A DNA stretch of 61,626 bases from Candidatus Colivicinus equi (GTDB lineage Bacteria > Bacillota_I > Bacilli_A > Erysipelotrichales > Erysipelotrichaceae), in contig JAGHUL010000002.1 of assembly GCA_018064825.1 (NCBI GenBank), forward strand, positions 1 to 61,626, given 5' to 3'. Shown one piece after another: positions 1 through 61,626 of the stretch. A model generated the notes under the pieces. It ran no database searches and was not told the origin of the DNA. It saw nothing but the letters and a program-made list of their open reading frames with translations. Position numbers and translations under genes: made by a program. Position 1 is the first letter of the stretch. Each line of letters begins with the position of its first letter.

Positions 1-144
1 TATTTTGTTACAGATCAAAAATTATTATATGTAATGAATGATGATGGAACATTGTGCCTATGGGATTCTGAACATCCAAAACCAGAAGGCGAAGGTTTAC
101 ATAGAGCTACCGCAGAACAAATTGCTGCATTGCCAAAAGAATAG
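1..144 (+). CDS. C-terminal end of an unrecognised protein (partial)
   Basis: The first frame is open from base 1 to a TAG at 142-144 and gives 47 residues ending in ALPKE. The piece is hydrophilic, with a short stretch resembling a beta-rich repeat (LYVMNDDGTLCLWD), and has no motif I recognise. It precedes rplS, where Bacillus carries trmD, but it does not look like the end of TrmD. The start lies outside the window. It could also be the tail of a cell-surface or regulatory protein; the function is unknown. Confidence 0.55.
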   Translation, partial: YFVTDQKLLYVMNDDGTLCLWDSEHPKPEGEGLHRATAEQIAALPKE

Positions 145-214
145 AATATATAACTAACAAAAAAAGCTAAAACGAAATCTACTCGTAGTAAGCAGAACGC
201 TTAACAAATTGTGT

Positions 215-243
215 TTGCATGTCCTTAATATATATGGTAATAT
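215..243 (+). promoter_or_regulatory. Promoter for rplS
   Basis: A -35-like TTGCAT (215-220) and a -10-like TAATAT (238-243) are separated by exactly 17 bases. Together they form a good housekeeping-sigma promoter about 70 bases before rplS. The predicted transcript starts near 250 and would include the hairpin at 253-283. Confidence 0.5.
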
Positions 244-249
244 TATTAA

Positions 250-300
250 GCACTGTTCCGCTTTTCGCTATGATTATGAACAGATGTATCGATATGTAAA
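250..300 (+). promoter_or_regulatory. Possible L19-type leader upstream of rplS
   Basis: The 5' UTR contains a perfect 6-bp inverted repeat, CTGTTC (253-258) with GAACAG (278-283), directly between the predicted transcription start and the Shine-Dalgarno of rplS. Bacillota commonly carry an autoregulatory L19 leader at this spot. I assign it by position and hairpin only; the consensus was not matched base by base. Confidence 0.35.
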
Positions 301-312
301 AAGGAGAAAAAG

Positions 313-660
313 ATGAATTTAGGTTTAGTTAACGAAATTACTAAAGACCAAATGAAAACTGATCTTCCTGATTTACGTCCTGGACAAACTGTTCGTGTTG
401 ATGTAAAGATTAAGGAAGGCGACAAGTCTCGTATCCAAGCTTACGAAGGTATCGTTATCAAGGTTCAAGGTTCTGGAATTGGTAAGACATTCACAGTTAG
501 AAAGATCTCTAGCGGTGTTGGTGTTGAAAGAACATTCCCAGTTCATTCACCAGTTATCGACAAGATTACCGTAGTAAGAAAAGGTAAAGTAAGAAGAGCT
601 AGATTATTCTTCTTAAGAGAACGTTCTGGTAAATCAGCTAAGATTAAAGAGGTTAGATAA
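313..660 (+). CDS. rplS: 50S ribosomal protein L19
   Basis: The 115-residue product is the large-subunit protein L19, which sits at the 30S-50S interface. The length is normal for the family. Family stretches are clear: [17 protein letters not shown] near residue 20, [10 protein letters not shown], and the C-terminal [21 protein letters not shown]. The start is set by AGGAG at 302-306, seven bases before ATG 313. It has its own promoter and is followed by a strong terminator, so it is probably transcribed alone. Upstream trmD, its usual partner in Bacillus, is not seen in the window. Confidence 0.98.
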
Positions 661-668
661 TTTCAAAC

Positions 669-696
669 AAAGCCACAGCGATGTGGCTTTTATTTT
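669..696 (+). terminator. Terminator after rplS
   Basis: AGCCACA (671-677) pairs with TGTGGCT (682-688) around a 4-base loop and is followed by a T-rich run. It separates rplS from lepB. Confidence 0.9.
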
Positions 697-698
697 TG

Positions 699-704
699 TA
701 TAAT
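699..704 (+). promoter_or_regulatory. -10 box for lepB, close to the start codon
   Basis: A perfect TATAAT ends 8 bases before the ATG of lepB. No Shine-Dalgarno is present and no convincing -35 lies 17 bases upstream. If used, the mRNA would start at or just before the AUG (leaderless). Confidence 0.45.
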
Positions 705-712
705 GGATATGT

Positions 713-1216
713 ATGAATATTAAGAAGAAGACTATTTTGGACATTGTTGAAGTATTAGTGATTGCTTTTGCGATTGCTTTTTTATTGATTAAGTTTGTTT
801 TGATTCCTTGCCGTGTTACAGGTTCTAGTATGCATTCTACATTAGAAGATGGTGATTTTGGTTACTCTTTTGTTTGTACAAGGAATTCTGGCATTAGTCG
901 TTTTGATATCGTTGTCGTCAAAACAGATGATAAATTACTTGTTAAACGTGTTATTGGTTTACCTAATGAGAAGATTGAGTATAAGAATAATAAGCTTTAT
1001 ATTAATGGCGAATATCTTGAAGAAGAGTTTTTGAGTGACGATGCGATTACTAAGGACTTTACTTATGAAATAGGCGATAATCAGTATTTCTGTATGGGTG
1101 ATAATCGTTATATTTCTAAAGATTCACGTTATTATGGCGCATTTGATGTGGATAGATTAGTTTCAACTCATCTATTTGTTGTCTTCCCATTTGGGCATTT
1201 TGGTTACCACAATTAG
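713..1216 (+). CDS. lepB: Signal peptidase I
   Basis: This 167-residue membrane serine protease removes signal peptides from exported proteins. One N-terminal membrane segment (about residues 10-32) anchors it, and the catalytic part faces outside. The nucleophile is Ser39 in GSSMHSTL and the general-base lysine is Lys78 in LVKRVIGLP. The late box MGDNR-SKDSRYYG is complete. An oddity is that the usual SMxPTL motif reads SMHSTL, lacking the proline. No ribosome binding site precedes ATG 713; a TATAAT 8 bases upstream suggests a leaderless mRNA. The next gene begins two bases after its stop, so they are probably cotranscribed. The bacterial Ser/Lys type is certain; which secreted proteins it serves is not known. 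Confidence 0.95.
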   Translation: MNIKKKTILDIVEVLVIAFAIAFLLIKFVLIPCRVTGSSMHSTLEDGDFGYSFVCTRNSGISRFDIVVVKTDDKLLVKRVIGLPNEKIEYKNNKLYINGEYLEEEFLSDDAITKDFTYEIGDNQYFCMGDNRYISKDSRYYGAFDVDRLVSTHLFVVFPFGHFGYHN

Positions 1217-1218
1217 TT

Positions 1219-2004
1219 ATGAATAAGTTAGCTGCAGTAATTACAAACGATAATTGTAATGTAACAATATATGAAACGATGGATGCTATAAAAAAAGCCG
1301 GTTTTAATAATGCGTTTATTCAATGGTACGATAAAGATTTTGAAGTGAGTCAAGAAAAGCAATTAGAATATGCTAGAAAGATTGGCTTAAATATCATCTT
1401 TGCGCATCTTGGTTACCAGGGAATAAATAATTTGTGGCTTGATAATGTAGAAGGCGAAGAATTAACGAATCGTTTTATCAATGATATTAGAGTGTGCAAA
1501 GATAATGATATTGATTTTGTGGTGCTACACCTTACGTCTAAATCGGTTGCTCCAGAATATGGCGAGGTTGGATTAAATAGGTTAAGAAGAATATGTGATT
1601 TTGCTAGAAAAATTGGTGTAAGAGTTGCTTTTGAAAATACTAAGATCAAAGGATATATGGATTATGTATTAAGCAATATCATTGATGATAATGTAGGCTT
1701 TTGTTATGATATTGGTCATTGCCATGCACACTTCAATGATGAATTTGATTTCGATTTAGTTAAGAATAGAATGTTCGCGATTCACGCCCATGATAATGAG
1801 GGTGATAGAGATGCCCATTATTTACCATATGACGGAAATATTGATTGGGATCAAGTTATCGCAAATTTGAAATATGTTAATTATGATGGTTATATCACTT
1901 TAGAAGTTGTTTATAGTGAAAAATATTTAGATATGTCTATTGATGAATACTACGCTAAGGCATATGATATAGCTTCAAAACTTTCATTAAAGTTAGAAAA
2001 ATAA
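1219..2004 (+). CDS. Sugar phosphate isomerase/epimerase-like TIM-barrel protein
   Basis: The 261-residue protein belongs to the xylose-isomerase-like TIM-barrel / AP endonuclease 2 superfamily. The metal-site strands are visible: VAFENTK near residue 138, GFCYDIGHCHAHF near 160-175, AIHAHDNEGDRDAHYLPYDG near 188-205, and ITLEVVY near the C-terminus. These match the Glu, Asp/His, His and Glu ligands of the superfamily. The reaction is not readable: sugar epimerase, isomerase and endonuclease IV-like activities all share this fold, and the neighbours (lepB, rbgA) do not help. It starts two bases after lepB and ends one base before rbgA, so it is within a tight operon. Confidence 0.8.
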   Translation: MNKLAAVITNDNCNVTIYETMDAIKKAGFNNAFIQWYDKDFEVSQEKQLEYARKIGLNIIFAHLGYQGINNLWLDNVEGEELTNRFINDIRVCKDNDIDFVVLHLTSKSVAPEYGEVGLNRLRRICDFARKIGVRVAFENTKIKGYMDYVLSNIIDDNVGFCYDIGHCHAHFNDEFDFDLVKNRMFAIHAHDNEGDRDAHYLPYDGNIDWDQVIANLKYVNYDGYITLEVVYSEKYLDMSIDEYYAKAYDIASKLSLKLEK

Positions 2005-2005
2005 G

Positions 2006-2854
2006 ATGGAAAATAATAATATTACAAAAATTAATTGGTATCCTGGTCATATGGCAAAAGCTAAGAGACAGATGGAGGAACAATTAAAGCTTGTTGATAT
2101 CATCATTGAACTTCGTGATGCAAGAATTCCTCAAGCTTCCTCAAATCCTGAGCTTGCCAAGATGGCTAATAACAAACCAAGATTAATCATCTTAAATAAA
2201 GCTGACTTAGCTGATCAGAATGAGTCTTTATTATGGAAAAATAGTTTTGAACATTGTCTATTAGTTAATAGTATTGATGATAATTTAACAAAGATTGTTG
2301 TGAATGAAGTAAAACTTATCTTAAAAGATAAATTAGAAAAAGCTAAAGCACGTGGCATTCGAAAGAAAGTTCTAAGAGCTATGATTGTAGGTATACCTAA
2401 TGTTGGTAAATCTACTCTAATTAATAATATCGTCAAAAAGAAAGCCGCAAAGGCAGAAAATAGGCCAGGAGTAACGAAAGCTCTTCAATGGATAAGAATA
2501 AATGAAGATGTTGAATTACTTGATACACCAGGTGTTTTGTGGCCTAGAATTGAAGATCCTAATAATGGTATGCTTCTTGCTTTGATTGGCTCAATCAATG
2601 ATGAAGTATTAGATACTAGAGAACTAGTTGATTATGGTTTGAAATACTTAGTAAAAGAATATCCTGGTTATATTAATCAAAGATATGGTGTAGATGAAGA
2701 TTGTGATAATTTATTAGAAACAATCGGAAAGAATAAATTGTGGCTATCTAGCAATAATGAAGTTGATATAGCTAAAACTATCAGTCTAGTCTTAAAAGAC
2801 ATTAGGTCTAATAAAATAGGCAGAGTTACTTGGCAAAAATATGTTGGAGAATAA
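2006..2854 (+). CDS. rbgA: Ribosome biogenesis GTPase RbgA (YlqF)
   Basis: RbgA is a circularly permuted GTPase needed for late assembly of the 50S subunit. The opening INWYPGHMAKAKRQM is a family hallmark. The order of G motifs is permuted as expected: NKAD (G4, near residue 62) comes before the P-loop GIPNVGKSTLIN (near 130) and DTPG (near 170). The length of 282 is typical. It follows the previous stop by one base and overlaps rnhB by 14 bases. The rplS-rbgA-rnhB neighbourhood matches Bacillus, apart from the inserted lepB and TIM-barrel genes. Confidence 0.97.
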   Translation: MENNNITKINWYPGHMAKAKRQMEEQLKLVDIIIELRDARIPQASSNPELAKMANNKPRLIILNKADLADQNESLLWKNSFEHCLLVNSIDDNLTKIVVNEVKLILKDKLEKAKARGIRKKVLRAMIVGIPNVGKSTLINNIVKKKAAKAENRPGVTKALQWIRINEDVELLDTPGVLWPRIEDPNNGMLLALIGSINDEVLDTRELVDYGLKYLVKEYPGYINQRYGVDEDCDNLLETIGKNKLWLSSNNEVDIAKTISLVLKDIRSNKIGRVTWQKYVGE

Positions 2855-3446
2855 GTATGAATTAGAATATTGGGCTAAGGACCAATATGTTATGGGCATA
2901 GATGAAGCAGGAAGAGGACCAATATGTGGTCCTTTAGTTGTGGCTTGTTGTATTTTGCCATTGAACTATCAAAATGATGATATTAACGATTCAAAGAAAT
3001 TAAGTGAGAAAAAACGTGAAGAATTGTTTAAGCAAATAATTAAAGATGCCCACTATTATAGCTTTAGAATAGTATCACCTAAAGAAATAGATGAATTAAA
3101 TATCTATGCCGCAACTAAAAAGGCAATGAATGAATTAAGCTTATCAACTAATATTCATGAGGTAACCTTAACTGATGCTATGCCTATAACTAGATATAAC
3201 GTCATTGATATTGTGAAAGGTGATGCCAAATCAATATCCATTGCCGCAGCATCAATCCTTGCAAAAGTTACTCGTGACCACATCATGTATGGGCTTGATA
3301 TCCTTTATCCACAATATGAACTAGCAAAACATAAGGGTTATCCAACAAAAAGACATTTAGAACTAATCAATGAATATGGTTTACAAGACTTCTATAGAAT
3401 GTCTTACAAACCATGTAAAGATTTAAAACAAATAAAATTATTTTAA
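2841..3446 (+). CDS. rnhB: Ribonuclease HII
   Basis: RNase HII nicks RNA-DNA hybrids and starts ribonucleotide excision repair. The active-site motif GIDEAGRGPICGP lies near residues 19-31, and further acidic residues occur in LTDAMP and in the ISIAAASILAKVTRD block. The length of 201 is normal. ATG 2841 lies inside the end of rbgA, so translation is likely coupled. The window also encodes RNase HIII (rnhC); having HII plus HIII is typical of Bacillota. Confidence 0.97.
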   Translation: MLENKYELEYWAKDQYVMGIDEAGRGPICGPLVVACCILPLNYQNDDINDSKKLSEKKREELFKQIIKDAHYYSFRIVSPKEIDELNIYAATKKAMNELSLSTNIHEVTLTDAMPITRYNVIDIVKGDAKSISIAAASILAKVTRDHIMYGLDILYPQYELAKHKGYPTKRHLELINEYGLQDFYRMSYKPCKDLKQIKLF

Positions 3447-3486
3447 TTTTTTTAAGCATTTTTGATTTTTTACGGAATATAGATAT

Positions 3487-4200
3487 ATGGACAAAAACAA
3501 ACTTATATCATATTCCTTTTTTTATGAAGGAGATTACAACAAGATTATTAGAGCAATTAAAGCTGATAAACAACTTGATAATGTAAAGATTGATAATTGC
3601 ATCACAATATTTGATGAGGAGTATCCAAAACGTCTATTCAATCTAAAGTATCCGCCATTAGTTTTATACTATAAAGGTGATTTGTCACTGCTAAAAGAAG
3701 ATTCTATGGCAGTAGTTGGTTCTAGACTTCCTTGTGAGTACAGTATAAAAGCTACTAAAGGCTTAGTCAGTCATTATGAAGATAAGGTAATCATCTCAGG
3801 TTTAGCAAAAGGTATTGATGCCTGTGCACATGAGTACGCTAAAAAAACGATAGCCGTATTGGGCTGTGGGATTAATTATATCTATCCAATATGTAACAAA
3901 GAATTGTATAAAAGGATTGAGAAAGAAGGTCTTATTATATCTGAATATCCTGATATGGTTAGACCTTTGGCGTATCACTTTCCATTCCGTAATCGTATAA
4001 TTGCGGGTCTTAGTAATAGCATGTATATTATGGAATCTAAAGCTAATTCTGGTACTATGACATCATTAAATGAGGCACTTGAACTAGGCATAGATGTGAA
4101 AGTGTTGCCTTATGATATTTTTAATGAACATGGGTATAATAATAATCATCTTCTATCAGAAGGGGCTATTTGTATCGATAAAGAAGAAATTGCATTTTAA
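3487..4200 (+). CDS. dprA: DprA/Smf-family DNA-processing protein, short form
   Basis: DprA loads RecA on incoming single-stranded DNA in competent cells. The extended Rossmann core is clear: AVVGSRLPCEYS near residue 75, IISGLAKGIDACAHEYA, VLGCGINYIYP, FPFRNRIIAGLS, and SGTMTSLNEALELG. At 237 residues the protein is shorter than most DprA (about 290-370): the C-terminal winged-helix domain is absent and the N-terminal SAM-like part is reduced. No Shine-Dalgarno is seen. A GAATAT ends six bases before the ATG with TTAAGC 17 bases before that, so a leaderless start is possible. Position before topA matches Bacillus smf-topA. Confidence 0.9.
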   Translation: MDKNKLISYSFFYEGDYNKIIRAIKADKQLDNVKIDNCITIFDEEYPKRLFNLKYPPLVLYYKGDLSLLKEDSMAVVGSRLPCEYSIKATKGLVSHYEDKVIISGLAKGIDACAHEYAKKTIAVLGCGINYIYPICNKELYKRIEKEGLIISEYPDMVRPLAYHFPFRNRIIAGLSNSMYIMESKANSGTMTSLNEALELGIDVKVLPYDIFNEHGYNNNHLLSEGAICIDKEEIAF

Positions 4201-4247
4201 GAAAAAATATGATTATATTATTAATTGTCAAAAGGAAATAACGTAAA

Positions 4248-6248
4248 ATGAAAAATTTAGTAATAGTTGAGTCACCATCTAAATCAAAGACTATTGAAAA
4301 ATATTTAGGTAAAGATTATAAGGTTACTTCATCAAAAGGTCACATTCGTGATTTGGCAACCGTAGGTAAAGAAGGTCTTGGCGTTGATGTTGAAAATGGT
4401 TTTAAACCAACTTATGTTGTATCAAAAGATAAGAAAACAGTTGTAAAAGATTTAAAGAAAATGGTTGAAGATGCAGACTTTGTATATCTTGCAACCGATC
4501 CAGATAGAGAAGGAGAAGCAATCTCTTGGCATTTGGCTAGTGAACTAGGTTTAGATTTAAACGAGAATAATCGTATTGTCTTTAACGAAATTACAAAGAA
4601 TGCTGTAATCAATGCTTTAAAAGAACCACGTACTATTGATATGGCTCTAGTTAGATCACAAGAAACTAGAAGAATTTTAGACCGTATCATTGGTTTCAAG
4701 TTGTCTAAATTATTACAACGTAAAATTCAATCAAAATCAGCTGGTAGAGTTCAATCTATCGCCTTAAGAATGATTTGTGATAAAGAAAAAGAAATAGCTA
4801 AATTTGTTCCAGAAGAATATTGGACAATTAAAGCATTATTAAATAAGAAGATTGAAACGGAACTAACTAAATATAATGGTAAGAAGATTACTTTAAATAA
4901 CGAAGAAGATACAAAGAAAGTAATTGAAGCATTAGGCGAAGATTATACATTAAAAGATGTCGTTTCTAAATCTAAGAAAAGAAGTGCATATTTGCCATTT
5001 ATTACTTCAACTTTGCAACAAGAAGCTTCTACTAAATTAGGTTTTACTTCTAAAAAGACAATGTCTGTTGCTCAAAGCTTATATGAAGGTGTCAATATCG
5101 GTAAAGAACAAACAGGTTTAATTACTTATATGAGAACCGATTCTACTAGATTATCAAAAGAATTTATTGATGCTGCAAATGATTACATCGTAAATACTTA
5201 TGGCAAAGAATATAAGGGCAATTATCGTGTAAAGAATGATGAGAATTCTCAAGATGCACACGAAGCTATTAGACCAACAAATATTAACAATCAACCTGAT
5301 GATATTAAACAATATTTAACTTCTGACCAATACAAACTATATAAATTGATTTATGCAAGAGCACTATCTTCATTAATGGCTGATTCTATAAGCGATGTAT
5401 TAACATATACTTTTGATAATAATGGTTATGAATTCACTGTTAGTGGTTCGAAACTTAATTTTGATGGTTTCTTAAAAGTATATGGCGAATATGATAAGAC
5501 TAAGGATGTTGTTTTACCAAAATTAGATAAAGGTGATGTCTTAAAGGCTAGCAAAGTTGAAAATATTCAACACTTCACCGAAGCTCCTGCTAGATATACA
5601 GAAGCTAAATTAATCAAAGCCCTTGAAGAAGAAGGTGTTGGTAGACCGTCTACATATGCAACGATCATCGAAACTATTATAAAAAGAGGGTATGTTGAAC
5701 TAAAGAAGGCAAGTGAATCTGGTAAGACTAAGTTCTTCTTCCCAACAGAACAAGGTAATTTAACAGATGATAAGTTAAGAGACTATTTCTCAGATGTTAT
5801 CAATATTAAGTACACAGCAAATATGGAAAAAGAACTTGATGACATTGCTATGGACAAAATAGATAATATTGAAGCTCTAGAAACTTTCTATAATGAATTC
5901 GAACCATTAGTTAAACAAGCTTACGACAAAATGGAAAAACAACAACCAGAAAAAACTGGTGAAGTATGTCCAGATTGTGGTGGCGATGTAGTTATTAGAA
6001 ATGGTCGTTTTGGCAAATTCAAGTCATGTATCAATTATCCGAATTGTAAGTGGCATGAATCATTAGTAAAGAAGGAAGAACCTGAAACACTAGATAGAAC
6101 TTGTCCAGAATGTGGTGCTCCTTTATTAAAGAGAAAATCAAGATATGGCAACTACTTTATCGGTTGTTCTGCATATCCAAAATGTAAATATATTGAAGCT
6201 ATAGAAGGTGAAAAACCAAAGAAGTTTTTCGCAAGAAAGAAAAAATAA
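4248..6248 (+). CDS. topA: DNA topoisomerase I (type IA)
   Basis: TopA relaxes negative supercoils by single-strand passage. The TOPRIM domain is N-terminal, with VESPSKSKTIEKYL at residue 7 and DPDREGEAISWH near 84-95. The active-site tyrosine is in GLITYMRTDSTRLS, near residue 293. Two C-terminal four-cysteine zinc ribbons are present (CPDCGG with CINYPNC, and CPECGA with CSAYPKC), and a basic tail ends the protein. Length 666 is usual for the family. The Shine-Dalgarno is AAAAGGAAA. Its TAA overlaps the trmFO start as TAATG, so the two are translationally coupled. Confidence 0.98.
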   Translation: MKNLVIVESPSKSKTIEKYLGKDYKVTSSKGHIRDLATVGKEGLGVDVENGFKPTYVVSKDKKTVVKDLKKMVEDADFVYLATDPDREGEAISWHLASELGLDLNENNRIVFNEITKNAVINALKEPRTIDMALVRSQETRRILDRIIGFKLSKLLQRKIQSKSAGRVQSIALRMICDKEKEIAKFVPEEYWTIKALLNKKIETELTKYNGKKITLNNEEDTKKVIEALGEDYTLKDVVSKSKKRSAYLPFITSTLQQEASTKLGFTSKKTMSVAQSLYEGVNIGKEQTGLITYMRTDSTRLSKEFIDAANDYIVNTYGKEYKGNYRVKNDENSQDAHEAIRPTNINNQPDDIKQYLTSDQYKLYKLIYARALSSLMADSISDVLTYTFDNNGYEFTVSGSKLNFDGFLKVYGEYDKTKDVVLPKLDKGDVLKASKVENIQHFTEAPARYTEAKLIKALEEEGVGRPSTYATIIETIIKRGYVELKKASESGKTKFFFPTEQGNLTDDKLRDYFSDVINIKYTANMEKELDDIAMDKIDNIEALETFYNEFEPLVKQAYDKMEKQQPEKTGEVCPDCGGDVVIRNGRFGKFKSCINYPNCKWHESLVKKEEPETLDRTCPECGAPLLKRKSRYGNYFIGCSAYPKCKYIEAIEGEKPKKFFARKKK

Positions 6249-7540
6249 TGGTAGTTAATGTAATCGGTGCAGGTTTGGCGGGTAGCGAAGCCGCATATCA
6301 ATTAGCTATTCGTGGAATTAAAGTAAAATTATTTGAACAAAAGCCTATTAAGAAACACGCTGCTTTTAAGAGTGATGATTTTTGTGAACTCATTTGTTCA
6401 AACTCTTTAAGAAGTGATGATTTATATAATGCCGTAGGATTATTAAAACAAGAAATGCGTGTTTTAGATTCTTTAGTAATGGAAGCTGCTGATAAGTATC
6501 GCGTTCCTGCAGGAAAGTCTTTAGCAGTTGATAGGGTTGGCTTTTCAAAATATGTTACTGAAAGAATTAAAAGTAATCCTAACATCGAAATAGTCAATGA
6601 AGAAGTTACAGACATCGATATAAATGTTCCAACATTAATATGTGCCGGTCCACTATGTGAAGGAAAACTAGCGGATAGTATTAATAGATTATGCGGTAAT
6701 GAATTCTTACATTTTTATGATGCAATAGCACCAATTGTTGAAAAAGACAGTATTGATTTTTCTAGCGCCTATTATAAGTCTAGATACGATGACGAAAATG
6801 ATGGCGATTATATCAACTGTCCCTTAACTTTAGAAGAATACGATGAATTCTATAAAGCAATCATGGATGCACAAAGTATTGCCGTACATGATATCGATGA
6901 TGAGAAGTATTTTGAGGGCTGTATGCCTTTTGAACAGATGGCAAAAAGAGGATATAAGACTTTGCTTTTTGGTCCTATGAAGCCGGTAGGCTTAGAACAT
7001 AATGGCCAAAGACCTTTCGCCGTTGTTCAATTAAGAAAAGATAATGCAATTGATACCTTATATAATGTTGTTGGTTTCCAAACACATTTAACTTTTGGCA
7101 GTCAATTAGATGTTTTAAGAAAGATTCCTGCCTTAAAGAATGTCTCAATAGTTAGATATGGCGTTATGCATCGAAATACTTACGTTAATTCTCCTAATGT
7201 CATCAATAATAAATATCAGTTTATTAATTATCCTAATATCTTTATTGCGGGACAAATATCTGGCGTCGAGGGTTATGTTGAATCAGCAGCTAGTGGTTTA
7301 TATGCAGCTATCAATATGGCTCAATATTTAAATGGTGAAATAAAGTATGAACTTGGAGCTGATACTATGATGGGTGCAATGGCAAATTATATCAGTGATG
7401 TTCATATCAAAGAGTTACAACCAATGAATGCGAATTTTGGTATCTTTAAGTGTGAATACCAAGGACCAAAAGATAATAAAAAGAAGTATTATGTTGAACA
7501 TGCATTAGATACTGTTAAAAAGTATAAACAAAATGTATAA
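6248..7540 (+). CDS. trmFO: Folate/FAD-dependent tRNA (uracil-54-C5)-methyltransferase TrmFO
   Basis: TrmFO makes ribothymidine at position 54 of tRNA using methylenetetrahydrofolate and FADH2. The dinucleotide fold GAGLAGSEAAYQLA starts at residue 7. The family signature FCELICSNSLRSDDLYNAVGLLKQEMR follows near residue 46. Catalytic-region cysteines (in LICSNS and in the C-terminal half) are retained, as is FIAGQISGVEGYVESAASGL. The length of 430 is normal. It shares one base with topA and overlaps xerC by eight bases, the same order as Bacillus topA-trmFO-codV. Confidence 0.98.
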   Translation: MVVNVIGAGLAGSEAAYQLAIRGIKVKLFEQKPIKKHAAFKSDDFCELICSNSLRSDDLYNAVGLLKQEMRVLDSLVMEAADKYRVPAGKSLAVDRVGFSKYVTERIKSNPNIEIVNEEVTDIDINVPTLICAGPLCEGKLADSINRLCGNEFLHFYDAIAPIVEKDSIDFSSAYYKSRYDDENDGDYINCPLTLEEYDEFYKAIMDAQSIAVHDIDDEKYFEGCMPFEQMAKRGYKTLLFGPMKPVGLEHNGQRPFAVVQLRKDNAIDTLYNVVGFQTHLTFGSQLDVLRKIPALKNVSIVRYGVMHRNTYVNSPNVINNKYQFINYPNIFIAGQISGVEGYVESAASGLYAAINMAQYLNGEIKYELGADTMMGAMANYISDVHIKELQPMNANFGIFKCEYQGPKDNKKKYYVEHALDTVKKYKQNV

Positions 7541-8435
7541 ATATTTAGACGATTTTATCAAATATCTCAATAATAAACGTACAGGATCAGCTCAAACTGC
7601 TGATTCTTATTATCGTGATATATCACGCTTTATTACATATTTGATTGATAATGATATATCTTCTTTTTCTGATGTCGATAAAGTAGTTGCAATGGACTAT
7701 ATCAATGTTTTGCGTTCTGGTAAGATTACTAGAGGCAAAATATCAAATAGCTCTTATGCGCGAAATTTGAGCGCTCTACGTAGTTTCTATCGTTATCTTT
7801 GTGAGATACATACATGTAAAAGCAATCCTTTTACATTATTTAAGAACGTTAAAATCAATAAACATCTTCCTGATGTTTTAACTGTTGATCAAATTGAACA
7901 AATATTTGATTGTTTTGATTTAGATGATCCATTAGATATTAGAAATAGAACAATCTTAGAGACAATCTATGCATGCGGACTAAGAATTAGTGAATGTTGT
8001 AATCTATTAATTAATAATATTGATTATAAAGAAATGAATATTAGAGTAATAGGAAAGGGTAACAAAGAAAGACTTATTCCTTATTATCCAAGATTAAACG
8101 AATTATTCTCTTTATATGAAGATAAATATCGTAATAAATATGCAGAAAAAGATTATCCATATTTATTTGTATCAACTAGAGGCACGCAAGTTTCGCCTCG
8201 TTCAGTACAACTATTATTAGAAGAAGTTAAACTGAAGGCTAATATTCCTATTGATATTCATCCTCATATGTTGCGTCACTCTTTTGCGACCCACCTTTTA
8301 GATAATGGTGCAGATTTAAGGACAGTTCAAGAATTGTTGGGACATGAAAATCTATCAACAACACAAATATATACTCATTTAACATTCGAAAGATTGAAAA
8401 AAACAGTAGATAAAGCCCATCCGCATTCTAAATAG
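7533..8435 (+). CDS. xerC: XerC-like tyrosine recombinase
   Basis: This 300-residue site-specific recombinase of the XerC/CodV group resolves chromosome dimers at dif. The N-terminal SAM-like core-binding domain spans about residues 1-85. The catalytic set is complete: Arg near 151 in CGLRISE, Lys in VIGKGNKERLIP, HPHMLRH near 243-248, GHENLSTTQ near 270, and the Tyr nucleophile in QIYTHLT near 279. It overlaps trmFO by eight bases. In Bacillus the next genes are hslV-hslU-codY; here a gap with a promoter and leader leads directly to rpsB. Position and full catalytic set argue for the chromosomal Xer rather than a phage integrase. Confidence 0.93.
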   Translation: MYKYLDDFIKYLNNKRTGSAQTADSYYRDISRFITYLIDNDISSFSDVDKVVAMDYINVLRSGKITRGKISNSSYARNLSALRSFYRYLCEIHTCKSNPFTLFKNVKINKHLPDVLTVDQIEQIFDCFDLDDPLDIRNRTILETIYACGLRISECCNLLINNIDYKEMNIRVIGKGNKERLIPYYPRLNELFSLYEDKYRNKYAEKDYPYLFVSTRGTQVSPRSVQLLLEEVKLKANIPIDIHPHMLRHSFATHLLDNGADLRTVQELLGHENLSTTQIYTHLTFERLKKTVDKAHPHSK

Positions 8436-8499
8436 ATTGCTGTATGTTATTAATTTAGTCAAATTTAAAGAAAATTGTTAATCAATTGTATTTTATTTG

Positions 8500-8508
8500 T
8501 GGTATAAT
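8500..8508 (+). promoter_or_regulatory. Extended -10 promoter for rpsB
   Basis: TGGTATAAT is a perfect -10 preceded by the extended TG element. This explains why no strong -35 is visible at normal spacing. The transcript would begin near 8515. Confidence 0.6.
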
Positions 8509-8514
8509 TACAAA

Positions 8515-8607
8515 GCATTTGTATACACACACCATGGATTCATCACTCCGTGCGAAAGTTAGTGATGTTCGAAATGGTGGAGGAAAAACGGAAAGAGAGG
8601 ATTTTAA
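8515..8607 (+). promoter_or_regulatory. Probable S2 (rpsB) ribosomal protein leader
   Basis: The 5' UTR forms a two-tier hairpin. CACCAT (8530-8535) pairs with ATGGTG (8574-8579), and inside it CATCAC (8541-8546) pairs with GTGATG (8562-8567). Autoregulatory leaders in front of rpsB are known in Bacillota. The agreement in place and architecture supports this, but the ligand role (S2 protein) is inferred. Confidence 0.6.
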
Positions 8608-9549
8608 ATGCAATTAGTTTCAATGAGAAAGCTTCTTGAAAATGGTGTTCATTTCGGACATCAAACTAGAAGATGGGACCCTAAGTGTAAACCATTTATT
8701 TACACTGCTAAGAACGGTATTTACATTATCGACTTAAACAAAACACAAGCAGATTTAGCTGTAGCTTATGACAAGATGAAAGCTATCGCTGAAGAAGGCG
8801 GAAAAGTATTATTTGTTGGTACAAAGAAACAAGCTCAACAAATCGTATTAGATGAAGCAACTAGATCTGGTAGCTTCTACATCAACCAAAGATGGTTAGG
8901 TGGTACATTAACTAACTTCCGTACTATTCAAAAAAGAGTTAAACGTTTATTAGAAATCGAAGAAATGGAATCTTCAGGTACTATTAGCGTATATCCTAAG
9001 AAAGAACAAGCTTTAATCCGTAAGGAAGCTGCAAGACTTGAAAACTTCTTAGGTGGTATCAAAGAAATGAAGAAACTTCCTAATGCTGTTGTAGTAGTTG
9101 ATCCAAAAGAAGATCATAATGCTGTAGCAGAAGCAAAGAAGTTAGGTATCCCAGTATTCGGTTTAGCTGATACAAACTGTGATCCAGCATTCGTTGATTA
9201 TGCAATTCCTGCAAACGATGACGCAATCAAATCAATCAAATTAATGATGTCTTTATTAGCTGATGCTATCGTAGAGACTAAGGGTGGTATTTTACAAGAT
9301 GCTTACCAAGAAGGCGAAGTTGAAGATGATATCACTATGGAAGATGTAATCATCAATGTTGAAAAACATGCTGAAGAACAAGAAAAGAGAAGAAGAGCTA
9401 AGAATGATGAAAAGAACGCTCGCTTCAATCGTGGTCCAAGAAAATATAACTCTGAAAAGAGATATATTGCTAAAAAAGAAGAAGCTCCTGCTGCTGAACC
9501 AGTAGCTGAAGCTCCAAAAGCTGAAGAAGAAGTTAAGGAGGCTGAATAA
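8608..9549 (+). CDS. rpsB: 30S ribosomal protein S2
   Basis: S2 binds late to the 30S subunit and anchors S1-like factors. The family opening [21 protein letters not shown] is unmistakable, and [12 protein letters not shown] and [14 protein letters not shown] follow. The product of 313 residues is about 60 longer than usual. The extra C-terminal tail (from about residue 250) is charged, first Arg/Lys-rich and then Ala/Pro/Glu-rich ([17 protein letters not shown]). The Shine-Dalgarno GAGAGGA precedes ATG 8608. One base separates its stop from tsf, so they form an rpsB-tsf operon. Confidence 0.98.
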
Positions 9550-9550
9550 G

Positions 9551-10438
9551 ATGGCTGTTACTGCTGCTCAAGTTAAAGAATTAAGAGAAAAAACTGGCGC
9601 TGGTATGTTAGATTGTAAGAATGCTCTTACAGCATCTGACGGCGATATGGAAAAAGCTCTTGACTGGTTAAGAGAAAAAGGTATCGCAAAATCTATTAAG
9701 AAAGCTTCTAGAATTGCTGCTGAAGGTTTATCAAAGGTTGTTGTTGATGGTAACAAAGCTTCAATCGTTGAAATCAACTCAGAAACAGATTTCGTTGCTA
9801 AAAACGATATGTTCTTAGCTTTATTAGATACTTGTGCAAAGACAATCTTAGCTGGTTGCCCAAAAACTAATGAAGAAGCTTTAGCTCTTCCAGTAGAAGG
9901 ACAAACATTAAATGATTTATTCATCAATGCTACTGCAACAATTGGTGAAAAGATCGTTTTAAGAAGATTTGCTGTTGTTGAAAAAGCTGATGATGAAATC
10001 TTTGGTGATTACACTCATATGGGTGGCACAAAGACTTGTATCGTAGTATTAAAGGGCGGCGATGCTGATTTAGCTCACTATATGGCTATGCAAGTTGCTT
10101 CTATGAACCCAACTTACGTATCAGCTGCTGATATGCCTGCTGAAGTAGTTGAACATGAAAGAAAAGTTCAAACTGAAATCGTTAAGAACGATGAAAAATT
10201 CGCTGGCAAACCTGAACAAGTTATCAATGGTGCTATCGAAGGTAAAGTATCTAAATCATTAAAAGAAATGTGCTTAGTTGATCAAGAATACTTCATGGAT
10301 ACAGCTAAGAAAGTTTCAGCAGTATTAAAAGAAAACAATGCTGAAGTTAAATCATTCGTTAGATACGGTGTTGGTGAAGGTCTTGAAAAGAGAGAAGAGA
10401 ACTTCGCTGAAGAAGTAGCTAAACAAATTGGTGCTTAA
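9551..10438 (+). CDS. tsf: Elongation factor Ts
   Basis: EF-Ts exchanges GDP for GTP on EF-Tu. The N-terminal domain reads VKELREKTGAGMLDCKNAL, the family signature. The core motif EINSETDFVAKND near residue 75 contacts EF-Tu. At 295 residues it is full length. The Shine-Dalgarno is AAGGAGG within the end of rpsB. A strong terminator follows, closing the operon. Confidence 0.98.
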   Translation: MAVTAAQVKELREKTGAGMLDCKNALTASDGDMEKALDWLREKGIAKSIKKASRIAAEGLSKVVVDGNKASIVEINSETDFVAKNDMFLALLDTCAKTILAGCPKTNEEALALPVEGQTLNDLFINATATIGEKIVLRRFAVVEKADDEIFGDYTHMGGTKTCIVVLKGGDADLAHYMAMQVASMNPTYVSAADMPAEVVEHERKVQTEIVKNDEKFAGKPEQVINGAIEGKVSKSLKEMCLVDQEYFMDTAKKVSAVLKENNAEVKSFVRYGVGEGLEKREENFAEEVAKQIGA

Positions 10439-10451
10439 TCTAATTGAACTT

Positions 10452-10484
10452 AAAGATTAACCTCAAATGGTTAATCTTTTTTTA
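10452..10484 (+). terminator. Terminator after tsf
   Basis: AAAGATTAACC (10452-10462) pairs with GGTTAATCTTT (10469-10479) around a six-base loop and runs into seven or more T residues. Confidence 0.93.
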
Positions 10485-10500
10485 TACTCTGTATTTTTGC

Positions 10501-10506
10501 TAAAAT
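10501..10506 (+). promoter_or_regulatory. -10 box for pyrH
   Basis: TAAAAT lies 19 bases before the pyrH ATG, just after the tsf terminator. The -35 region overlaps the T-tract of the terminator and is poor. Support is mostly positional. Confidence 0.35.
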
Positions 10507-10525
10507 AGTAACGAGGTGTATTTGT

Positions 10526-11227
10526 ATGTATAAAAGAGTTTTATTAAAACTATCAGGTGAAGCATTAGCTTCAAAAGATTTTCCCTTCAATGTTGACACA
10601 CTAAACGATATTGCTAGACAAGTTAAAGAAATTCATGATTTAGGTGTTAAAGTAGGTATCGTTGTTGGTGGTGGCAATATTTGTCGTGGTCGTATTTTTG
10701 AGGAATCTGGTTTTGATCGTGTAGAATCCGATTATATCGGCATGTTAGCTACAGTTATTAATGCTAAGTTTGTTTCTGAATCAATTGAAAAAACAGGTAT
10801 TAAAGCTATGGCTATGTCTGCTGTAGAAGCCGTTAATATTGAACCATATGAAGTAAATAAAGCTAATGAATTGTTAAATGATGACTATGTATTAGTATTT
10901 GGTGGTGGTGTTGGTAAACCATATCATTCAACTGATACAGGTAGTGCTCAAAGAGCATTAGATATAAATGCTGAAGTTATCTTGATGGCTAAATCAGGAG
11001 TTGATGGTGTTTATGATAAGGATCCAAATGTCTATAGTGATGCTATTAGATTTGATGAATTAACTTTTAACGATATTCTCAAAAAGAATTTAAAGGTTAT
11101 TGACTCACAAGCTGCTGAACTATGTGAAAAGGGCAAGATTCAAGCTTTCATCTTCAATATGTCAGAAAAGGACAGTATTATCAGAGCAGTAAAACAAGAA
11201 ATAACAGGTACTGTTGTTAAGTTCTAA
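10526..11227 (+). CDS. pyrH: Uridylate kinase
   Basis: PyrH phosphorylates UMP to UDP, the committed step to UTP and CTP. It belongs to the amino-acid kinase fold. KLSGEALA at residue 8 and VVGGGNICRGR near 47 bind phosphates. The segment STDTGSAQRALDINAEVILMAK and the adjoining GVDGVYDKDP are the UMP kinase hallmark. The 233 residues form a hexameric-type enzyme. AGGTG seven bases upstream sets the start. It is flanked by terminators on both sides and so is probably monocistronic. Confidence 0.98.
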   Translation: MYKRVLLKLSGEALASKDFPFNVDTLNDIARQVKEIHDLGVKVGIVVGGGNICRGRIFEESGFDRVESDYIGMLATVINAKFVSESIEKTGIKAMAMSAVEAVNIEPYEVNKANELLNDDYVLVFGGGVGKPYHSTDTGSAQRALDINAEVILMAKSGVDGVYDKDPNVYSDAIRFDELTFNDILKKNLKVIDSQAAELCEKGKIQAFIFNMSEKDSIIRAVKQEITGTVVKF

Positions 11228-11248
11228 TTAGAATTATGTATTAATCTA

Positions 11249-11278
11249 AAACATTGATATAACATCAATGTTTTTTTA
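11249..11278 (+). terminator. Terminator after pyrH
   Basis: ACATTGAT (11251-11258) pairs with ATCAATGT (11264-11271) around a five-base loop; six T residues follow. Confidence 0.9.
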
Positions 11279-11307
11279 TAATTAATGTGTAATTAAGGAG
11301 AAAAATT

Positions 11308-11856
11308 ATGGGTAATGTTGTAATTGATAACGCTACAGCAAAGATGAATGACGCTATTGCTGCATTAGAGAAGAGCTTACAAAAGGTTAGAACTGGTCGT
11401 GCTAATCCTAACATGTTAGATGGTATTATGGTTGATTATTATGGTTGTCCAACTCCAATCAATCAAATTGCTTCTATAACTATTCAAGAAGGTAAAACTA
11501 TTTGTATCAAACCATTTGATGCTTCTAGTTTAAAGGATATTGAAAGAGCAATTAACACTTCTGATATTGGCCTTCCTCCAACAAATGATGGAATTAACAT
11601 TAGAATCACTACTCCAGCATTAACTGAGGAAAGAAGAAAACAATATTGCAAAGACGTTGATAAGATGACTGAAGAAACTAGAGTTCAAATTAGAAACGTT
11701 AGAAGAGATGCAAATGATGCTATTAAGAAAGATAAGACAATTCCTGAAGATATGTCTAAATCTTACTTAGAAGATATTCAAAAAGCTACTGATAAAGCTA
11801 TTGAAAAAGCTGAAGCAGTTGCTAAAGTAAAACAAAAAGAAATAATGACTATTTAA
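11308..11856 (+). CDS. frr: Ribosome recycling factor
   Basis: RRF splits post-termination ribosomes together with EF-G. Family stretches are KVRTGRANPNMLDGIMVDYYG, PINQIASI, ITTPALTEERRKQYCKDVDKM, and the C-terminal three-helix-bundle part. The length of 182 is typical. AAGGAG precedes the ATG by seven bases. The frr stop and the uppS start share one base, TAATG, opening the frr-uppS-cdsA-dxr-rseP operon. Confidence 0.98.
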   Translation: MGNVVIDNATAKMNDAIAALEKSLQKVRTGRANPNMLDGIMVDYYGCPTPINQIASITIQEGKTICIKPFDASSLKDIERAINTSDIGLPPTNDGINIRITTPALTEERRKQYCKDVDKMTEETRVQIRNVRRDANDAIKKDKTIPEDMSKSYLEDIQKATDKAIEKAEAVAKVKQKEIMTI

Positions 11857-12566
11857 TGAATGAATTACAACACTTAGCAATCATTATGGATGGTAATGGT
11901 CGCTGGGCTAAGAAAAATAACCTTCCACGTACGGCAGGACATTATAAAGGTGTTGAAGTTGTACGTAATATAACAATACATGCTAATCAGTTAGGTATTA
12001 AATGCCTAACTGTTTATGCGTTTTCGACCGAAAACTGGAAGAGAAGTGAAGATGAAGTATCTTATTTGATGGGTTTACCAAAAGTATTCTTTAATTCTTA
12101 TATTAAAGAACTTATGGAAAATAACGTTAAAGTTATGATGATTGGTGATAAGACTAAACTACCAAGCGAAACCCAAAGAATCATGAATGACGCGATTGAA
12201 ACAACAAAAAACAATACGGGTTTAATATTAAACTTTGCAGTTAATTATGGTGGCCGTGATGAAATCATCAGAGCTGCTAAAGCTTATGCTGAAGATTATA
12301 AAGCAGGAAAAACAGACGAATTAACTGAGGATTTATTTAAAGACTATCTATATACTAAAGATTTACCTGAAGTTGATTTGTTGATTAGAACTAGTTATGA
12401 ACAAAGAATCTCTAACTTCCTTCTATATCAAATAGCCTATAGTGAGTTTATATTTACTGAAACATTATGGCCTGATTTTTCACCAGAAGAATTAGATCGT
12501 TGTATTGAAGAATACAATCATCGTAAACGTAATTTTGGAGGACGCAATGAAACAAAGAGTAATTAG
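11856..12566 (+). CDS. uppS: Undecaprenyl diphosphate synthase
   Basis: This cis-prenyltransferase makes the C55 lipid carrier for peptidoglycan and other wall polymers. The pyrophosphate-binding motif IIMDGNGRWAKK begins at residue 9, and FSTENWKRS follows near 70. The IPP-binding block DLLIRTSYEQRISNFLLYQ lies near 190. In most homologs this reads RTxGExRxSNF; here the conserved glycine is a tyrosine, although the flanking Arg and Glu are kept. Length 236 is normal. It overlaps cdsA by 20 bases. Confidence 0.96.
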   Translation: MNELQHLAIIMDGNGRWAKKNNLPRTAGHYKGVEVVRNITIHANQLGIKCLTVYAFSTENWKRSEDEVSYLMGLPKVFFNSYIKELMENNVKVMMIGDKTKLPSETQRIMNDAIETTKNNTGLILNFAVNYGGRDEIIRAAKAYAEDYKAGKTDELTEDLFKDYLYTKDLPEVDLLIRTSYEQRISNFLLYQIAYSEFIFTETLWPDFSPEELDRCIEEYNHRKRNFGGRNETKSN

Positions 12567-13314
12567 TGGAGCATTTATCCTTTTAATTACTATTTCCGTT
12601 ATCATTGCTGGTTCTTATTTATTAAAAACAGCTTGTGTTTTAATAAATTTATATGGTTCTTACGAGATAGTAAAATGTGCTAGGGGAAAGAGTGATTGGC
12701 CTATTTGTATTGTCAGTGCAATTACTTCTTTGCTGATTTATTTATTTTTTGATAAAGCATTATTATTTATCATTGTTGATTTTCTAGTTTTATTTACTTT
12801 CTCTATTTTTGATGAAGAACGTAAGATTGATGATTTAGCATTAATCTTTCTAATAACAGTTATTCTAGGATGCACCACATATTTCATGGTGTTTACTAGA
12901 GAAATATCAATGCCATTACTAGCTTATGTCTTCATAATTTGTTATTTAACTGATGCATGTGCTTATTTTGTTGGTTCTTTTTTTGGAAAGCATAAATTAA
13001 ATGAACGTGTTTCTCCTAAAAAGTCAATTGAAGGTAGCGTTGGCGGTTTTATAGGTGGTATGCTTATTTCTTTGCTTTGGGCATATTTATTTGATTTCTT
13101 TGGTGTAGATAAGCTTATCATTATTGTTAGTTCTATTTTGTTACCTATCGTAAACCAGATTGGTGACTTAGCTTATAGTTTGATAAAAAGACACTATGGT
13201 ATCAAGGATTTTTCAAATTTAATTCCTGGACATGGTGGTTTATTAGATAGATTAGATTCATTAACATTTGTTATCTGTTTGTTGGGTTCGTTATTATATT
13301 TTGTAGGTAGGTAA
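12547..13314 (+). CDS. cdsA: Phosphatidate cytidylyltransferase
   Basis: CdsA forms CDP-diacylglycerol, the precursor of all phospholipids. The protein of 255 residues is polytopic, with about seven or eight membrane segments. The family signature SLIKRHYGIKDFSNLIPGHGG, followed by LLDRLDS, is complete. The ORF track begins at 12505, but ATG 12547 follows a GGAGG directly and gives the usual short N-terminus, so I place the start there. It overlaps the end of uppS and is followed by dxr after one base. Confidence 0.96.
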   Translation: MKQRVISGAFILLITISVIIAGSYLLKTACVLINLYGSYEIVKCARGKSDWPICIVSAITSLLIYLFFDKALLFIIVDFLVLFTFSIFDEERKIDDLALIFLITVILGCTTYFMVFTREISMPLLAYVFIICYLTDACAYFVGSFFGKHKLNERVSPKKSIEGSVGGFIGGMLISLLWAYLFDFFGVDKLIIIVSSILLPIVNQIGDLAYSLIKRHYGIKDFSNLIPGHGGLLDRLDSLTFVICLLGSLLYFVGR

Positions 13315-13315
13315 G

Positions 13316-14464
13316 ATGAAAAAGAGACTATTATTATTGGGAGCATCTGGTTCTATAGGGAAACAAACTCTTGATGTTATCAGATGCCATCAAGAAGAAT
13401 TGGAATTAGTTGGTGTATCAGTGGGCAACAATGTTGGTGCTTTGGTTGATATCCTAAATGAATTTGATGTTAAGTATGCTTATTGTATTAATCAAGATGA
13501 TATTATTACTACTAAATATCCTAATGTTAAGTTCTTTTTTGGTGATCAAGGATTAATCGATATTGTTAAAGTTGAAGACTACGACATGCTTGTTAATGCT
13601 TTAGTTGGTTTTGTTGGTTTTATGCCTACTTTAGAAGCAATCAATAATAAAAAAGATATAGCTTTAGCTAATAAAGAAACATTAGTTGCTGGTGGCGATA
13701 TCATTAATGAAGCCTTGCAAGAAAATAACGTTAAATTATTCCCAATCGATTCAGAGCATTCAGCTATTCTTCAATCAATGCAAGGACATAGATTTGAAGA
13801 TATTAGAAGATTAATAATTACAGCAAGTGGTGGTGCGTTTAGAGATTATTCACGCGCTGATTTAGTAAATGCTGATCTAGAAAAAGCTTTACAACATCCA
13901 GTATGGAATATGGGCGCTAAGATTACCATTGATTCATCTACAATGATGAATAAGGGTTTTGAAGTCATTGAAGCTCACCATCTATTCCACTTACCATACG
14001 ATAAGATTGATGTTGTCATTCATCCTCAATCAATAGTTCATTCAATGGTTGAATATAATGATGGCTCTATTATTGCACAATTAGGTTGTCCAGATATGCA
14101 CTTACCAATTAAGTATGCTTTATTATATCCAAAGCATAGTTTAGATTTCTGTAGCCAATATTTAGACTTAACAGAAGTAGCGAATCTACAATTTATGAAA
14201 CTAGATTATAATCGTTTTCCACTTGTTAGATTAGCTAAAGAATTAGGTACTTTTGGTGGTAATTCTGGGGCTTTCTTAAATGGTGCTAATGATGAAGCTG
14301 TCAGTTTATTCTTAAACAATAAGATTTCTTTTGTAGAAATTGAAGAATATATCTTTAATACATTAAAAGATGCTCACTTTAAACAAAAACCAACTGCTGA
14401 AGATCTAGTGTCTTCTCATAAGTGGGCAATGGAACATGTAGATTATTTGTGGGCGAATTCATAA
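13316..14464 (+). CDS. dxr: 1-deoxy-D-xylulose 5-phosphate reductoisomerase
   Basis: Dxr carries out the second step of the non-mevalonate isoprenoid pathway, forming 2-C-methyl-D-erythritol 4-phosphate with NADPH. The nucleotide fold LLGASGSIGKQTLDV starts at residue 6. LANKETLVAGG near 120, DSEHSAILQ near 145 (metal site), SGGAFRDY, HPVWNMGAKITIDSSTMMNKG and EVIEAHHLF are all present. The length of 382 is normal. It shares one base with rseP. The grouping with uppS supplies prenyl units to the wall carrier. Confidence 0.98.
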   Translation: MKKRLLLLGASGSIGKQTLDVIRCHQEELELVGVSVGNNVGALVDILNEFDVKYAYCINQDDIITTKYPNVKFFFGDQGLIDIVKVEDYDMLVNALVGFVGFMPTLEAINNKKDIALANKETLVAGGDIINEALQENNVKLFPIDSEHSAILQSMQGHRFEDIRRLIITASGGAFRDYSRADLVNADLEKALQHPVWNMGAKITIDSSTMMNKGFEVIEAHHLFHLPYDKIDVVIHPQSIVHSMVEYNDGSIIAQLGCPDMHLPIKYALLYPKHSLDFCSQYLDLTEVANLQFMKLDYNRFPLVRLAKELGTFGGNSGAFLNGANDEAVSLFLNNKISFVEIEEYIFNTLKDAHFKQKPTAEDLVSSHKWAMEHVDYLWANS

Positions 14465-15531
14465 TGTTAGATACACTTAAAAACATATTATTACTCGTTC
14501 TTGCTTTATCTAGTATTGCTGTTGTTCATGAATTTGGACATTTTATTACAGCAAAGGCTTTTGGTGTGTATTGTGGTGAATTCTCAATTGGAATGGGTCC
14601 AGAAATATTCTCACATCAATTTAAAGAGACTAAGTTTTCTTTGCGCGCTTTTCTAATTGGCGGTTATGTATCTATGGCAGGGGAAACTGAGAATCAAGAA
14701 GATGATGGCTCGATTCCTGAAAATAGAAGATTGTGTAATATTCATCCTGTTAAACGTATTATTGTTATGCTTGCAGGTATCTTTATGAATTTCATCTATG
14801 CCATCGTAATTGTATCTATCATTCTATTGAATAGTGGCTATTATGGCGTTTCAGGTAATCCTGTAGTAAAAGAAACTAGTGTTGGTTATCCTGCTTATGA
14901 TGTTTTACAAGCTGGAGATTATATTAAGAAAGTTGAATTTGAAAATGGATCCTCATTAAATGTTTCTGATTATTCAGAAATGTCTGCATTTTTAGAAACA
15001 TATGATGGGAATGGTCCTTGGACTATTACAGTTGATAGAAATGGTGAAACATTAACATTTGATATTACACCACAATATGTAGAAGAAGAGAATCGATATT
15101 TAATGGGCGCTACCTTTGATTCTTATACATATGAGGAAGTTACTATCTTTAATTGTTGGGGCTTTGCTTTTGACTATTTAATGATGATATTTAAACTTAC
15201 TATTAATGCCTTATTCGATTTATTTAGAGGAATTGGCTTAGATAATTTATCGGGTCCTGTAGGCATGTATAGTGCTGTAAGCGAAGTAAGAGAAGTAGGT
15301 TTTGAATATTATTTCATATTAATTGCTATGCTTTCACTAAATGTCGGTATCATGAATGCTTTGCCATTGCCAGTCTTAGATGGTGGAAGAGTTGTATTAA
15401 CATTAATTGAAGTTATTATTGGTCATCCTGTTAATAAGAAGATTGAAACTATTTTGATGAGTGTATCAATTGCTTTGATATTCTTATTATTCTTAGTTGT
15501 TACATATAGAGATATTCTGAAACTTTTCTAG
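14464..15531 (+). CDS. rseP: Site-2 membrane metalloprotease RseP/RasP
   Basis: This intramembrane zinc protease cleaves anti-sigma factors and leftover signal peptides. The zinc motif HEFGH is at residues 22-26, in the first membrane helix. A single PDZ-like domain lies around residues 120-210. The second active-site motif NALPLPVLDGGR sits near residue 300, and a last helix ends the protein. The ORF track starts at 14422; the ATG at 14464, overlapping the dxr stop as TAATG, gives the canonical N-terminus and is chosen. In Bacillus proS follows here; in this genome galE does. Confidence 0.96.
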   Translation: MLDTLKNILLLVLALSSIAVVHEFGHFITAKAFGVYCGEFSIGMGPEIFSHQFKETKFSLRAFLIGGYVSMAGETENQEDDGSIPENRRLCNIHPVKRIIVMLAGIFMNFIYAIVIVSIILLNSGYYGVSGNPVVKETSVGYPAYDVLQAGDYIKKVEFENGSSLNVSDYSEMSAFLETYDGNGPWTITVDRNGETLTFDITPQYVEEENRYLMGATFDSYTYEEVTIFNCWGFAFDYLMMIFKLTINALFDLFRGIGLDNLSGPVGMYSAVSEVREVGFEYYFILIAMLSLNVGIMNALPLPVLDGGRVVLTLIEVIIGHPVNKKIETILMSVSIALIFLLFLVVTYRDILKLF

Positions 15532-15541
15532 GAGGTTTTGT

Positions 15542-16543
15542 ATGAAAATATTAGTTACTGGCGGTACAGGCTTTATTGGTTCACATACTTGTGTAGAACT
15601 TATAAATGCTGGACATGAAGTTGTTATATTAGATAATCTTTATAATTCGAAGATTGATGTTTTGGATAAAATAAAAGCAATTACTGGAATTAAACCTAAG
15701 TTTTATCAAGTTGATATCAAAGATTACAATGAACTAGAAAAGGTTTTTGGTGAAAATAATTTTGAAGCTGTAATTCATTTTGCGGGTTATAAAGCAGTTG
15801 GTGAGTCAGTTTCTATTCCACTTGATTATTATGACAATAATGTTGGTGGATCAATTAATCTTTATCGTTTGATGAAGAAATATAGTGTAGACAATTTAGT
15901 GTTCTCTTCTAGTGCTACTGTTTATGGAGACAATTTTGAAGTTCCATTTAAAGAAGAATATGGATATGGCAATACAACCAATCCATATGGCACAACTAAG
16001 TTAGTAAACGAGATGATTATTAATGATAATTGCAAAGCTAATGAAAAAGCATCTGCTGTAATATTAAGATATTTTAATCCAATTGGTGCACATGAATCTG
16101 GTCTATTAGGAGAGATTCCAAATGGTATTCCTAATAATCTTCTTCCATATGTTGCTCAAGTTGAAACTGGTATTAGAGAATATCTAAGAGTATTTGGTGA
16201 TGATTATGATACACCTGATGGAACTGGAGTTAGAGATTATATTCACGTTGTAGATTTAGCCAAGGCTCATGTTTTAGCAATTGAATATGCGCAAAAACAT
16301 AAAGGCGCTCAAACTATTAATGTTGGAACAGGAAATGGCTATTCAGTTTTGGATGTTCTTCATGCTTATGAAAAAGCTTGTGGAAGAAAACTTGAGTATA
16401 AGATTATGGAAAGAAGGCCAGGGGATATAGCTACTAGTTATGCCGATGTATCTAAGGCTGAAAGGTTATTAGGTTTTAAAGCAAAATACGATATTGATAA
16501 GATGTGCGAGGATTCTTATCGTTTCTATCAAAATAATAAATAA
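15542..16543 (+). CDS. galE: UDP-glucose 4-epimerase
   Basis: GalE interconverts UDP-glucose and UDP-galactose with tightly bound NAD. GGTGFIGSHT at residue 7 binds NAD, FAGYKAVGESV and FSSSATVYGD follow, and the catalytic YxxxK is NPYGTTK near residue 149. The substrate part RYFNPIGAHESGLLGE, the segment GTGVRDYIHVVDLAKAHV and the C-terminal GDIATSYADVSKAERLLG are typical. At 333 residues it is full length. AGGAGG lies seven bases before ATG 15542. It probably ends the preceding operon and links it to surface polysaccharide synthesis. No terminator is obvious before the next promoter. Confidence 0.96.
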   Translation: MKILVTGGTGFIGSHTCVELINAGHEVVILDNLYNSKIDVLDKIKAITGIKPKFYQVDIKDYNELEKVFGENNFEAVIHFAGYKAVGESVSIPLDYYDNNVGGSINLYRLMKKYSVDNLVFSSSATVYGDNFEVPFKEEYGYGNTTNPYGTTKLVNEMIINDNCKANEKASAVILRYFNPIGAHESGLLGEIPNGIPNNLLPYVAQVETGIREYLRVFGDDYDTPDGTGVRDYIHVVDLAKAHVLAIEYAQKHKGAQTINVGTGNGYSVLDVLHAYEKACGRKLEYKIMERRPGDIATSYADVSKAERLLGFKAKYDIDKMCEDSYRFYQNNK

Positions 16544-16601
16544 CGATAAATTTAACGATAAATATATCTATAAAATATTATATAAATTTAATTAAAAATT
16601 A

Positions 16602-16630
16602 TTGACAAATATAATGATGTTTTTTATAAT
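16602..16630 (+). promoter_or_regulatory. Exact-consensus housekeeping promoter
   Basis: TTGACA (16602-16607), 17 bases, TATAAT (16625-16630): both boxes and the spacer match the sigma-70/sigma-A consensus exactly. The ATG of the next gene begins eight bases after the -10 ends, so the message is predicted to be leaderless. Confidence 0.9.
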
Positions 16631-16637
16631 TTAGGTA

Positions 16638-16853
16638 ATGACATCAAAAAATATGGGAACAATGTTAAAATCACTTGTTCCAATCAGTGTTTTGAATCAA
16701 GGAAAAGCTGCTAAGATCATTAGCTCTCTTGGTCATGACGATGTAAAGATAATTGTAAAGAATAATGAGCCAATGGCTGCAATTATTCCTATTTCGCGTT
16801 ATTCAGAATTAATTGAAGCTGAAGAGCTTTTGAATACAAAGAAGGGCAAATAA
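16638..16853 (+). CDS. Phd/YefM antitoxin-fold protein, without a recognisable toxin
   Basis: The 71-residue protein resembles the Phd/YefM antitoxin family of DNA-binding repressors. It has a short alpha/beta N-terminal domain with LVPISVLNQGKAAKIISSL, then VKIIVKNNEPMAAIIPISRYSELIEAEELL, the usual 'keep the residue and its pointer' layout. ATG 16638 has no Shine-Dalgarno but sits at the predicted transcription start of a perfect promoter. An internal ATG at 16653 is an alternative start. The next gene overlaps by one base and encodes a membrane protein, not a RelE- or Doc-like toxin. It may therefore be a stand-alone regulator of the envelope operon; that role is inference. Confidence 0.7.
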   Translation: MTSKNMGTMLKSLVPISVLNQGKAAKIISSLGHDDVKIIVKNNEPMAAIIPISRYSELIEAEELLNTKKGK

Positions 16854-17824
16854 TGGCAAAGAAAAGACAAGTTAAAACAAGCAGATTAATATTGGTTATC
16901 TTTGGTAGCATCTTAGCTGCCCTTATTGTTGTGGCTGGCGTTTATGGTATTTCACGTTTAATCAGTGACATTATTGATGATGACAATAATAATAATTCAG
17001 AACAAAACGTTGAACCAGTTAAGCCAACAGAAGATGTTTCTACTAATGATATTGAAATAATCAAAGGTGATTATAAAGTATATGAAGATGATACTGATAA
17101 ATTAGGTTTTAATTTCCTTGTTGCAGAATTAACTTTTAAAGCTGAGAATAGTATCAATTTTGATTTAAATAAACTACAAACTTCAGAAAAGGTAAATTTA
17201 GGTGATGTCGATAAGTATCTAAATAAGCTAACTGATAATGGATACAATATCTCGAAATTAAATATAACTTCTAAGATTCAATCACAAGAAAACAAATATA
17301 CATGTTATGTATTTATTCCTTATACGACTGATTCAATTACACTTGGTGTATATAACTTAATTGATACAAGTAGAATTGATTATGATTTAACAAAGAACGT
17401 TAACGTTGTTACATCATTGAAAGTCGAAACTGAAGAAGCGATCGTAATAGATGAAACTAGTATTAGCGTATTAGGCTCATATGAAGCAGATATGATGTTC
17501 CATAATGATGAGCAATATCCTTTAGCAGGCAATGTTAGAGTTTATGCTTTCTCTTTGAATATCAATTCTGTTGATGCTAAAACTAATGTTATCGAATCTG
17601 CTCAATTTATCCCTGATGGTTCAGGAAATACATATAAAGCTTTGGATGAAGGATATAAAGATTCAAGTTTTGAAAACGTAATTAACAAAGAACTTCACGA
17701 GGGTGATCGTTATGCTTTGTATTTTGAAATATATTCTGCAAACGATGTTTCTTATGATGGCAAGTTGATAGTTAGATTCAAGAATAACGATAAGTTAGTA
17801 GAACTATCTACTACTATGCAATAG
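16853..17824 (+). CDS. Single-pass membrane protein with a large extracellular domain, unknown function
   Basis: Residues 1-12 are basic, 13-38 form one membrane helix (LILVIFGSILAALIVVAGVYG), and a short acidic Asn/Asp linker (DDDNNNNSEQN) follows. The remaining roughly 270 residues are predicted to lie outside the cell. They look beta-rich, perhaps two immunoglobulin-like halves (about residues 60-190 and 195-320), but I do not recognise the family. The start overlaps the previous stop as TAATG. Its place between the antitoxin-like gene and a peptidoglycan hydrolase suggests an envelope role. Confidence 0.75.
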   Translation: MAKKRQVKTSRLILVIFGSILAALIVVAGVYGISRLISDIIDDDNNNNSEQNVEPVKPTEDVSTNDIEIIKGDYKVYEDDTDKLGFNFLVAELTFKAENSINFDLNKLQTSEKVNLGDVDKYLNKLTDNGYNISKLNITSKIQSQENKYTCYVFIPYTTDSITLGVYNLIDTSRIDYDLTKNVNVVTSLKVETEEAIVIDETSISVLGSYEADMMFHNDEQYPLAGNVRVYAFSLNINSVDAKTNVIESAQFIPDGSGNTYKALDEGYKDSSFENVINKELHEGDRYALYFEIYSANDVSYDGKLIVRFKNNDKLVELSTTMQ

Positions 17825-17833
17825 GTGAGATAT

Positions 17834-20404
17834 ATGGTTAAAAAGATATTTGTTACATTATTAACAGCGTTGCTAATACTTCCAATAGTAGGTGTTTTGC
17901 AAAACAAGACAATCGAGACTAGTGCTAGTGAATTATATCCTATGGCTTGTTCTATTTTTGAAGTATCAGATCCTCAAGATGATGGTTCATTCAAGAAAGT
18001 ATCTTGTCATGATTCTTTTTCTAGTGCAAAGAAAGCTATGAAAGCTGATGAAGATTATGTTGTTAGATTATCTACATCATTATCACCTATGAAAATTGTC
18101 GCTATGAATAGAGGATATGCTTATACTTATCCATACCGTAGTGGATCTAGCACGATGCATATCTATTATGAACCTAGCTGGAGTACTACCGACACTACTT
18201 ATGTTGGTATCAAAGGTATTGAAATGACATATCTTGATACATATTCTATCAATGAGTCACTAAACGGATATGGAAAAATCCAGGTTGTTCTTAATGGTTT
18301 TAAAGGTTATTGTGACTTGGAATATACTGACTTAGTTCCTTATAGGTTTGTAAAAGATGGTATTGCATGTTACTTAGGTGGCAACGATAATACTTCTAGA
18401 CACGAAAGTCCATATAAGGTTGTATGTAAACCTAATTATTATATTCTTAAACAAAATGGTAATTATTTAGATATTGAATTCCATTATTACTATAACTATC
18501 CAAAATCTGGTACTGAAGTTTATTCTTATTCAAATCGTTTTGGATCAGGCGAACAATTCACTAATTTCATGAGTGTTGGTACTAAATATTATTCAAATGA
18601 TGGTATCAATTTCTATAGCGATATGAAACTAAGCAAGTATGTCGGTTCAACTTATAGTTATTACTTATTCCTTCCAGTAAGGAGTAGAAGTAATATCGAT
18701 GAAGATACATTTGATGATGTTATTGATGAATATTCTGATTCTGTTATGCGTAATAAAGGTGATGATTTCATTGAAGCACAAGAAAAATATGGCGTAAATG
18801 CATTAATTCTATTTGCAATGGGTTGTCATGAATCTGCATATGGAACTAGCAATATTGCAAAGAGTTGTAATAACTTATTCGGTTGGAATGCTTTAGACTC
18901 TAATCCTGATGCTGCTGAACAATATAAATCTGTGTCTCAATGTATTTACCAACAAGCTGGATACAATCTAAGAAAATACTTGGATAGATCTCAAGGCATG
19001 TGGTATGGAGAATGTTTAGGTACTAAGGGTGCTGGATTTAACGTTAACTATGCATCTGACCCTTACTGGGGCTATAAGATTGCTTCTATAGCTTATGAAA
19101 CAGATAAATTAGATAACAATAATAATGGTAATTTAACTGACTATGGAACTGTTAATATGGGCGTAATAACTGAATATAATTGTGCCTTATATTCTTCTAG
19201 TTCTACTAGTTCAAAAGTATATTACAACATGAAATATCGTTCTAATCATTTTAACGATTATACAGCTGCTGTAGTTGGTGAAGAAAATGGTATGTATAAG
19301 ATTATGTCTACTAATCCAATTACTTCAAAAGGTGTCGTTATTGACTTAGATTCTATTTCTACTGATGAATATAAGAAAGTTATTGAATATGATTGGAAAG
19401 CATCTACGGGTTATATCAAGAGCAGTTCTTTAACACCAATTAATTTCAATGGCTCAGTTGATCCTCAAGGTGATGATCCAAATAAAGATGTAGATCCATC
19501 AATCTTAAAACCATACGCTATTGTCAATGAACTTAACTTCGATAGTGATGACTTATATATTAGTGGTGTAGGTGCTATCTATGGTTTACATATGGTTGAT
19601 GAAGATAAAGTATCTCATGTTGTCACTATTACTGATGTCAATAATACAAATAATGTATATAGCTATGTATGTGATGATTTCAAATCTGATTTCGATATGA
19701 ATGATGGCTATCGTTACACATATTCTGGATATGAAGTATATATTCCAATTTGCGATTTACCATCATCTAGTTATCAAATTAAATTAGTTACTACATACGA
19801 CGGATATGAACAAACTGCTAATTTATCAACAACAGAATTAGAGTATCGTGATCAATTCGATACAGAAGGTGACTATACATATCGTCTAAAAGCTAATTCA
19901 ACTTATAATTATCGTCTTGAATTAGATATCTTTAAGACATGCTTAGATTACCAAGAGATTAATAAACCATCTAAACGTGATTCTTTAGCTACATATAATG
20001 ATATTTATGTAGATGAAAATAATAAGCTACATATCGAAGGATTAGGTTATATTTTCTACACTGATTTTGATGACGACGATGATATTGATTTCAATATCTA
20101 TCTTGTTTCAAATAATGGTTGCCGTCATTTGACAACTTATACAGTTAAAGAAGAAGGCTACGCAGAACTGTTTGGCATTGATTACAACATGGATTATATT
20201 GGTTTTGATGCGTGTGGCGATGTCAGTGATTTAGATGGTGAATATTCAATTATCTTAACTATTACTAATGGTTCTAACTTTGATATTTGTGAGATTTGTG
20301 ATTCTACTGGTTATACCGTTTATGATGATACGGTTAATGGAATAGATTATTGTGTATATGCTTCTAATGTAAGAGGCAGATTAATGTTAGACATTGAGGA
20401 TTAG
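17834..20404 (+). CDS. Secreted N-acetylglucosaminidase-domain protein
   Basis: The protein of about 856 residues starts with a signal peptide (basic VKK, hydrophobic VTLLTALLILPIVGVL). A glucosaminidase (LytG/GH73-like) domain spans about residues 300-410; LILFAMGCHESAYGTSNIAKS carries the likely catalytic glutamate near residue 332, and NNLFGWNALDSNP is typical. An SH3-like stretch follows around 430-540. The last 300 residues are acidic, beta-rich and unrecognised. The ORF track opens at GTG 17825; ATG 17834 lies five bases after AGGTGAG and is chosen. It has no sortase motif, so it is probably released or wall-bound through its own domains. It likely trims glycan strands. Confidence 0.85.
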   Translation: MVKKIFVTLLTALLILPIVGVLQNKTIETSASELYPMACSIFEVSDPQDDGSFKKVSCHDSFSSAKKAMKADEDYVVRLSTSLSPMKIVAMNRGYAYTYPYRSGSSTMHIYYEPSWSTTDTTYVGIKGIEMTYLDTYSINESLNGYGKIQVVLNGFKGYCDLEYTDLVPYRFVKDGIACYLGGNDNTSRHESPYKVVCKPNYYILKQNGNYLDIEFHYYYNYPKSGTEVYSYSNRFGSGEQFTNFMSVGTKYYSNDGINFYSDMKLSKYVGSTYSYYLFLPVRSRSNIDEDTFDDVIDEYSDSVMRNKGDDFIEAQEKYGVNALILFAMGCHESAYGTSNIAKSCNNLFGWNALDSNPDAAEQYKSVSQCIYQQAGYNLRKYLDRSQGMWYGECLGTKGAGFNVNYASDPYWGYKIASIAYETDKLDNNNNGNLTDYGTVNMGVITEYNCALYSSSSTSSKVYYNMKYRSNHFNDYTAAVVGEENGMYKIMSTNPITSKGVVIDLDSISTDEYKKVIEYDWKASTGYIKSSSLTPINFNGSVDPQGDDPNKDVDPSILKPYAIVNELNFDSDDLYISGVGAIYGLHMVDEDKVSHVVTITDVNNTNNVYSYVCDDFKSDFDMNDGYRYTYSGYEVYIPICDLPSSSYQIKLVTTYDGYEQTANLSTTELEYRDQFDTEGDYTYRLKANSTYNYRLELDIFKTCLDYQEINKPSKRDSLATYNDIYVDENNKLHIEGLGYIFYTDFDDDDDIDFNIYLVSNNGCRHLTTYTVKEEGYAELFGIDYNMDYIGFDACGDVSDLDGEYSIILTITNGSNFDICEICDSTGYTVYDDTVNGIDYCVYASNVRGRLMLDIED

Positions 20405-20406
20405 TT

Positions 20407-22068
20407 ATGAAAACATTTTTTGCAAACAAAATTAATATCTTTTTAGTAATATTATTAAGCGTCAGTTTAGTAGGCATTGGTTATTTGGGCTATCGTTTTT
20501 TCTTTGCTAAAGAAGAAACTATTATTGTTCCAGATTTCAAAGATAAATCAGTAGATGAAGTTATCTCTTGGTGTAACGATAACGGACTTACTGAAGCTTG
20601 CGTTATAAGCTACGAGAATAGTGATGATGTAGATAAAGATAATGTTGTCTACCAATCTGTAAAAGCTGATGAAAAATTGGTTGATACAATTAGTTTCGTT
20701 ATCTCAAAAGGAAAAGCAGAGAAAAAAGAGGAAACAACAATTGAAGTTATCAAGTTAGAAGACAATACTTCTAAAGAAGATATCGAAAAGTGGGTTATTG
20801 AGAACGAACTAACTAACGTTGAGTATGTTCAAGAAAAAACAGATGACTATGAAAAGGGCGTTGTATTTAAAATCGAACCTAAAAAGATAAAATCTAAAGA
20901 TGAAGAAGTTAAAGTATTCATTTCTTTAGGCAAACATGAAGATAAAGATGATGACGATGACACAGAATATATCGTTGTTAAAGAAGGTGCTTATATCGGA
21001 TTATCTTTAGATGAGTTTAAGAGCAAAGTAAAGGCTTTAAATTTGACTGTTGGTGATCATGTGAGTGAATGGGATGAATTCTCTTCAGAAGTTGATGAAG
21101 GTAAAATTATCTGGCATGGTTCAGGTGAACATTACGTTGTAAATGAAGGTGTTAGATACTCACTATCATTAGGCGAAGGTATTGAATTGGACGATGAAAA
21201 ATATCTAGGCTTAACTGAAGACGAATTCAAAGCTGCTATGGAAAAAATTGGCTTAGTAGCAATTACTGATGGTGACAATGATAAATATAGTGCATATGAT
21301 GCAGGATTAATTAGATGGTATAAATCTGATATCACATATAAGAAGGGTGACACTGTATATTATTCAATTTCTAAAGGTAAGAAGACTATCGTTGAAGTTG
21401 ATGAAACTAAGTATCTAGGTCTTAGTGAAAAAGATTTCATTGCCAAAATGAAAGAGCTTGGATTAGTTCCATATAATGATGGCGATAATGAAAAACTATC
21501 TGATTATGAAAAAGGCTGTGTTAGATGGTATAAGACAGGAAGAACTTATTATTTAGGAGATCAAATAAATTATTCTGTATCTGCTGGCAAGTATGAATAT
21601 TATGATATTGAAGCAGACACATACGAGGATTATACTGTTGATGATTTCAAGGCATATATGACAATAAAAGGCTTATATGCAGGCAATAAATCAAGTGAAT
21701 ATTCAGACAATATTTCTGAAGGCAGAATAATAAGAGTTAAAGCTGGTACTTATAAGACTGGCGATAGTGTTGATTATGTTGTTTCTTTAGGACCAGAACC
21801 TGATGAGCCTGCTGTTGAGACACAAAAACTTGAAAAACCTTCTACTTATAACTCGATATATAACGTATCAACTGCAGATGAAATGAAAAACGCTCTTAAG
21901 AATGGTGCCTTAAATTCATTCACTAATGTTGATTATCAATACGTTACAAATCACGATTTAACTGTTGGTAAAATTGTTTCTATTGAAGTAAATGGTTCTT
22001 CAAGTTATAAAGCTGGTCAATTTCCTATTGATACCAACATAACTGTGTATATTTGTAACGCAAATTAA
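20407..22068 (+). CDS. Membrane-anchored PASTA-repeat protein lacking a kinase domain
   Basis: A short cytoplasmic N-terminus and one membrane helix (about residues 9-31) are followed by some 520 extracellular residues. These divide into about seven PASTA-like repeats, each opening with a short strand plus a helix such as YLGLTEDEF and closing with a strand such as YYSISKGK. Repeats 4 and 5 are close copies (KYLGLxExxF, DGDNxK, RWYK). PASTA modules bind peptidoglycan fragments and usually sit on PrkC/Stk kinases or PBP2x; here no kinase or transpeptidase part is present. It follows the glucosaminidase by two bases, supporting a joint wall-sensing or scaffold role. The last repeat is the most divergent. 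Confidence 0.85.
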   Translation: MKTFFANKINIFLVILLSVSLVGIGYLGYRFFFAKEETIIVPDFKDKSVDEVISWCNDNGLTEACVISYENSDDVDKDNVVYQSVKADEKLVDTISFVISKGKAEKKEETTIEVIKLEDNTSKEDIEKWVIENELTNVEYVQEKTDDYEKGVVFKIEPKKIKSKDEEVKVFISLGKHEDKDDDDDTEYIVVKEGAYIGLSLDEFKSKVKALNLTVGDHVSEWDEFSSEVDEGKIIWHGSGEHYVVNEGVRYSLSLGEGIELDDEKYLGLTEDEFKAAMEKIGLVAITDGDNDKYSAYDAGLIRWYKSDITYKKGDTVYYSISKGKKTIVEVDETKYLGLSEKDFIAKMKELGLVPYNDGDNEKLSDYEKGCVRWYKTGRTYYLGDQINYSVSAGKYEYYDIEADTYEDYTVDDFKAYMTIKGLYAGNKSSEYSDNISEGRIIRVKAGTYKTGDSVDYVVSLGPEPDEPAVETQKLEKPSTYNSIYNVSTADEMKNALKNGALNSFTNVDYQYVTNHDLTVGKIVSIEVNGSSSYKAGQFPIDTNITVYICNAN

Positions 22069-22084
22069 CAAATTTTAGTAATAT

Positions 22085-22136
22085 AATCTCCTCTAAAGGG
22101 TTATAATAAAAGAGACTTAAGGAGGAGATTTTTTTT
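22085..22136 (+). terminator. Terminator-like hairpin that includes the PFOR Shine-Dalgarno
   Basis: AATCTCCTC (22085-22093) pairs perfectly with GAGGAGATT (22122-22130), followed by a run of T up to the ATG at 22137. The 3' arm contains the Shine-Dalgarno AGGAGGAG. A TATAAT at 22102-22107 lies in the loop, so a transcript starting there would lack the 5' arm and keep the Shine-Dalgarno free. Confidence 0.7.
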
Positions 22137-25100
22137 ATGGGAAAGACATTCCAATCTATGGATGGTAATACCGCTGCCGCTCATTGCGCGTATGCTTTTA
22201 CTGATGTCGCTGCTATTTACCCAATTACTCCATCTTCAACTATGGCTGAAGTTGTTGATGCTTGGGCAACGCAAAAAAGACTTAATGTTTTTGGCAATAT
22301 CGTTAAAGTAGCTGAAATGCAATCAGAAGCTGGTGCATCTGGTGCCGTTCATGGAACTTTACAAGGTGGTGCTTTAGCTACTACTTTCACTGCTTCACAA
22401 GGTTTATTATTGATGATTCCAAACATGTACAAATGGGTTGGTGAATTATTACCAGGTGTTGTACACGTTGCTGCTAGAGCTCTAGCTACTTCTGCATTAT
22501 CAATTTTCGGTGATCACGAAGATATCTATGCTGCTAGACAAACTGGTATCTGTATGCTATGTTCAAACTCTGTTCAAGAGGCTATGGATTTAGCAGGTGT
22601 TGCGCACTTATCAGCAATCAAGGGTAGTGTTCCATTCTTACATTTCTTTGATGGTTTCAGAACTTCACATGAAATTCAAAAAGTAGAAGTAATGGAATAT
22701 GATTACTTAAAATCATTATTAGATATGGATGCTGTAAAAGCATTCAAGAAAAACGCTTTAAATCCTCATGGTAACGCAGTTACTAGAGGTGGCGCAGAAA
22801 ACGATGACGTTGTTTTCCAAACTAGAGAAGCACAAAATACTCATTTCGCAAAAGTTCCTGATATCGTAGCTGATTACATGGCTAAGATTTCTGAACATAC
22901 TGGTAGAGATTATAAGCCTTTCACTTATTATGGTGCTAAGGATGCTGAAAGAGTTATTATCGCTATGGGTTCTGTTGTTGAAACTATTAAAGAAGTTATC
23001 GACGCACTTCCTAACGAAAAGATTGGTGTTGTTTCTGTTCACCTATATAGACCATTCAGCGCTAAATATTTATTAAACGTTCTTCCTGAAACAGCTAAGA
23101 AAATTGCTGTATTAGATAGAACTAAAGAAATTGGTACAAGAGAACCTCTATATTTAGATGTTCTAAGTGTACTTGCTAAGAAGGATATCACTTTAATTGG
23201 TGGTAGATATGGTATCGCTTCTAAGGATACTGCTCCTAACCAAATTAAGGCTGTATATGATGAATTAGCTAAAGATGATCCAAAACCTGAATTCACAATC
23301 GGTATCGTTGATGATGTAACTAATCTATCATTAGATGTTGATCCTAATTTCAAGGTTGAAGGTAAATATACTTCATGCTTATTCTGGGGCTTAGGTTCAG
23401 ATGGTACAGTTGGTGCTAATAAGAACTCTGTAAAGATTATTGGTGATAACACTGATCAATATGCTCAAGCTTATTTCCAATATGACTCTAGAAAAGCTGG
23501 TGGTGTTACTAGATCTCACTTAAGATTTGGTCCAGAACCAATTCATTCTACATATTATGTAAATAACGCTGACTTCATTTCATGTTCACTAGATTCATAT
23601 GTATTGAAATATGATATGCTAGCTTCATTAAAAGAAGGTGGAACATTCCTATTAAATACAACAATCGATGCTGATCAGATTGAAGACTATATGCCAAATA
23701 GAATGAAAGTTCAATTGGCAAAGAAAAATGCTAAGTTCTATATCATCAATGCAACTAAGATTGCTAATGAATGTGGTATGAGAGGAAAGACTAATACAAC
23801 ATTACAATCTGCATTCTTCGCATTGAATGAACAAATCATGCCATATGAAAAAGCTGTTGAATTAATGAAAGCTGCAGCTAAGAAATCTTATGGTAAGAAG
23901 GGTGATGCTGTTGTACAAGCTAACTGGGATGCTATTGATGCAGGTAAAGATGGTTTAGTACAAGTTACAGTTAAACCTGAATGGGCTAACCTTCCAACTA
24001 AGTTTGAAGTTGAAAAGACTGGTGATGCATACTTCGATGAATTCGTTCAAGCATTTGACTACTTGAATGGTTACGATATGAAAGTATCTGAATTCACAAA
24101 GAACGGTGTTCTAGATGGTACAATGAGAAACAATGTTTCTTATGCTGAACATAGAAATATTGCTTCATTTGCTCCAAAATGGAATCCTGATAACTGTATC
24201 CAATGTGGTTTCTGTTCATTCGTATGTCCACATGCTACAATTAGACAATTCGCTTTAACTGAAGAAGAAATCAAGAATGCTCCACAAGAATTCGCTACTA
24301 TCCAAGCTATCGGTAAGGGTGCTGAAAACTATAAGTTCAGAATCCAAGTTTCTCCTGATAACTGTGTAGGTTGTGGATTATGTGCTGCTGAGTGTCCAGG
24401 AAAGGGCGGAAATAAAGCTCTTGAAATGGTTAACGTTCATGAAATGATGGGCGAAGCTAAGTTAGCTGATTACTTATTCAATGAAACAGAATACAAGGCT
24501 GAATTAGTAAATGATACTCCAAAAGGTACTCAATTCTTAAAACCTTACTTTGAAGTTCCTGGTTCATGTCCTGGTTGTGGTGAAGCTCCTTATTACAGAT
24601 TGGTTTCACAATTATTTGGTCCTGATATGTTAGTTGCTAACGCTACAGGATGTTCATCAATTTACTGCGGTTCTACTCCATCTACTCCATTTGTTACTGA
24701 TAAGAATGGCAATGGTGTTGCTTGGGCTAACTCATTATTCGAAGATAATGCTGAATATGGTTATGGTATGGCATTAGCTAAGAACTATAAGAAAGCAACA
24801 TTATTAAAAGTTATGGAAGATAACCTAGAAAATGTTGAACCTGAATTAAAGACTTTATTAGAAGAATACTTAAAGATCAATGGTAATAGAGTTGAAGAAA
24901 AGAAACTTGCTTCTAAGATTGGTGAATTAGCTGGTAAGTCTGCTTGCGAAGCTGTTCATGTGTTAGCTGAAGAAGTAAGAGACTTAGTTTCTTGCTCAGT
25001 ATGGATCGTTGGTGGTGATGGTTGGGCATACGATATCGGTTACGGTGGCTTAGACCATGTTATCGCTAATAACTTAAATGTTAATATCTTAATCCTTGAT

Positions 25101-25628
25101 ACAGAAGTTTACTCTAACACTGGTGGTCAATCTTCTAAGTCTTCTCAAGCCGCTTCTATCGCTCAGTTCGCTGCTGGTGGTAAAGCTGTTGCTAAGAAGG
25201 ATATTGGTCAAATCGCTATGAGCTATGGTCACGTATACGTTGCTTCAGTATGTATGGGTGCTAATAGAGTTCAAGCTATCAAAGCATTAAAAGAAGCTGA
25301 ATCTTATAATGGTCCATCTCTAATCGTTGCTTACTGTCCATGTGAGCTACACGGAATTAAGGGTGGCTTGTCTAAACAACAACTAGTTCAAAAACAAGCT
25401 GTTGAATGTGGATATGTAACATTGTATAGATATGATCCTAGAAATGAATCTCCTCTAACGATTGATTTCACTGCTCCTAACTTTGATAAGTTCCAAGACT
25501 TCTTAATGGATGAAGCTAGATATAACAACCTAGTTAAAGTAAATCCTGAAAAAGCTCAAGAACTATACGATAAAGCTAGATCTGATGCTGAAAAGAGATT
25601 TAAGAATCTTCAAGCTAGAGCTAAATAA
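22137..25628 (+). CDS. nifJ: Pyruvate:ferredoxin (flavodoxin) oxidoreductase
   Basis: PFOR converts pyruvate and CoA to acetyl-CoA, CO2 and reduced ferredoxin, and it marks anaerobic metabolism. The single chain of 1163 residues has the classic order. The pyrimidine-binding domain begins with GNTAAAHCAYAFTDVAAIYPITPSS. The gamma and delta regions follow, with two ferredoxin motifs near residues 685-760 (CIQCGFCSFVCP, CVGCGLCAAECP). The TPP-binding domain carries CPGCGEAPYYRL, GGDGWAYDIGYGGLDH and LDTEVYSNTGGQSSKSS. The very strong Shine-Dalgarno AAGGAGGAG and heavy optimal codon use suggest high expression. A strong terminator follows, so it is monocistronic. Confidence 0.98.
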   Translation: MGKTFQSMDGNTAAAHCAYAFTDVAAIYPITPSSTMAEVVDAWATQKRLNVFGNIVKVAEMQSEAGASGAVHGTLQGGALATTFTASQGLLLMIPNMYKWVGELLPGVVHVAARALATSALSIFGDHEDIYAARQTGICMLCSNSVQEAMDLAGVAHLSAIKGSVPFLHFFDGFRTSHEIQKVEVMEYDYLKSLLDMDAVKAFKKNALNPHGNAVTRGGAENDDVVFQTREAQNTHFAKVPDIVADYMAKISEHTGRDYKPFTYYGAKDAERVIIAMGSVVETIKEVIDALPNEKIGVVSVHLYRPFSAKYLLNVLPETAKKIAVLDRTKEIGTREPLYLDVLSVLAKKDITLIGGRYGIASKDTAPNQIKAVYDELAKDDPKPEFTIGIVDDVTNLSLDVDPNFKVEGKYTSCLFWGLGSDGTVGANKNSVKIIGDNTDQYAQAYFQYDSRKAGGVTRSHLRFGPEPIHSTYYVNNADFISCSLDSYVLKYDMLASLKEGGTFLLNTTIDADQIEDYMPNRMKVQLAKKNAKFYIINATKIANECGMRGKTNTTLQSAFFALNEQIMPYEKAVELMKAAAKKSYGKKGDAVVQANWDAIDAGKDGLVQVTVKPEWANLPTKFEVEKTGDAYFDEFVQAFDYLNGYDMKVSEFTKNGVLDGTMRNNVSYAEHRNIASFAPKWNPDNCIQCGFCSFVCPHATIRQFALTEEEIKNAPQEFATIQAIGKGAENYKFRIQVSPDNCVGCGLCAAECPGKGGNKALEMVNVHEMMGEAKLADYLFNETEYKAELVNDTPKGTQFLKPYFEVPGSCPGCGEAPYYRLVSQLFGPDMLVANATGCSSIYCGSTPSTPFVTDKNGNGVAWANSLFEDNAEYGYGMALAKNYKKATLLKVMEDNLENVEPELKTLLEEYLKINGNRVEEKKLASKIGELAGKSACEAVHVLAEEVRDLVSCSVWIVGGDGWAYDIGYGGLDHVIANNLNVNILILDTEVYSNTGGQSSKSSQAASIAQFAAGGKAVAKKDIGQIAMSYGHVYVASVCMGANRVQAIKALKEAESYNGPSLIVAYCPCELHGIKGGLSKQQLVQKQAVECGYVTLYRYDPRNESPLTIDFTAPNFDKFQDFLMDEARYNNLVKVNPEKAQELYDKARSDAEKRFKNLQARAK

Positions 25629-25655
25629 AAACCAAAGTAATATTAATTACAAATT

Positions 25656-25684
25656 AGAGCATCTTAAATAGATGCTCTTTTTTG
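25656..25684 (+). terminator. Terminator after the PFOR gene
   Basis: AGAGCATCT (25656-25664) pairs with AGATGCTCT (25670-25678) around a five-base loop and ends in six T residues. Confidence 0.93.
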
Positions 25685-25702
25685 TTATATGACTCTATGC
25701 TT

Positions 25703-25708
25703 TATAAT
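25703..25708 (+). promoter_or_regulatory. -10 box directly before the phosphoesterase gene
   Basis: A perfect TATAAT ends six bases before ATG 25715, and no Shine-Dalgarno is present. This predicts leaderless mRNA. The -35 is weak (TTGTTA only at 15-base spacing). Confidence 0.5.
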
Positions 25709-25714
25709 TAGGGT

Positions 25715-27103
25715 ATGGATGTAAATATAGCTGAAGGAAGAGAACAGTATCAATACGCTTTAAAGAAGGGACGTAAACAGTTTTTAACTGATCGTTATCA
25801 TCGCGTTGATCCTTATATAAAATCTCTAGATTCACTAGTAAATATCTATGAATGTGCGATAGTTGATATTGGCCAAATTGATGTTCCTGCTGAACTTATT
25901 GTGGGAACTGTTAATACGGATAGAAGAACGTCTTTTGCCAGTAATTTTATGCCAATTATTAGAGGCGAAAGTGAGTTTTCTTACAAGTGGATAAATGTAT
26001 GCTGTTATCACTTATCTGATTCGGGAATTGCGGATTCTCCTATTGCTTATGAATATTTAGGCAAATTCTATATCTCAGAAGGTAATAAAAGAGTTAGTGT
26101 ATTAAAATCATATGGTGCAGTTTTTATTCCTTGTGTTGTTAAAAGGGTCATGCCTAAAGACAAATATAGTTTTGAAGGTAAATTATATTATGAATTTTTA
26201 GAGTATTATAAATTATCAAAACTATATTCAATACAATTCAAGAAATTAGGATACTATAAAAAACTTCAAAGATTGATGAAATTAGATGAAGATTATGAAT
26301 GGTCAAGGAAAGACCGCATAACTTTAGTTGGTTTTTATGGACGTCTTGTCTCAATGCTAAAAAAGAAAAAGATTAATGTTTATTATCCTGATGCCTTGGT
26401 AGTTTTGATAGAGATATATGGTTACGAGTTTTTATCAGAGATGTCTGATAAGCAATTACTAAAAGCGATTGATGCGGTAAGAACTAAGATTATATATGAT
26501 AAAGCGTATACTAATATCTTAGCTATTTCTGATGAGGAAGACGATGCCTTATGGAATGGTTACAACAATAAATATCTTAAACAATTTGATCTAATAATTT
26601 CAGCAGGTGATTTAAAGGCTGAATATTTAGAATATCTTGTAACAGTTTCTAATAAACCTCTATTATATGTACACGGCAATCATGATGAGAAATATGATGT
26701 TAATCCTCCTGAGGGTTGTATTTGTATAGATGACGATGTCTATGTACATGATGGCATTAGAATACTAGGCTTAGGTGGTTCTTTCTTGTATCGAGATAAT
26801 GGCAAATATATGTATAGCGAAAGACAAATGGAACGTCGTATCCATAAGCTAAAACGTAAGATTAATAAAGTGGGTGGTATCGATATTGTTGTTGCCCATG
26901 CGCCTGTAAAAGGATATGGAGATCTTGAAGACATCGCACATCAAGGTTTTGCATGTTTTGTGAAGCTGATTGAAGATTATAAACCTAAATACTTTTTCTA
27001 TGGTCATGTGCATACGCGCTATTCTCATAATTATGTTGGTTATTATAAATTAGGTGACACGCAGATAATAAATGTATCTGATAAACGTTCTATCATCTAT
27101 TAA
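25715..27103 (+). CDS. Fusion of a ParB-like domain and a calcineurin-type phosphoesterase
   Basis: The 462-residue protein has two parts. Residues 1-150 look like a ParB/sulfiredoxin-type fold: IVGTVNTDRRTSFASNFMPI, then YLGKFYISEGNKRVSVLKSYGA. Residues 265-462 form a metallophosphoesterase: AISDEEDDALW and SAGDLKA replace the first two metal motifs, then YVHGNHDE, VVAHAPVKG and YGHVHTRYSHN are clear. The first motif is DxE-like instead of DxH, which some bacterial subfamilies share. No membrane segment is seen, so it is cytoplasmic. It stands alone between a terminator and the transporter leader. The substrate is unknown; the first domain could bind a nucleotide. Confidence 0.75.
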   Translation: MDVNIAEGREQYQYALKKGRKQFLTDRYHRVDPYIKSLDSLVNIYECAIVDIGQIDVPAELIVGTVNTDRRTSFASNFMPIIRGESEFSYKWINVCCYHLSDSGIADSPIAYEYLGKFYISEGNKRVSVLKSYGAVFIPCVVKRVMPKDKYSFEGKLYYEFLEYYKLSKLYSIQFKKLGYYKKLQRLMKLDEDYEWSRKDRITLVGFYGRLVSMLKKKKINVYYPDALVVLIEIYGYEFLSEMSDKQLLKAIDAVRTKIIYDKAYTNILAISDEEDDALWNGYNNKYLKQFDLIISAGDLKAEYLEYLVTVSNKPLLYVHGNHDEKYDVNPPEGCICIDDDVYVHDGIRILGLGGSFLYRDNGKYMYSERQMERRIHKLKRKINKVGGIDIVVAHAPVKGYGDLEDIAHQGFACFVKLIEDYKPKYFFYGHVHTRYSHNYVGYYKLGDTQIINVSDKRSIIY

Positions 27104-27139
27104 CTTTTTATCGTATATTTGTTAAGATATATTACATGA

Positions 27140-27223
27140 AAGGATGTGAATTAAATTTGGGAGAAGAAAGTCCTTGCCCGAATTATCTGTATTGCATCAC
27201 ACTTCTAGATAGGAGTGTTTTTT
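27140..27223 (+). promoter_or_regulatory. Attenuator-like leader (possible riboswitch) before the CNNM-type transporter
   Basis: Two mutually exclusive folds are visible. In one, TGTGA (27145-27149) pairs with TCACA (27197-27201), enclosing an 8-bp stem AATTTGGG (27154-27161) / CCCGAATT (27177-27184). In the other, ACACTTC (27199-27205) pairs with GGAGTGT (27212-27218), loop TAGATA, then six T: a terminator that also hides the Shine-Dalgarno. The shared bases 27199-27201 make this an on/off layout. I could not match it to a known riboswitch class. Confidence 0.5.
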
Positions 27224-28483
27224 ATGTCTAATTCATTGCTTATAATCTTAGTTGTTTTAGTGCTATGTTATTCTTTTTTTAGTGCTTCGGAAACAGCTTT
27301 TTCAAGTATGAATAAGATTAAATTAAAAGCTCTAGCAAATACAGGTAATGAAAAGGCACAAAAAACATTAGATTTATCAGACAATTTTACGAGTTTACTT
27401 ACAACAATATTAATAGGGAATACGATTGTTAATGTCGTTGCTGCATCATTGGCTACGGTTTTCTTTACTAGGATATTTAGTGAAGATGGAGTAGCTATCT
27501 CTTCAATCGTGATGACTTTGGTCATTATGATTATTGGTGAAATAGTACCTAAGACTATGGCGAAACATTGTCCAGAAAAATTCGCAATGTTTATAACGCC
27601 AATTCTTAAGTTATTAGTATTTATCTTTACGCCATTAACCTTCTTATTTAATAAACTTGAAAGTATTTTTTCTTCGCTATTTAAAGATGATGATGAAGGC
27701 TATAATACCGAAGAGTTTATTACTTTAGTTGAAGAGGCTAATGAAGATGGTGATTTAGAGGAACACGAAGCTGACTTAATTACAAACGCAATTGAATTTG
27801 AAGATGTCGATGTTTCTGAAATATTGACACCTAGAATCGATGTTATCGCTATAGAGCTAGGTGAAGATTCTAACACCAAGATTGAGAAGATGTATCGTGA
27901 ATCAGGTTATTCAAGATTGCCTGTTTATAAAGATAACATCGATAATATCATTGGCGTATTGCACGAAAAAGATTTCTATTACTATCTGCTTCATAAAAAG
28001 AACAATAAAAATGGTATTGAAACAATAATTCAGCCGGTAATATATACTCAACCGCAAGTTAAAGTATCATCGTTATTAAAAGAATTCCAAGCAAATAAAA
28101 CACATATGGCAGTTGTTTGTGATGAATATGGTGGTACTGAAGGCATTATTACAATGGAAGATATCTTAGAAGAGCTTGTAGGCGAAATCTATGATGAACA
28201 TGATGAAATAGTTGAATACTATAAGAAGCTTGATGATAAAACATATTTAATCAAAGCTGATTTAGATATTGACGATTTCTTTGAATATTTTGATGTTGAA
28301 AATAACGAAGAATATGATTTCAATTCAACATCAGCTTGGGTTATAGATGTTTTAGATAAAATACCAGATGTTGGCGATAGTTTTGATTATAAGAATCTTC
28401 ATATTGAAGTAACTGATGCTGATAACAAGAAAGTTAATGAAATTAAAGTTATTGTTAATGAAAAAGAGGAAGACAATGAATAA
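27224..28483 (+). CDS. CNNM/CorC-family membrane protein (DUF21-CBS-CorC), probable divalent cation exporter
   Basis: The product of 419 residues has the DUF21 membrane domain (four hydrophobic segments within residues 1-135, with SASETAFSSMNKIKLKAL and GEIVPKTMAKHCPEKF). Two CBS domains follow from about 200 (TPRIDVIAIEL and GTEGIITMEDILEELVGEIYDEHDE), then a CorC/HlyC transporter-associated domain at the end. Relatives such as MpfA export magnesium; older annotation calls them hemolysins. The track starts at GTG 27215, but ATG 27224 has TAGGAG in front and is chosen. The leader with a terminator suggests control by an ion or other ligand, which is inference. Confidence 0.9.
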   Translation: MSNSLLIILVVLVLCYSFFSASETAFSSMNKIKLKALANTGNEKAQKTLDLSDNFTSLLTTILIGNTIVNVVAASLATVFFTRIFSEDGVAISSIVMTLVIMIIGEIVPKTMAKHCPEKFAMFITPILKLLVFIFTPLTFLFNKLESIFSSLFKDDDEGYNTEEFITLVEEANEDGDLEEHEADLITNAIEFEDVDVSEILTPRIDVIAIELGEDSNTKIEKMYRESGYSRLPVYKDNIDNIIGVLHEKDFYYYLLHKKNNKNGIETIIQPVIYTQPQVKVSSLLKEFQANKTHMAVVCDEYGGTEGIITMEDILEELVGEIYDEHDEIVEYYKKLDDKTYLIKADLDIDDFFEYFDVENNEEYDFNSTSAWVIDVLDKIPDVGDSFDYKNLHIEVTDADNKKVNEIKVIVNEKEEDNE

Positions 28484-28556
28484 ATATCGCTTCTTTGCTA
28501 GAAAACAATGACTGTAAGATTTATAATGAATGTATAGATAGAAAGAGGATAATTAT

Positions 28557-29306
28557 ATGAAAATTTACGTTGGAAGCGAGGAACAAATCGCTAAAAAAGC
28601 TGCTCAACAATATGTTGATTTATTAACTAAGAAGCCTAATGCTGTTCTTGGTGGCGCTACTGGTTCAACACCTTTAGGTCTATATCATGAACTTGCTAGA
28701 TTAAATAAAGAAGGTGTTATTACATTTAAAGATGTAACTACATTCAATCTTGATGAATATGTTGGTCTAGATGGTAGTCATGATCAATCATATCGTTATT
28801 TCATGAATCATAATCTATTTGATCATATCGATATCGATAAAGAAAGAACTCATGTTCCAGATGGTATCAATCTAGAAAATATCAAGACTTATGATAAAGC
28901 TATTGAAAAAGCTGGTGGCATTGATCTTCAAATCTTAGGTATCGGTGTTGATGGACATATCGCATTTAACGAACCTGGTACACCATTTGAATCATTAACT
29001 CACGTTGTTGAACTAGAAGAGAATACTCGTGAAGTTAACTCTAGATTCTTCAAGAGTATTGATGAAGTTCCTCATCAAGCTGTTACAATGGGAATCAAAT
29101 CAATTATGCATGCACGTTCTATTATCTTAATTGCTTTAGGTGATAATAAGGCTGATGTTGTTGAAAAGATGATTAATGGTCCAGTTGATACTGCTGTTGC
29201 TGCTTCTATTCTTCAATTACATCCTGATTGCACTGTATATCTTGATGAAAAGGCTGCTGCTAAGTTATTAGCTAGCGGTGCTGACGTCGAAATTGAAAGA
29301 ATTTAA
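28557..29306 (+). CDS. nagB: Glucosamine-6-phosphate deaminase
   Basis: NagB converts glucosamine 6-phosphate to fructose 6-phosphate and ammonia, feeding amino sugars into glycolysis. GGATGSTPLGLYHEL near residue 33 binds phosphate. TFNLDEYVGLD carries the catalytic Asp, and GIGVDGHIAFNEPGTPF holds the His and Glu of the active site. The length of 249 is usual for Bacillota enzymes without the allosteric tail. The Shine-Dalgarno AAAGAGGA precedes the ATG. nagA is not nearby. It could use amino sugars freed by the window's glucosaminidase, but there is no linkage to show that. Confidence 0.97.
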   Translation: MKIYVGSEEQIAKKAAQQYVDLLTKKPNAVLGGATGSTPLGLYHELARLNKEGVITFKDVTTFNLDEYVGLDGSHDQSYRYFMNHNLFDHIDIDKERTHVPDGINLENIKTYDKAIEKAGGIDLQILGIGVDGHIAFNEPGTPFESLTHVVELEENTREVNSRFFKSIDEVPHQAVTMGIKSIMHARSIILIALGDNKADVVEKMINGPVDTAVAASILQLHPDCTVYLDEKAAAKLLASGADVEIERI

Positions 29307-29342
29307 GTTTTTCTGTGGTAAATAAGCGAAGAGATATGTTTT

Positions 29343-29909
29343 ATGAAAAAAAATAGTTTCGTTACTTTCTTTTATTTAATATTCATCATTATTTCAATCA
29401 TTGCTCAATTAGTGTATATTCCAGTTTGTCCTGCTTCTTTAATTCCTGGATCTCTTTTGAGCGTATTTACACTATTCTTTGCTGTTTTCTATTCAATCGA
29501 AAACTACAAGAAACAAGCTGCTCCTTATTTTAAGACTTACATGATTTTATTTGCAGTTTCTGAATTAGCTACATTCATTGGTCTATCTTATATGAATTTC
29601 ACTAATGCAGAATTAAGCGTTTCAGGTACTGTATTTGATGTTGTAAGTAATGTATTAGCTATCGTTGGTATCTTTGGTTCATTAATTATCGGTTTAAGTA
29701 AAGACCTTGGTGAGAAAGAATCTAATACTATTTGTAAGGTTGTCTTTATTCTTTATGCAATTGGTATGGTAATCTTTGCAATTGAACTTGGTAAGATGAA
29801 TCAATTATCATTTGCTTTACGTTTCTTATCTAGATTGATGATGGCTGCTATCATGTGGACTATGGTATACATGAAGTACGAAAATAAGAGAAGACGTGGT
29901 GCTAAATAA
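29343..29909 (+). CDS. Membrane protein of unknown function
   Basis: The 188-residue product is almost all hydrophobic, with about six membrane helices (roughly residues 8-28, 34-52, 62-82, 92-118, 130-148, 155-175) and a basic tail KRRRGAK. I see no catalytic motif. The topology is reminiscent of small YhhN-like or other four-to-six helix families, but the match is too weak to name. GAAGAG upstream of ATG 29343 is a fair ribosome binding site. A terminator follows. Confidence 0.75.
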   Translation: MKKNSFVTFFYLIFIIISIIAQLVYIPVCPASLIPGSLLSVFTLFFAVFYSIENYKKQAAPYFKTYMILFAVSELATFIGLSYMNFTNAELSVSGTVFDVVSNVLAIVGIFGSLIIGLSKDLGEKESNTICKVVFILYAIGMVIFAIELGKMNQLSFALRFLSRLMMAAIMWTMVYMKYENKRRRGAK

Positions 29910-29921
29910 TTAATAATAACT

Positions 29922-29950
29922 AGGCTATTGAAAAATGGCCTTTTTTCTTT
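29922..29950 (+). terminator. Terminator upstream of the DUF3196-like gene
   Basis: GGCTAT and ATGGCC pair (one G-U) around a short A-rich loop, followed by TTTTTTCTTT. The ORF track start at 29935 lies inside this hairpin, which argues for the later ATG 29953. Confidence 0.8.
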
Positions 29951-29952
29951 GT

Positions 29953-30582
29953 ATGAACTATTATCAAGATATTATTAATAAAATAACTAAATTAATAGAA
30001 AATGAAAACTTTGATGAAGCTAACAAGCTAATTGATGAAGAACTTAATGTTCCATATGTTCCTAAAGAATATTTAGATCAATTAGAACAATTACAAGCTC
30101 AAGTTAAAGCTGTTACTTTTGTATATAAATCATTGACTGATGAAGATATTGAAAAATATCTATTTATGGATGCAGAACATCAACTTATTGCTGTCAATGA
30201 ACTTAATAAAAAGAATCTTCGTGAATATATAGATTTATGTAATAAGTATTTATCTTCTAATGGCTTTAAAAACGCTAAAGTATTACTTGTAGATAGTTTA
30301 ATAAATCAAGAAATAGGTGAAGATATTAAATATATAGATTCTGGTATGGAATACGAGTTTATTCCTAAATACGTGATGCCTATTGAAATTTCAGGTGGCT
30401 TTAAGAAGGCTTTAAAGCTTATTGACGATGAGTTTATGAAAGAACCTAGTATGAACAAACTTGCAAGAGATTTGTTGTATAAAGAGTGTTTAATGGCTTT
30501 ACCAGTCAATTACGAAGAAAGTGAAGCTCCTATACTAGCTAAAAATATTATTGATTATATTTATAAGGCTTTTAATAGTTAA
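29953..30582 (+). CDS. DUF3196-like protein (MPN555-type)
   Basis: The protein has 209 residues from ATG 29953; the track's ATG 29935 is inside the upstream terminator. It is helical and acidic. The first 55 residues (YYQDIINKITKLIENENFDEANKLIDEEL) resemble a TPR-like helical pair, and the C-terminal half contains PIEISGGFKKALKLIDDEF. I associate it with DUF3196, seen in Mollicutes and relatives; the Mycoplasma member MPN555 has a trigger-factor-like fold. That link is from memory and moderately sure. The trigger factor gene lies two genes downstream. No Shine-Dalgarno is evident. Confidence 0.65.
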   Translation: MNYYQDIINKITKLIENENFDEANKLIDEELNVPYVPKEYLDQLEQLQAQVKAVTFVYKSLTDEDIEKYLFMDAEHQLIAVNELNKKNLREYIDLCNKYLSSNGFKNAKVLLVDSLINQEIGEDIKYIDSGMEYEFIPKYVMPIEISGGFKKALKLIDDEFMKEPSMNKLARDLLYKECLMALPVNYEESEAPILAKNIIDYIYKAFNS

Positions 30583-30584
30583 AT

Positions 30585-30803
30585 ATGGAAAGAATAAAAC
30601 TTGGGAAGTATCTTCATTTCAAAGGAAAAGAATATGAAGTTCTATATGTAGGCAAACATACTGAAACTCTAGAAGATGTTGTCATATATAGAGCCTTGTA
30701 TGGCGATTTTGGAATTTGGGTTAGACCTTTAAAGATGTTTACAGAAAAAGTTGAAGTCGATGGAAAACTAGTCGATCGTTTTAAATTTATAGGTGACAAA
30801 TAG
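30585..30803 (+). CDS. DUF1653-domain protein
   Basis: The product is 72 residues and forms a small beta-barrel-like domain. It shows the DUF1653 pattern: LGKYLHFKGKEYEVLYVGKHTETLEDVVIYRALYGDFGIWVRPLKMFTEKVEVDG. Members occur widely in bacteria as tiny proteins of unknown function. It starts two bases after the preceding stop, so the two genes are cotranscribed. No catalytic residues can be named. Confidence 0.85.
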   Translation: MERIKLGKYLHFKGKEYEVLYVGKHTETLEDVVIYRALYGDFGIWVRPLKMFTEKVEVDGKLVDRFKFIGDK

Positions 30804-30831
30804 GTGCTAATTATAATCATTTTTATGGTAT

Positions 30832-30859
30832 TTGATTTACATATTTGATAGAATATATA
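30832..30859 (+). promoter_or_regulatory. Possible promoter for tig
   Basis: TTGATT (30832-30837) and TATATA (30854-30859) are 16 bases apart and lie about 20 bases before the tig ATG. The match is moderate. Confidence 0.35.
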
Positions 30860-30879
30860 AGGTTATAAAGGAGAATTAT

Positions 30880-32142
30880 ATGGCAGAGTATAAAAAAATA
30901 GAATCTGGAAAAGCAGAGTTAACAGTTACATTAGAAGGTGATAACTGGCAAGAAGCAAAAAAGAAAGCGTACAAAAAGGTTGCTTCAAAAATAGAAATTA
31001 AAGGATTTAGAAAAGGTCAAGCACCTAAGAACATGATTGATAAATACATCAATCATAATGAAGTGTTAATAGAAGCTGCTGAAGCTTTGGCACAACAAGC
31101 ATTATTAGATGGCGTTAAGGAACATGATGTTCAATTAATTGACCGTCCTGAATTAAAACTTGATACTCTGGATGAAGATAAATGTGTTCTTACATTTGTT
31201 TGCCCAGTAAAACCTGATGTTAAACTTGGTGACTACAAAGCTCTAGAATATAAAGTTGAAGAAGTAAAAGTTGAAGATAAAGAAGTAGATGATCAAATCG
31301 CTACATTATTAGATAGAAAAGCTGATCTTGAACTTAAAGAAGATGGCGAAGTAGAAGATGGTGATACTGCTGTTATCGATTTCGAAGGTTTCGTTGATGG
31401 CGTAGCATTCGAAGGTGGTAAAGGTGAGAACTATGATTTAGTTATAGGATCTAATTCATTTATCCCTGGCTTCGAATCTCAATTAGCTGGTATGAAATCA
31501 GAAGAAACAAAAGACATCAATGTTAAATTCCCTGAAGACTACCAAGAAGCTTCATTAAAAGGCAAGGATGCAACTTTCAAAGTAACAGTTCATGAAATCA
31601 AAAAGAAAGTGCTACCTGTTCTAGATGATGAATTTGTAAAAGAACTTAAATATGAAAACGTCAATACTGTTGATGAGTTAAAGAATTACACAAAAGAGAA
31701 TCTTGAAAAGCAAAAGAAGGATGTTGCTACTAGAGAAGCAGACAACAAACTTGTTGACGAGTTAGCTAAGATTGTTGAAGTTGAAATTCCTCAAGTTATG
31801 ATTGATTCTGAAGAAGATACAATGGTAAATCAATATGAACAAAGATTAATGTCACAAGGTTTACAATTAGAACAATTCTTAAAGATGATGGGTCAAACTA
31901 AAGATGAGTTCAAAGCTTCAATGAAGGATGATGCAACTAAGCGTGTCAAGATTAATCTTGCTTTAGAAGAGATTGCTAAACTAGAAAATGTAGAAGTTAG
32001 TGATGAAGATATTTCTAAAGAATATGACAAGATGGCTGAAATGTATGGCTTAAAGGTTGAAGAAATCAAACAATACGTTCCAGAAGAAAATGTCAAAGAA
32101 GATCTAAAACTTAATAAGACTTTAGATTTATTAAAAAAATAG
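30880..32142 (+). CDS. tig: Trigger factor
   Basis: Trigger factor is the ribosome-bound chaperone that meets nascent chains. From ATG 30880 (Shine-Dalgarno AAAGGAG, seven bases upstream) the protein has 420 residues; the track's earlier start at 30832 lies in the promoter region. The ribosome-docking signature is KGFRKGQAPKNMIDKYI near residue 42. The FKBP-type prolyl isomerase domain spans about 150-240 (DGDTAVIDFEGFVDG, FIPGFESQLAGM), and a helical C-terminal domain follows. In Bacillus the order is tig-clpX-lonB-lonA-engB; here clpX and lonB are gone and tig leads directly to lon. Confidence 0.97.
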   Translation: MAEYKKIESGKAELTVTLEGDNWQEAKKKAYKKVASKIEIKGFRKGQAPKNMIDKYINHNEVLIEAAEALAQQALLDGVKEHDVQLIDRPELKLDTLDEDKCVLTFVCPVKPDVKLGDYKALEYKVEEVKVEDKEVDDQIATLLDRKADLELKEDGEVEDGDTAVIDFEGFVDGVAFEGGKGENYDLVIGSNSFIPGFESQLAGMKSEETKDINVKFPEDYQEASLKGKDATFKVTVHEIKKKVLPVLDDEFVKELKYENVNTVDELKNYTKENLEKQKKDVATREADNKLVDELAKIVEVEIPQVMIDSEEDTMVNQYEQRLMSQGLQLEQFLKMMGQTKDEFKASMKDDATKRVKINLALEEIAKLENVEVSDEDISKEYDKMAEMYGLKVEEIKQYVPEENVKEDLKLNKTLDLLKK

Positions 32143-32145
32143 TAT

Positions 32146-32167
32146 AAAGACGCTTTGCGTCTTTTCT
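32146..32167 (+). terminator. Short terminator between tig and lon
   Basis: AAGACGC (32147-32153) and GCGTCTT (32157-32163) pair around a three-base TTT loop, then TTCTT. The T-tract is short, so partial read-through into lon is likely. Confidence 0.75.
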
Positions 32168-32183
32168 TAAATGAGGAGGTATT

Positions 32184-34484
32184 ATGAGTAGTATTGAATC
32201 TTATCCACTATTATGTACTCGTGGAGCTGTAATGTTTCCTATGCAGGAATTAGCTATCGAAGTTGGTAGAAAGTATTCTGTAGATGCGGTAAATTATTGC
32301 TTAAAAAATCAATCACAGATCGTTATTGTTTCTCAAAAAGATCTAACTGTAAACGATCCAACTCCTGAAGATCTTTATGAAGTTGGTACATTATGTACAA
32401 TAAAAAACAGTCGTAAAAATTACGATCATTTAAAAGTTATATTTTCAGGTGTTAAAAGATGTTTTATTAAAAAGCATTTTGTTCAAGATGATGTAAATTT
32501 TGTTGAGATTGAAGAAATGGAAAGCTTCACATCTGATGAATTAGAGATTGAAGTTCTAACTAAAAAGGCATTGCTTGAATTCAATAACATAGCACAAAAG
32601 TATGCTAGACCTGGATTCCCTTTGAAGCAAAATACGGTATTTGACCAAGTGTTTGCATCAATAATGGTAGACACTTTTGCTCAAATCTATGTAAAAGAAT
32701 TAAATATTAAACAAAAATTCTTGGAAGAGAATAACGTTAATAAACGTTTATATATGATGCTTGATCAAATCGATAAAGAACACAAATTATATGATATTGA
32801 ACAAGAATTAAATGAAAAGGTTAAATCAACAATTGAAGAGGGACAACGAGACTACTATTTAAGAGAAAAACTTAAAGCTATTAAAGATGAACTAGGTGGC
32901 GAAGGTGTATCTGATATTGATGATTTAAGAAAACTTGTTGATGAAAACCCATATCCAGATAATGTTAAACAGAAAGCTTATGACGAGTTTAAACATTACG
33001 AAATGCTTCCACCTGCAACAGGAGAAACTGGTGTTATTCGTTCTTATTTGGAATGGTTGTTATTTACTCCTTGGTATCAAAAATCTGAAGATAATAATGA
33101 TTTAGAAAAAGCATCACAAATTTTAGATGAAGATCATTATGGTTTAGTAAAAGTTAAAGAAAGAATCTTAGAGTATTTAGCTGTTAAACAGATGACTAAT
33201 TCTTTGAAGTCTCCAATTATATGTTTAGTTGGTCCTCCAGGAGTTGGTAAAACATCATTGGCAAAATCTGTAGCAAGAGCACTTGATAGAAAATTCGTGA
33301 AGATATCTTTAGGTGGTGTAAGAGATGAAGCTGAAATTAGAGGTCATCGTCGTACTTATTTAGGTTCTATGCCTGGAAGAATTATTCAAGGTATGAAACG
33401 TGCTGGTACAACTAATCCTGTCTTCTTAATTGATGAAATTGATAAGATGGCTTCTGATTATAAGGGTGATCCATCTAGTGCAATGCTAGAAGTATTAGAT
33501 CCTGAACAGAACAATATGTTCTCTGATCATTATCTAGAAGAACCATATGATTTATCAGATGTTCTATTTATCTGCACAGCTAATTATCGTGATAATATTC
33601 CGCCTGCATTGTTAGATAGGTTAGAGATTATTGAATTATCTAGTTATACCGAAGAAGAAAAACTAAATATTGCTAACAAGCACTTAATTAAGAAGCAATT
33701 AGAAGCAAACGGTTTAAACGATAAACAAATTACATTTAATGATGAAATATTAACTTATTTGATTAGACATTACACTAGAGAAGCTGGTGTTAGACAATTA
33801 GAAAGAACGATAGGTAATCTTTGTCGTAAATCTGTTCTAGCTATCTTAAAACAAAAGAAACGTTCTATCAAAATAAACAAGAAATTAGTTAACACTTGGT
33901 TAGGACACGAAATCTTTGAATATGGTACAAAAGAAAAGAAAGATGAAGTAGGTGTAGTCACTGGCTTAGCATATACATCATTTGGTGGCGATATATTACA
34001 AATAGAAGTTAATTACTTTGAAGGTAAGGGTAACTTAGTTGTCACAGGTCAACTTGGTGATGTTATGGTTGAATCTGCAAAAATTGCTTTAGACTATATT
34101 AAAGCAAATGCTATAAAGTATGACATTAATCCTGAATTCTTCGATAAACATGATATTCATATTCATGTACCAGAAGGTGCAGTTCCAAAAGATGGTCCAT
34201 CTGCAGGTGTTACTTTAACTACAGCAATTGTTTCTTCTCTAACAAATCGCCCAGCTAAGAAAGATTTAGCTATGACAGGTGAAGTTACTTTACGTGGCAA
34301 TGTTTTACCTATTGGTGGTTTAAAGGAAAAATCATTAGCTGCACATCGTAGTGGCATTAAGACCATTGTTATTCCAAAAGGCAATATCAAAGATTTGGAT
34401 GATGTTCCTGATACTGTCAAGAATGAAGTTAAATTCATTCCAGTTGAAAAAGTTGATCAAGTATTTAAAGAGGCTTTATATTAA
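32184..34484 (+). CDS. lon: ATP-dependent protease Lon
   Basis: Lon degrades misfolded and regulatory proteins. The N-terminal substrate domain covers about residues 8-200. The AAA+ module carries the Walker A GPPGVGKTSLAKS near 349 and the Walker B FLIDEIDKM near 413. The protease domain has the catalytic serine in VPKDGPSAGVT near 671 and the lysine in GGLKEKSLAAHRSG near 714. Length 766 is normal for LonA. AGGAGG seven bases before ATG 32184 is a strong ribosome binding site. Its stop shares one base with engB. No CIRCE-like repeat was seen. Confidence 0.98.
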   Translation: MSSIESYPLLCTRGAVMFPMQELAIEVGRKYSVDAVNYCLKNQSQIVIVSQKDLTVNDPTPEDLYEVGTLCTIKNSRKNYDHLKVIFSGVKRCFIKKHFVQDDVNFVEIEEMESFTSDELEIEVLTKKALLEFNNIAQKYARPGFPLKQNTVFDQVFASIMVDTFAQIYVKELNIKQKFLEENNVNKRLYMMLDQIDKEHKLYDIEQELNEKVKSTIEEGQRDYYLREKLKAIKDELGGEGVSDIDDLRKLVDENPYPDNVKQKAYDEFKHYEMLPPATGETGVIRSYLEWLLFTPWYQKSEDNNDLEKASQILDEDHYGLVKVKERILEYLAVKQMTNSLKSPIICLVGPPGVGKTSLAKSVARALDRKFVKISLGGVRDEAEIRGHRRTYLGSMPGRIIQGMKRAGTTNPVFLIDEIDKMASDYKGDPSSAMLEVLDPEQNNMFSDHYLEEPYDLSDVLFICTANYRDNIPPALLDRLEIIELSSYTEEEKLNIANKHLIKKQLEANGLNDKQITFNDEILTYLIRHYTREAGVRQLERTIGNLCRKSVLAILKQKKRSIKINKKLVNTWLGHEIFEYGTKEKKDEVGVVTGLAYTSFGGDILQIEVNYFEGKGNLVVTGQLGDVMVESAKIALDYIKANAIKYDINPEFFDKHDIHIHVPEGAVPKDGPSAGVTLTTAIVSSLTNRPAKKDLAMTGEVTLRGNVLPIGGLKEKSLAAHRSGIKTIVIPKGNIKDLDDVPDTVKNEVKFIPVEKVDQVFKEALY

Positions 34485-35029
34485 TGATTCAGTTCGTCAA
34501 ATCAGCAGCCAAGTTATCGGATTTTCCTCAAGGATATAAAGAGGTTGTTTTTGTTGGAAGATCTAATGCTGGTAAATCATCTTTAATAAATGCTTTGTAT
34601 AAAAAAGATTTAGCATATACAGGTAAAACGCCTGGCAAAACTAAGATGATTAATTTCTTCAATAATGACGAAAAGTATTTGGTTGTCGATGTTCCTGGAT
34701 ATGGATTCGCAAATCGTTCTAAACAAGAAGCTATTGATTTTGGCGATATGATGGAAGATTATTTCTCTAGAGATAATATTAAATTATGCGTCATGATTGT
34801 CGATTGCCGAATCGGTTTAACTGACGATGATGTAAATATGCTTGATTTTTTAAAACAAAGAAAAATTAGATATATCATTGTTGTAAATAAAATTGATAAA
34901 TTGTCTAATAATCAATTGATGAATAATAAACATAAACTTTTCAAAGATTATGATAACTGTATCTATATCTCAACTTTAAAAAGAACAAATATCGATATCT
35001 TAAAGAATGATATTGAAAAGATTCTATAG
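34484..35029 (+). CDS. engB: Ribosome biogenesis GTPase EngB (YsxC)
   Basis: EngB is an essential small GTPase for 50S assembly. The GTP motifs are in standard order: P-loop GRSNAGKSSLINAL near residue 26, G3 DVPGYGFANRS near 70, and G4 NKIDK near 144. The 181-residue length is usual. It overlaps lon by one base (TAATG). The lon-engB pair is conserved with Bacillus. Confidence 0.97.
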   Translation: MIQFVKSAAKLSDFPQGYKEVVFVGRSNAGKSSLINALYKKDLAYTGKTPGKTKMINFFNNDEKYLVVDVPGYGFANRSKQEAIDFGDMMEDYFSRDNIKLCVMIVDCRIGLTDDDVNMLDFLKQRKIRYIIVVNKIDKLSNNQLMNNKHKLFKDYDNCIYISTLKRTNIDILKNDIEKIL

Positions 35030-35037
35030 AGGTAAAT

Positions 35038-35424
35038 ATGACGCTAGATGAATTTGCTTTAGCACATTCTAAACTAATAGAGCAATATCAACTTATTGAA
35101 TATCATCTTGAAGGTTTATTCGGTATTGCAGGAAGTGGTGATTTTGAGGAGCTTACACGTCGTGTTGAAAACGATACGATGGGTGAATTGATTAGAAAAG
35201 TTAAATTTATTTTTCATGAGAAAAAGATTTATTTATTAGATATAAATGATTTTGAATCTTTGGAAGTAATTAGAAATGATCGTAACTATTGGTGTCATCA
35301 ATGTTACTTAGATATCAAAGCTAAAGAGAATATAGAAAAAATAACTAACATCAAAAATGACTATGATTTGGTATATGGTATGAATCAAAAATTACGTGAG
35401 GTATTTAAAACTATTAAAGGATGA
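35038..35424 (+). CDS. Small helical protein with a HEPN-like R-x4-H motif, unknown function
   Basis: The 128-residue protein is all-helical and has no signal or membrane segment. Near residues 83-93 it reads RNDRNYWCHQCY, containing R-x4-H, the signature of HEPN ribonuclease domains, preceded by a helix as expected. The first half (SKLIEQYQLIEYHLEGLFG) fits the long first HEPN helix. HEPN proteins include toxins and RNA-cleaving defence components, but other helical proteins can show R-x4-H by chance. No partner antitoxin lies beside it. AGAGG precedes ATG 35038, and it is the last gene of the lon-engB operon. Confidence 0.7.
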   Translation: MTLDEFALAHSKLIEQYQLIEYHLEGLFGIAGSGDFEELTRRVENDTMGELIRKVKFIFHEKKIYLLDINDFESLEVIRNDRNYWCHQCYLDIKAKENIEKITNIKNDYDLVYGMNQKLREVFKTIKG

Positions 35425-35432
35425 TTTCTGTA

Positions 35433-35461
35433 TTGTTTATTAGGTTTAGATAACTTATAAT
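35433..35461 (+). promoter_or_regulatory. Promoter of the valS T-box transcript
   Basis: TTGTTT (35433-35438), a 17-base spacer, and perfect TATAAT (35456-35461). The transcript would start near 35468. Confidence 0.75.
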
Positions 35462-35467
35462 TAAATT

Positions 35468-35660
35468 ACGTTGATTAGAAGGAAGTAATCAATTTGGGAA
35501 TGTAGAGATATAACGGTTGGTGAAAGTTATACTAGAATTGATGAAAATGTTGTCTAGGAGTTTACGAAAGTACGTGTAATTCGCGTTAAGGATTTAAGTA
35601 AGAAATTAAGGTGGTACCGCGACTATTTCGCCCTTTGTGCCACCTTTTATTTTTGGGAGG
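35468..35660 (+). promoter_or_regulatory. T-box leader of valS (valine specifier GUU)
   Basis: The conserved T-box AAGGTGGTACCGCG is at 35608-35621. The terminator pairs AAGGTGGTAC (35608-35617) with GTGCCACCTT (35637-35646), then TTATTTTT. In stem I the triplet GTT at 35549-35551 aligns with ACT in the thrS leader (both followed by a purine and a similar AGTTT stretch), so it is the likely valine specifier. Uncharged tRNA-Val would favour the antiterminator and turn valS on. Confidence 0.92.
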
Positions 35661-35667
35661 ATGAATT

Positions 35668-38247
35668 ATGTTAGATAGCAAGTATGATGCAAAGAAAGTT
35701 GAAGAAGGAAGATACCAAGATTGGTTAGATCATCATTATTTTGAAAGTGGTGATATGTCTAAGAAACCATATTGTATCGTTATACCTCCACCAAATGTAA
35801 CAGGTAAATTACATTTAGGACATGCGATGGATAATACGATTCAAGATTTATTAGCTAGATATAATCGTTTGAAAGGTTATGATGTTTTGTGGGTTCCTGG
35901 AATGGACCATGCAGGTATAGCTACACAAGCTAAAGTTGATGCCAGATTAAAAGAACAAGGCGTTTCTCGCTATGATATTGGTAGAGAAAAGTTCTTAGAC
36001 AAAGCATGGGAATGGAAAAAGGAATATTCTGATTTCATTAGATCTCAATGGGCAAAACTAGGTAATAGTACTGATTATCGTAAAGAAAGATTCACTTTAG
36101 ATGAAGGTTTAAGTAAGGCTGTTGCGCAAGTATTTGTTACTTATTATAAAGAGGGATTAATATATCAAGGTCAAAGAGTTATTAACTGGGACCCTCAAGC
36201 AAAGACAGCACTAAGTAATATTGAAGTTATTCATAAAGATGTAAAAGGTTATATGTATTATCTTCAATACCATGTTGTTGATTCTGATGAAACATTTGTT
36301 GTAGCAACAACTAGACCAGAGACAATGTTTGGCGATGTATGCATTGTTGTTCATCCTAAAGATGAAAAAGTAAATCACTTAATCGGTAAGAAAGCAATCA
36401 ATCCTGCAAATGGTGAAGTTTTACCTATTATTGGTGATGAATATATTGAAATAGGATTTGGAACAGGCATTATGAAATGTACTCCTGCACACGACCCTAA
36501 TGACTATCAAATCGCAATAAGACATAATCTTGAAATGCTAATTTGTATGAATGAAGATGGCACTATGAATGAATTATGCGGTGAATTTAACGGTTTAGAT
36601 AGATATGAATGTAGAGAAAAACTATTAGAAAAATTCAAGAATGAAAATGTCTTAATAAAAGCCGAAGAAATCGTCCACTCTGTAGGTCACTCAGAGAGAA
36701 CTGGCGTTATGGTAGAACCTTATCTATCAAAACAATGGTTCGTTAAGATGAAACCTTTAGCTGAAGATGTTTTGAAAGCTCAAGAAAATCCTGATACAAA
36801 GATAAATTTCTATCCAAAACGTTTTGAAAAGACATTCAACCAATGGCTAGAAAACATAGAAGATTGGTGTATATCTAGACAATTATGGTGGGGACACAGA
36901 ATACCAGTTTGGTATCACAAAGAAACTGGTGAAATCTATTGTGAAGTTGAACCTCCAAAAGATATTGAAAACTGGATACAAGATGAAGATGTATTAGATA
37001 CTTGGTTCTCTAGTGCGTTATGGCCATTCTCAACGTTAGGCTGGCCAGATACTGAGTCAGAAGATTTAAAACGTTACTTCCCAACTACATGTATGGTTAC
37101 AGGTTACGATATCATATTCTTCTGGGTAGCTAGAATGGCATTTAGTGCTCGTCATTTCTTAAATGACGTTCCATTTAAAGATTGCTTAATCCATGGCTTA
37201 ATTAGAGACGAAAAGGGTAGAAAGATGTCTAAATCCTTAGGTAATGGTATCGACCCAATCGATATTATTGATAAGTATGGTGCCGATTCACTAAGATTAT
37301 TCTTGTCTACTAATTCAACACCAGGTTTGGATATGAATTTCTCAACTGAAAAGTTAGAAGCAGGTTGGAACTTTATCAACAAGTTATGGAATGCTTCTCG
37401 TTATGTTTTGATGAATTGTGATGATACATATAAGTATAGTAAACCATCGTTTACTAATGATATTGACTGTTGGATTGTTAACAAATTAAATCAAACTGTT
37501 AAATCTGCTACAGCTAATCTTGATAAATATGAGTTAGCAATTGCTGGTAATGAAATCATGTCATTTGTTTGGGATGATTTCTGTTCAATGTATATCGAAT
37601 TTACTAAGCCAGCATTAAATAGCGAAGATATTAATTTGAAACATCAAACATTAGATACTCTTATTTATGTATTAGAAGCTATTCTTAAACTTTTACATCC
37701 ATTTATTCCTTTTGTTACTGAAGAAATTTATCAAGAGATTAATGGTAAAGATAAATCATTATTGCAAGAATTGCTTCCTGAGATTATTGAAGTTGATGCG
37801 AATAAAGCGAAAGCTATTGAAGGCGTTATCGAAATAATCAAACAAACTAGAGAGATTAGAACTGAAAACAATATCAAACCTTCAAAAGAACTTCATATCT
37901 TAGTTGAAGGTATTCAATTAGATGATTCATTAAAATCAATTTTAGCTAAGATGACTAAGCTTATTACGATTGATAAGATTGAACAAGAATCTATTGTAAG
38001 ACCATTATCATTTGGAAAGATTAGCTTCATCATGGATGAAATCGTTGATAAGGCCGCTGAACTTGAAAAGATTAATAAAGAATTAGAAAGATTAGAAAAT
38101 GAAATCAAACGTTCTAATTCTATGCTGTCTAACGAGAAGTTTGTTTCTAAAGCTCCTCAACAAAAAGTAGAAGAAGAAAGAGCTAAACTTGTTAATTACC
38201 AAAATTCATATAATACTTTATTAGAAAAAAAGAAGGATTTTGAATAA
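35668..38247 (+). CDS. valS: Valyl-tRNA synthetase
   Basis: ValRS charges tRNA-Val and edits threonine. The class I signatures are PPPNVTGKLHLGHAMDN (HIGH, near residue 40-55) and GRKMSKSLGNG (KMSKS, near 519). The editing domain (CP1) lies between, with TTRPETMFGDV. An anticodon-binding domain and a C-terminal coiled coil (AAELEKINKELERLENEI) end the protein. At 859 residues it is full length. GGGAGG before ATG 35668 is the ribosome binding site. It is controlled by the upstream T-box. The next gene overlaps by one base. Confidence 0.98.
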   Translation: MLDSKYDAKKVEEGRYQDWLDHHYFESGDMSKKPYCIVIPPPNVTGKLHLGHAMDNTIQDLLARYNRLKGYDVLWVPGMDHAGIATQAKVDARLKEQGVSRYDIGREKFLDKAWEWKKEYSDFIRSQWAKLGNSTDYRKERFTLDEGLSKAVAQVFVTYYKEGLIYQGQRVINWDPQAKTALSNIEVIHKDVKGYMYYLQYHVVDSDETFVVATTRPETMFGDVCIVVHPKDEKVNHLIGKKAINPANGEVLPIIGDEYIEIGFGTGIMKCTPAHDPNDYQIAIRHNLEMLICMNEDGTMNELCGEFNGLDRYECREKLLEKFKNENVLIKAEEIVHSVGHSERTGVMVEPYLSKQWFVKMKPLAEDVLKAQENPDTKINFYPKRFEKTFNQWLENIEDWCISRQLWWGHRIPVWYHKETGEIYCEVEPPKDIENWIQDEDVLDTWFSSALWPFSTLGWPDTESEDLKRYFPTTCMVTGYDIIFFWVARMAFSARHFLNDVPFKDCLIHGLIRDEKGRKMSKSLGNGIDPIDIIDKYGADSLRLFLSTNSTPGLDMNFSTEKLEAGWNFINKLWNASRYVLMNCDDTYKYSKPSFTNDIDCWIVNKLNQTVKSATANLDKYELAIAGNEIMSFVWDDFCSMYIEFTKPALNSEDINLKHQTLDTLIYVLEAILKLLHPFIPFVTEEIYQEINGKDKSLLQELLPEIIEVDANKAKAIEGVIEIIKQTREIRTENNIKPSKELHILVEGIQLDDSLKSILAKMTKLITIDKIEQESIVRPLSFGKISFIMDEIVDKAAELEKINKELERLENEIKRSNSMLSNEKFVSKAPQQKVEEERAKLVNYQNSYNTLLEKKKDFE

Positions 38248-39146
38248 TGAAATTAGTTAATAAAGCGTTGTTGTTTACTGGTGCAGGTGTTCTTGCTTAT
38301 GAAAGCATGCTAGATGCTGTTTTTGAAAAGTGTTTTAGTACTAAAACCCCATTATTTAAAGAAAGCTTTGATAAGTATGATGAATATAAGGGCTATCTTC
38401 AAAACTCTAATGTTAACTCTGTGACAATAACATCATATGATGGTTTAAAGTTAAATGCCTATCGCATTACTAATCATGACAATAATAAATATGTAATTAT
38501 TATTCATGGGTTTACTGGAAATAAAAACGATATGTATGATGTCGCAAAGAAATTTGATGATATGGGTTATAACATTTTGCTTATTGATCAAAGAGGTAGT
38601 GGTGAATCAGAAGGTAAGTATGCAACATATGGTTTAAAAGAATCATTGGATTTGGTTAAGTGGATTGATTATTTAGTTAATAAGTGTCCTAATTCACAAA
38701 TTGTTTTATACGGAATATCGATGGGTGCATCTACAGTGTTATCAAGCTTAGGAACAAAACTTCCTGATAATGTAAAATGTGCTATTGAAGATTCTGGATT
38801 CTCTTCTTTATATGAAGAATTAAAATTCTTTATGAAAGAAAAATATCACTTAGTATTTGTAGATACAATCTTGAAGTTATTAGAAAAGAAAATAATTTCT
38901 AAGTTAGATTTTACTTATGAAGATTGTAATCATAAAATTGCATTAAAAAACAATAATGTTCCATTGTTGATAATTCATGGAACTGCAGATACTATCGTTC
39001 CATTTGAAATGTCTAAACGTATATATAATTCTACAAACGGTGCTAAGAAAATATTCGTTGTTGAAGGCGTAGATCACTGTGAATGCAAATCAAATGAAAA
39101 ATATTATATTAATATAAAATCGTTTATTGATAATTATGTAGTGTAA
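38247..39146 (+). CDS. Alpha/beta hydrolase, probably membrane-tethered
   Basis: The 299-residue protein has a short hydrophobic N-terminal stretch (LLFTGAGVLAYESML) and then an alpha/beta hydrolase fold. IIHGFTGNKNDMYDVAKKF holds the oxyanion loop, DQRGSGESEG follows, and the nucleophile elbow is YGISMGAST with Ser near residue 165. An Asp in HGTADTIVPF and a His in GVDHCECK complete the triad. It resembles the YqkD/BAAT-like serine hydrolases. The substrate is not readable. It overlaps the valS stop (TAATG), so it would also be under T-box control. A strong terminator follows. Confidence 0.85.
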   Translation: MKLVNKALLFTGAGVLAYESMLDAVFEKCFSTKTPLFKESFDKYDEYKGYLQNSNVNSVTITSYDGLKLNAYRITNHDNNKYVIIIHGFTGNKNDMYDVAKKFDDMGYNILLIDQRGSGESEGKYATYGLKESLDLVKWIDYLVNKCPNSQIVLYGISMGASTVLSSLGTKLPDNVKCAIEDSGFSSLYEELKFFMKEKYHLVFVDTILKLLEKKIISKLDFTYEDCNHKIALKNNNVPLLIIHGTADTIVPFEMSKRIYNSTNGAKKIFVVEGVDHCECKSNEKYYINIKSFIDNYVV

Positions 39147-39178
39147 AATAATACGATAAACATTGACTATTTTAAATG

Positions 39179-39214
39179 ACTAGTAATAATTACGTGATTA
39201 TTACTAGTTTTTTT
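39179..39214 (+). terminator. Terminator after the valS operon
   Basis: A 12-bp perfect stem, ACTAGTAATAAT (39179-39190) with ATTATTACTAGT (39197-39208), then at least six T. Confidence 0.92.
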
Positions 39215-39237
39215 ATCATTCTTATTTTTAAAAAAAT

Positions 39238-39266
39238 TTGCATTGTGAAAATAATGGAATTATAAT
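39238..39266 (+). promoter_or_regulatory. Promoter of the H1-like gene
   Basis: TTGCAT (39238-39243), a 17-base spacer, and TATAAT (39261-39266). At the very start of the predicted transcript GAGAT (39274-39278) pairs with ATCTC (39284-39288), a possible 5' stabilising hairpin. Confidence 0.75.
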
Positions 39267-39321
39267 TTTTATGGAGATAAAAAATCTCTATTACAAAAAG
39301 AATAAGAAAGGGAAAATTATT

Positions 39322-39471
39322 ATGCCAGAAAAGAAAGTTGCTAAGAAAGCTACTACTGCTAAGAAGGCTGTTGCTAAGAAAGCTGCTCCTGCTAAGAAGA
39401 CAGTTGCTAAGAAAGCTGCTCCTGCTAAGAAAGCTACAGCTAAGAAAGCTCCTGCTAAAAAAGCTAAATAG
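39322..39471 (+). CDS. Tiny histone-H1-like Lys/Ala-rich protein
   Basis: The true product is 49 residues from ATG 39322 (AAAGGG upstream); the ORF track's start at 39238 lies at the promoter -35. After MPEKK it consists of four 11-residue units of the VAKKAAPAKKT type, the last reading TAKKAPAKKAK. About 45 percent of it is lysine. It resembles the basic tails of HctB/BpH1-like and AlgP-like bacterial H1 homologs, which bind DNA through charge. It is monocistronic, with a strong promoter and a strong terminator, so it is likely abundant. A role in nucleoid compaction or RNA binding is inference. A leucine-rich overlapping ORF at 39338 is a frame shadow. Confidence 0.8.
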   Translation: MPEKKVAKKATTAKKAVAKKAAPAKKTVAKKAAPAKKATAKKAPAKKAK

Positions 39472-39482
39472 TAATGCGAGAA

Positions 39483-39507
39483 AAGAAGTTGAAAAACTTC
39501 TTTTTTT
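39483..39507 (+). terminator. Terminator after the H1-like gene
   Basis: AAGAAGTT (39483-39490) and AACTTCTT (39495-39502) close a GAAA tetraloop, followed by T5 or more. Confidence 0.93.
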
Positions 39508-39533
39508 GTACTTATTTTTAATTTTGCTATAAT
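39505..39533 (+). promoter_or_regulatory. Promoter of the thrS T-box transcript
   Basis: TTTGTA (39505-39510), 17 bases, TATAAT (39528-39533), with an extended TGC in front of the -10. The transcript would begin near 39540. Confidence 0.65.
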
Positions 39534-39539
39534 AATTCT

Positions 39540-39733
39540 AGATACAAAGATTAAGACACGATTAAGTTGAATAGTGTTTCAGAGAAATAACGGTTGGTGA
39601 AAGTTATTACACTTCAATTTGATTACTACTTATGAGTTTCTCCTTAATAGGAAGGCGTTGCTTGCGTTAAAAGCATTAAGAAATAAGTTAAGGTGGTACC
39701 TCGCATTCGCGACCTTGTGCCATCTTTTTTTAT
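39540..39733 (+). promoter_or_regulatory. T-box leader of thrS (threonine specifier ACU)
   Basis: The T-box reads AAGGTGGTACCTCGC (39690-39704), with one extra T relative to the usual TACCGCG. AAGGTGGTAC (39690-39699) pairs with GTGCCATCTT (39717-39726) to form the terminator, then T6 follows. The triplet ACT at 39626-39628 occupies the place of GTT in the valS leader and is the likely threonine specifier. Both leaders share the stem I stretch AACGGTTGGTGAAAGTTAT. Confidence 0.92.
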
Positions 39734-39749
39734 GATTAGGAGGATAAAA

Positions 39750-41480
39750 ATGATTAACGTTAAAGAAAATGAACAATTAAGTATTATGAATCATTCATGT
39801 GCGCACTTGCTGGCTCAAGCAGTTACACATCTATTTCCAAATGCAAAGTTTTGGGTTGGGCCTGTAATAGAAGAAGGCTTCTATTATGATATGGATTTAG
39901 GTGATTATGCTATTAAAGATGATGACTTAGAAAAGATTGAAAAAGAAATGAAGAAAATCGTCAAAGATGGTAAACGCATTGTTAGAAAAGAAATTAGCAA
40001 AGATGAAGCTCTTGAGATGTTTAAAGACGATCCATATAAGATCGATTTAATAAACAATATGGAAGAAGGTTCTATTATTACTACATATACACAAGGTGAT
40101 TTTACAGATTTATGTAGAGGTCCTCATGTTGAAACTGTTAAAGAGTTAAAGAACTTCAAATTATTAAAACATTCTGGTGCATATTGGAAGGGTGATGCTA
40201 ATAACAAAATGCTTCAAAGAATATATGGCATTTGTTTCCCTAGCCAAGAAGAATTAGAAACTCATTTAAATCAAATTGAAGAAGCTAAAAAAAGAGATCA
40301 TCGTAAATTAGGAAAAGAAATGGGTTTATTCATGATGTCTGATTATGGCCCAGGTCTACCATTCTGGCTTCCTAATGGTTATGTATTAAGAAGAACGCTT
40401 GAAGATTTCTGGTTGAAACTACATGCAGAAAGAGGTTATCAAACTATAGATACTCCTATCTTCTTAAATAGAGAATTATGGGAAACTAGTGGACACTGGG
40501 ATCATTACAAAGATGATATGTATACATTTGATGTTGAAGATGGAACATATGCTATTAAGCCTATGAACTGTCCTGGTGCTATTCTTGTTTATAATAATGC
40601 ACTTCACTCATATAAAGAATTACCATTAAGATATTCAGAATTAGGACATGTTCATAGATATGAAGCTAGTGGTGCACTTAGCGGTTTATTTAGAGTTAGA
40701 GGATTCACACAAGATGATGCTCATATCTTATTAATGGAATCACAAATCGGTGATGAAGTAGCCAGAATTCTAGAACTTTATGATTATGTATATTCTATTT
40801 TTGGTTTAAATTATGCTATCGAATTATCAACTAGACCGGAAGATTTTATTGGTGAAATTGAAGTTTGGGATGCTGCTGAAAAAGCATTAGAAAAAGCATG
40901 TTTAGCAACTGGACATAAGTTTAAAATTAATCCAGGTGATGGTGCGTTCTATGGCCCAAAATTAGACTTCAAGCTTACAGATTCATTAGGAAGAATTTGG
41001 CAATGTGGAACTGTACAATTAGATATGCAACTTCCAGGAAGATTTAATTGTACTTATATTGCTGAAGATGGTTCTAAGAAAACTCCAGTTATGATTCATA
41101 GAGCATGCTTTGGTTCTCTTGAAAGATTTATTGGTATTTTAATAGAAAATTATGGTGGCGTATTCCCACTGTGGTTGGCACCAAAACAAGTAACTATTAT
41201 TCCTGTTAATAGCGAAATTCATAGTGAATATGCAAATAAAGTTAAACAGTTATTAATTGAGAAGGGTATTAAAGTCGAAGTTGATGATCGTAACGAAAAA
41301 CTTGGTTATCGTATGAGAGAGGCTCAATTAACTAAAGTTCCAGTAGTTCTTGTAGTTGGCGATAATGAAATGAATTCAAATACCGTCAATATAAGAAGAC
41401 ATGGCAAGGAAGGACAACAATCAATGGGTGTTGATGAATTGATTGAGTCATTGCAAAAAGAAATAGAAGAAAAGAAATAA
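39750..41480 (+). CDS. thrS: Threonyl-tRNA synthetase, without TGS domain
   Basis: ThrRS charges tRNA-Thr and edits serine. From ATG 39750 (AGGAGG upstream) it has 576 residues; the track's earlier start at 39693 lies in the T-box. It opens at the editing domain, with HSCAHLLAQAVTHLFP near residue 14, where most ThrRS have about 60 residues of TGS domain first. The editing His and Cys are in the expected places (HSGAYW). The class II core shows PIFLNRELWETSGHWDHYKDDM, KPMNCPGAILVY, and RVRGFTQDDAHIL. The anticodon domain ends the protein. Loss of TGS is also seen in some Mollicutes-like genomes (from memory). Confidence 0.97.
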   Translation: MINVKENEQLSIMNHSCAHLLAQAVTHLFPNAKFWVGPVIEEGFYYDMDLGDYAIKDDDLEKIEKEMKKIVKDGKRIVRKEISKDEALEMFKDDPYKIDLINNMEEGSIITTYTQGDFTDLCRGPHVETVKELKNFKLLKHSGAYWKGDANNKMLQRIYGICFPSQEELETHLNQIEEAKKRDHRKLGKEMGLFMMSDYGPGLPFWLPNGYVLRRTLEDFWLKLHAERGYQTIDTPIFLNRELWETSGHWDHYKDDMYTFDVEDGTYAIKPMNCPGAILVYNNALHSYKELPLRYSELGHVHRYEASGALSGLFRVRGFTQDDAHILLMESQIGDEVARILELYDYVYSIFGLNYAIELSTRPEDFIGEIEVWDAAEKALEKACLATGHKFKINPGDGAFYGPKLDFKLTDSLGRIWQCGTVQLDMQLPGRFNCTYIAEDGSKKTPVMIHRACFGSLERFIGILIENYGGVFPLWLAPKQVTIIPVNSEIHSEYANKVKQLLIEKGIKVEVDDRNEKLGYRMREAQLTKVPVVLVVGDNEMNSNTVNIRRHGKEGQQSMGVDELIESLQKEIEEKK

Positions 41481-41486
41481 GCACTA

Positions 41487-41517
41487 GAAAAGCTCCATTA
41501 GGAGCTTTTCGTTTTTC
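41487..41517 (+). terminator. Terminator between convergent thrS and proS
   Basis: GAAAAGCTCC (41487-41496) pairs with GGAGCTTTTC (41501-41510) around ATTA, followed by GTTTTTC on the plus strand. It lies between two converging genes; the T-tract favours the plus direction. Confidence 0.85.
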
Positions 41518-43194
41518 TTATTTTAGTTTTTCAATTGCTTCTTCAATGGTTAGTTCTTCAGCTTGAGCTTCGCAACGTTTTTTGAATTCAACTTTTCCTT
41601 CACTAGCGCCTCTGCCCACTGTTATACGATAAGGTATACCGATTAGTTCAGAATCGTTGAATTTAACGCCAGGTCTTTCATCTCTATCATCTAGCATTAC
41701 TTCAATGCCTAATGATTGTAGTTTATCGTATAAGTCATTAGCTACCTTACATTGAGTTTCGTCTTTTGTTGACATAATCAAGATTATAACTTTAAATGGA
41801 GCAATTATTTCTGGCCAAATAATACCTTTTTCATCATGATTTTGTTCAACGATGGCAGCCATTGTTCTTCCGATACCTATGCCATATGAACCCATCCAAA
41901 CATCTTGCAACTTATTGTTAACATCTGCATATTGCAAATCCATTGCTTTTGAATATTTAGTACCAAGCTTGAAAGTATTTCCTACTTCGATGCCCTTTGT
42001 AAACTTAAGTGGTTTATGACATTTTGGACATAAATCACCATCTTTGCAGTTAACGATATCTCCGACTAAATCATATTTGATATCACTAACATTAGCGTTT
42101 TTGAAATGATAACCTTTCTTATTAGCTCCACATACAAAGTTCTTCATTTCAAGTACTTCTTTATCGATTACAACTTTGCAATTTAATCCGATTGGACCGC
42201 AATATCCAGGAACAGCATTTGATTTTGCGATTAGTTCATCGTCTGCGAAATTGATTTCTTTTGCTTGTAATAGTTTAAGAACTTTTGTTTCGTTTAGTTC
42301 TCTATCACCATTAATGAAGAAGATTACTAATTCTCCATCTACATTCATAATTAATGCTTTAATTGAATGTGATGTTTCAACATTCAATAACTTGCATACA
42401 TCTTCAATAGTTTCGCAATGTGGTGTTTCAACTTCTTCGATTGGTTGTAGTTCACTATTATCAATAACTTGTGGTCTTACAACTTCAGATATTTCCATAT
42501 TTGAAGAATAATCACATTCATCACAATAGATAACAGTATCTTCACCAAGTGGGGCAATTGCTTGGAATTCTTCTGATAATAGGCCACCCATGATTCCTGT
42601 ATCGGCTTTTACGATACGATAGTTAACGCCTAACATATCAAATGATTTCTTGTATGCATCAAACATTAATTTATAAGATTTGTCTAATCCTTCTTCATTT
42701 ATGTCAAATGAATAAGCATCTTTCATAACGAATTCTTTAACTCTTACTAAGCCAAATCTAGCACGAGGTTCATCTCTAAACTTATCTTGAAATTGATATA
42801 GATTAAATGGCATATTTTTATAAGATTTAATCATTGATTTTGCAGCATACGCGAATAATTCCTCGTGAGTTGGCCCTAATACCATATCTTTGTTATTACG
42901 ATCTTTTAATTTAAAGATTGAAGGGCCAAATCCAGACATACGTCCAGAATTTTCGTAGTATTCACTTGCGATAAGTGCTGGCATTTTAACTTCTTGAGCA
43001 CCAGTTTCATTCATGTTTTTTCTTATGATGTTTTCAATTTTGTTTTCAACAATTAAACCTAATGGAAGCATCATGTATACACCTGCTGATGTTTTTTTAA
43101 TAAAACCTGCTTTTACTAATAGATTTCCTGAATCTGAATCTTCATCTCTTTGGTCTTCTCTCAAGGTGAAGAAATATTTGTCTTTTAATTTCAT
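41518..43194 (-). CDS. proS: Prolyl-tRNA synthetase, bacterial type with editing insertion
   Basis: ProRS charges tRNA-Pro. The 558-residue protein follows the bacterial plan. It has the class II core (motif 2 FRDEPRARFGLVRVKEFVMKDAYSFD near residue 135), an inserted YbaK-like editing domain between about 220 and 370, and a C-terminal anticodon domain (IMSTKDETQCKVANDLYDKL). On the minus strand AGGGAG precedes the ATG. It follows rnhC by 20 bases in a minus-strand operon. In Bacillus proS lies next to rseP, so it has moved here. No T-box is seen directly upstream. Confidence 0.97.
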   Translation of the reverse strand: MKLKDKYFFTLREDQRDEDSDSGNLLVKAGFIKKTSAGVYMMLPLGLIVENKIENIIRKNMNETGAQEVKMPALIASEYYENSGRMSGFGPSIFKLKDRNNKDMVLGPTHEELFAYAAKSMIKSYKNMPFNLYQFQDKFRDEPRARFGLVRVKEFVMKDAYSFDINEEGLDKSYKLMFDAYKKSFDMLGVNYRIVKADTGIMGGLLSEEFQAIAPLGEDTVIYCDECDYSSNMEISEVVRPQVIDNSELQPIEEVETPHCETIEDVCKLLNVETSHSIKALIMNVDGELVIFFINGDRELNETKVLKLLQAKEINFADDELIAKSNAVPGYCGPIGLNCKVVIDKEVLEMKNFVCGANKKGYHFKNANVSDIKYDLVGDIVNCKDGDLCPKCHKPLKFTKGIEVGNTFKLGTKYSKAMDLQYADVNNKLQDVWMGSYGIGIGRTMAAIVEQNHDEKGIIWPEIIAPFKVIILIMSTKDETQCKVANDLYDKLQSLGIEVMLDDRDERPGVKFNDSELIGIPYRITVGRGASEGKVEFKKRCEAQAEELTIEEAIEKLK

Positions 43195-43214
43195 ACTGTT
43201 AATCTCCCTAAATA

Positions 43215-44060
43215 TTATATATTATATGGTTCGAAATTCTTGAAATGCAGTTTTGCCACATTATTTAATTTTTCTTTTCCGTATTTATTTATGAACATCT
43301 TTATATCATTATCTACTAATTCCGATGCACCTTTATGAAACTTGAAATTATATTGTTTCTCAAGCTTGTCCATATATGTTAAGAAGGCGTATCTGCTAAT
43401 CATACTTGACACGGCTACCGCCGGGTATTTAGATTCAGCTTTTGTCTCAAAGATTAGATTACGATATATTTCTTTTTCTTCGCTCAAATATTCATAATAT
43501 GTGCTAATGTCACAAAACTGGTCAACATATGCTTCACTAGGTATTTTATATCCTTTAGCTTCGAGATTTATGTATGCTTTATTATGCATTTTAGCTTTTA
43601 TCATATTAAGATTATTTGTTTTATGAACTTCGTTATATCTACTGTTATCTAGGATTAATAACGAATGTTTAAAACGTTTTGTAAGTTCTGGTCCTATTTT
43701 CATAATAAAATCATCATCTAAAGCTTTAGAGTCAGTTATATGATTGGCTTCAATAAAAGGATAATCTGATTCTTCGACAATTGACGCACATACTACGACC
43801 GGGCCAAAGACATCACCAGTACCAACTTCATCAGAACCGGCTTGTCTGTTTTTCTTTACGTCAATGTATGCTTGCGCGTAGAAAAAAGCATCATTTCCTT
43901 GAAATACTACTTTATTAGTTTTATATATCGAAATAGTTAAATCTTCTTTTTGAATAAAAGTATCGATATATTCGTTCTTATTTGGCGTGATATATTCTTT
44001 AAAAGTCTCTTTTAAAGTTTGAATTTTATCGTTTTCTAACTTAAATGAAAATGTTCCCAT
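43215..44060 (-). CDS. rnhC: Ribonuclease HIII
   Basis: RNase HIII cleaves RNA of RNA-DNA hybrids. The 281-residue protein begins with a TBP-like N-terminal substrate-binding domain (about 1-75). The catalytic part has GSDEVGTGDVFGPVVV near residue 78, where RNase HIII has DEVGxGD instead of the DEAGRG of HII. The ORF track starts at a TTG (44075); ATG 44060 is preferred because TATACT, a -10-like box, lies six bases upstream of it on the minus strand. That implies leaderless mRNA. It is divergent from cvpA and upstream of proS. Confidence 0.95.
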   Translation of the reverse strand: MGTFSFKLENDKIQTLKETFKEYITPNKNEYIDTFIQKEDLTISIYKTNKVVFQGNDAFFYAQAYIDVKKNRQAGSDEVGTGDVFGPVVVCASIVEESDYPFIEANHITDSKALDDDFIMKIGPELTKRFKHSLLILDNSRYNEVHKTNNLNMIKAKMHNKAYINLEAKGYKIPSEAYVDQFCDISTYYEYLSEEKEIYRNLIFETKAESKYPAVAVSSMISRYAFLTYMDKLEKQYNFKFHKGASELVDNDIKMFINKYGKEKLNNVAKLHFKNFEPYNI

Positions 44061-44066
44061 ATCTTT

Positions 44067-44072
44067 AGTATA
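44067..44072 (-). promoter_or_regulatory. -10 box for rnhC-proS
   Basis: On the minus strand TATACT ends six bases before the rnhC ATG. The -35 is weak. It forms a divergent promoter region with that of cvpA. Confidence 0.4.
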
Positions 44073-44141
44073 CAATACTGATGGATATATTATTTAGGTA
44101 TATAAGGTACTCTTTTTTATATTTTGCTTTGTATCAAATAA

Positions 44142-44170
44142 TTGCAGCAAAATCAGATATTTTCTAAAAT
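44142..44170 (+). promoter_or_regulatory. Promoter of the cvpA-mutS2-uvrC operon
   Basis: TTGCAG (44142-44147), 17 bases, TAAAAT (44165-44170). The -10 ends six bases before ATG 44177, so the message is probably leaderless. Confidence 0.65.
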
Positions 44171-44176
44171 ATAAGT

Positions 44177-44800
44177 ATGTTGATTCCTGAAAACTGTTTT
44201 ATTTATATAAATATATTTATTGTTCTGCTTTATATAGCTTTTATAGTATTTGGTTACTTAAAAGGCTTTGTTTTTGAACTTATTTCTTTGGTTTATACTG
44301 CCGCTTCTTTATTTATTGCATGGCTTATTTCTCCTGTTTTAGCGAATTTGCATCCAATATTGAAGTTATCAGACATCTATAAAGAAGAGATGATTATTAC
44401 AAAAATTGTTAATATTGATCAAATATTGAATACGTTTATATATTTTGTTCTAGTGTTCATTGCGTTAAAGATTGCTTATATTGTTATTTCATTAATAGTT
44501 AAATCGTTAAACAAAGTTCCAGTGCTTGGAACAGTTAATAAAATTTTGGGTGCTATTTTAGGAATTGTTAATGCAACTTTAGTAACATTAGTTATTTCTG
44601 TTCTTTTTACTCTTCCTTTGTTTAAAAATGGTCAAGAGGTTAGGAAGAATACCGCTTTATGTTATGTAGATAAATATAGTAATGCTTTAATAAGCTTTGT
44701 TGTAGATAACTTAAATATTGATATCGATTCAAATAATATCGATTTTGATGCTTCAGAGGCAAGAGAAAGCATTAAAGAATGGTTAATTAAACATGAATGA
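44177..44800 (+). CDS. cvpA: CvpA-family membrane protein
   Basis: The 207-residue protein has four hydrophobic helices (about residues 8-30, 33-55, 88-110 and 122-152) with the family pattern YLKGFVFELISLVYTAASLFIAWLISP and VPVLGTVNKILGAILGIVNA. CvpA proteins were named for colicin V production, and their biochemical role is still unclear. In Bacillus the homolog lies in rnhC-zapA-cvpA-polX-mutS2; here zapA and polX are missing. It overlaps mutS2 by eight bases. No Shine-Dalgarno is present; the -10 box is six bases upstream. Confidence 0.88.
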   Translation: MLIPENCFIYINIFIVLLYIAFIVFGYLKGFVFELISLVYTAASLFIAWLISPVLANLHPILKLSDIYKEEMIITKIVNIDQILNTFIYFVLVFIALKIAYIVISLIVKSLNKVPVLGTVNKILGAILGIVNATLVTLVISVLFTLPLFKNGQEVRKNTALCYVDKYSNALISFVVDNLNIDIDSNNIDFDASEARESIKEWLIKHE

Positions 44801-47069
44801 TTACCGTAGCTTAGATTTACCGTTTATTAAAAGTAAAATCGCTGAATACGCATCTATCTTAGAGGCTAAAGAGCAGATTTTAGATCAAGAGATTATTTAT
44901 AATCCTTTAGTAATTAAAAGTAATATCACCGAAACTAAAGAAGCATTAAATATATTAAAAGATGATTATGTCATTTCTTTTGATGGTATTAATAATGTCA
45001 ACGAATATTTAGATAAAGCTGAAAAGAACATTACTTTGAATGGTGCTGAACTATTAAAGATTCTAGTTTTTCATAACCATTGTTCACGTTTAAAGAAACA
45101 ATTTACTAATTTTAATAAAGAACTTAATATTCGAGATTACACAGATTCAATATATTTGGATACTGATGTTTTTAACAAGATAGAAAACTGCATAGATAAT
45201 AATGGCGAAATCAAACTAGACTGCACCGATGAATTAAGAAGGGTATGTAAAGAATTAGAGAATGCCGAGAAGTCTCTTTACTCTCGTGCTTATCAATTTG
45301 TTGATAAGCATATGGCATCATTACAAGAGCCTTCGTTATTTGAAAGAAATAATCGAGTTGTTCTTTTAATAAAGAATTCTGATAAAAACAAATACGGCGG
45401 TTATGCTTATGGTACTTCTTCTTCTGGCCTTGCAAGTTATGTCGAGCCTAGTCCATTAGTAGAATTAAATAATAGGCGTATGCAGCTATTACAAGCAAAA
45501 GAAGATGAAATTAGTCGGATTCTTAAACATTTAACATATGTTGTGAGCGGTATTTGTTCTTTTTACCGTAAAAATTTTGATTCTTTAGTCAAACTGAATG
45601 TTGTATTTGCGAAAGCAAGTTATGGCTATGCACATAATGGCATAATGGCTGAAATATCTTCTGATAGATATTTTGAATATACAGATATCTGCCATCCGCT
45701 TATAGATGAAAAGAAAGTTATATCCAATTCTTATCGACTATACAGTCCTTATAAAGGAATTGTTATTAGTGGATCTAACACAGGCGGCAAAACAGTATCG
45801 TTAAAACTTATTGGCTTAGCTACAGTATGCACATATTTAGGAATTCCTTTAATCGCAAGTAAGGCTATTGTGCCTATATATGATGATGTTTTAGTTGATA
45901 TTGATGATAATCAATCTATTCAAGATTCTTTATCGACTTTTTCAAGTCATATTACAAATATTAATAATATATTGTCAAAAGCAACTGATAAATCACTTAT
46001 TCTTATTGATGAGCTAGTAAGTGGTACAGATCCAAAACAAGCTCAAGCAATTTCGTTGGCTATTATCGATAAAATAAAGGAAATTGGTTCTAGTTTTGTA
46101 ATCACTACTCATTATGATGAAATTAAAAACTATTCTTATGATGATGATACGATTTTACTTTCTGCTGTAAGTTTTAATATGGAAACATTAACACCTACTT
46201 ACCATTATTTGGAGAATGCTGTAGGTTCATCGAATGCACTAGAAATTGCATCTCGCTATATAAGCGATGAAAGCATTATTGAAAAAGCACGTTATTATTT
46301 AGATTTAAAACAAACTAAAGAAGATGAGCTAATCAATAAATTGGCCAAACAGATTGAAGAAACTAGTTTGGAGAAAGAAAGATTAGATAATCTTCAAGAA
46401 GAAAACAGGGTTTTAAAAGAAGAATTAAATAGTAAAATTAAATCTTTTGATAGTGAAAAGGCGATTTTAAGAGAGAACTATTTAAAAGAACTAAATGATT
46501 TTATTGATAATGAGAAAAAGAAAACAGTATCTAGACTTCAGAGTTTACATTCAAGTAAAGAAGTAAACAAAATAGAAGAAATTGTAAAAGATGTTGAAAT
46601 TAAACCAATAAAAGAAATAGTTCAAGAAGATGAAACTATTGAAATAGGTGACAACGTTCGAATAAACGACAATGAACAAATAGGTGTTGTAACTGAGATT
46701 CGCAACAACAATGTTGTTGTCAATGTTAGAGGCATTAGTGTTAAAACAAAGATTTCCGATTTAAAAAAGATGCCAAAAATAAAAGTAGAGAAAACAAAGA
46801 TAATAAAACCAAAAGTGGCTAGAGTATCTAATGAATTGAATCTTGTGGGACAAAGAGTAGAAGATGGATTAGTTTTGATGGATGAATATTTAGATAAAGC
46901 CAATGCTTCGCGTTTATCAAGTGTCAAAATTATTCATGGAATTGGTACAGGAACTTTACGAACTGCACTAAGAGAAAGAATGAAAAAGATTAAATACATC
47001 GATAAATATCATGATGGTGATTTTTATGATGGTGGTAGTGCAGTAACAATTGTGGAATTTAAAAAATGA
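44793..47069 (+). CDS. mutS2: MutS2 endonuclease/ribosome rescue ATPase
   Basis: MutS2 acts on branched DNA and, in Bacillus, splits collided ribosomes. The MutS ATPase core shows the Walker A ISGSNTGGKTVSLKLIGL near residue 325, DDNQSIQDSLSTFSSHI, and LILIDELVSGTDP. A coiled-coil region follows (about 505-600). The C-terminal Smr endonuclease domain reads LNLVGQRVEDGLVLMDEYLD and VKIIHGIGTGTLRTALRER. The length of 758 is normal. The mismatch-recognition domain of MutS is lacking, as expected. It overlaps uvrC by four bases (ATGA). Confidence 0.97.
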   Translation: MNDYRSLDLPFIKSKIAEYASILEAKEQILDQEIIYNPLVIKSNITETKEALNILKDDYVISFDGINNVNEYLDKAEKNITLNGAELLKILVFHNHCSRLKKQFTNFNKELNIRDYTDSIYLDTDVFNKIENCIDNNGEIKLDCTDELRRVCKELENAEKSLYSRAYQFVDKHMASLQEPSLFERNNRVVLLIKNSDKNKYGGYAYGTSSSGLASYVEPSPLVELNNRRMQLLQAKEDEISRILKHLTYVVSGICSFYRKNFDSLVKLNVVFAKASYGYAHNGIMAEISSDRYFEYTDICHPLIDEKKVISNSYRLYSPYKGIVISGSNTGGKTVSLKLIGLATVCTYLGIPLIASKAIVPIYDDVLVDIDDNQSIQDSLSTFSSHITNINNILSKATDKSLILIDELVSGTDPKQAQAISLAIIDKIKEIGSSFVITTHYDEIKNYSYDDDTILLSAVSFNMETLTPTYHYLENAVGSSNALEIASRYISDESIIEKARYYLDLKQTKEDELINKLAKQIEETSLEKERLDNLQEENRVLKEELNSKIKSFDSEKAILRENYLKELNDFIDNEKKKTVSRLQSLHSSKEVNKIEEIVKDVEIKPIKEIVQEDETIEIGDNVRINDNEQIGVVTEIRNNNVVVNVRGISVKTKISDLKKMPKIKVEKTKIIKPKVARVSNELNLVGQRVEDGLVLMDEYLDKANASRLSSVKIIHGIGTGTLRTALRERMKKIKYIDKYHDGDFYDGGSAVTIVEFKK

Positions 47070-48799
47070 ATTTAAAAGAAAAGCTAAGTACATTGCCTAA
47101 AAAACCAGGCTGTTATCTACATAAAGATAAAGATGGAAAAGTTATTTACGTTGGTAAAGCTATTAACTTATTTAATCGTGTTAATAGTTATTTTCGTGGT
47201 GCTCATGATTATAAAACAACAAAATTAGTTTCGAATATTAGAGATTTTGACTATATTGTTACAAAATCTGAAAAAGAAGCTCTAATTCTTGAGTACAACC
47301 TAATCAAAGAATATGATCCAAAATATAATATTGTTTTTAAGGATGATAAATCGTACCCATATATTCTTATTAAAGATAGTAAAGAACCGTATGTCTCTGT
47401 TATAAGGTTAAATAAAAAGTCTAAATATAAGGGTAAGATATATGGACCATTTACTGATGTTTTTGCAGCTAGAAATTTATGTGATTTGGTAAATAAGATT
47501 TTTCCTACCAGAAAGTGTGAAAATCTTCAAAAGGATTTATGTCTATACTATCATTTGGGTAATTGTCCAGGTTATTGCAAAAACTACGTTGATGATAAGC
47601 AATGTGAGACTTATAAAGATGAGATTATCAGATTCCTTGATGGTGATTACAAAGGCACTGTTAAAGAATTGAAAAAGAAGATGAATAAAGCAAGTGAAAA
47701 TTTGGAATATGAAAAGGCTAAAGAATATCGTGATTTAATCAACGCTATTAACGTTTCTCTTTCTAGACAAGATGTTCAATCTAAGAATAGAGAAAGTTTT
47801 GATGTTTGGAATTACGAAACTAGCGATGGTTATATTGCTATCACTGGTTTATTCATTAAGAAGGGTAGACTTTTATCAAGTGACAAATTTATTGACTATT
47901 TAGTTGGTGACCCAGAGAACATGGTTTCAAACTATATTTATCATTTTTATGAAATAAATGATAAGAGTAAAGATGTTTATTTTCCAAAAGAATTGCTTTC
48001 TTTTTTGGATGGTAAAACTGTGACAAGAGGATATAAGTATCAACTATTAAAACAAGCTAAAACTAATAGTATTGAAAATCTAAAGCAGAATAAAAAAGTA
48101 ATAACAAATAAAGATGAATACTTTGATTCTATCGCCAATGAATTTAAACGTATCTTTAATAAAGAAATTAACACAATCGAATTATTTGATAATTCACATA
48201 CGGGTGGTGTTAATACAGTAGGGGCTATGGTGACATTCAAGAACTATCGTCCAAGTAAGAAAGACTATCGACTATTTAAATTAGATGAGTCAGCTGATGA
48301 TTTGGCTAGTATGAAAGAAATGCTTTATCGAAGATATTTTAGGGTTTTGAGGGATGATTTGCCTAGGCCTGATTTATTAATTGTCGATGGCGCAAAGACA
48401 CAAATAAATATCGCAAAGGACATTATCGGATCTTTAGGTTTAGATATTACTATTGTCGGTTTAGGAAAAGATGAGCATCATAATACTAGTTACATGATGG
48501 ATGAAGAATATAGGATTATCACAATACAAAAGGATTCTAATCTTTTCTTCTTTTTGGCAAATATGCAGGATGAAGTACATCGTTTTGCAATAACTTATCA
48601 TAAAAAGCTTAGACAAAAAGCAGTTTATAAATCTGTTCTTGATGATATAAAAGGCCTAGGTCCTAAATCGCGTAACAAGTTATTAAGAAAATACAAGTCT
48701 ATAGCTAATCTAAAAAGCCTATCTTTAGATGAATTAAAGACAGTCTTAAACTCTAATGTCGCTTTAGAGTTGTATAATAAATTGAGAGAAGATGTTTAG
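47066..48799 (+). CDS. uvrC: Excinuclease ABC subunit C
   Basis: UvrC makes both cuts in nucleotide excision repair. The N-terminal GIY-YIG-type nuclease reads KPGCYLHKDKDGKVIYVGKA near residue 12. A UVR motif follows (KMNKASENLEYEKAKEYRDLI near 205). The C-terminal RNase H-like nuclease has IELFDNSHTGGVNTVGAMVTF and LLIVDGAKTQINIA, and a helix-hairpin-helix (LDDIKGLGPKSRNKLLRKY) ends it. The length of 577 is typical. uvrA and uvrB are not in the window. The tail overlaps a small ORF by eight bases. Confidence 0.97.
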   Translation: MNLKEKLSTLPKKPGCYLHKDKDGKVIYVGKAINLFNRVNSYFRGAHDYKTTKLVSNIRDFDYIVTKSEKEALILEYNLIKEYDPKYNIVFKDDKSYPYILIKDSKEPYVSVIRLNKKSKYKGKIYGPFTDVFAARNLCDLVNKIFPTRKCENLQKDLCLYYHLGNCPGYCKNYVDDKQCETYKDEIIRFLDGDYKGTVKELKKKMNKASENLEYEKAKEYRDLINAINVSLSRQDVQSKNRESFDVWNYETSDGYIAITGLFIKKGRLLSSDKFIDYLVGDPENMVSNYIYHFYEINDKSKDVYFPKELLSFLDGKTVTRGYKYQLLKQAKTNSIENLKQNKKVITNKDEYFDSIANEFKRIFNKEINTIELFDNSHTGGVNTVGAMVTFKNYRPSKKDYRLFKLDESADDLASMKEMLYRRYFRVLRDDLPRPDLLIVDGAKTQINIAKDIIGSLGLDITIVGLGKDEHHNTSYMMDEEYRIITIQKDSNLFFFLANMQDEVHRFAITYHKKLRQKAVYKSVLDDIKGLGPKSRNKLLRKYKSIANLKSLSLDELKTVLNSNVALELYNKLREDV

Positions 48800-48962
48800 A
48801 AATATTGGTGATTTACTATCTTTTGTGGTCTTGGTAATATTATGCATTTATGCATTTAGACTTTTGGTTTGGTCTTTTACGTATGATAATAATCAAGGTG
48901 TCGATAAAAGAAGCGAATTATTTGATATGTTTAGAAATTATATTGATAACGAGGATGAATAA
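48792..48962 (+). CDS. Small single-pass membrane protein between uvrC and rmuC (not in ORF track)
   Basis: ATG 48792 to TAA 48960-48962 gives 56 residues. It overlaps uvrC by eight bases and shares its last base with the rmuC start (TAATG). This tight packing fills the 162-base gap and supports a real gene. It has one membrane helix (LLSFVVLVILCIYAFRLLVW) and an acidic, soluble C-terminus with KRSELFDMFRNYIDNEDE. The Shine-Dalgarno could be GAGAGAAG within uvrC. I recognise no family. It missed the track because it is under 60 residues. Confidence 0.7.
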   Translation: MFRNIGDLLSFVVLVILCIYAFRLLVWSFTYDNNQGVDKRSELFDMFRNYIDNEDE

Positions 48963-50008
48963 TGGATAATAATACTTTATTAGTTATTATTGCTTTACTA
49001 TTTGTTGTGACGATTATTATCATCCTTGTTTTGATATTAAATAACAATAAAAAAACCAATGATTTACATAACGAATTGTCTAAATCAATCTATGAGATTA
49101 GAAGCGGTTTAAATAAAGACTTTGTGGATTTCAATAATAATGTTAATGGGCAACTATTTAATTTTTCTGAAAGAGTTAATTCAAATATAATCCAATCTCA
49201 TAAAGCTACTAATGACATTTTCAATTCGATTACTGAACGTATGGCTAAGATTGATGAAGCACAAAAGGGATTGAATAACTTAAATAATGAAGTTATATCT
49301 TTGCAATCTATTCTTACTGATAAAAAATCACGTGGTAGTTTTGGTGAAGTTGAACTATATTCTTTATTAGAAGCTGCTTATGGTACAAATTACGATCGTT
49401 ATCAGAAGCAATATCATTTACCAAATGATTCAATTGCTGATGCGGTAATATTTGGCGGTGATAGTTTAGGTATTCTGTGTGTTGACTCAAAATTCCCATT
49501 AGAAAACTATCGTCGTATGTATAACGACGAGTTAACTGATGGTGAAAGAAACGCCGCTAAAAAGCAATTTAGAGATGATGTTAAAAAACATATTAATGAT
49601 ATAAAGAATAAATATATCGTACCTGGAGTTACTGCTGATATGGCTTATATGTTTATTCCTGCTGAAGCAATATTTGCAGAGATATACGCAAACTTTGATG
49701 AACTTGTCGATTATTCTTATTCGAGTAAAGTTTATTTAGTTTCTCCAACAACTTTAATGGCATATATTACAGCTATCAAATCAATATATCTTGGTCAAAA
49801 GAAAGATGAGAAAGCAAAAGAAATTGAAAAATTATTAGCTGATTTAGGCAATGAATTTAATCGTTTTGCTATTAGAAGTGAAAACTTATATAAAGATTAT
49901 GAGAAACTAGGCAACGATTTTGCTCAGCTAGCAACTACTTCTAGCAAGATAATTAAACGTTTCGATCGTATAAATGCGGGTGATGTAGATGAACAAGAAG
50001 ATAAATAA
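48962..50008 (+). CDS. rmuC: RmuC-family DNA recombination-limiting protein
   Basis: RmuC proteins are predicted nucleases that restrain recombination at inverted repeats. The 348-residue product has an N-terminal membrane helix (about 5-27), a coiled-coil stretch (about 35-120), and the RmuC core: KSRGSFGEVELYSLLEAAYG, DSKFPLENYRRM, DVKKHINDIKNKYIVPGVTADMAYMFIPAEAIFAEIY and VYLVSPTTLMAYITAI. The DSKFP and FIPAE motifs fit the PD-(D/E)xK-like core. It overlaps the next gene by 20 bases. Confidence 0.95.
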   Translation: MDNNTLLVIIALLFVVTIIIILVLILNNNKKTNDLHNELSKSIYEIRSGLNKDFVDFNNNVNGQLFNFSERVNSNIIQSHKATNDIFNSITERMAKIDEAQKGLNNLNNEVISLQSILTDKKSRGSFGEVELYSLLEAAYGTNYDRYQKQYHLPNDSIADAVIFGGDSLGILCVDSKFPLENYRRMYNDELTDGERNAAKKQFRDDVKKHINDIKNKYIVPGVTADMAYMFIPAEAIFAEIYANFDELVDYSYSSKVYLVSPTTLMAYITAIKSIYLGQKKDEKAKEIEKLLADLGNEFNRFAIRSENLYKDYEKLGNDFAQLATTSSKIIKRFDRINAGDVDEQEDK

Positions 50009-50849
50009 CAAATTCCAATACATTATTATGGTAATTTTGTCTGGCACATTGCAGGCAATAGCGTATACATCTTTCACTGAACCTGCTGGTTTGTATCCAG
50101 CTGGTATTTCTGGTTTGTCACGTTTAACTAGTAATGTATTACTTGATTACTGGAATATTAATATTCCATATAGTGTTTTCTATTTTTCGATTAATTTAAT
50201 ACTTGCAATTATTGTATTCAAATATATCGGAAAATGGTTTACTTGCTTATCTTTATTACAGACTAGTATCGTATCTCTTCTTACATTGTATTTAAAACCT
50301 ATTATTATTCTTGACGAACCTTTATTGTTGGCTGTATTTGGTGGAGTTATAAATGGACTAAGTTCTGGGCTAGCATTAGAGTTTAATGCGTCAACTGGTG
50401 GACTTGATTTTTTAACTATCTATTTCTCAAATAAGTACAACAAGTCTTTGTGGAGCTATACTTTTGGTTTTAACTGTCTATTAGTATTAGCTGCTGGTGT
50501 TATCTATGGTTGGGAAGTTGCATGTTATTCAATAATATTCCAATTCTGCACGACACAACTTATTAAGAAAATGCATAAACGCTACACTCACCAAACAATA
50601 ACAATCATTACTAAAAAACCTAAAGAGGTTACTAGCAAAATCTTATCCCACACTAGACACGGCATTACTGAAATTAATGCAGTAGGTACTTATAAAAGGG
50701 AAGACGAAAAGATTTTGTATACTGTTGTTAATAGCTTCCAAACTAATGATGTTGTAAACTCGGCATTAATAGGTGATCCTAATTGCTTTATTAATATTCA
50801 AAATACAGTAGATGTTCGTGGTAACTACTATCAAAAACCACTAGATTAA
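49989..50849 (+). CDS. YitT-family membrane protein (DUF161/DUF2179)
   Basis: The 286-residue protein has five to six membrane helices in residues 10-190, with SFTEPAGLYPAGISGLSRL and FNASTGGLDFLTIYFSNKYNKS, both family hallmarks. A soluble DUF2179-like domain of about 80 residues ends it (ITIITKKPKEVTSKIL, HGITEINAVGTY). YitT proteins are common in Bacillota in several copies; the transported substrate is unproven. ATG 49989 lies inside rmuC, with GGGTGATG in front as a fair ribosome binding site. Confidence 0.9.
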   Translation: MNKKINNKFQYIIMVILSGTLQAIAYTSFTEPAGLYPAGISGLSRLTSNVLLDYWNINIPYSVFYFSINLILAIIVFKYIGKWFTCLSLLQTSIVSLLTLYLKPIIILDEPLLLAVFGGVINGLSSGLALEFNASTGGLDFLTIYFSNKYNKSLWSYTFGFNCLLVLAAGVIYGWEVACYSIIFQFCTTQLIKKMHKRYTHQTITIITKKPKEVTSKILSHTRHGITEINAVGTYKREDEKILYTVVNSFQTNDVVNSALIGDPNCFINIQNTVDVRGNYYQKPLD

Positions 50850-50850
50850 T

Positions 50851-51657
50851 ATGAAAGAAATAGAATTATTATTAAAATCAAAAAGAAATACTGAAATTCC
50901 AGTAAGTATCGTAGATTCTGAGACATCTAATTGCGCTTTAGTCATTTTTATTCATGGCTTTAAAGCGGATAGACATGAAGGTGGAAGATTTACCGAAGTA
51001 GCACGTAATTTAGCCAAGCTTGGTTATTCTTCTATAAGAATGGGTTTCCCTGGATGTGATGAATCGAAAGAAGATTTTATCAATTACTCTATCACGAATG
51101 ATTTAGATGATATTGAAACCTGTTATAAATATATGCTTGATACCTATAATGTTGATGCAAATCGTATAGGCGCAGTTGGTTATTCAATGGGAGCTAGATT
51201 AACAACACTATTTACAGGCATTCATCCTGAAATCAAAACAATCGGTTTATGGGCAGGCGCATGTTACGAAAATTATGGTGGAGATAATTTCTTAGGTTGT
51301 AATATCGAAGAGATTAATAAAGAACTTGTTAATAAAGACTATTATGATTATTTTAATACCTTCGATAATACGTATATTAAACTCAGCAAGCAATTAATAG
51401 AAGATATGGTTAATTATAATCCAGTTAAATGTTTAAATAATTTTGTAGGCAATGCTATTGTTGTTCATGGCAATGAAGACATAACTGTTAGTGTAGATAC
51501 TGGTTATGCTAATTTCAAGGCTTTAAAAAATGCTAAGAATAAAAAGTTAGTTATTATTGATGGCGCTAATCATGGCTTTGGATTATGGGATGATAAAATG
51601 CATCAATCTAGACAACTTGTAGAAGAAACTACGCTTTTCTTTAAAAATAATCTATGA
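50851..51657 (+). CDS. Alpha/beta hydrolase (esterase-like)
   Basis: The 268-residue protein is a soluble serine hydrolase. FIHGFKADRHEGGRFTEVA carries the oxyanion loop. The nucleophile is in GYSMGARLTTLF near residue 112. VHGNEDITVSVDTG supplies the acid and GANHGFG the histidine near 249. Substrate preference is open. It overlaps the ADP-ribosylglycohydrolase gene by four bases (ATGA), so the two are cotranslated. It may remove an acyl or other ester from the same substrate, which is inference. Confidence 0.88.
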   Translation: MKEIELLLKSKRNTEIPVSIVDSETSNCALVIFIHGFKADRHEGGRFTEVARNLAKLGYSSIRMGFPGCDESKEDFINYSITNDLDDIETCYKYMLDTYNVDANRIGAVGYSMGARLTTLFTGIHPEIKTIGLWAGACYENYGGDNFLGCNIEEINKELVNKDYYDYFNTFDNTYIKLSKQLIEDMVNYNPVKCLNNFVGNAIVVHGNEDITVSVDTGYANFKALKNAKNKKLVIIDGANHGFGLWDDKMHQSRQLVEETTLFFKNNL

Positions 51658-53567
51658 AAAAATTAACAATAGAAAATTACAAAGAGTATCTTTATAAAGT
51701 CTATAGTAGCTGGTATGGCAAGAATATCGGTATTAGACTTGGCGCTCCAGTTGAATCTTGGGACTACAAAAAAATAGAAGATACTTATCATGGCAAACAT
51801 GGTTATTTAAAAGATTACGGAATATTTGCGGCAGATGATGATTCAAATGGACCGCTATTTTTTGTTAGAGCCCTATTAGATAAAAAAGATATCACATCCG
51901 AAGATATAGGGAATACTTTCTTAAATTATATACAAGAATATTCAGGATTTTTTTGGTGGGGTGGCGTTGGCGTTTCTAGCGAACACACTGCTTATGAAAA
52001 CTTAAAAAATGGTATTAAAGCCCCTATGTCTGGTAGTGCAAAACAAAATGGTTTAGTTATGGCAGAACAGATAGGTGGTCAGATTTTCTCTGATTGTTGG
52101 GGTTATGTTTCTGGATACGATCCTTTGCTTGCTAAAGATCTTGCAGTAAAGGCTAGCAAGGTTACTCACGATCTAAATGGAAATGAAGGGGCTATCTTTG
52201 TTGCAGTTGCTATTACTTTAGCTATGCAATACGAAGATATTCATAGTGTTGTTTATGATACTTTAGAGTATTTAAATAAAGATCTTGAATACTATAAGGT
52301 TATGAAAGATATTTGCAATTATTATGAAAACAATAAAGATGATTATCATAAATGCTTTGATTATATCTTAAATAATTATGGTTATGATAAATATCCTGGA
52401 GTATGTCATATTATACCTAATTCATCATTGATGGTTATGTCTTTAATGTATGGTAATGGTGATTTTGATTTTACTATGGAAATGTTAAATAACTGTGGAT
52501 GGGATACTGACTGTAATTGTGGTAATGTCGGTTCTATTTTAGGAGCTTTATTAGGTATTGATAATATTGATAATAAGTGGATACTGCCAATAAACGATAT
52601 AGTTAACGCTTCTAGTTCTGTTGGTTCTTTGAACATTCAAACAATTAGTGAATCCGGAAAATTATTCGCAAAACTCGCTTATAAATTAGTTGATATTGAA
52701 ATAGAAGATGATAAACGTTTTGATTTACCATATGCATCTGAAGGTTTCTTTGGTGAAATAGATATCAATAACGGTATGCACTGTAACGGCCAAGTATATA
52801 AATATAGCTATTATTTAGGTGAAGATATATTTGATTCAAGATATGATCCTGAGTTTTCTCCAACAATTTATCCAGGATACACAATTACTGTAAAAGCTAA
52901 TAAAGACATCAAGGTCTTTGCGGAAGATATTGATGGAGAAAGATTTATTGGTATAAATAAGCTTACTATTCCTAGCAAAACTAATCGCATTATTAGAAAA
53001 TATGGTTTCAATGGTCAAGATTATGTTATTAATGATATCCAAATAGATCATACTCCTAATATAGAATATGATTTTAGAACGTTGCCTTATGATATATATG
53101 GCCCAAGATATGAAGGTGACGATAAATACAATATTCGTGGTTTTGTGAAACATCATGGCGATTTTAAGCTTGATAACAGGTTAAAAGGCAGTGGTTTCAT
53201 CACTATTGGCCATCTACTAGATAGATATTCTAATGTTGAATGTACATTTGAAGTCAAATCAAATAACGGCTGTTTTTTACTCTTCAATTGTGAGGGTTAT
53301 ATGAAGTATGAGGCTATTGGTATACAAAACGATGAGCTAATTTATATTAAAAAAGACAATGAAAACGATAACATTATAAAAACTTTGTATAATTGTCAAG
53401 AAAACAACAAAATCTCGTTGAAATTAAAGAATTCTGTTGATAAAATAACTATATTGATAGACAATAATACTTTTGTTTTTGATTATAAATTAGATTTACA
53501 TTCTTTGATTGGTATTAATATTTTAGAAGGTTCAGAAGTAAACACTATTGGTTTAAAATTGTTTTAA
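51654..53567 (+). CDS. ADP-ribosylglycohydrolase-family protein with C-terminal beta domain
   Basis: The 637-residue protein starts with an ARH/DraG-type helical domain (about 1-350). It shows NIGIRLGAPVESW, AADDDSNGPLFF, GWWGVGVSSEH-like loops and CGWDTDCNCGNVGSILGALLG, where the paired Asp groups bind two magnesium ions. The rest (about 360-637) is beta-rich, with a galactose-binding- or LamG-like look (SNVECTFEVKSNNGCFLLFN), perhaps a ligand-binding module. No signal peptide is seen, so it is cytoplasmic. It cleaves N-glycosidic bonds to ADP-ribose or a related nucleoside; the following nucleoside operon supports such a substrate. Its 3' end lies in a 26-base dyad. Confidence 0.85.
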   Translation: MKKLTIENYKEYLYKVYSSWYGKNIGIRLGAPVESWDYKKIEDTYHGKHGYLKDYGIFAADDDSNGPLFFVRALLDKKDITSEDIGNTFLNYIQEYSGFFWWGGVGVSSEHTAYENLKNGIKAPMSGSAKQNGLVMAEQIGGQIFSDCWGYVSGYDPLLAKDLAVKASKVTHDLNGNEGAIFVAVAITLAMQYEDIHSVVYDTLEYLNKDLEYYKVMKDICNYYENNKDDYHKCFDYILNNYGYDKYPGVCHIIPNSSLMVMSLMYGNGDFDFTMEMLNNCGWDTDCNCGNVGSILGALLGIDNIDNKWILPINDIVNASSSVGSLNIQTISESGKLFAKLAYKLVDIEIEDDKRFDLPYASEGFFGEIDINNGMHCNGQVYKYSYYLGEDIFDSRYDPEFSPTIYPGYTITVKANKDIKVFAEDIDGERFIGINKLTIPSKTNRIIRKYGFNGQDYVINDIQIDHTPNIEYDFRTLPYDIYGPRYEGDDKYNIRGFVKHHGDFKLDNRLKGSGFITIGHLLDRYSNVECTFEVKSNNGCFLLFNCEGYMKYEAIGIQNDELIYIKKDNENDNIIKTLYNCQENNKISLKLKNSVDKITILIDNNTFVFDYKLDLHSLIGINILEGSEVNTIGLKLF

Positions 53568-53577
53568 CAATTTTAAA
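53552..53577 (+). promoter_or_regulatory. Perfect 12-bp dyad, possible operator before the BMP gene
   Basis: TTTAAAATTGTT (53552-53563), two bases, AACAATTTTAAA (53566-53577). It spans the stop codon of the upstream gene, and a TATAAA lies at 53578-53583. It is very AT-rich, so as RNA it would make only a weak hairpin; an operator for a dimeric repressor is an alternative. Confidence 0.4.
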
Positions 53578-53605
53578 TATAAAACGAAAAAAGAAGGAGA
53601 GAAAA

Positions 53606-54760
53606 ATGAAAAAATTATTTAAAGTCGTTTTAGTAGCTTTAATGGTTTTGTCACTAGTTGCTTGTGGTGGCGGTGCTAACGAAGAAACACCAGCTGAAGA
53701 ACAACCAACTGAAGAAACAAACGCTGTTAAGGTAGCAGTCTTAATCCCATTCAGAGGTGACCAATCTTATTTCGACACAATCGCTAACGGTGCTGATAAG
53801 CTAAATGGTACTAACTACAATGGTACAGACATTACTGTTGATGTTTATGAATGTGACCCTGAAGGTGCTGCTGAAGCTTCTAACTGGGCTAACTGGTTCG
53901 ACGATGTATGTGAAGATGGTGAATACGATCTAGTTGTTTGTGGTAACAACTCATACGAAGCATTCTTATATGAAGCATGCAAGAAATATCCTGATCAAAA
54001 ATTCATGAATTTCGATATGTCTGCTCTTCCTGAAGAAGGCTGTCCAGCTAACTGCTATTGTGTACAATACGCTCTAGATGACTTAGGTTATGTTGTAGGT
54101 ACATTATCTGCTGCATTAACTAAGACTGGTGTTGTTGGTGTTGTTGTAGGTATGGATAACCAAGCTATGAACCAATTCATTTCTGGATACGTTCAAGTAT
54201 TAGCTGACAAGGGTGTTCAATACGTTATTGACTATCCTGGATCATTCACTGATACAGATAAAGGTAAACTACACACTGAACAAATGATTGAACAAGCTAA
54301 CTGTGACGTTATTTGGCAAGTTGCTGGTGGTTTAGGTAATGGTGTTATCGCTGCTTGTGCAGAGAACCCTGATGTATGGTGCGTTGGTGTTGACCAAGAC
54401 CAATACGCTCAATTCAAAGAATCAAATCCTGATTGGGCTAACACAATCATCACTTCAGCTCTAAAGAACTCTGATGTTGCTATTGAATACGCTGTTCATC
54501 AATTAATCGATGGCAAATTAGATGCTAAACTTGGAACTACTGAAGCATTAGGTATCGCAGTAAACGGTGTAGGTATTGCTGAAAATGATTACTACAACGC
54601 TAACGTTTCTGCTGAAATCAAAACTGAAATCGCTGATACTCTAGCAAAAGTTACTGCTGGTGAAATCGAAGTTTACGATAGCTTAGCAGATGCTGATTAC
54701 GAAGCTAATTGGCCAGCTATTAGAGACGCTAATATCGTTTCTGTAACAGTTACTGATTAA
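53606..54760 (+). CDS. BMP-family nucleoside-binding lipoprotein
   Basis: The 384-residue lipoprotein has a signal peptide with the lipobox LVAC at Cys20, followed by a GGGANEETPAEE linker. The binding domain resembles PnrA/BmpA nucleoside receptors (VAVLIPFRGDQSYFDTIANGAD, YDLVVCGNNSYEAF, GVVGVVVGMDNQAMNQFISGY, VWCVGVDQDQYAQF). It would capture purine or pyrimidine nucleosides at the outer face of the membrane and hand them to the ABC transporter encoded next. Strong optimal codon use and AGAAGGAGAG imply high expression. A strong hairpin follows, so transport proteins are made at lower levels. Confidence 0.93.
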   Translation: MKKLFKVVLVALMVLSLVACGGGANEETPAEEQPTEETNAVKVAVLIPFRGDQSYFDTIANGADKLNGTNYNGTDITVDVYECDPEGAAEASNWANWFDDVCEDGEYDLVVCGNNSYEAFLYEACKKYPDQKFMNFDMSALPEEGCPANCYCVQYALDDLGYVVGTLSAALTKTGVVGVVVGMDNQAMNQFISGYVQVLADKGVQYVIDYPGSFTDTDKGKLHTEQMIEQANCDVIWQVAGGLGNGVIAACAENPDVWCVGVDQDQYAQFKESNPDWANTIITSALKNSDVAIEYAVHQLIDGKLDAKLGTTEALGIAVNGVGIAENDYYNANVSAEIKTEIADTLAKVTAGEIEVYDSLADADYEANWPAIRDANIVSVTVTD

Positions 54761-54772
54761 TTTATTCAATAT

Positions 54773-54810
54773 ATAGGTTATGCTCTTTTTAGAGCATAAC
54801 CTATTTTTTT
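54773..54810 (+). terminator. Strong hairpin between the BMP gene and the ABC genes
   Basis: ATAGGTTATGCTCT (54773-54786) pairs over 14 bases with AGAGCATAACCTAT (54791-54804), loop TTTT, then T6. It probably causes partial termination, which would make the binding protein in excess over the transporter. Confidence 0.9.
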
Positions 54811-54826
54811 AAGAAAGAGAGAATGT

Positions 54827-56389
54827 ATGTCTGAATCCATTTTAAAATTGACGGATATCACAAAAGTTTATCCTAATGGTACTGTCGCAAATCGTGACAT
54901 TAACATGGAATTCGAAAAGGGTGAGATCCATTCCATCGTAGGTGAAAATGGTGCTGGAAAGTCTACTTTGATGAAGATGATTTTTGGCATTGAAAAACCA
55001 TCAAGTGGAACCATCGAATACAAGGGTAGTGAAGTACATTTCCAAAGCTCACTCGATGCTATTGCTGTGGGTATTGGTATGGTTCACCAACACTTTATGC
55101 TTATCCCATCTTATAGTATTGTTGATAATATTATTTTAGGTGACGAACCTAATAAACTATGTTTCTTAGATCGCAAGTCTGCGATTAAGAAAACACAAGA
55201 GTTGTCTGATAGATATAATTTCGAATTGGATGTTACTGCCAAGGTTTCAACTTTGTCTGTTGCTAAACGTCAAAAAGTCGAAATTTTAAAAACTTTGTAT
55301 CGTGATGCCGAATTAATTATTTTGGATGAACCTACATCTGTTTTAACTCCTCAAGAAACTGATAAACTATTTGACCAATTAAAGTCATTTAAGGAGCAAG
55401 GAAAGACTATTATCTTTATTTCTCATAAACTTGATGAAGTTAAAAAGATTTCTGACAAGATTTCTGTAATCAGAAATGGTGTTAGTAAGGGTACATATCT
55501 TAACCAAGAACTAACAATGGATCAATTAACTAATTTGATTATTGGTAGAAACTTAGATAATGATATGGATGAATATAAAACACACGAAGATTTCCACAAC
55601 GCTCATGCCTTAGAAGTAAAAGATGTCTTCTTAGGAAATCCTGAAAAACCACAACTTAATCATATATCGTTTGCTGTAAAGAACGGTGAAATATTAGGTG
55701 TTGCTGGTGTTGAAGGTAATGGACAAGTTGACTTGGTTCATTGCATTGTTGGTAGTCAAAAAGCTAAATACACTGGTTCAATTGAAGTCTTAGGTCAAGA
55801 TGTAACTAAGATGAATGTTAAACAAAGAAGAAATATTGGTATGGCTTATATACCTGAAGATAGAATTGGCGATGGTATTGCCGGAAGCTTGCCTATTTCT
55901 GATAATCTAATTTCTTCTTATTATGATCGTTCTGATATCAATTCTGGATTATTCATGAATCAAAAGAAGATTAATGAAATGTCTGATGAATTGATTAAGA
56001 ATTTCGCAGTTAAGACTGAAAGCCGTGAAATTACTGTTGAAAGCTTATCTGGTGGTAATGTTCAAAAAGTTGTTGTAGCTAGAGAATACAATACTAATGC
56101 TAAGATGATGATAGCTGAACAGCCAACTCATGGTATTGATATCGGTAGTGCTGAAACAGTCCACCATAAATTAATTGAAATGCGTAATGCTGGCGCAGGT
56201 ATCTTGCTTGTTTCTGCTGATTTAGATGAAGTAATCAATTTATCTGACCGTATTATCGTTATGTATAATGGTGAAATATCTGGTTATTTCCCTGACGTTA
56301 AGAAAGTTAATGCTCAAGAGCTAGGCTTATATATGCTAGGTGTTAAGCATCAAACTCCTGAAGAGATAGGAGGTGCAATGAATGACTAG
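54827..56389 (+). CDS. Nucleoside ABC transporter ATPase (two fused ABC domains)
   Basis: The 520-residue protein has two ABC modules, as in BmpB/YufO/RbsA-type ATPases. The first is complete: GENGAGKSTLMKM near residue 40 and LIILDEPTSVL near 165, with a divergent signature LSVAKRQKVEI. The second has a degenerate Walker A (GVEGNGQVDLVH, no GKS) but a good signature (ESLSGGNVQKVVVARE), and only one ATP site is probably productive. This asymmetry is normal for the family. It overlaps the first permease by eight bases. The ligand class follows from the BMP lipoprotein and the nucleoside hydrolases. Confidence 0.94.
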   Translation: MSESILKLTDITKVYPNGTVANRDINMEFEKGEIHSIVGENGAGKSTLMKMIFGIEKPSSGTIEYKGSEVHFQSSLDAIAVGIGMVHQHFMLIPSYSIVDNIILGDEPNKLCFLDRKSAIKKTQELSDRYNFELDVTAKVSTLSVAKRQKVEILKTLYRDAELIILDEPTSVLTPQETDKLFDQLKSFKEQGKTIIFISHKLDEVKKISDKISVIRNGVSKGTYLNQELTMDQLTNLIIGRNLDNDMDEYKTHEDFHNAHALEVKDVFLGNPEKPQLNHISFAVKNGEILGVAGVEGNGQVDLVHCIVGSQKAKYTGSIEVLGQDVTKMNVKQRRNIGMAYIPEDRIGDGIAGSLPISDNLISSYYDRSDINSGLFMNQKKINEMSDELIKNFAVKTESREITVESLSGGNVQKVVVAREYNTNAKMMIAEQPTHGIDIGSAETVHHKLIEMRNAGAGILLVSADLDEVINLSDRIIVMYNGEISGYFPDVKKVNAQELGLYMLGVKHQTPEEIGGAMND

Positions 56390-57479
56390 TAAAGTTGAAA
56401 ATAAAAAGAAGATCAATTTGTCTATTACAAATCCAAAAGTCTTTGATGCAATCAAACTTGTTATTGCTGTTTTAATTGCTTTAGCTATTACCTTCGTTTT
56501 ATTACTTCTTATTTCTAACGATGCTGTATACGGTATTAAGACTATACTAACAGGTCCATTACAAAAGAGCCGTTATTTTGGTGAAGTATTAACACGTACT
56601 ATTCCTTATGCATTTGCAGGTTTAGGCTGTGCTTTAATATTTAAATCTGGTGCATTTAACCTAGGTGCTGAAGGTATCTTTACAATTTGTGGTGTAGCAA
56701 TTGCTGCTGTAGCTACTACTGATTTATCAAGTATGGCTGGTTTACATCCTTATCTATGTGTTTTAGCTGGTATGGTTGTTGGCGCTATTCTTGCTACAAT
56801 TCCTGCAATTCTAAGAGCAATACTTGGTGTTAATGAAATGGTTTCTTCATTAATGCTGAACTCTGTATATTCATGTGTTTCTTTATATATAATTCGTAAT
56901 TTTATGTTGACTGATACTACTTCAACAATTGGTTCTAAAGATTATCTTGAATCTGCTATATTCGGTTATATATATGAACCATTGAAGATTACTCCATGCC
57001 TAATTATCTTATTAGCTTGTATGGTAATCGTATACTTGATTATGTATAAGACTAAACTGGGTTATCAAATTAGATTGTCTGGAACTAACGCTCAATTTGC
57101 TGAGTATTCTGGCATCAATTCTGTTAAATTAAGTATTAAAACTTCTATGCTTGCTGGTGCTTTATTCGGTATTGGTAGTGCATGTCAATTATTAACACAA
57201 ACTACTTTCTTCCAACCTGATAAATCTGTTGCTGGTATTGGTTTCTCTGGAAACTTACTTGCAATGTTAGGTAAGAATAATCCTATTGGTGTAGTTATTT
57301 CAAGTTTCTTCATTCAATATTTGGAAAAGGGTACTAATGTTCTTTATTTCAAAGATCAATCAGTTCCTTCTGAAATCGTTGCTATTGTTGAAGGCGTAGT
57401 TATTCTACTAATTTCTTCACAATACTTCTTAAGAAGATTCAGAGAAAAGAAATTATTAAAGGATGGTTTAGGGAAATGA
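56382..57479 (+). CDS. Nucleoside ABC transporter permease (YufP/BmpC-like)
   Basis: The 365-residue membrane protein has about ten helices and the BPD_transp_2 pattern. AFAGLGCALIFKSGAFNLGAEGIFTICGVA near residue 80 is the hallmark of the nucleoside/ribose permease class, and NEMVSSLMLNSV and GYQIRLSGTNAQFAEYSGIN follow. It pairs with the next permease to make the heterodimeric membrane channel. It starts inside the ATPase gene and overlaps the next gene by four bases (ATGA), so translation of all three is coupled. Confidence 0.94.
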   Translation: MTSKVENKKKINLSITNPKVFDAIKLVIAVLIALAITFVLLLLISNDAVYGIKTILTGPLQKSRYFGEVLTRTIPYAFAGLGCALIFKSGAFNLGAEGIFTICGVAIAAVATTDLSSMAGLHPYLCVLAGMVVGAILATIPAILRAILGVNEMVSSLMLNSVYSCVSLYIIRNFMLTDTTSTIGSKDYLESAIFGYIYEPLKITPCLIILLACMVIVYLIMYKTKLGYQIRLSGTNAQFAEYSGINSVKLSIKTSMLAGALFGIGSACQLLTQTTFFQPDKSVAGIGFSGNLLAMLGKNNPIGVVISSFFIQYLEKGTNVLYFKDQSVPSEIVAIVEGVVILLISSQYFLRRFREKKLLKDGLGK

Positions 57480-58444
57480 TAGCTAGTGTATTCAAAATGT
57501 TTGGCTCAGCTAGTTTCTGGGCATTGCTACTTCGTTTAGCTACTCCAATTCTATTTGCTGCTATGGGTGCATTTGTTTCATCTGCTAGTGGTATTTCTAA
57601 TATTGCTATTGAAGCTATCATGACTTTATCAGCTATCGGTGGTGTATTAGGTTCTTACTTTACACAAAGCGCTGTTATGGGTTGCATAATTGGTTTAGCT
57701 GTTGGTGTTCTTTTCGCTTTGTTAATTGCTTTATTCTCTATGGAATTAGGCGCTAGTCCAATCCTTGTAGGTATTGCGTTAAATACATTTGCTGATTCTC
57801 TAGCAATATTTATTCTTTATACAATTACTGGTCAAAAGGGCACTAGTGCTTCGTTAAAGACGCCGACATTAGGTTCTGTAGATATTCCTGTTATAAAAGA
57901 TATTCCATTTATTGGCCAAATCTTTTCAGGACATTATGTAACTACTTATATCTGTTGGATTGTTATTATCTTAACAGCTATTATGATTTATAAGACTCCA
58001 CTTGGTTTAAGAATTAGATCTTGTGGATTAAATGACCAAGCTGCTGAGACTGCTGGTATCAACGTAAATAAGATGAGAGTTTTAGCTCTTGCATTATCTG
58101 GAATTTATGCTGGCTTTGGTGGTTTGTTCTTATCTCTAAACTCAATCGGTTTGTTCTCAAAGAACATGGTATCTGGTTTAGGATGGATGGGTATTGCTGC
58201 TAATGGTATTGCCTCATCTAATTTCTTAGTATTAATTTTATCTTCATTAGTCTTTGCAGTATTCCGTGCTGTTTCTGCAATCTTCTCTACAAATCAAGCA
58301 TTCCCAACTGACCTTGTTAATGCTTTGCCATACTTCGCCGTAATAGTTATCTTAATTGTTACTGGTGTAGCTAAACGTATTGGTCAAAGAAAAGGCAGCA
58401 ATGATGTTGTCTTAGGAGAAGTTCGTGATAAACATCGTCATTGA
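57476..58444 (+). CDS. Nucleoside ABC transporter permease (YufQ/BmpD-like)
   Basis: This 322-residue second permease has about eight to nine helices and the same class features: LRLATPILFAAMGAFVSSASGISNIAIEAIM, SPILVGIALNTFADSLAIF, GLRIRSCGLNDQAAETAGINV and GLGWMGIAANGIAS. The last two are typical of nucleoside permeases. Its stop lies 20 bases inside the following nucleoside hydrolase gene. It completes the transporter BMP-ATPase-permease-permease set. Confidence 0.94.
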   Translation: MIASVFKMFGSASFWALLLRLATPILFAAMGAFVSSASGISNIAIEAIMTLSAIGGVLGSYFTQSAVMGCIIGLAVGVLFALLIALFSMELGASPILVGIALNTFADSLAIFILYTITGQKGTSASLKTPTLGSVDIPVIKDIPFIGQIFSGHYVTTYICWIVIILTAIMIYKTPLGLRIRSCGLNDQAAETAGINVNKMRVLALALSGIYAGFGGLFLSLNSIGLFSKNMVSGLGWMGIAANGIASSNFLVLILSSLVFAVFRAVSAIFSTNQAFPTDLVNALPYFAVIVILIVTGVAKRIGQRKGSNDVVLGEVRDKHRH

Positions 58445-59372
58445 TACTGACCCAGGACACGATGATATAATAGCTTCTTTAGTTGCTTTTGCACATAAAG
58501 AAGCTTTTAATATATTAGGGTTTACTACTGTTTGTGGCAATCAAACAATAGAAAAGGTTACGAATAATATATTAAATGTTTTGAATTATCTTAATTTAGA
58601 TATTCCTGTTGCTGTTGGTGCTGGTAAACCATTATGTAGATTACCAGAACCACAACCATTAGCTCATGGAGAATCGGGATTAGATGGTCCTATATTTGGC
58701 CATTGTGATAAAAAAACTCTTGATATATCTGCAGTAGAATTTTTGTACAGCAAATTAAAAGAGACTAAACTTACTATAGTAGCTTTAGCTCCTTTAACAA
58801 ATATTGCAGAATTATTAGAAAAACATCCAGACTGTAAAGACAATATTGAACGTATAGTTCTTATGGGCGGATCAGTATATTCTGGAAATATACAAGTTAA
58901 ATCAGAGTTCAATATATACCATGATCCAGAAGCCGCAAAAATAGTTTTCAATTCTAAAGTTCCTATTGTTATGGCTCCTTTAGAAGTTTGCTATGCTGGC
59001 GGTATTGACCTTTCTTTAATAGAAAGATTTAACAAAAATGGCAAAGTATCTAAATTAGTTTATGATATGTTGAGTTTCTACAGTTTATATTCACTTAATC
59101 ATAATCTTAAGGATACTATCATCTTTGATATGACGATTATTATCTATTTGCTTAATCCTGAAATTTTCACAATTAAGAAATATAATGTGGATATAGAACT
59201 TAATGGTGAATATACTAGGGGAATGACAGTATGTGAAGATATTAAAGAAGATAGCATCATTCATAATCCTGTTGATGTTCTAATGGACGTTGATAATGAA
59301 AAATTAACTAATATATTCTTAGAATCAATTGATTATCTTGATAAACAATACGAGGAGGGATTAAATCAATGA
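58425..59372 (+). CDS. Inosine/uridine-type nucleoside hydrolase with altered late motif
   Basis: The 315-residue enzyme has the calcium site IDTDPGHDDIIASL at residue 6. VAVGAGKPL, SGLDGP, LAPLTNIAELL and LMGGSVYSGN follow. In this group a late motif normally reads LHD, with the His protonating the leaving base; here it reads IFDMTIII, so the His is Phe while the calcium-binding Asp is kept. This suggests changed base preference or activity. It begins with GTG 58425 (TAGGAG in front), inside the permease gene, so translation is coupled. A second hydrolase with the usual motif lies downstream. It should split nucleosides to ribose and base in the cytoplasm. Confidence 0.9.
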   Translation: MINIVIDTDPGHDDIIASLVAFAHKEAFNILGFTTVCGNQTIEKVTNNILNVLNYLNLDIPVAVGAGKPLCRLPEPQPLAHGESGLDGPIFGHCDKKTLDISAVEFLYSKLKETKLTIVALAPLTNIAELLEKHPDCKDNIERIVLMGGSVYSGNIQVKSEFNIYHDPEAAKIVFNSKVPIVMAPLEVCYAGGIDLSLIERFNKNGKVSKLVYDMLSFYSLYSLNHNLKDTIIFDMTIIIYLLNPEIFTIKKYNVDIELNGEYTRGMTVCEDIKEDSIIHNPVDVLMDVDNEKLTNIFLESIDYLDKQYEEGLNQ

Positions 59373-60562
59373 AAATAGGTGTTGTATATTTTGAATCTGA
59401 CAATGTTGAAGGAGCTAGTATTAATCAAAAAAATCGTGAACTAGTTGCTAAACTCGCTCAACAAGCAAATGTTGATATGGATTTTATCGATGTCAATGAA
59501 GTTGATACTTGTGATTTAGTATTTAGTTTTATCGGTGGCGGTGGTACCGAGGGTAATTTCTCTCAAGTCTATAAGAAACTTCCTGAACCTATGTTTTTAT
59601 TGACAACAGGTGCTAATAATTCTTTAGCTGCTTCTATGGAAATTCTTTCATTCTTAAGACAACAAGATATTGAAGGTGAGATTATCCATGGTTCTGAAGA
59701 ATACATGGTTAATCGTATTTCTACTATTGTTAAATGTTTTACTGCTATCAATAAATTAAGCAATTATCGCATTGGTAGAGTTGGTAAGCCTTCTGATTGG
59801 TTGATTTCATCTAATGTTGATGCTAAAGAATCAAAAGAAACAAATGGCATTGAAATCGTTGATATTGATATGCAAGAGTTCTTTGATGAAATTGCTAAAA
59901 AAGAATACGTTGAAAATGAATTCACAAAAGCTTTCTTAGAAAATCGATTTGATGAAGCTGAAAAACAAAAAGCTCTAGAAATCTATGGAGCTTTAAGAAG
60001 AATAGTTGATAAATATCAATTAAATGGTGTTACTGTTAGATGTTTTGATTTGTTAAAACCAGTTAAGGGTACTGGCTGTGTTGCTTTAGCTATCTTAAAT
60101 GCTGAAGGTATTTATGCATCATGTGAAGGTGATACACCATCTCTAATTTCAATGGCTATCTTAGGCGAATTAACTGGTGAACCTTGCTTCCAAGCAAATC
60201 CTTCAAGAATCTTAACTGATTCAAATGAAATTGTTTTCGCTCATTGCACTTTACCAGTAAATATGTATGATTCATGTGAACTTATGACACACTTTGAATC
60301 TGGCTTAGGTGTTGCATTTAGAGGAAAGATTAAAGAAGGTCCTATTACAGTATTTAAAACTGATGGTTTAGCACAAAGATACTTTGTATCTTCTGGTACA
60401 TTAGCAAAGAATTTATCTGAACGTAATTTATGTAGAACTCAAGTTCTTCTTAAACTTGATGAAGATGTAAATTACTTCTTAACTGAATCTATTGGCAACC
60501 ATCACATCATTATTAAGGGTGATTATGTTGATTTGATTCATGAATTCTTTAGGTGGTTTTAA
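59369..60562 (+). CDS. L-fucose/L-arabinose isomerase-like protein in a nucleoside operon
   Basis: The 397-residue protein resembles the L-fucose/L-arabinose isomerase superfamily in its C-terminal half. CEGDTPSLISMAILGELTGEPCFQANP, FAHCTLPVNMYDSCELMTHFESGLG, GPITVFKTDGLA and the end GNHHIIIKGDYVDLIHEFFRWF are the metal- and substrate-site regions. The N-terminal half looks like the usual Rossmann-like subdomains (GVVYFESDNVEG, FSFIGGGGTEGNF). Placed between two nucleoside hydrolases, it might isomerise the ribose they release to a ketose; this is inference, and its substrate is unknown. It overlaps the upstream gene by four bases. Confidence 0.75.
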   Translation: MKIGVVYFESDNVEGASINQKNRELVAKLAQQANVDMDFIDVNEVDTCDLVFSFIGGGGTEGNFSQVYKKLPEPMFLLTTGANNSLAASMEILSFLRQQDIEGEIIHGSEEYMVNRISTIVKCFTAINKLSNYRIGRVGKPSDWLISSNVDAKESKETNGIEIVDIDMQEFFDEIAKKEYVENEFTKAFLENRFDEAEKQKALEIYGALRRIVDKYQLNGVTVRCFDLLKPVKGTGCVALAILNAEGIYASCEGDTPSLISMAILGELTGEPCFQANPSRILTDSNEIVFAHCTLPVNMYDSCELMTHFESGLGVAFRGKIKEGPITVFKTDGLAQRYFVSSGTLAKNLSERNLCRTQVLLKLDEDVNYFLTESIGNHHIIIKGDYVDLIHEFFRWF

Positions 60563-60565
60563 TAT

Positions 60566-61489
60566 ATGAATAAGATTTGGTTTGATACTGATATTGGCGT
60601 TGATGATGCCGTTGCGCTATTATGCGCATATCAATTAGATAATATTGAAGTTGTTGGTATTTCTGCTATTGCTGGAAATTGTGATATTGACAATGTATTC
60701 AACAATGCACGTAATGTCACATATTTAGCAAAAAAAGATGTAAAAGTATATAAAGGTGCTAGTAAGCCACTTTATAAAGAATTAAAACCTGCAACTATAG
60801 TTCATGGCAATAATGGTCTTGGTGATGTTGTTATTCCAACTTCTCCAGCACCAATCGAAGAAAAATGTGCTATTGACGCACTATATGAAAAAGCGAAAGA
60901 ACTTAATGGTGAACTAAAAGTTGTTGCCGTTGGTCCTTTAACTAATATCGCATTAACTATAAGAAAGTATCCTGATTTTAAAGATTATTGTAAAGAAATC
61001 TATATTATGGGTGGAGCCGGCATTGGTGGTAATGCTTCTCCTTGTGCAGAATTTAATATCTATTCTGATCCACAAGCTGCTTCAGAAGTGTTTGAATCTG
61101 GCATCTTTATTCATGTATTTGGTTTAGATGTTACTCTTCAAGCAAATGCATACTCTTCAGAAATTAACGAAATAGGCTCATATGGAAATCCTGCTTCTGA
61201 TTTATTAAGAGACTCATTAAAGTTAGCTGTTAATCTATACAAGTTTTTAGGAATTGATGGCACATGTCTTCATGATGCTTGCCCAATTCTATATCTAGCT
61301 CATCCTGAATGGTTTAAAGGTGAACAATGCGGTATCTTCGTTGAACCTGAGGGTAAATATACTACTGGCGAAACAGTATGCGATTTATACTCTAATGCTA
61401 AGTACGAAGATCGCCATTGCAAGCTATATACATTCGTTGATCGCGAGGCTTTCGTCAATTGCGTTAAGGAATGTTATAAGAAGTATTAG
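60566..61489 (+). CDS. Inosine/uridine-type nucleoside hydrolase, canonical motifs
   Basis: The 307-residue enzyme has WFDTDIGVDDAVALL at residue 5 (calcium ligands), KPATIVHGNNGLGD, VAVGPLTNIALTI, YIMGGAGIGGNASPCAEFNIYSDPQAAS, and the late GTCLHDACPILYL with the canonical His-Asp pair. It should hydrolyse nucleosides to base and ribose. It differs from its upstream paralog in the late motif, so the pair may divide substrates. It starts four bases after the isomerase-like gene and is the last clear gene of the operon. Confidence 0.93.
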   Translation: MNKIWFDTDIGVDDAVALLCAYQLDNIEVVGISAIAGNCDIDNVFNNARNVTYLAKKDVKVYKGASKPLYKELKPATIVHGNNGLGDVVIPTSPAPIEEKCAIDALYEKAKELNGELKVVAVGPLTNIALTIRKYPDFKDYCKEIYIMGGAGIGGNASPCAEFNIYSDPQAASEVFESGIFIHVFGLDVTLQANAYSSEINEIGSYGNPASDLLRDSLKLAVNLYKFLGIDGTCLHDACPILYLAHPEWFKGEQCGIFVEPEGKYTTGETVCDLYSNAKYEDRHCKLYTFVDREAFVNCVKECYKKY

Positions 61490-61533
61490 TTTAGATTATT
61501 TGTAAAATATAAAAACATCTATTCAATTGGCGA

Positions 61534-61585
61534 TTTGAATAAACATGGGGTTTTTAAGGAATAACACCTTTGAATAAACATGGGG
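61534..61585 (+). repeat. 17-nt direct repeat, two copies
   Basis: TTTGAATAAACATGGGG occurs at 61534-61550 and 61569-61585, 35 bases apart. In the frame of the second copy the same start TTG AAT AAA CAT GGG begins an open reading frame, while the first copy runs LNKHGVFKE then stop. Confidence 0.85.
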
Positions 61586-61626
61586 ATTTAATCGCAAAAG
61601 ACAAATTTAGACCAGATGGAGGTCAC
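61570..61626 (+). CDS. Possible start of a new gene (partial, TTG start)
   Basis: From TTG 61570 the frame is open to the end of the window and would read MNKHGDLIAKDKFRPDGGH, 19 residues. AAGGA (61556-61560) lies nine bases upstream as a Shine-Dalgarno. The frame has a stop just above (61555-61557), so no ATG is available. I recognise no family in so short a piece. It could be chance. Confidence 0.3.
   Translation, partial: MNKHGDLIAKDKFRPDGGH

What the first reader, a model, noticed from the sequence alone, without database searches (positions are those of the whole stretch)
39238..39507. 49-residue histone-H1-like protein made of four 11-residue units
A strong TTGCAT-17-TATAAT promoter, a 5' hairpin, a clean Shine-Dalgarno and a strong GNRA-loop terminator surround a tiny gene that encodes nothing but Lys/Ala/Pro repeats. 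Such proteins are known as H1-like in Chlamydia and Bordetella but are unexpected in an AT-rich Bacillota. It may be a nucleoid or RNA-coating protein. ORF callers would misplace its start or report the frame-shadow.
Basis: partly seen in the sequence, partly recalled or inferred. Interest (0 to 1): 0.55.

Follow-up and report, generated by a model that had tools for sequence, protein, structure and literature searches.

The report
Tiny histone-H1-like lysine-alanine-proline protein
A gut bacterium of the Erysipelotrichaceae carries a real, probably strongly expressed gene for a 49-residue protein made almost only of lysine, alanine and proline, which most likely coats DNA or RNA like the H1-like proteins of Chlamydia and Bordetella; it is a small new member of a known kind rather than something new in principle.

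Summary
Window 39322-39471 (+) encodes a 49-aa Lys/Ala/Pro protein with its own promoter, 5' hairpin, Shine-Dalgarno site and terminator, between an alpha/beta-hydrolase gene and the T-box leader of thrS. The gene is real by comparative test. At least 13 of 36 genomes of the genus carry a free-standing KAP gene (full length 49-131 aa) in the same valS-thrS interval. Its frame is open, while the +1 shadow frame has stops in every other ortholog. In the 12 orthologs whose upstream side is readable, the start, the TATAAT box and a 5' hairpin whose sequence changes but whose stem persists are retained (combined p = 2e-7). Another 15 genomes cleanly lack it.

Best explanation: an abundant, disordered polycation that binds nucleic acid without sequence specificity. 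The 39-residue AKKA-repeat tail of mycobacterial HbhA is reported sufficient for DNA binding. DNA versus RNA is unresolved: in related Bacilli the same segment occurs as a tail on ribosomal proteins, trigger factor, PPDK, enolase and MscL, none a recognised DNA-binding protein. HU is present; polyphosphate kinase PPK1 is absent, which disfavours an AlgP-like granule tether. Formal Hc2 membership fails the Pfam cut-off (24.3 versus 40 bits). No expression or binding could be tested.

The parts
39238..39243 (+). -35-like element TTGCAT, 17 nt from the -10
   Evidence: TTG with 16-18 nt spacing found upstream of most orthologous genes, TTGCAT/TTGTAT in several. 3 of 6 consensus matches.
39261..39266 (+). 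-10 box TATAAT
   Evidence: TATAAT present in all 12 orthologs with readable upstream sequence
39271..39291 (+). 5' hairpin (8-bp stem, 5-nt loop) at the predicted transcript start
   Evidence: z -5.3; hairpin at about the same place in 12 of 12 orthologs with differing stem sequences, combined Fisher p 2e-7
39307..39312 (+). Shine-Dalgarno AAAGGG, 9 nt before the ATG
   Evidence: AAAGGG or AAGGAAGGA retained in orthologs
39322..39471 (+). kap gene: 49-aa Lys/Ala/Pro protein, stop TAG included
   Evidence: syntenic orthologs in 12 further genomes of the genus
39475..39510 (+). intrinsic terminator, 16-pair stem, GAAA loop, T-rich end
   Evidence: hairpin kept with changed loop and loop-closing sequence in the nearest relative, G026

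Best explanation
An independently transcribed gene, probably strongly expressed, makes a fully disordered 49-residue polycation. Lysine pairs spaced every 5-6 residues by Ala, Pro, Thr and Val neutralise the phosphate backbone of nucleic acid without sequence specificity. Bound along DNA it would help compact the nucleoid beside HU, and it may bind RNA as well. The number of repeats sets valence, so length can drift (49-131 aa among species) while composition is kept. Shown here: gene structure, conservation of place, frame, start and control signals, composition, and highly-expressed-type codon use. Inferred: disorder, high expression, nucleic-acid binding, and the choice of DNA as the main partner.
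For: Orthologs keep K 35-42%, A 35-41%, P 6-17% and net charge +18 to +48 while length and repeat order vary. One four-residue unit AKKA is spelled by up to 8 different DNA sequences within a gene, so the protein rather than the DNA is conserved. Alanine is GCT in 17 of 17 codons and Lys AAG 0.53, like rpsB (0.74, 0.47), tsf (0.86, 0.33) and the 1163-residue ORF at 22137 (0.78, 0.52), against window averages 0.59 and 0.33. A conserved 5' hairpin and terminator fit a stable message. Weak Pfam HC2 match for the window protein (E 3.9e-5), exactly at the cut-off for one ortholog (40.0 bits). Precedent: the AKKA-repeat C-terminal domain of HbhA (residues 161-199) is reported necessary and sufficient for DNA binding (PMC10665949). 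Peptides with KPAA repeats of AlgP bind DNA in vitro (PMC9239181). Hc2 has the same pentamer/hexamer build (PMC2848022).
Against: No binding, expression or localisation data. The gene is dispensable: 15 genomes of the genus lack it at an intact locus. KAP tails in related Bacilli sit on ribosomal proteins, trigger factor, PPDK, enolase and MscL, not on recognised DNA-binding proteins, so DNA is not the obvious common partner. GCT counts in tandem repeats are not independent.
Confidence: 0.6

Rival explanations
1. It is mainly an RNA- or ribosome-associated polycation: it binds rRNA or mRNA and tunes the crowded, negatively charged cytoplasm rather than the chromosome.
For: In the same class KAP tails are on L20 (L081, L082; Pfam) and on sequences I read as S2, S17, L22 and trigger factor (L248-L253), and on abundant enzymes. 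The DNA-compaction role already has HU: 3 copies in the own genome.
Against: The free-standing proteins with known function (Hc2, BpH1) and the isolated HbhA tail act on DNA. Ribosomal tails may only help assembly of their own host protein.
Confidence: 0.22
2. It is an AlgP/PhaF-like tether that links polyphosphate or PHA granules to the nucleoid.
For: AlgP with KPAA repeats localises to polyphosphate granules (PMC9239181).
Against: PPK1 (PF02503) is absent from the own genome and from every kap carrier; only G024 and G027 have it, and neither carries a detected kap gene. The protein has no second domain to hold a granule. PPK2 and PHA genes were not searched.
Confidence: 0.04
3. The free-standing KAP protein and the KAP tail of PPDK are alternative forms of one function, so genomes have one or the other.
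For: In another genus of the family (g7) free-standing KAP genes sit directly behind ppdK, whose own end is lysine-rich. G004, G010 and G034 have kap and no PPDK tail.
Against: Across 20 genomes tail charge does not differ with kap presence (Mann-Whitney p 0.19); G005, G020 and G035 have both.
Confidence: 0.05
4. No functional protein: a chance repeat ORF or transcribed repeat.
For: Low complexity, patchy presence, antisense frames also open.
Against: Conserved synteny, start, SD, promoter, a 5' hairpin that persists through sequence change, in-frame length changes and synonymous variation in many species; the +1 frame is interrupted in every other ortholog.
Confidence: 0.03

Closest known systems
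Chlamydia Hc2 (HctB), Pfam PF07382, and Bordetella BpH1
   Same: Lys-rich pentamers and hexamers, Ala/Pro/Thr/Val spacers, species-to-species size change by repeat number, no conventional fold, free-standing protein.
   Different: Hc2 is 165-237 aa and BpH1 182-206 aa (PMC2848022); this is 49 aa (orthologs to 131). Below the Pfam and NCBIfam cut-offs. No Arg, and no distinct C-terminal domain.
AKKA/PAKKA-repeat tails of mycobacterial HupB and HbhA
   Same: Nearly identical repeat (AKKA, PAKKA) and similar length to the HbhA tail, which is reported sufficient for DNA binding (PMC10665949).
   Different: There the repeat is the tail of a folded protein; here it is the whole protein. No HU or coiled-coil domain.
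Pseudomonas AlgP and PhaF C-terminal domains
   Same: Disordered K/P/A repeats that bind DNA.
   Different: KPAA rather than AKKA spacing, N-terminal helical domain present in AlgP, tied to granules; PPK1 absent here.
Lysine repeats of actinobacterial TopA, Ku and HupS
   Same: H1-like lysine repeats used as modular add-ons that raise DNA affinity (PMC7398561).
   Different: Tails on DNA-acting proteins; in the present lineage tails are on metabolic and ribosomal proteins and the KAP segment also stands alone.

Membership tests
Hc2 family (Pfam PF07382) | Score above the curated cut-off | tested here: not met
   24.3 bits versus 40 for the window protein; one ortholog (G010) reaches exactly 40.0 and another (G012) has no hit
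Hc2 family (Pfam PF07382) | Arrays of lysine-rich pentamers and hexamers along most of the protein | tested here: met
   TRF period 33 and 15 nt; AKKxx/AKKAxx units
Hc2 family (Pfam PF07382) | Binds DNA and condenses the nucleoid | not testable with these tools
   no binding or imaging data
NCBIfam histone H1-like DNA-binding protein (NF038053, NF038052) | Score above the curated cut-off | tested here: not met
   18.4 versus 80 and 17 versus 135 bits
AlgP-type polyphosphate granule protein | Host makes polyphosphate (PPK1) | tested here: not met
   PF02503 absent in own genome and all kap carriers; control genomes match. PPK2 not searched.
HU-type nucleoid protein | PF00216 domain | tested here: not met
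   no PF00216 match in the protein; HU is encoded elsewhere in the genome
Bacterial H1-like polycation (functional class) | High Lys/Ala/Pro content, no hydrophobic core, strong net positive charge | tested here: met
   K 0.39, A 0.35, P 0.08, net +18 in 49 aa; orthologs alike

The most novel reading that the evidence does not exclude
In Erysipelotrichaceae and some related Bacilli the KAP segment is an interchangeable polycation tag: added to abundant ribosomal and glycolytic proteins and also released as free-standing small proteins, it would gather these proteins with nucleic acid into a shared condensed phase rather than serve as a classical nucleoid protein.
Probability: 0.12. Interest if true: 0.65.

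Novelty: new member of a known kind. Interest (0 to 1): 0.36.

Why it matters
Free-standing H1-like proteins are known chiefly from Chlamydiae and Proteobacteria. This is a conserved, minimal, repeat-only version in gut Bacilli, missed by domain cut-offs, misplaced by ORF listing, and in at least two assemblies cut by a contig end. It offers a natural length series (49 to 131 residues) for asking how many lysine repeats a nucleic-acid condenser needs, and natural losses in close relatives as controls.

Tried and rejected
Complementarity of the free-standing gene with the PPDK tail: looked promising on the first genomes, rejected on 20. PolyP-granule tether: PPK1 absent. Longer start at TTG 39238 or ATG 39271: both lie at or before the predicted transcript start, and the upstream residues are not conserved while M(A/P)xKK after an SD is. 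Co-transcription with thrS: separated by a terminator and a T-box leader. Phage origin: no PHROGs match. Solved structures: none. MAFFT alignment of the 5' hairpins was too poor for pair counting, so per-sequence folding against dinucleotide shuffles was used instead. Sequence search with the protein alone missed most orthologs; synteny and a codon-degenerate DNA pattern found them. In the ValS tree G008 was scored as lacking the gene although its contig ends before the site; it nests among absent rows, so the count of 5 changes should not depend on it. AlphaFold was not run: a repeat-only protein without a hydrophobic core was not expected to give an informative model. Three paper searches for such proteins returned nothing.

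Full report
What is there. Window 39322-39471 (+) encodes a 49-residue protein of 19 Lys, 17 Ala, 4 Pro, 4 Thr, 3 Val, 1 Glu and the Met. It lies between an alpha/beta-hydrolase gene (38247-39146, Pfam Hydrolase_4) and the T-box leader (39538-39719, Rfam RF00230, E 5e-18, 81.5 bits against a gathering score of 93) of thrS (39750-41480); valS is upstream of the hydrolase. The DNA has a 33-nt tandem period (3.5 copies, 87% match) that resolves into 15- plus 18-nt subunits, that is, an AKKxx pentamer plus an AKKAxx hexamer. It is the only match in the own genome to a codon-degenerate KAP pattern.

Control signals. A perfect TATAAT with TTGCAT 17 nt upstream, an 8-bp hairpin at the predicted transcript start, AAAGGG 9 nt before the ATG, and a 16-pair terminator with a GAAA loop. 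On its own the promoter match is no better than background. Comparison changes that: all 12 orthologs with readable upstream sequence have TATAAT followed within a few bases by a hairpin, and the stem sequences differ between groups (GGAGAU/AUCUCU here, GAGG/CCUC in six, GUAUGAGA/UCUCGUAU in another, UAGAUAAA/UUUAUCUA in a further group). The folding energies against dinucleotide shuffles combine to Fisher p 2e-7, although five single sequences are not significant alone (p 0.12-0.22) and relatedness is not corrected for. Most of these orthologs also have TTG 16-18 nt before the -10. The nearest relative (G026, ThrS 94% identical over 195 residues) has its contig end inside the same repeat and retains the gene's 3' end and terminator hairpin.

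Is it a gene? In 13 of 36 genomes of the genus (G000, G004, G005, G010, G011, G012, G020, G026, G028, G031, G032, G034, G035) the valS-thrS interval holds a free-standing KAP ORF; full copies are 49 to 131 aa, and those in G005 and G026 are cut by contig ends. Fifteen genomes have the interval intact without it, with thrS close behind the hydrolase (about 250 bp), directly behind valS (G025), behind an mscL-like gene (G007) or behind an unrelated membrane ORF (G002). Eight cannot be judged because contigs end or genes are missing. On a ValS tree the presence pattern needs 5 changes against 8.8 for shuffled labels. The reading frame is kept through all length changes, AKKA is spelled by 3-8 different DNA sequences within each gene, and the +1 shadow frame that is open here has stops in all other orthologs. 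Ala codons are GCT in 17 of 17 cases and AAG is 53% of Lys codons, the bias of rpsB, tsf and the 1163-residue ORF at 22137 in the same window; tandem copies make these counts non-independent.

Whose genome. The nearest named records with this hydrolase are Erysipelotrichaceae metagenome assemblies, many from ruminant gut; contig lengths identify G028 with isolate RUG14118 and G035 with CAMNFQ01. The window's own genome is 1.69 Mb in 130 contigs, 96% complete, 5% contaminated; window G+C is 32%.

Where else the segment occurs. By the strict DNA pattern, 38 of 295 genomes sampled in the order and 10 of 245 in the phylum tier match, with none for the reversed control pattern. Besides free-standing genes, KAP stretches are terminal parts of larger proteins. 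Those confirmed by a domain or BLAST match are ribosomal L20, MscL and DUF1508 and PPDK. Those read from sequence by me are enolase, an alpha-amylase-like enzyme, S2, S17, L22 and trigger factor. In several g7 proteins the KAP part is N-terminal to a domain of about 75 residues that has no Pfam match. In g7 six free-standing KAP genes lie directly behind ppdK. I recognised no DNA-binding protein among these carriers.

How it most likely works. A polycation with lysine pairs every 5-6 residues and almost no acid should be disordered and bind nucleic acid by charge. The best precedent in size is the HbhA C-terminal domain, 39 residues with five AKKA motifs, reported necessary and sufficient for DNA binding (PMC10665949); AlgP KPAA peptides bind DNA (PMC9239181); Hc2 has the same pentamer/hexamer build and varies in length by repeat number (PMC2848022). 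DNA as main partner is inferred from these. Because tails in this lineage sit on translation and glycolysis proteins, RNA is a serious rival. HU is present in the genome, so this protein would be an accessory, consistent with its repeated absence. A polyphosphate-granule tether is disfavoured by the absence of PPK1.

Verdict. A real gene and a sound first-stage reading, with 'strong promoter' and 'unexpected in Bacillota' somewhat overstated. It works, most likely, like an H1-like protein; it is not a formal member of the Hc2 family by score. Interest is moderate: a minimal, conserved and length-variable case in a new lineage, with function untested.

Noticed in passing
L045, L080, L096, L100, L201, L203, L213-L241 (PPDK C-termini): Pyruvate phosphate dikinase carries a lysine-rich C-terminal extension after IARLAAAQAAI of 18-54 residues in most genomes of the genus (own genome: KNAPKKETKKACKKTCKK), and only 3-7 residues in others.
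   Followed up: partly
L083, L086, L088, L089, L090, L091: In another genus of the family (g7) free-standing KAP genes sit directly downstream of ppdK, a second recurrent genomic setting for the same kind of protein.
   Followed up: partly
L047/L073 (G025), L051/L070 (G035), L081, L082, L084, L247-L253: KAP extensions on MscL, a DUF1508 protein, ribosomal L20, and on sequences read as S2, S17, L22, enolase and trigger factor in various Bacilli.
   Followed up: partly
L085, L087, L092-L095, L097, L099: Recurrent protein with an N-terminal KAP stretch and a conserved C-terminal domain of about 75 residues (DVINWKK..EAH.M.WLYIEI.AG.....EAG..N) that gives no Pfam match (one member tested).
   Followed up: no
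L050 (G034), L245 (G007): An mscL gene occupies the valS-thrS interval where the hydrolase or kap gene stands in relatives, so this interval looks like a site of repeated gene exchange.
   Followed up: no
L012/L069 (G005), L242 (G026): Metagenome contigs end inside the kap repeat, so such genes are probably undercounted in draft genomes.
   Followed up: yes
L068/L071 (G012:C205): A second KAP protein in G012 has a long N-terminal KAP stretch and a short C-terminal domain (KVIFEIDGQQIDYKKIEKKAAKLGGDVYVVVNEKKIFDKDGKSVDIF).
   Followed up: no
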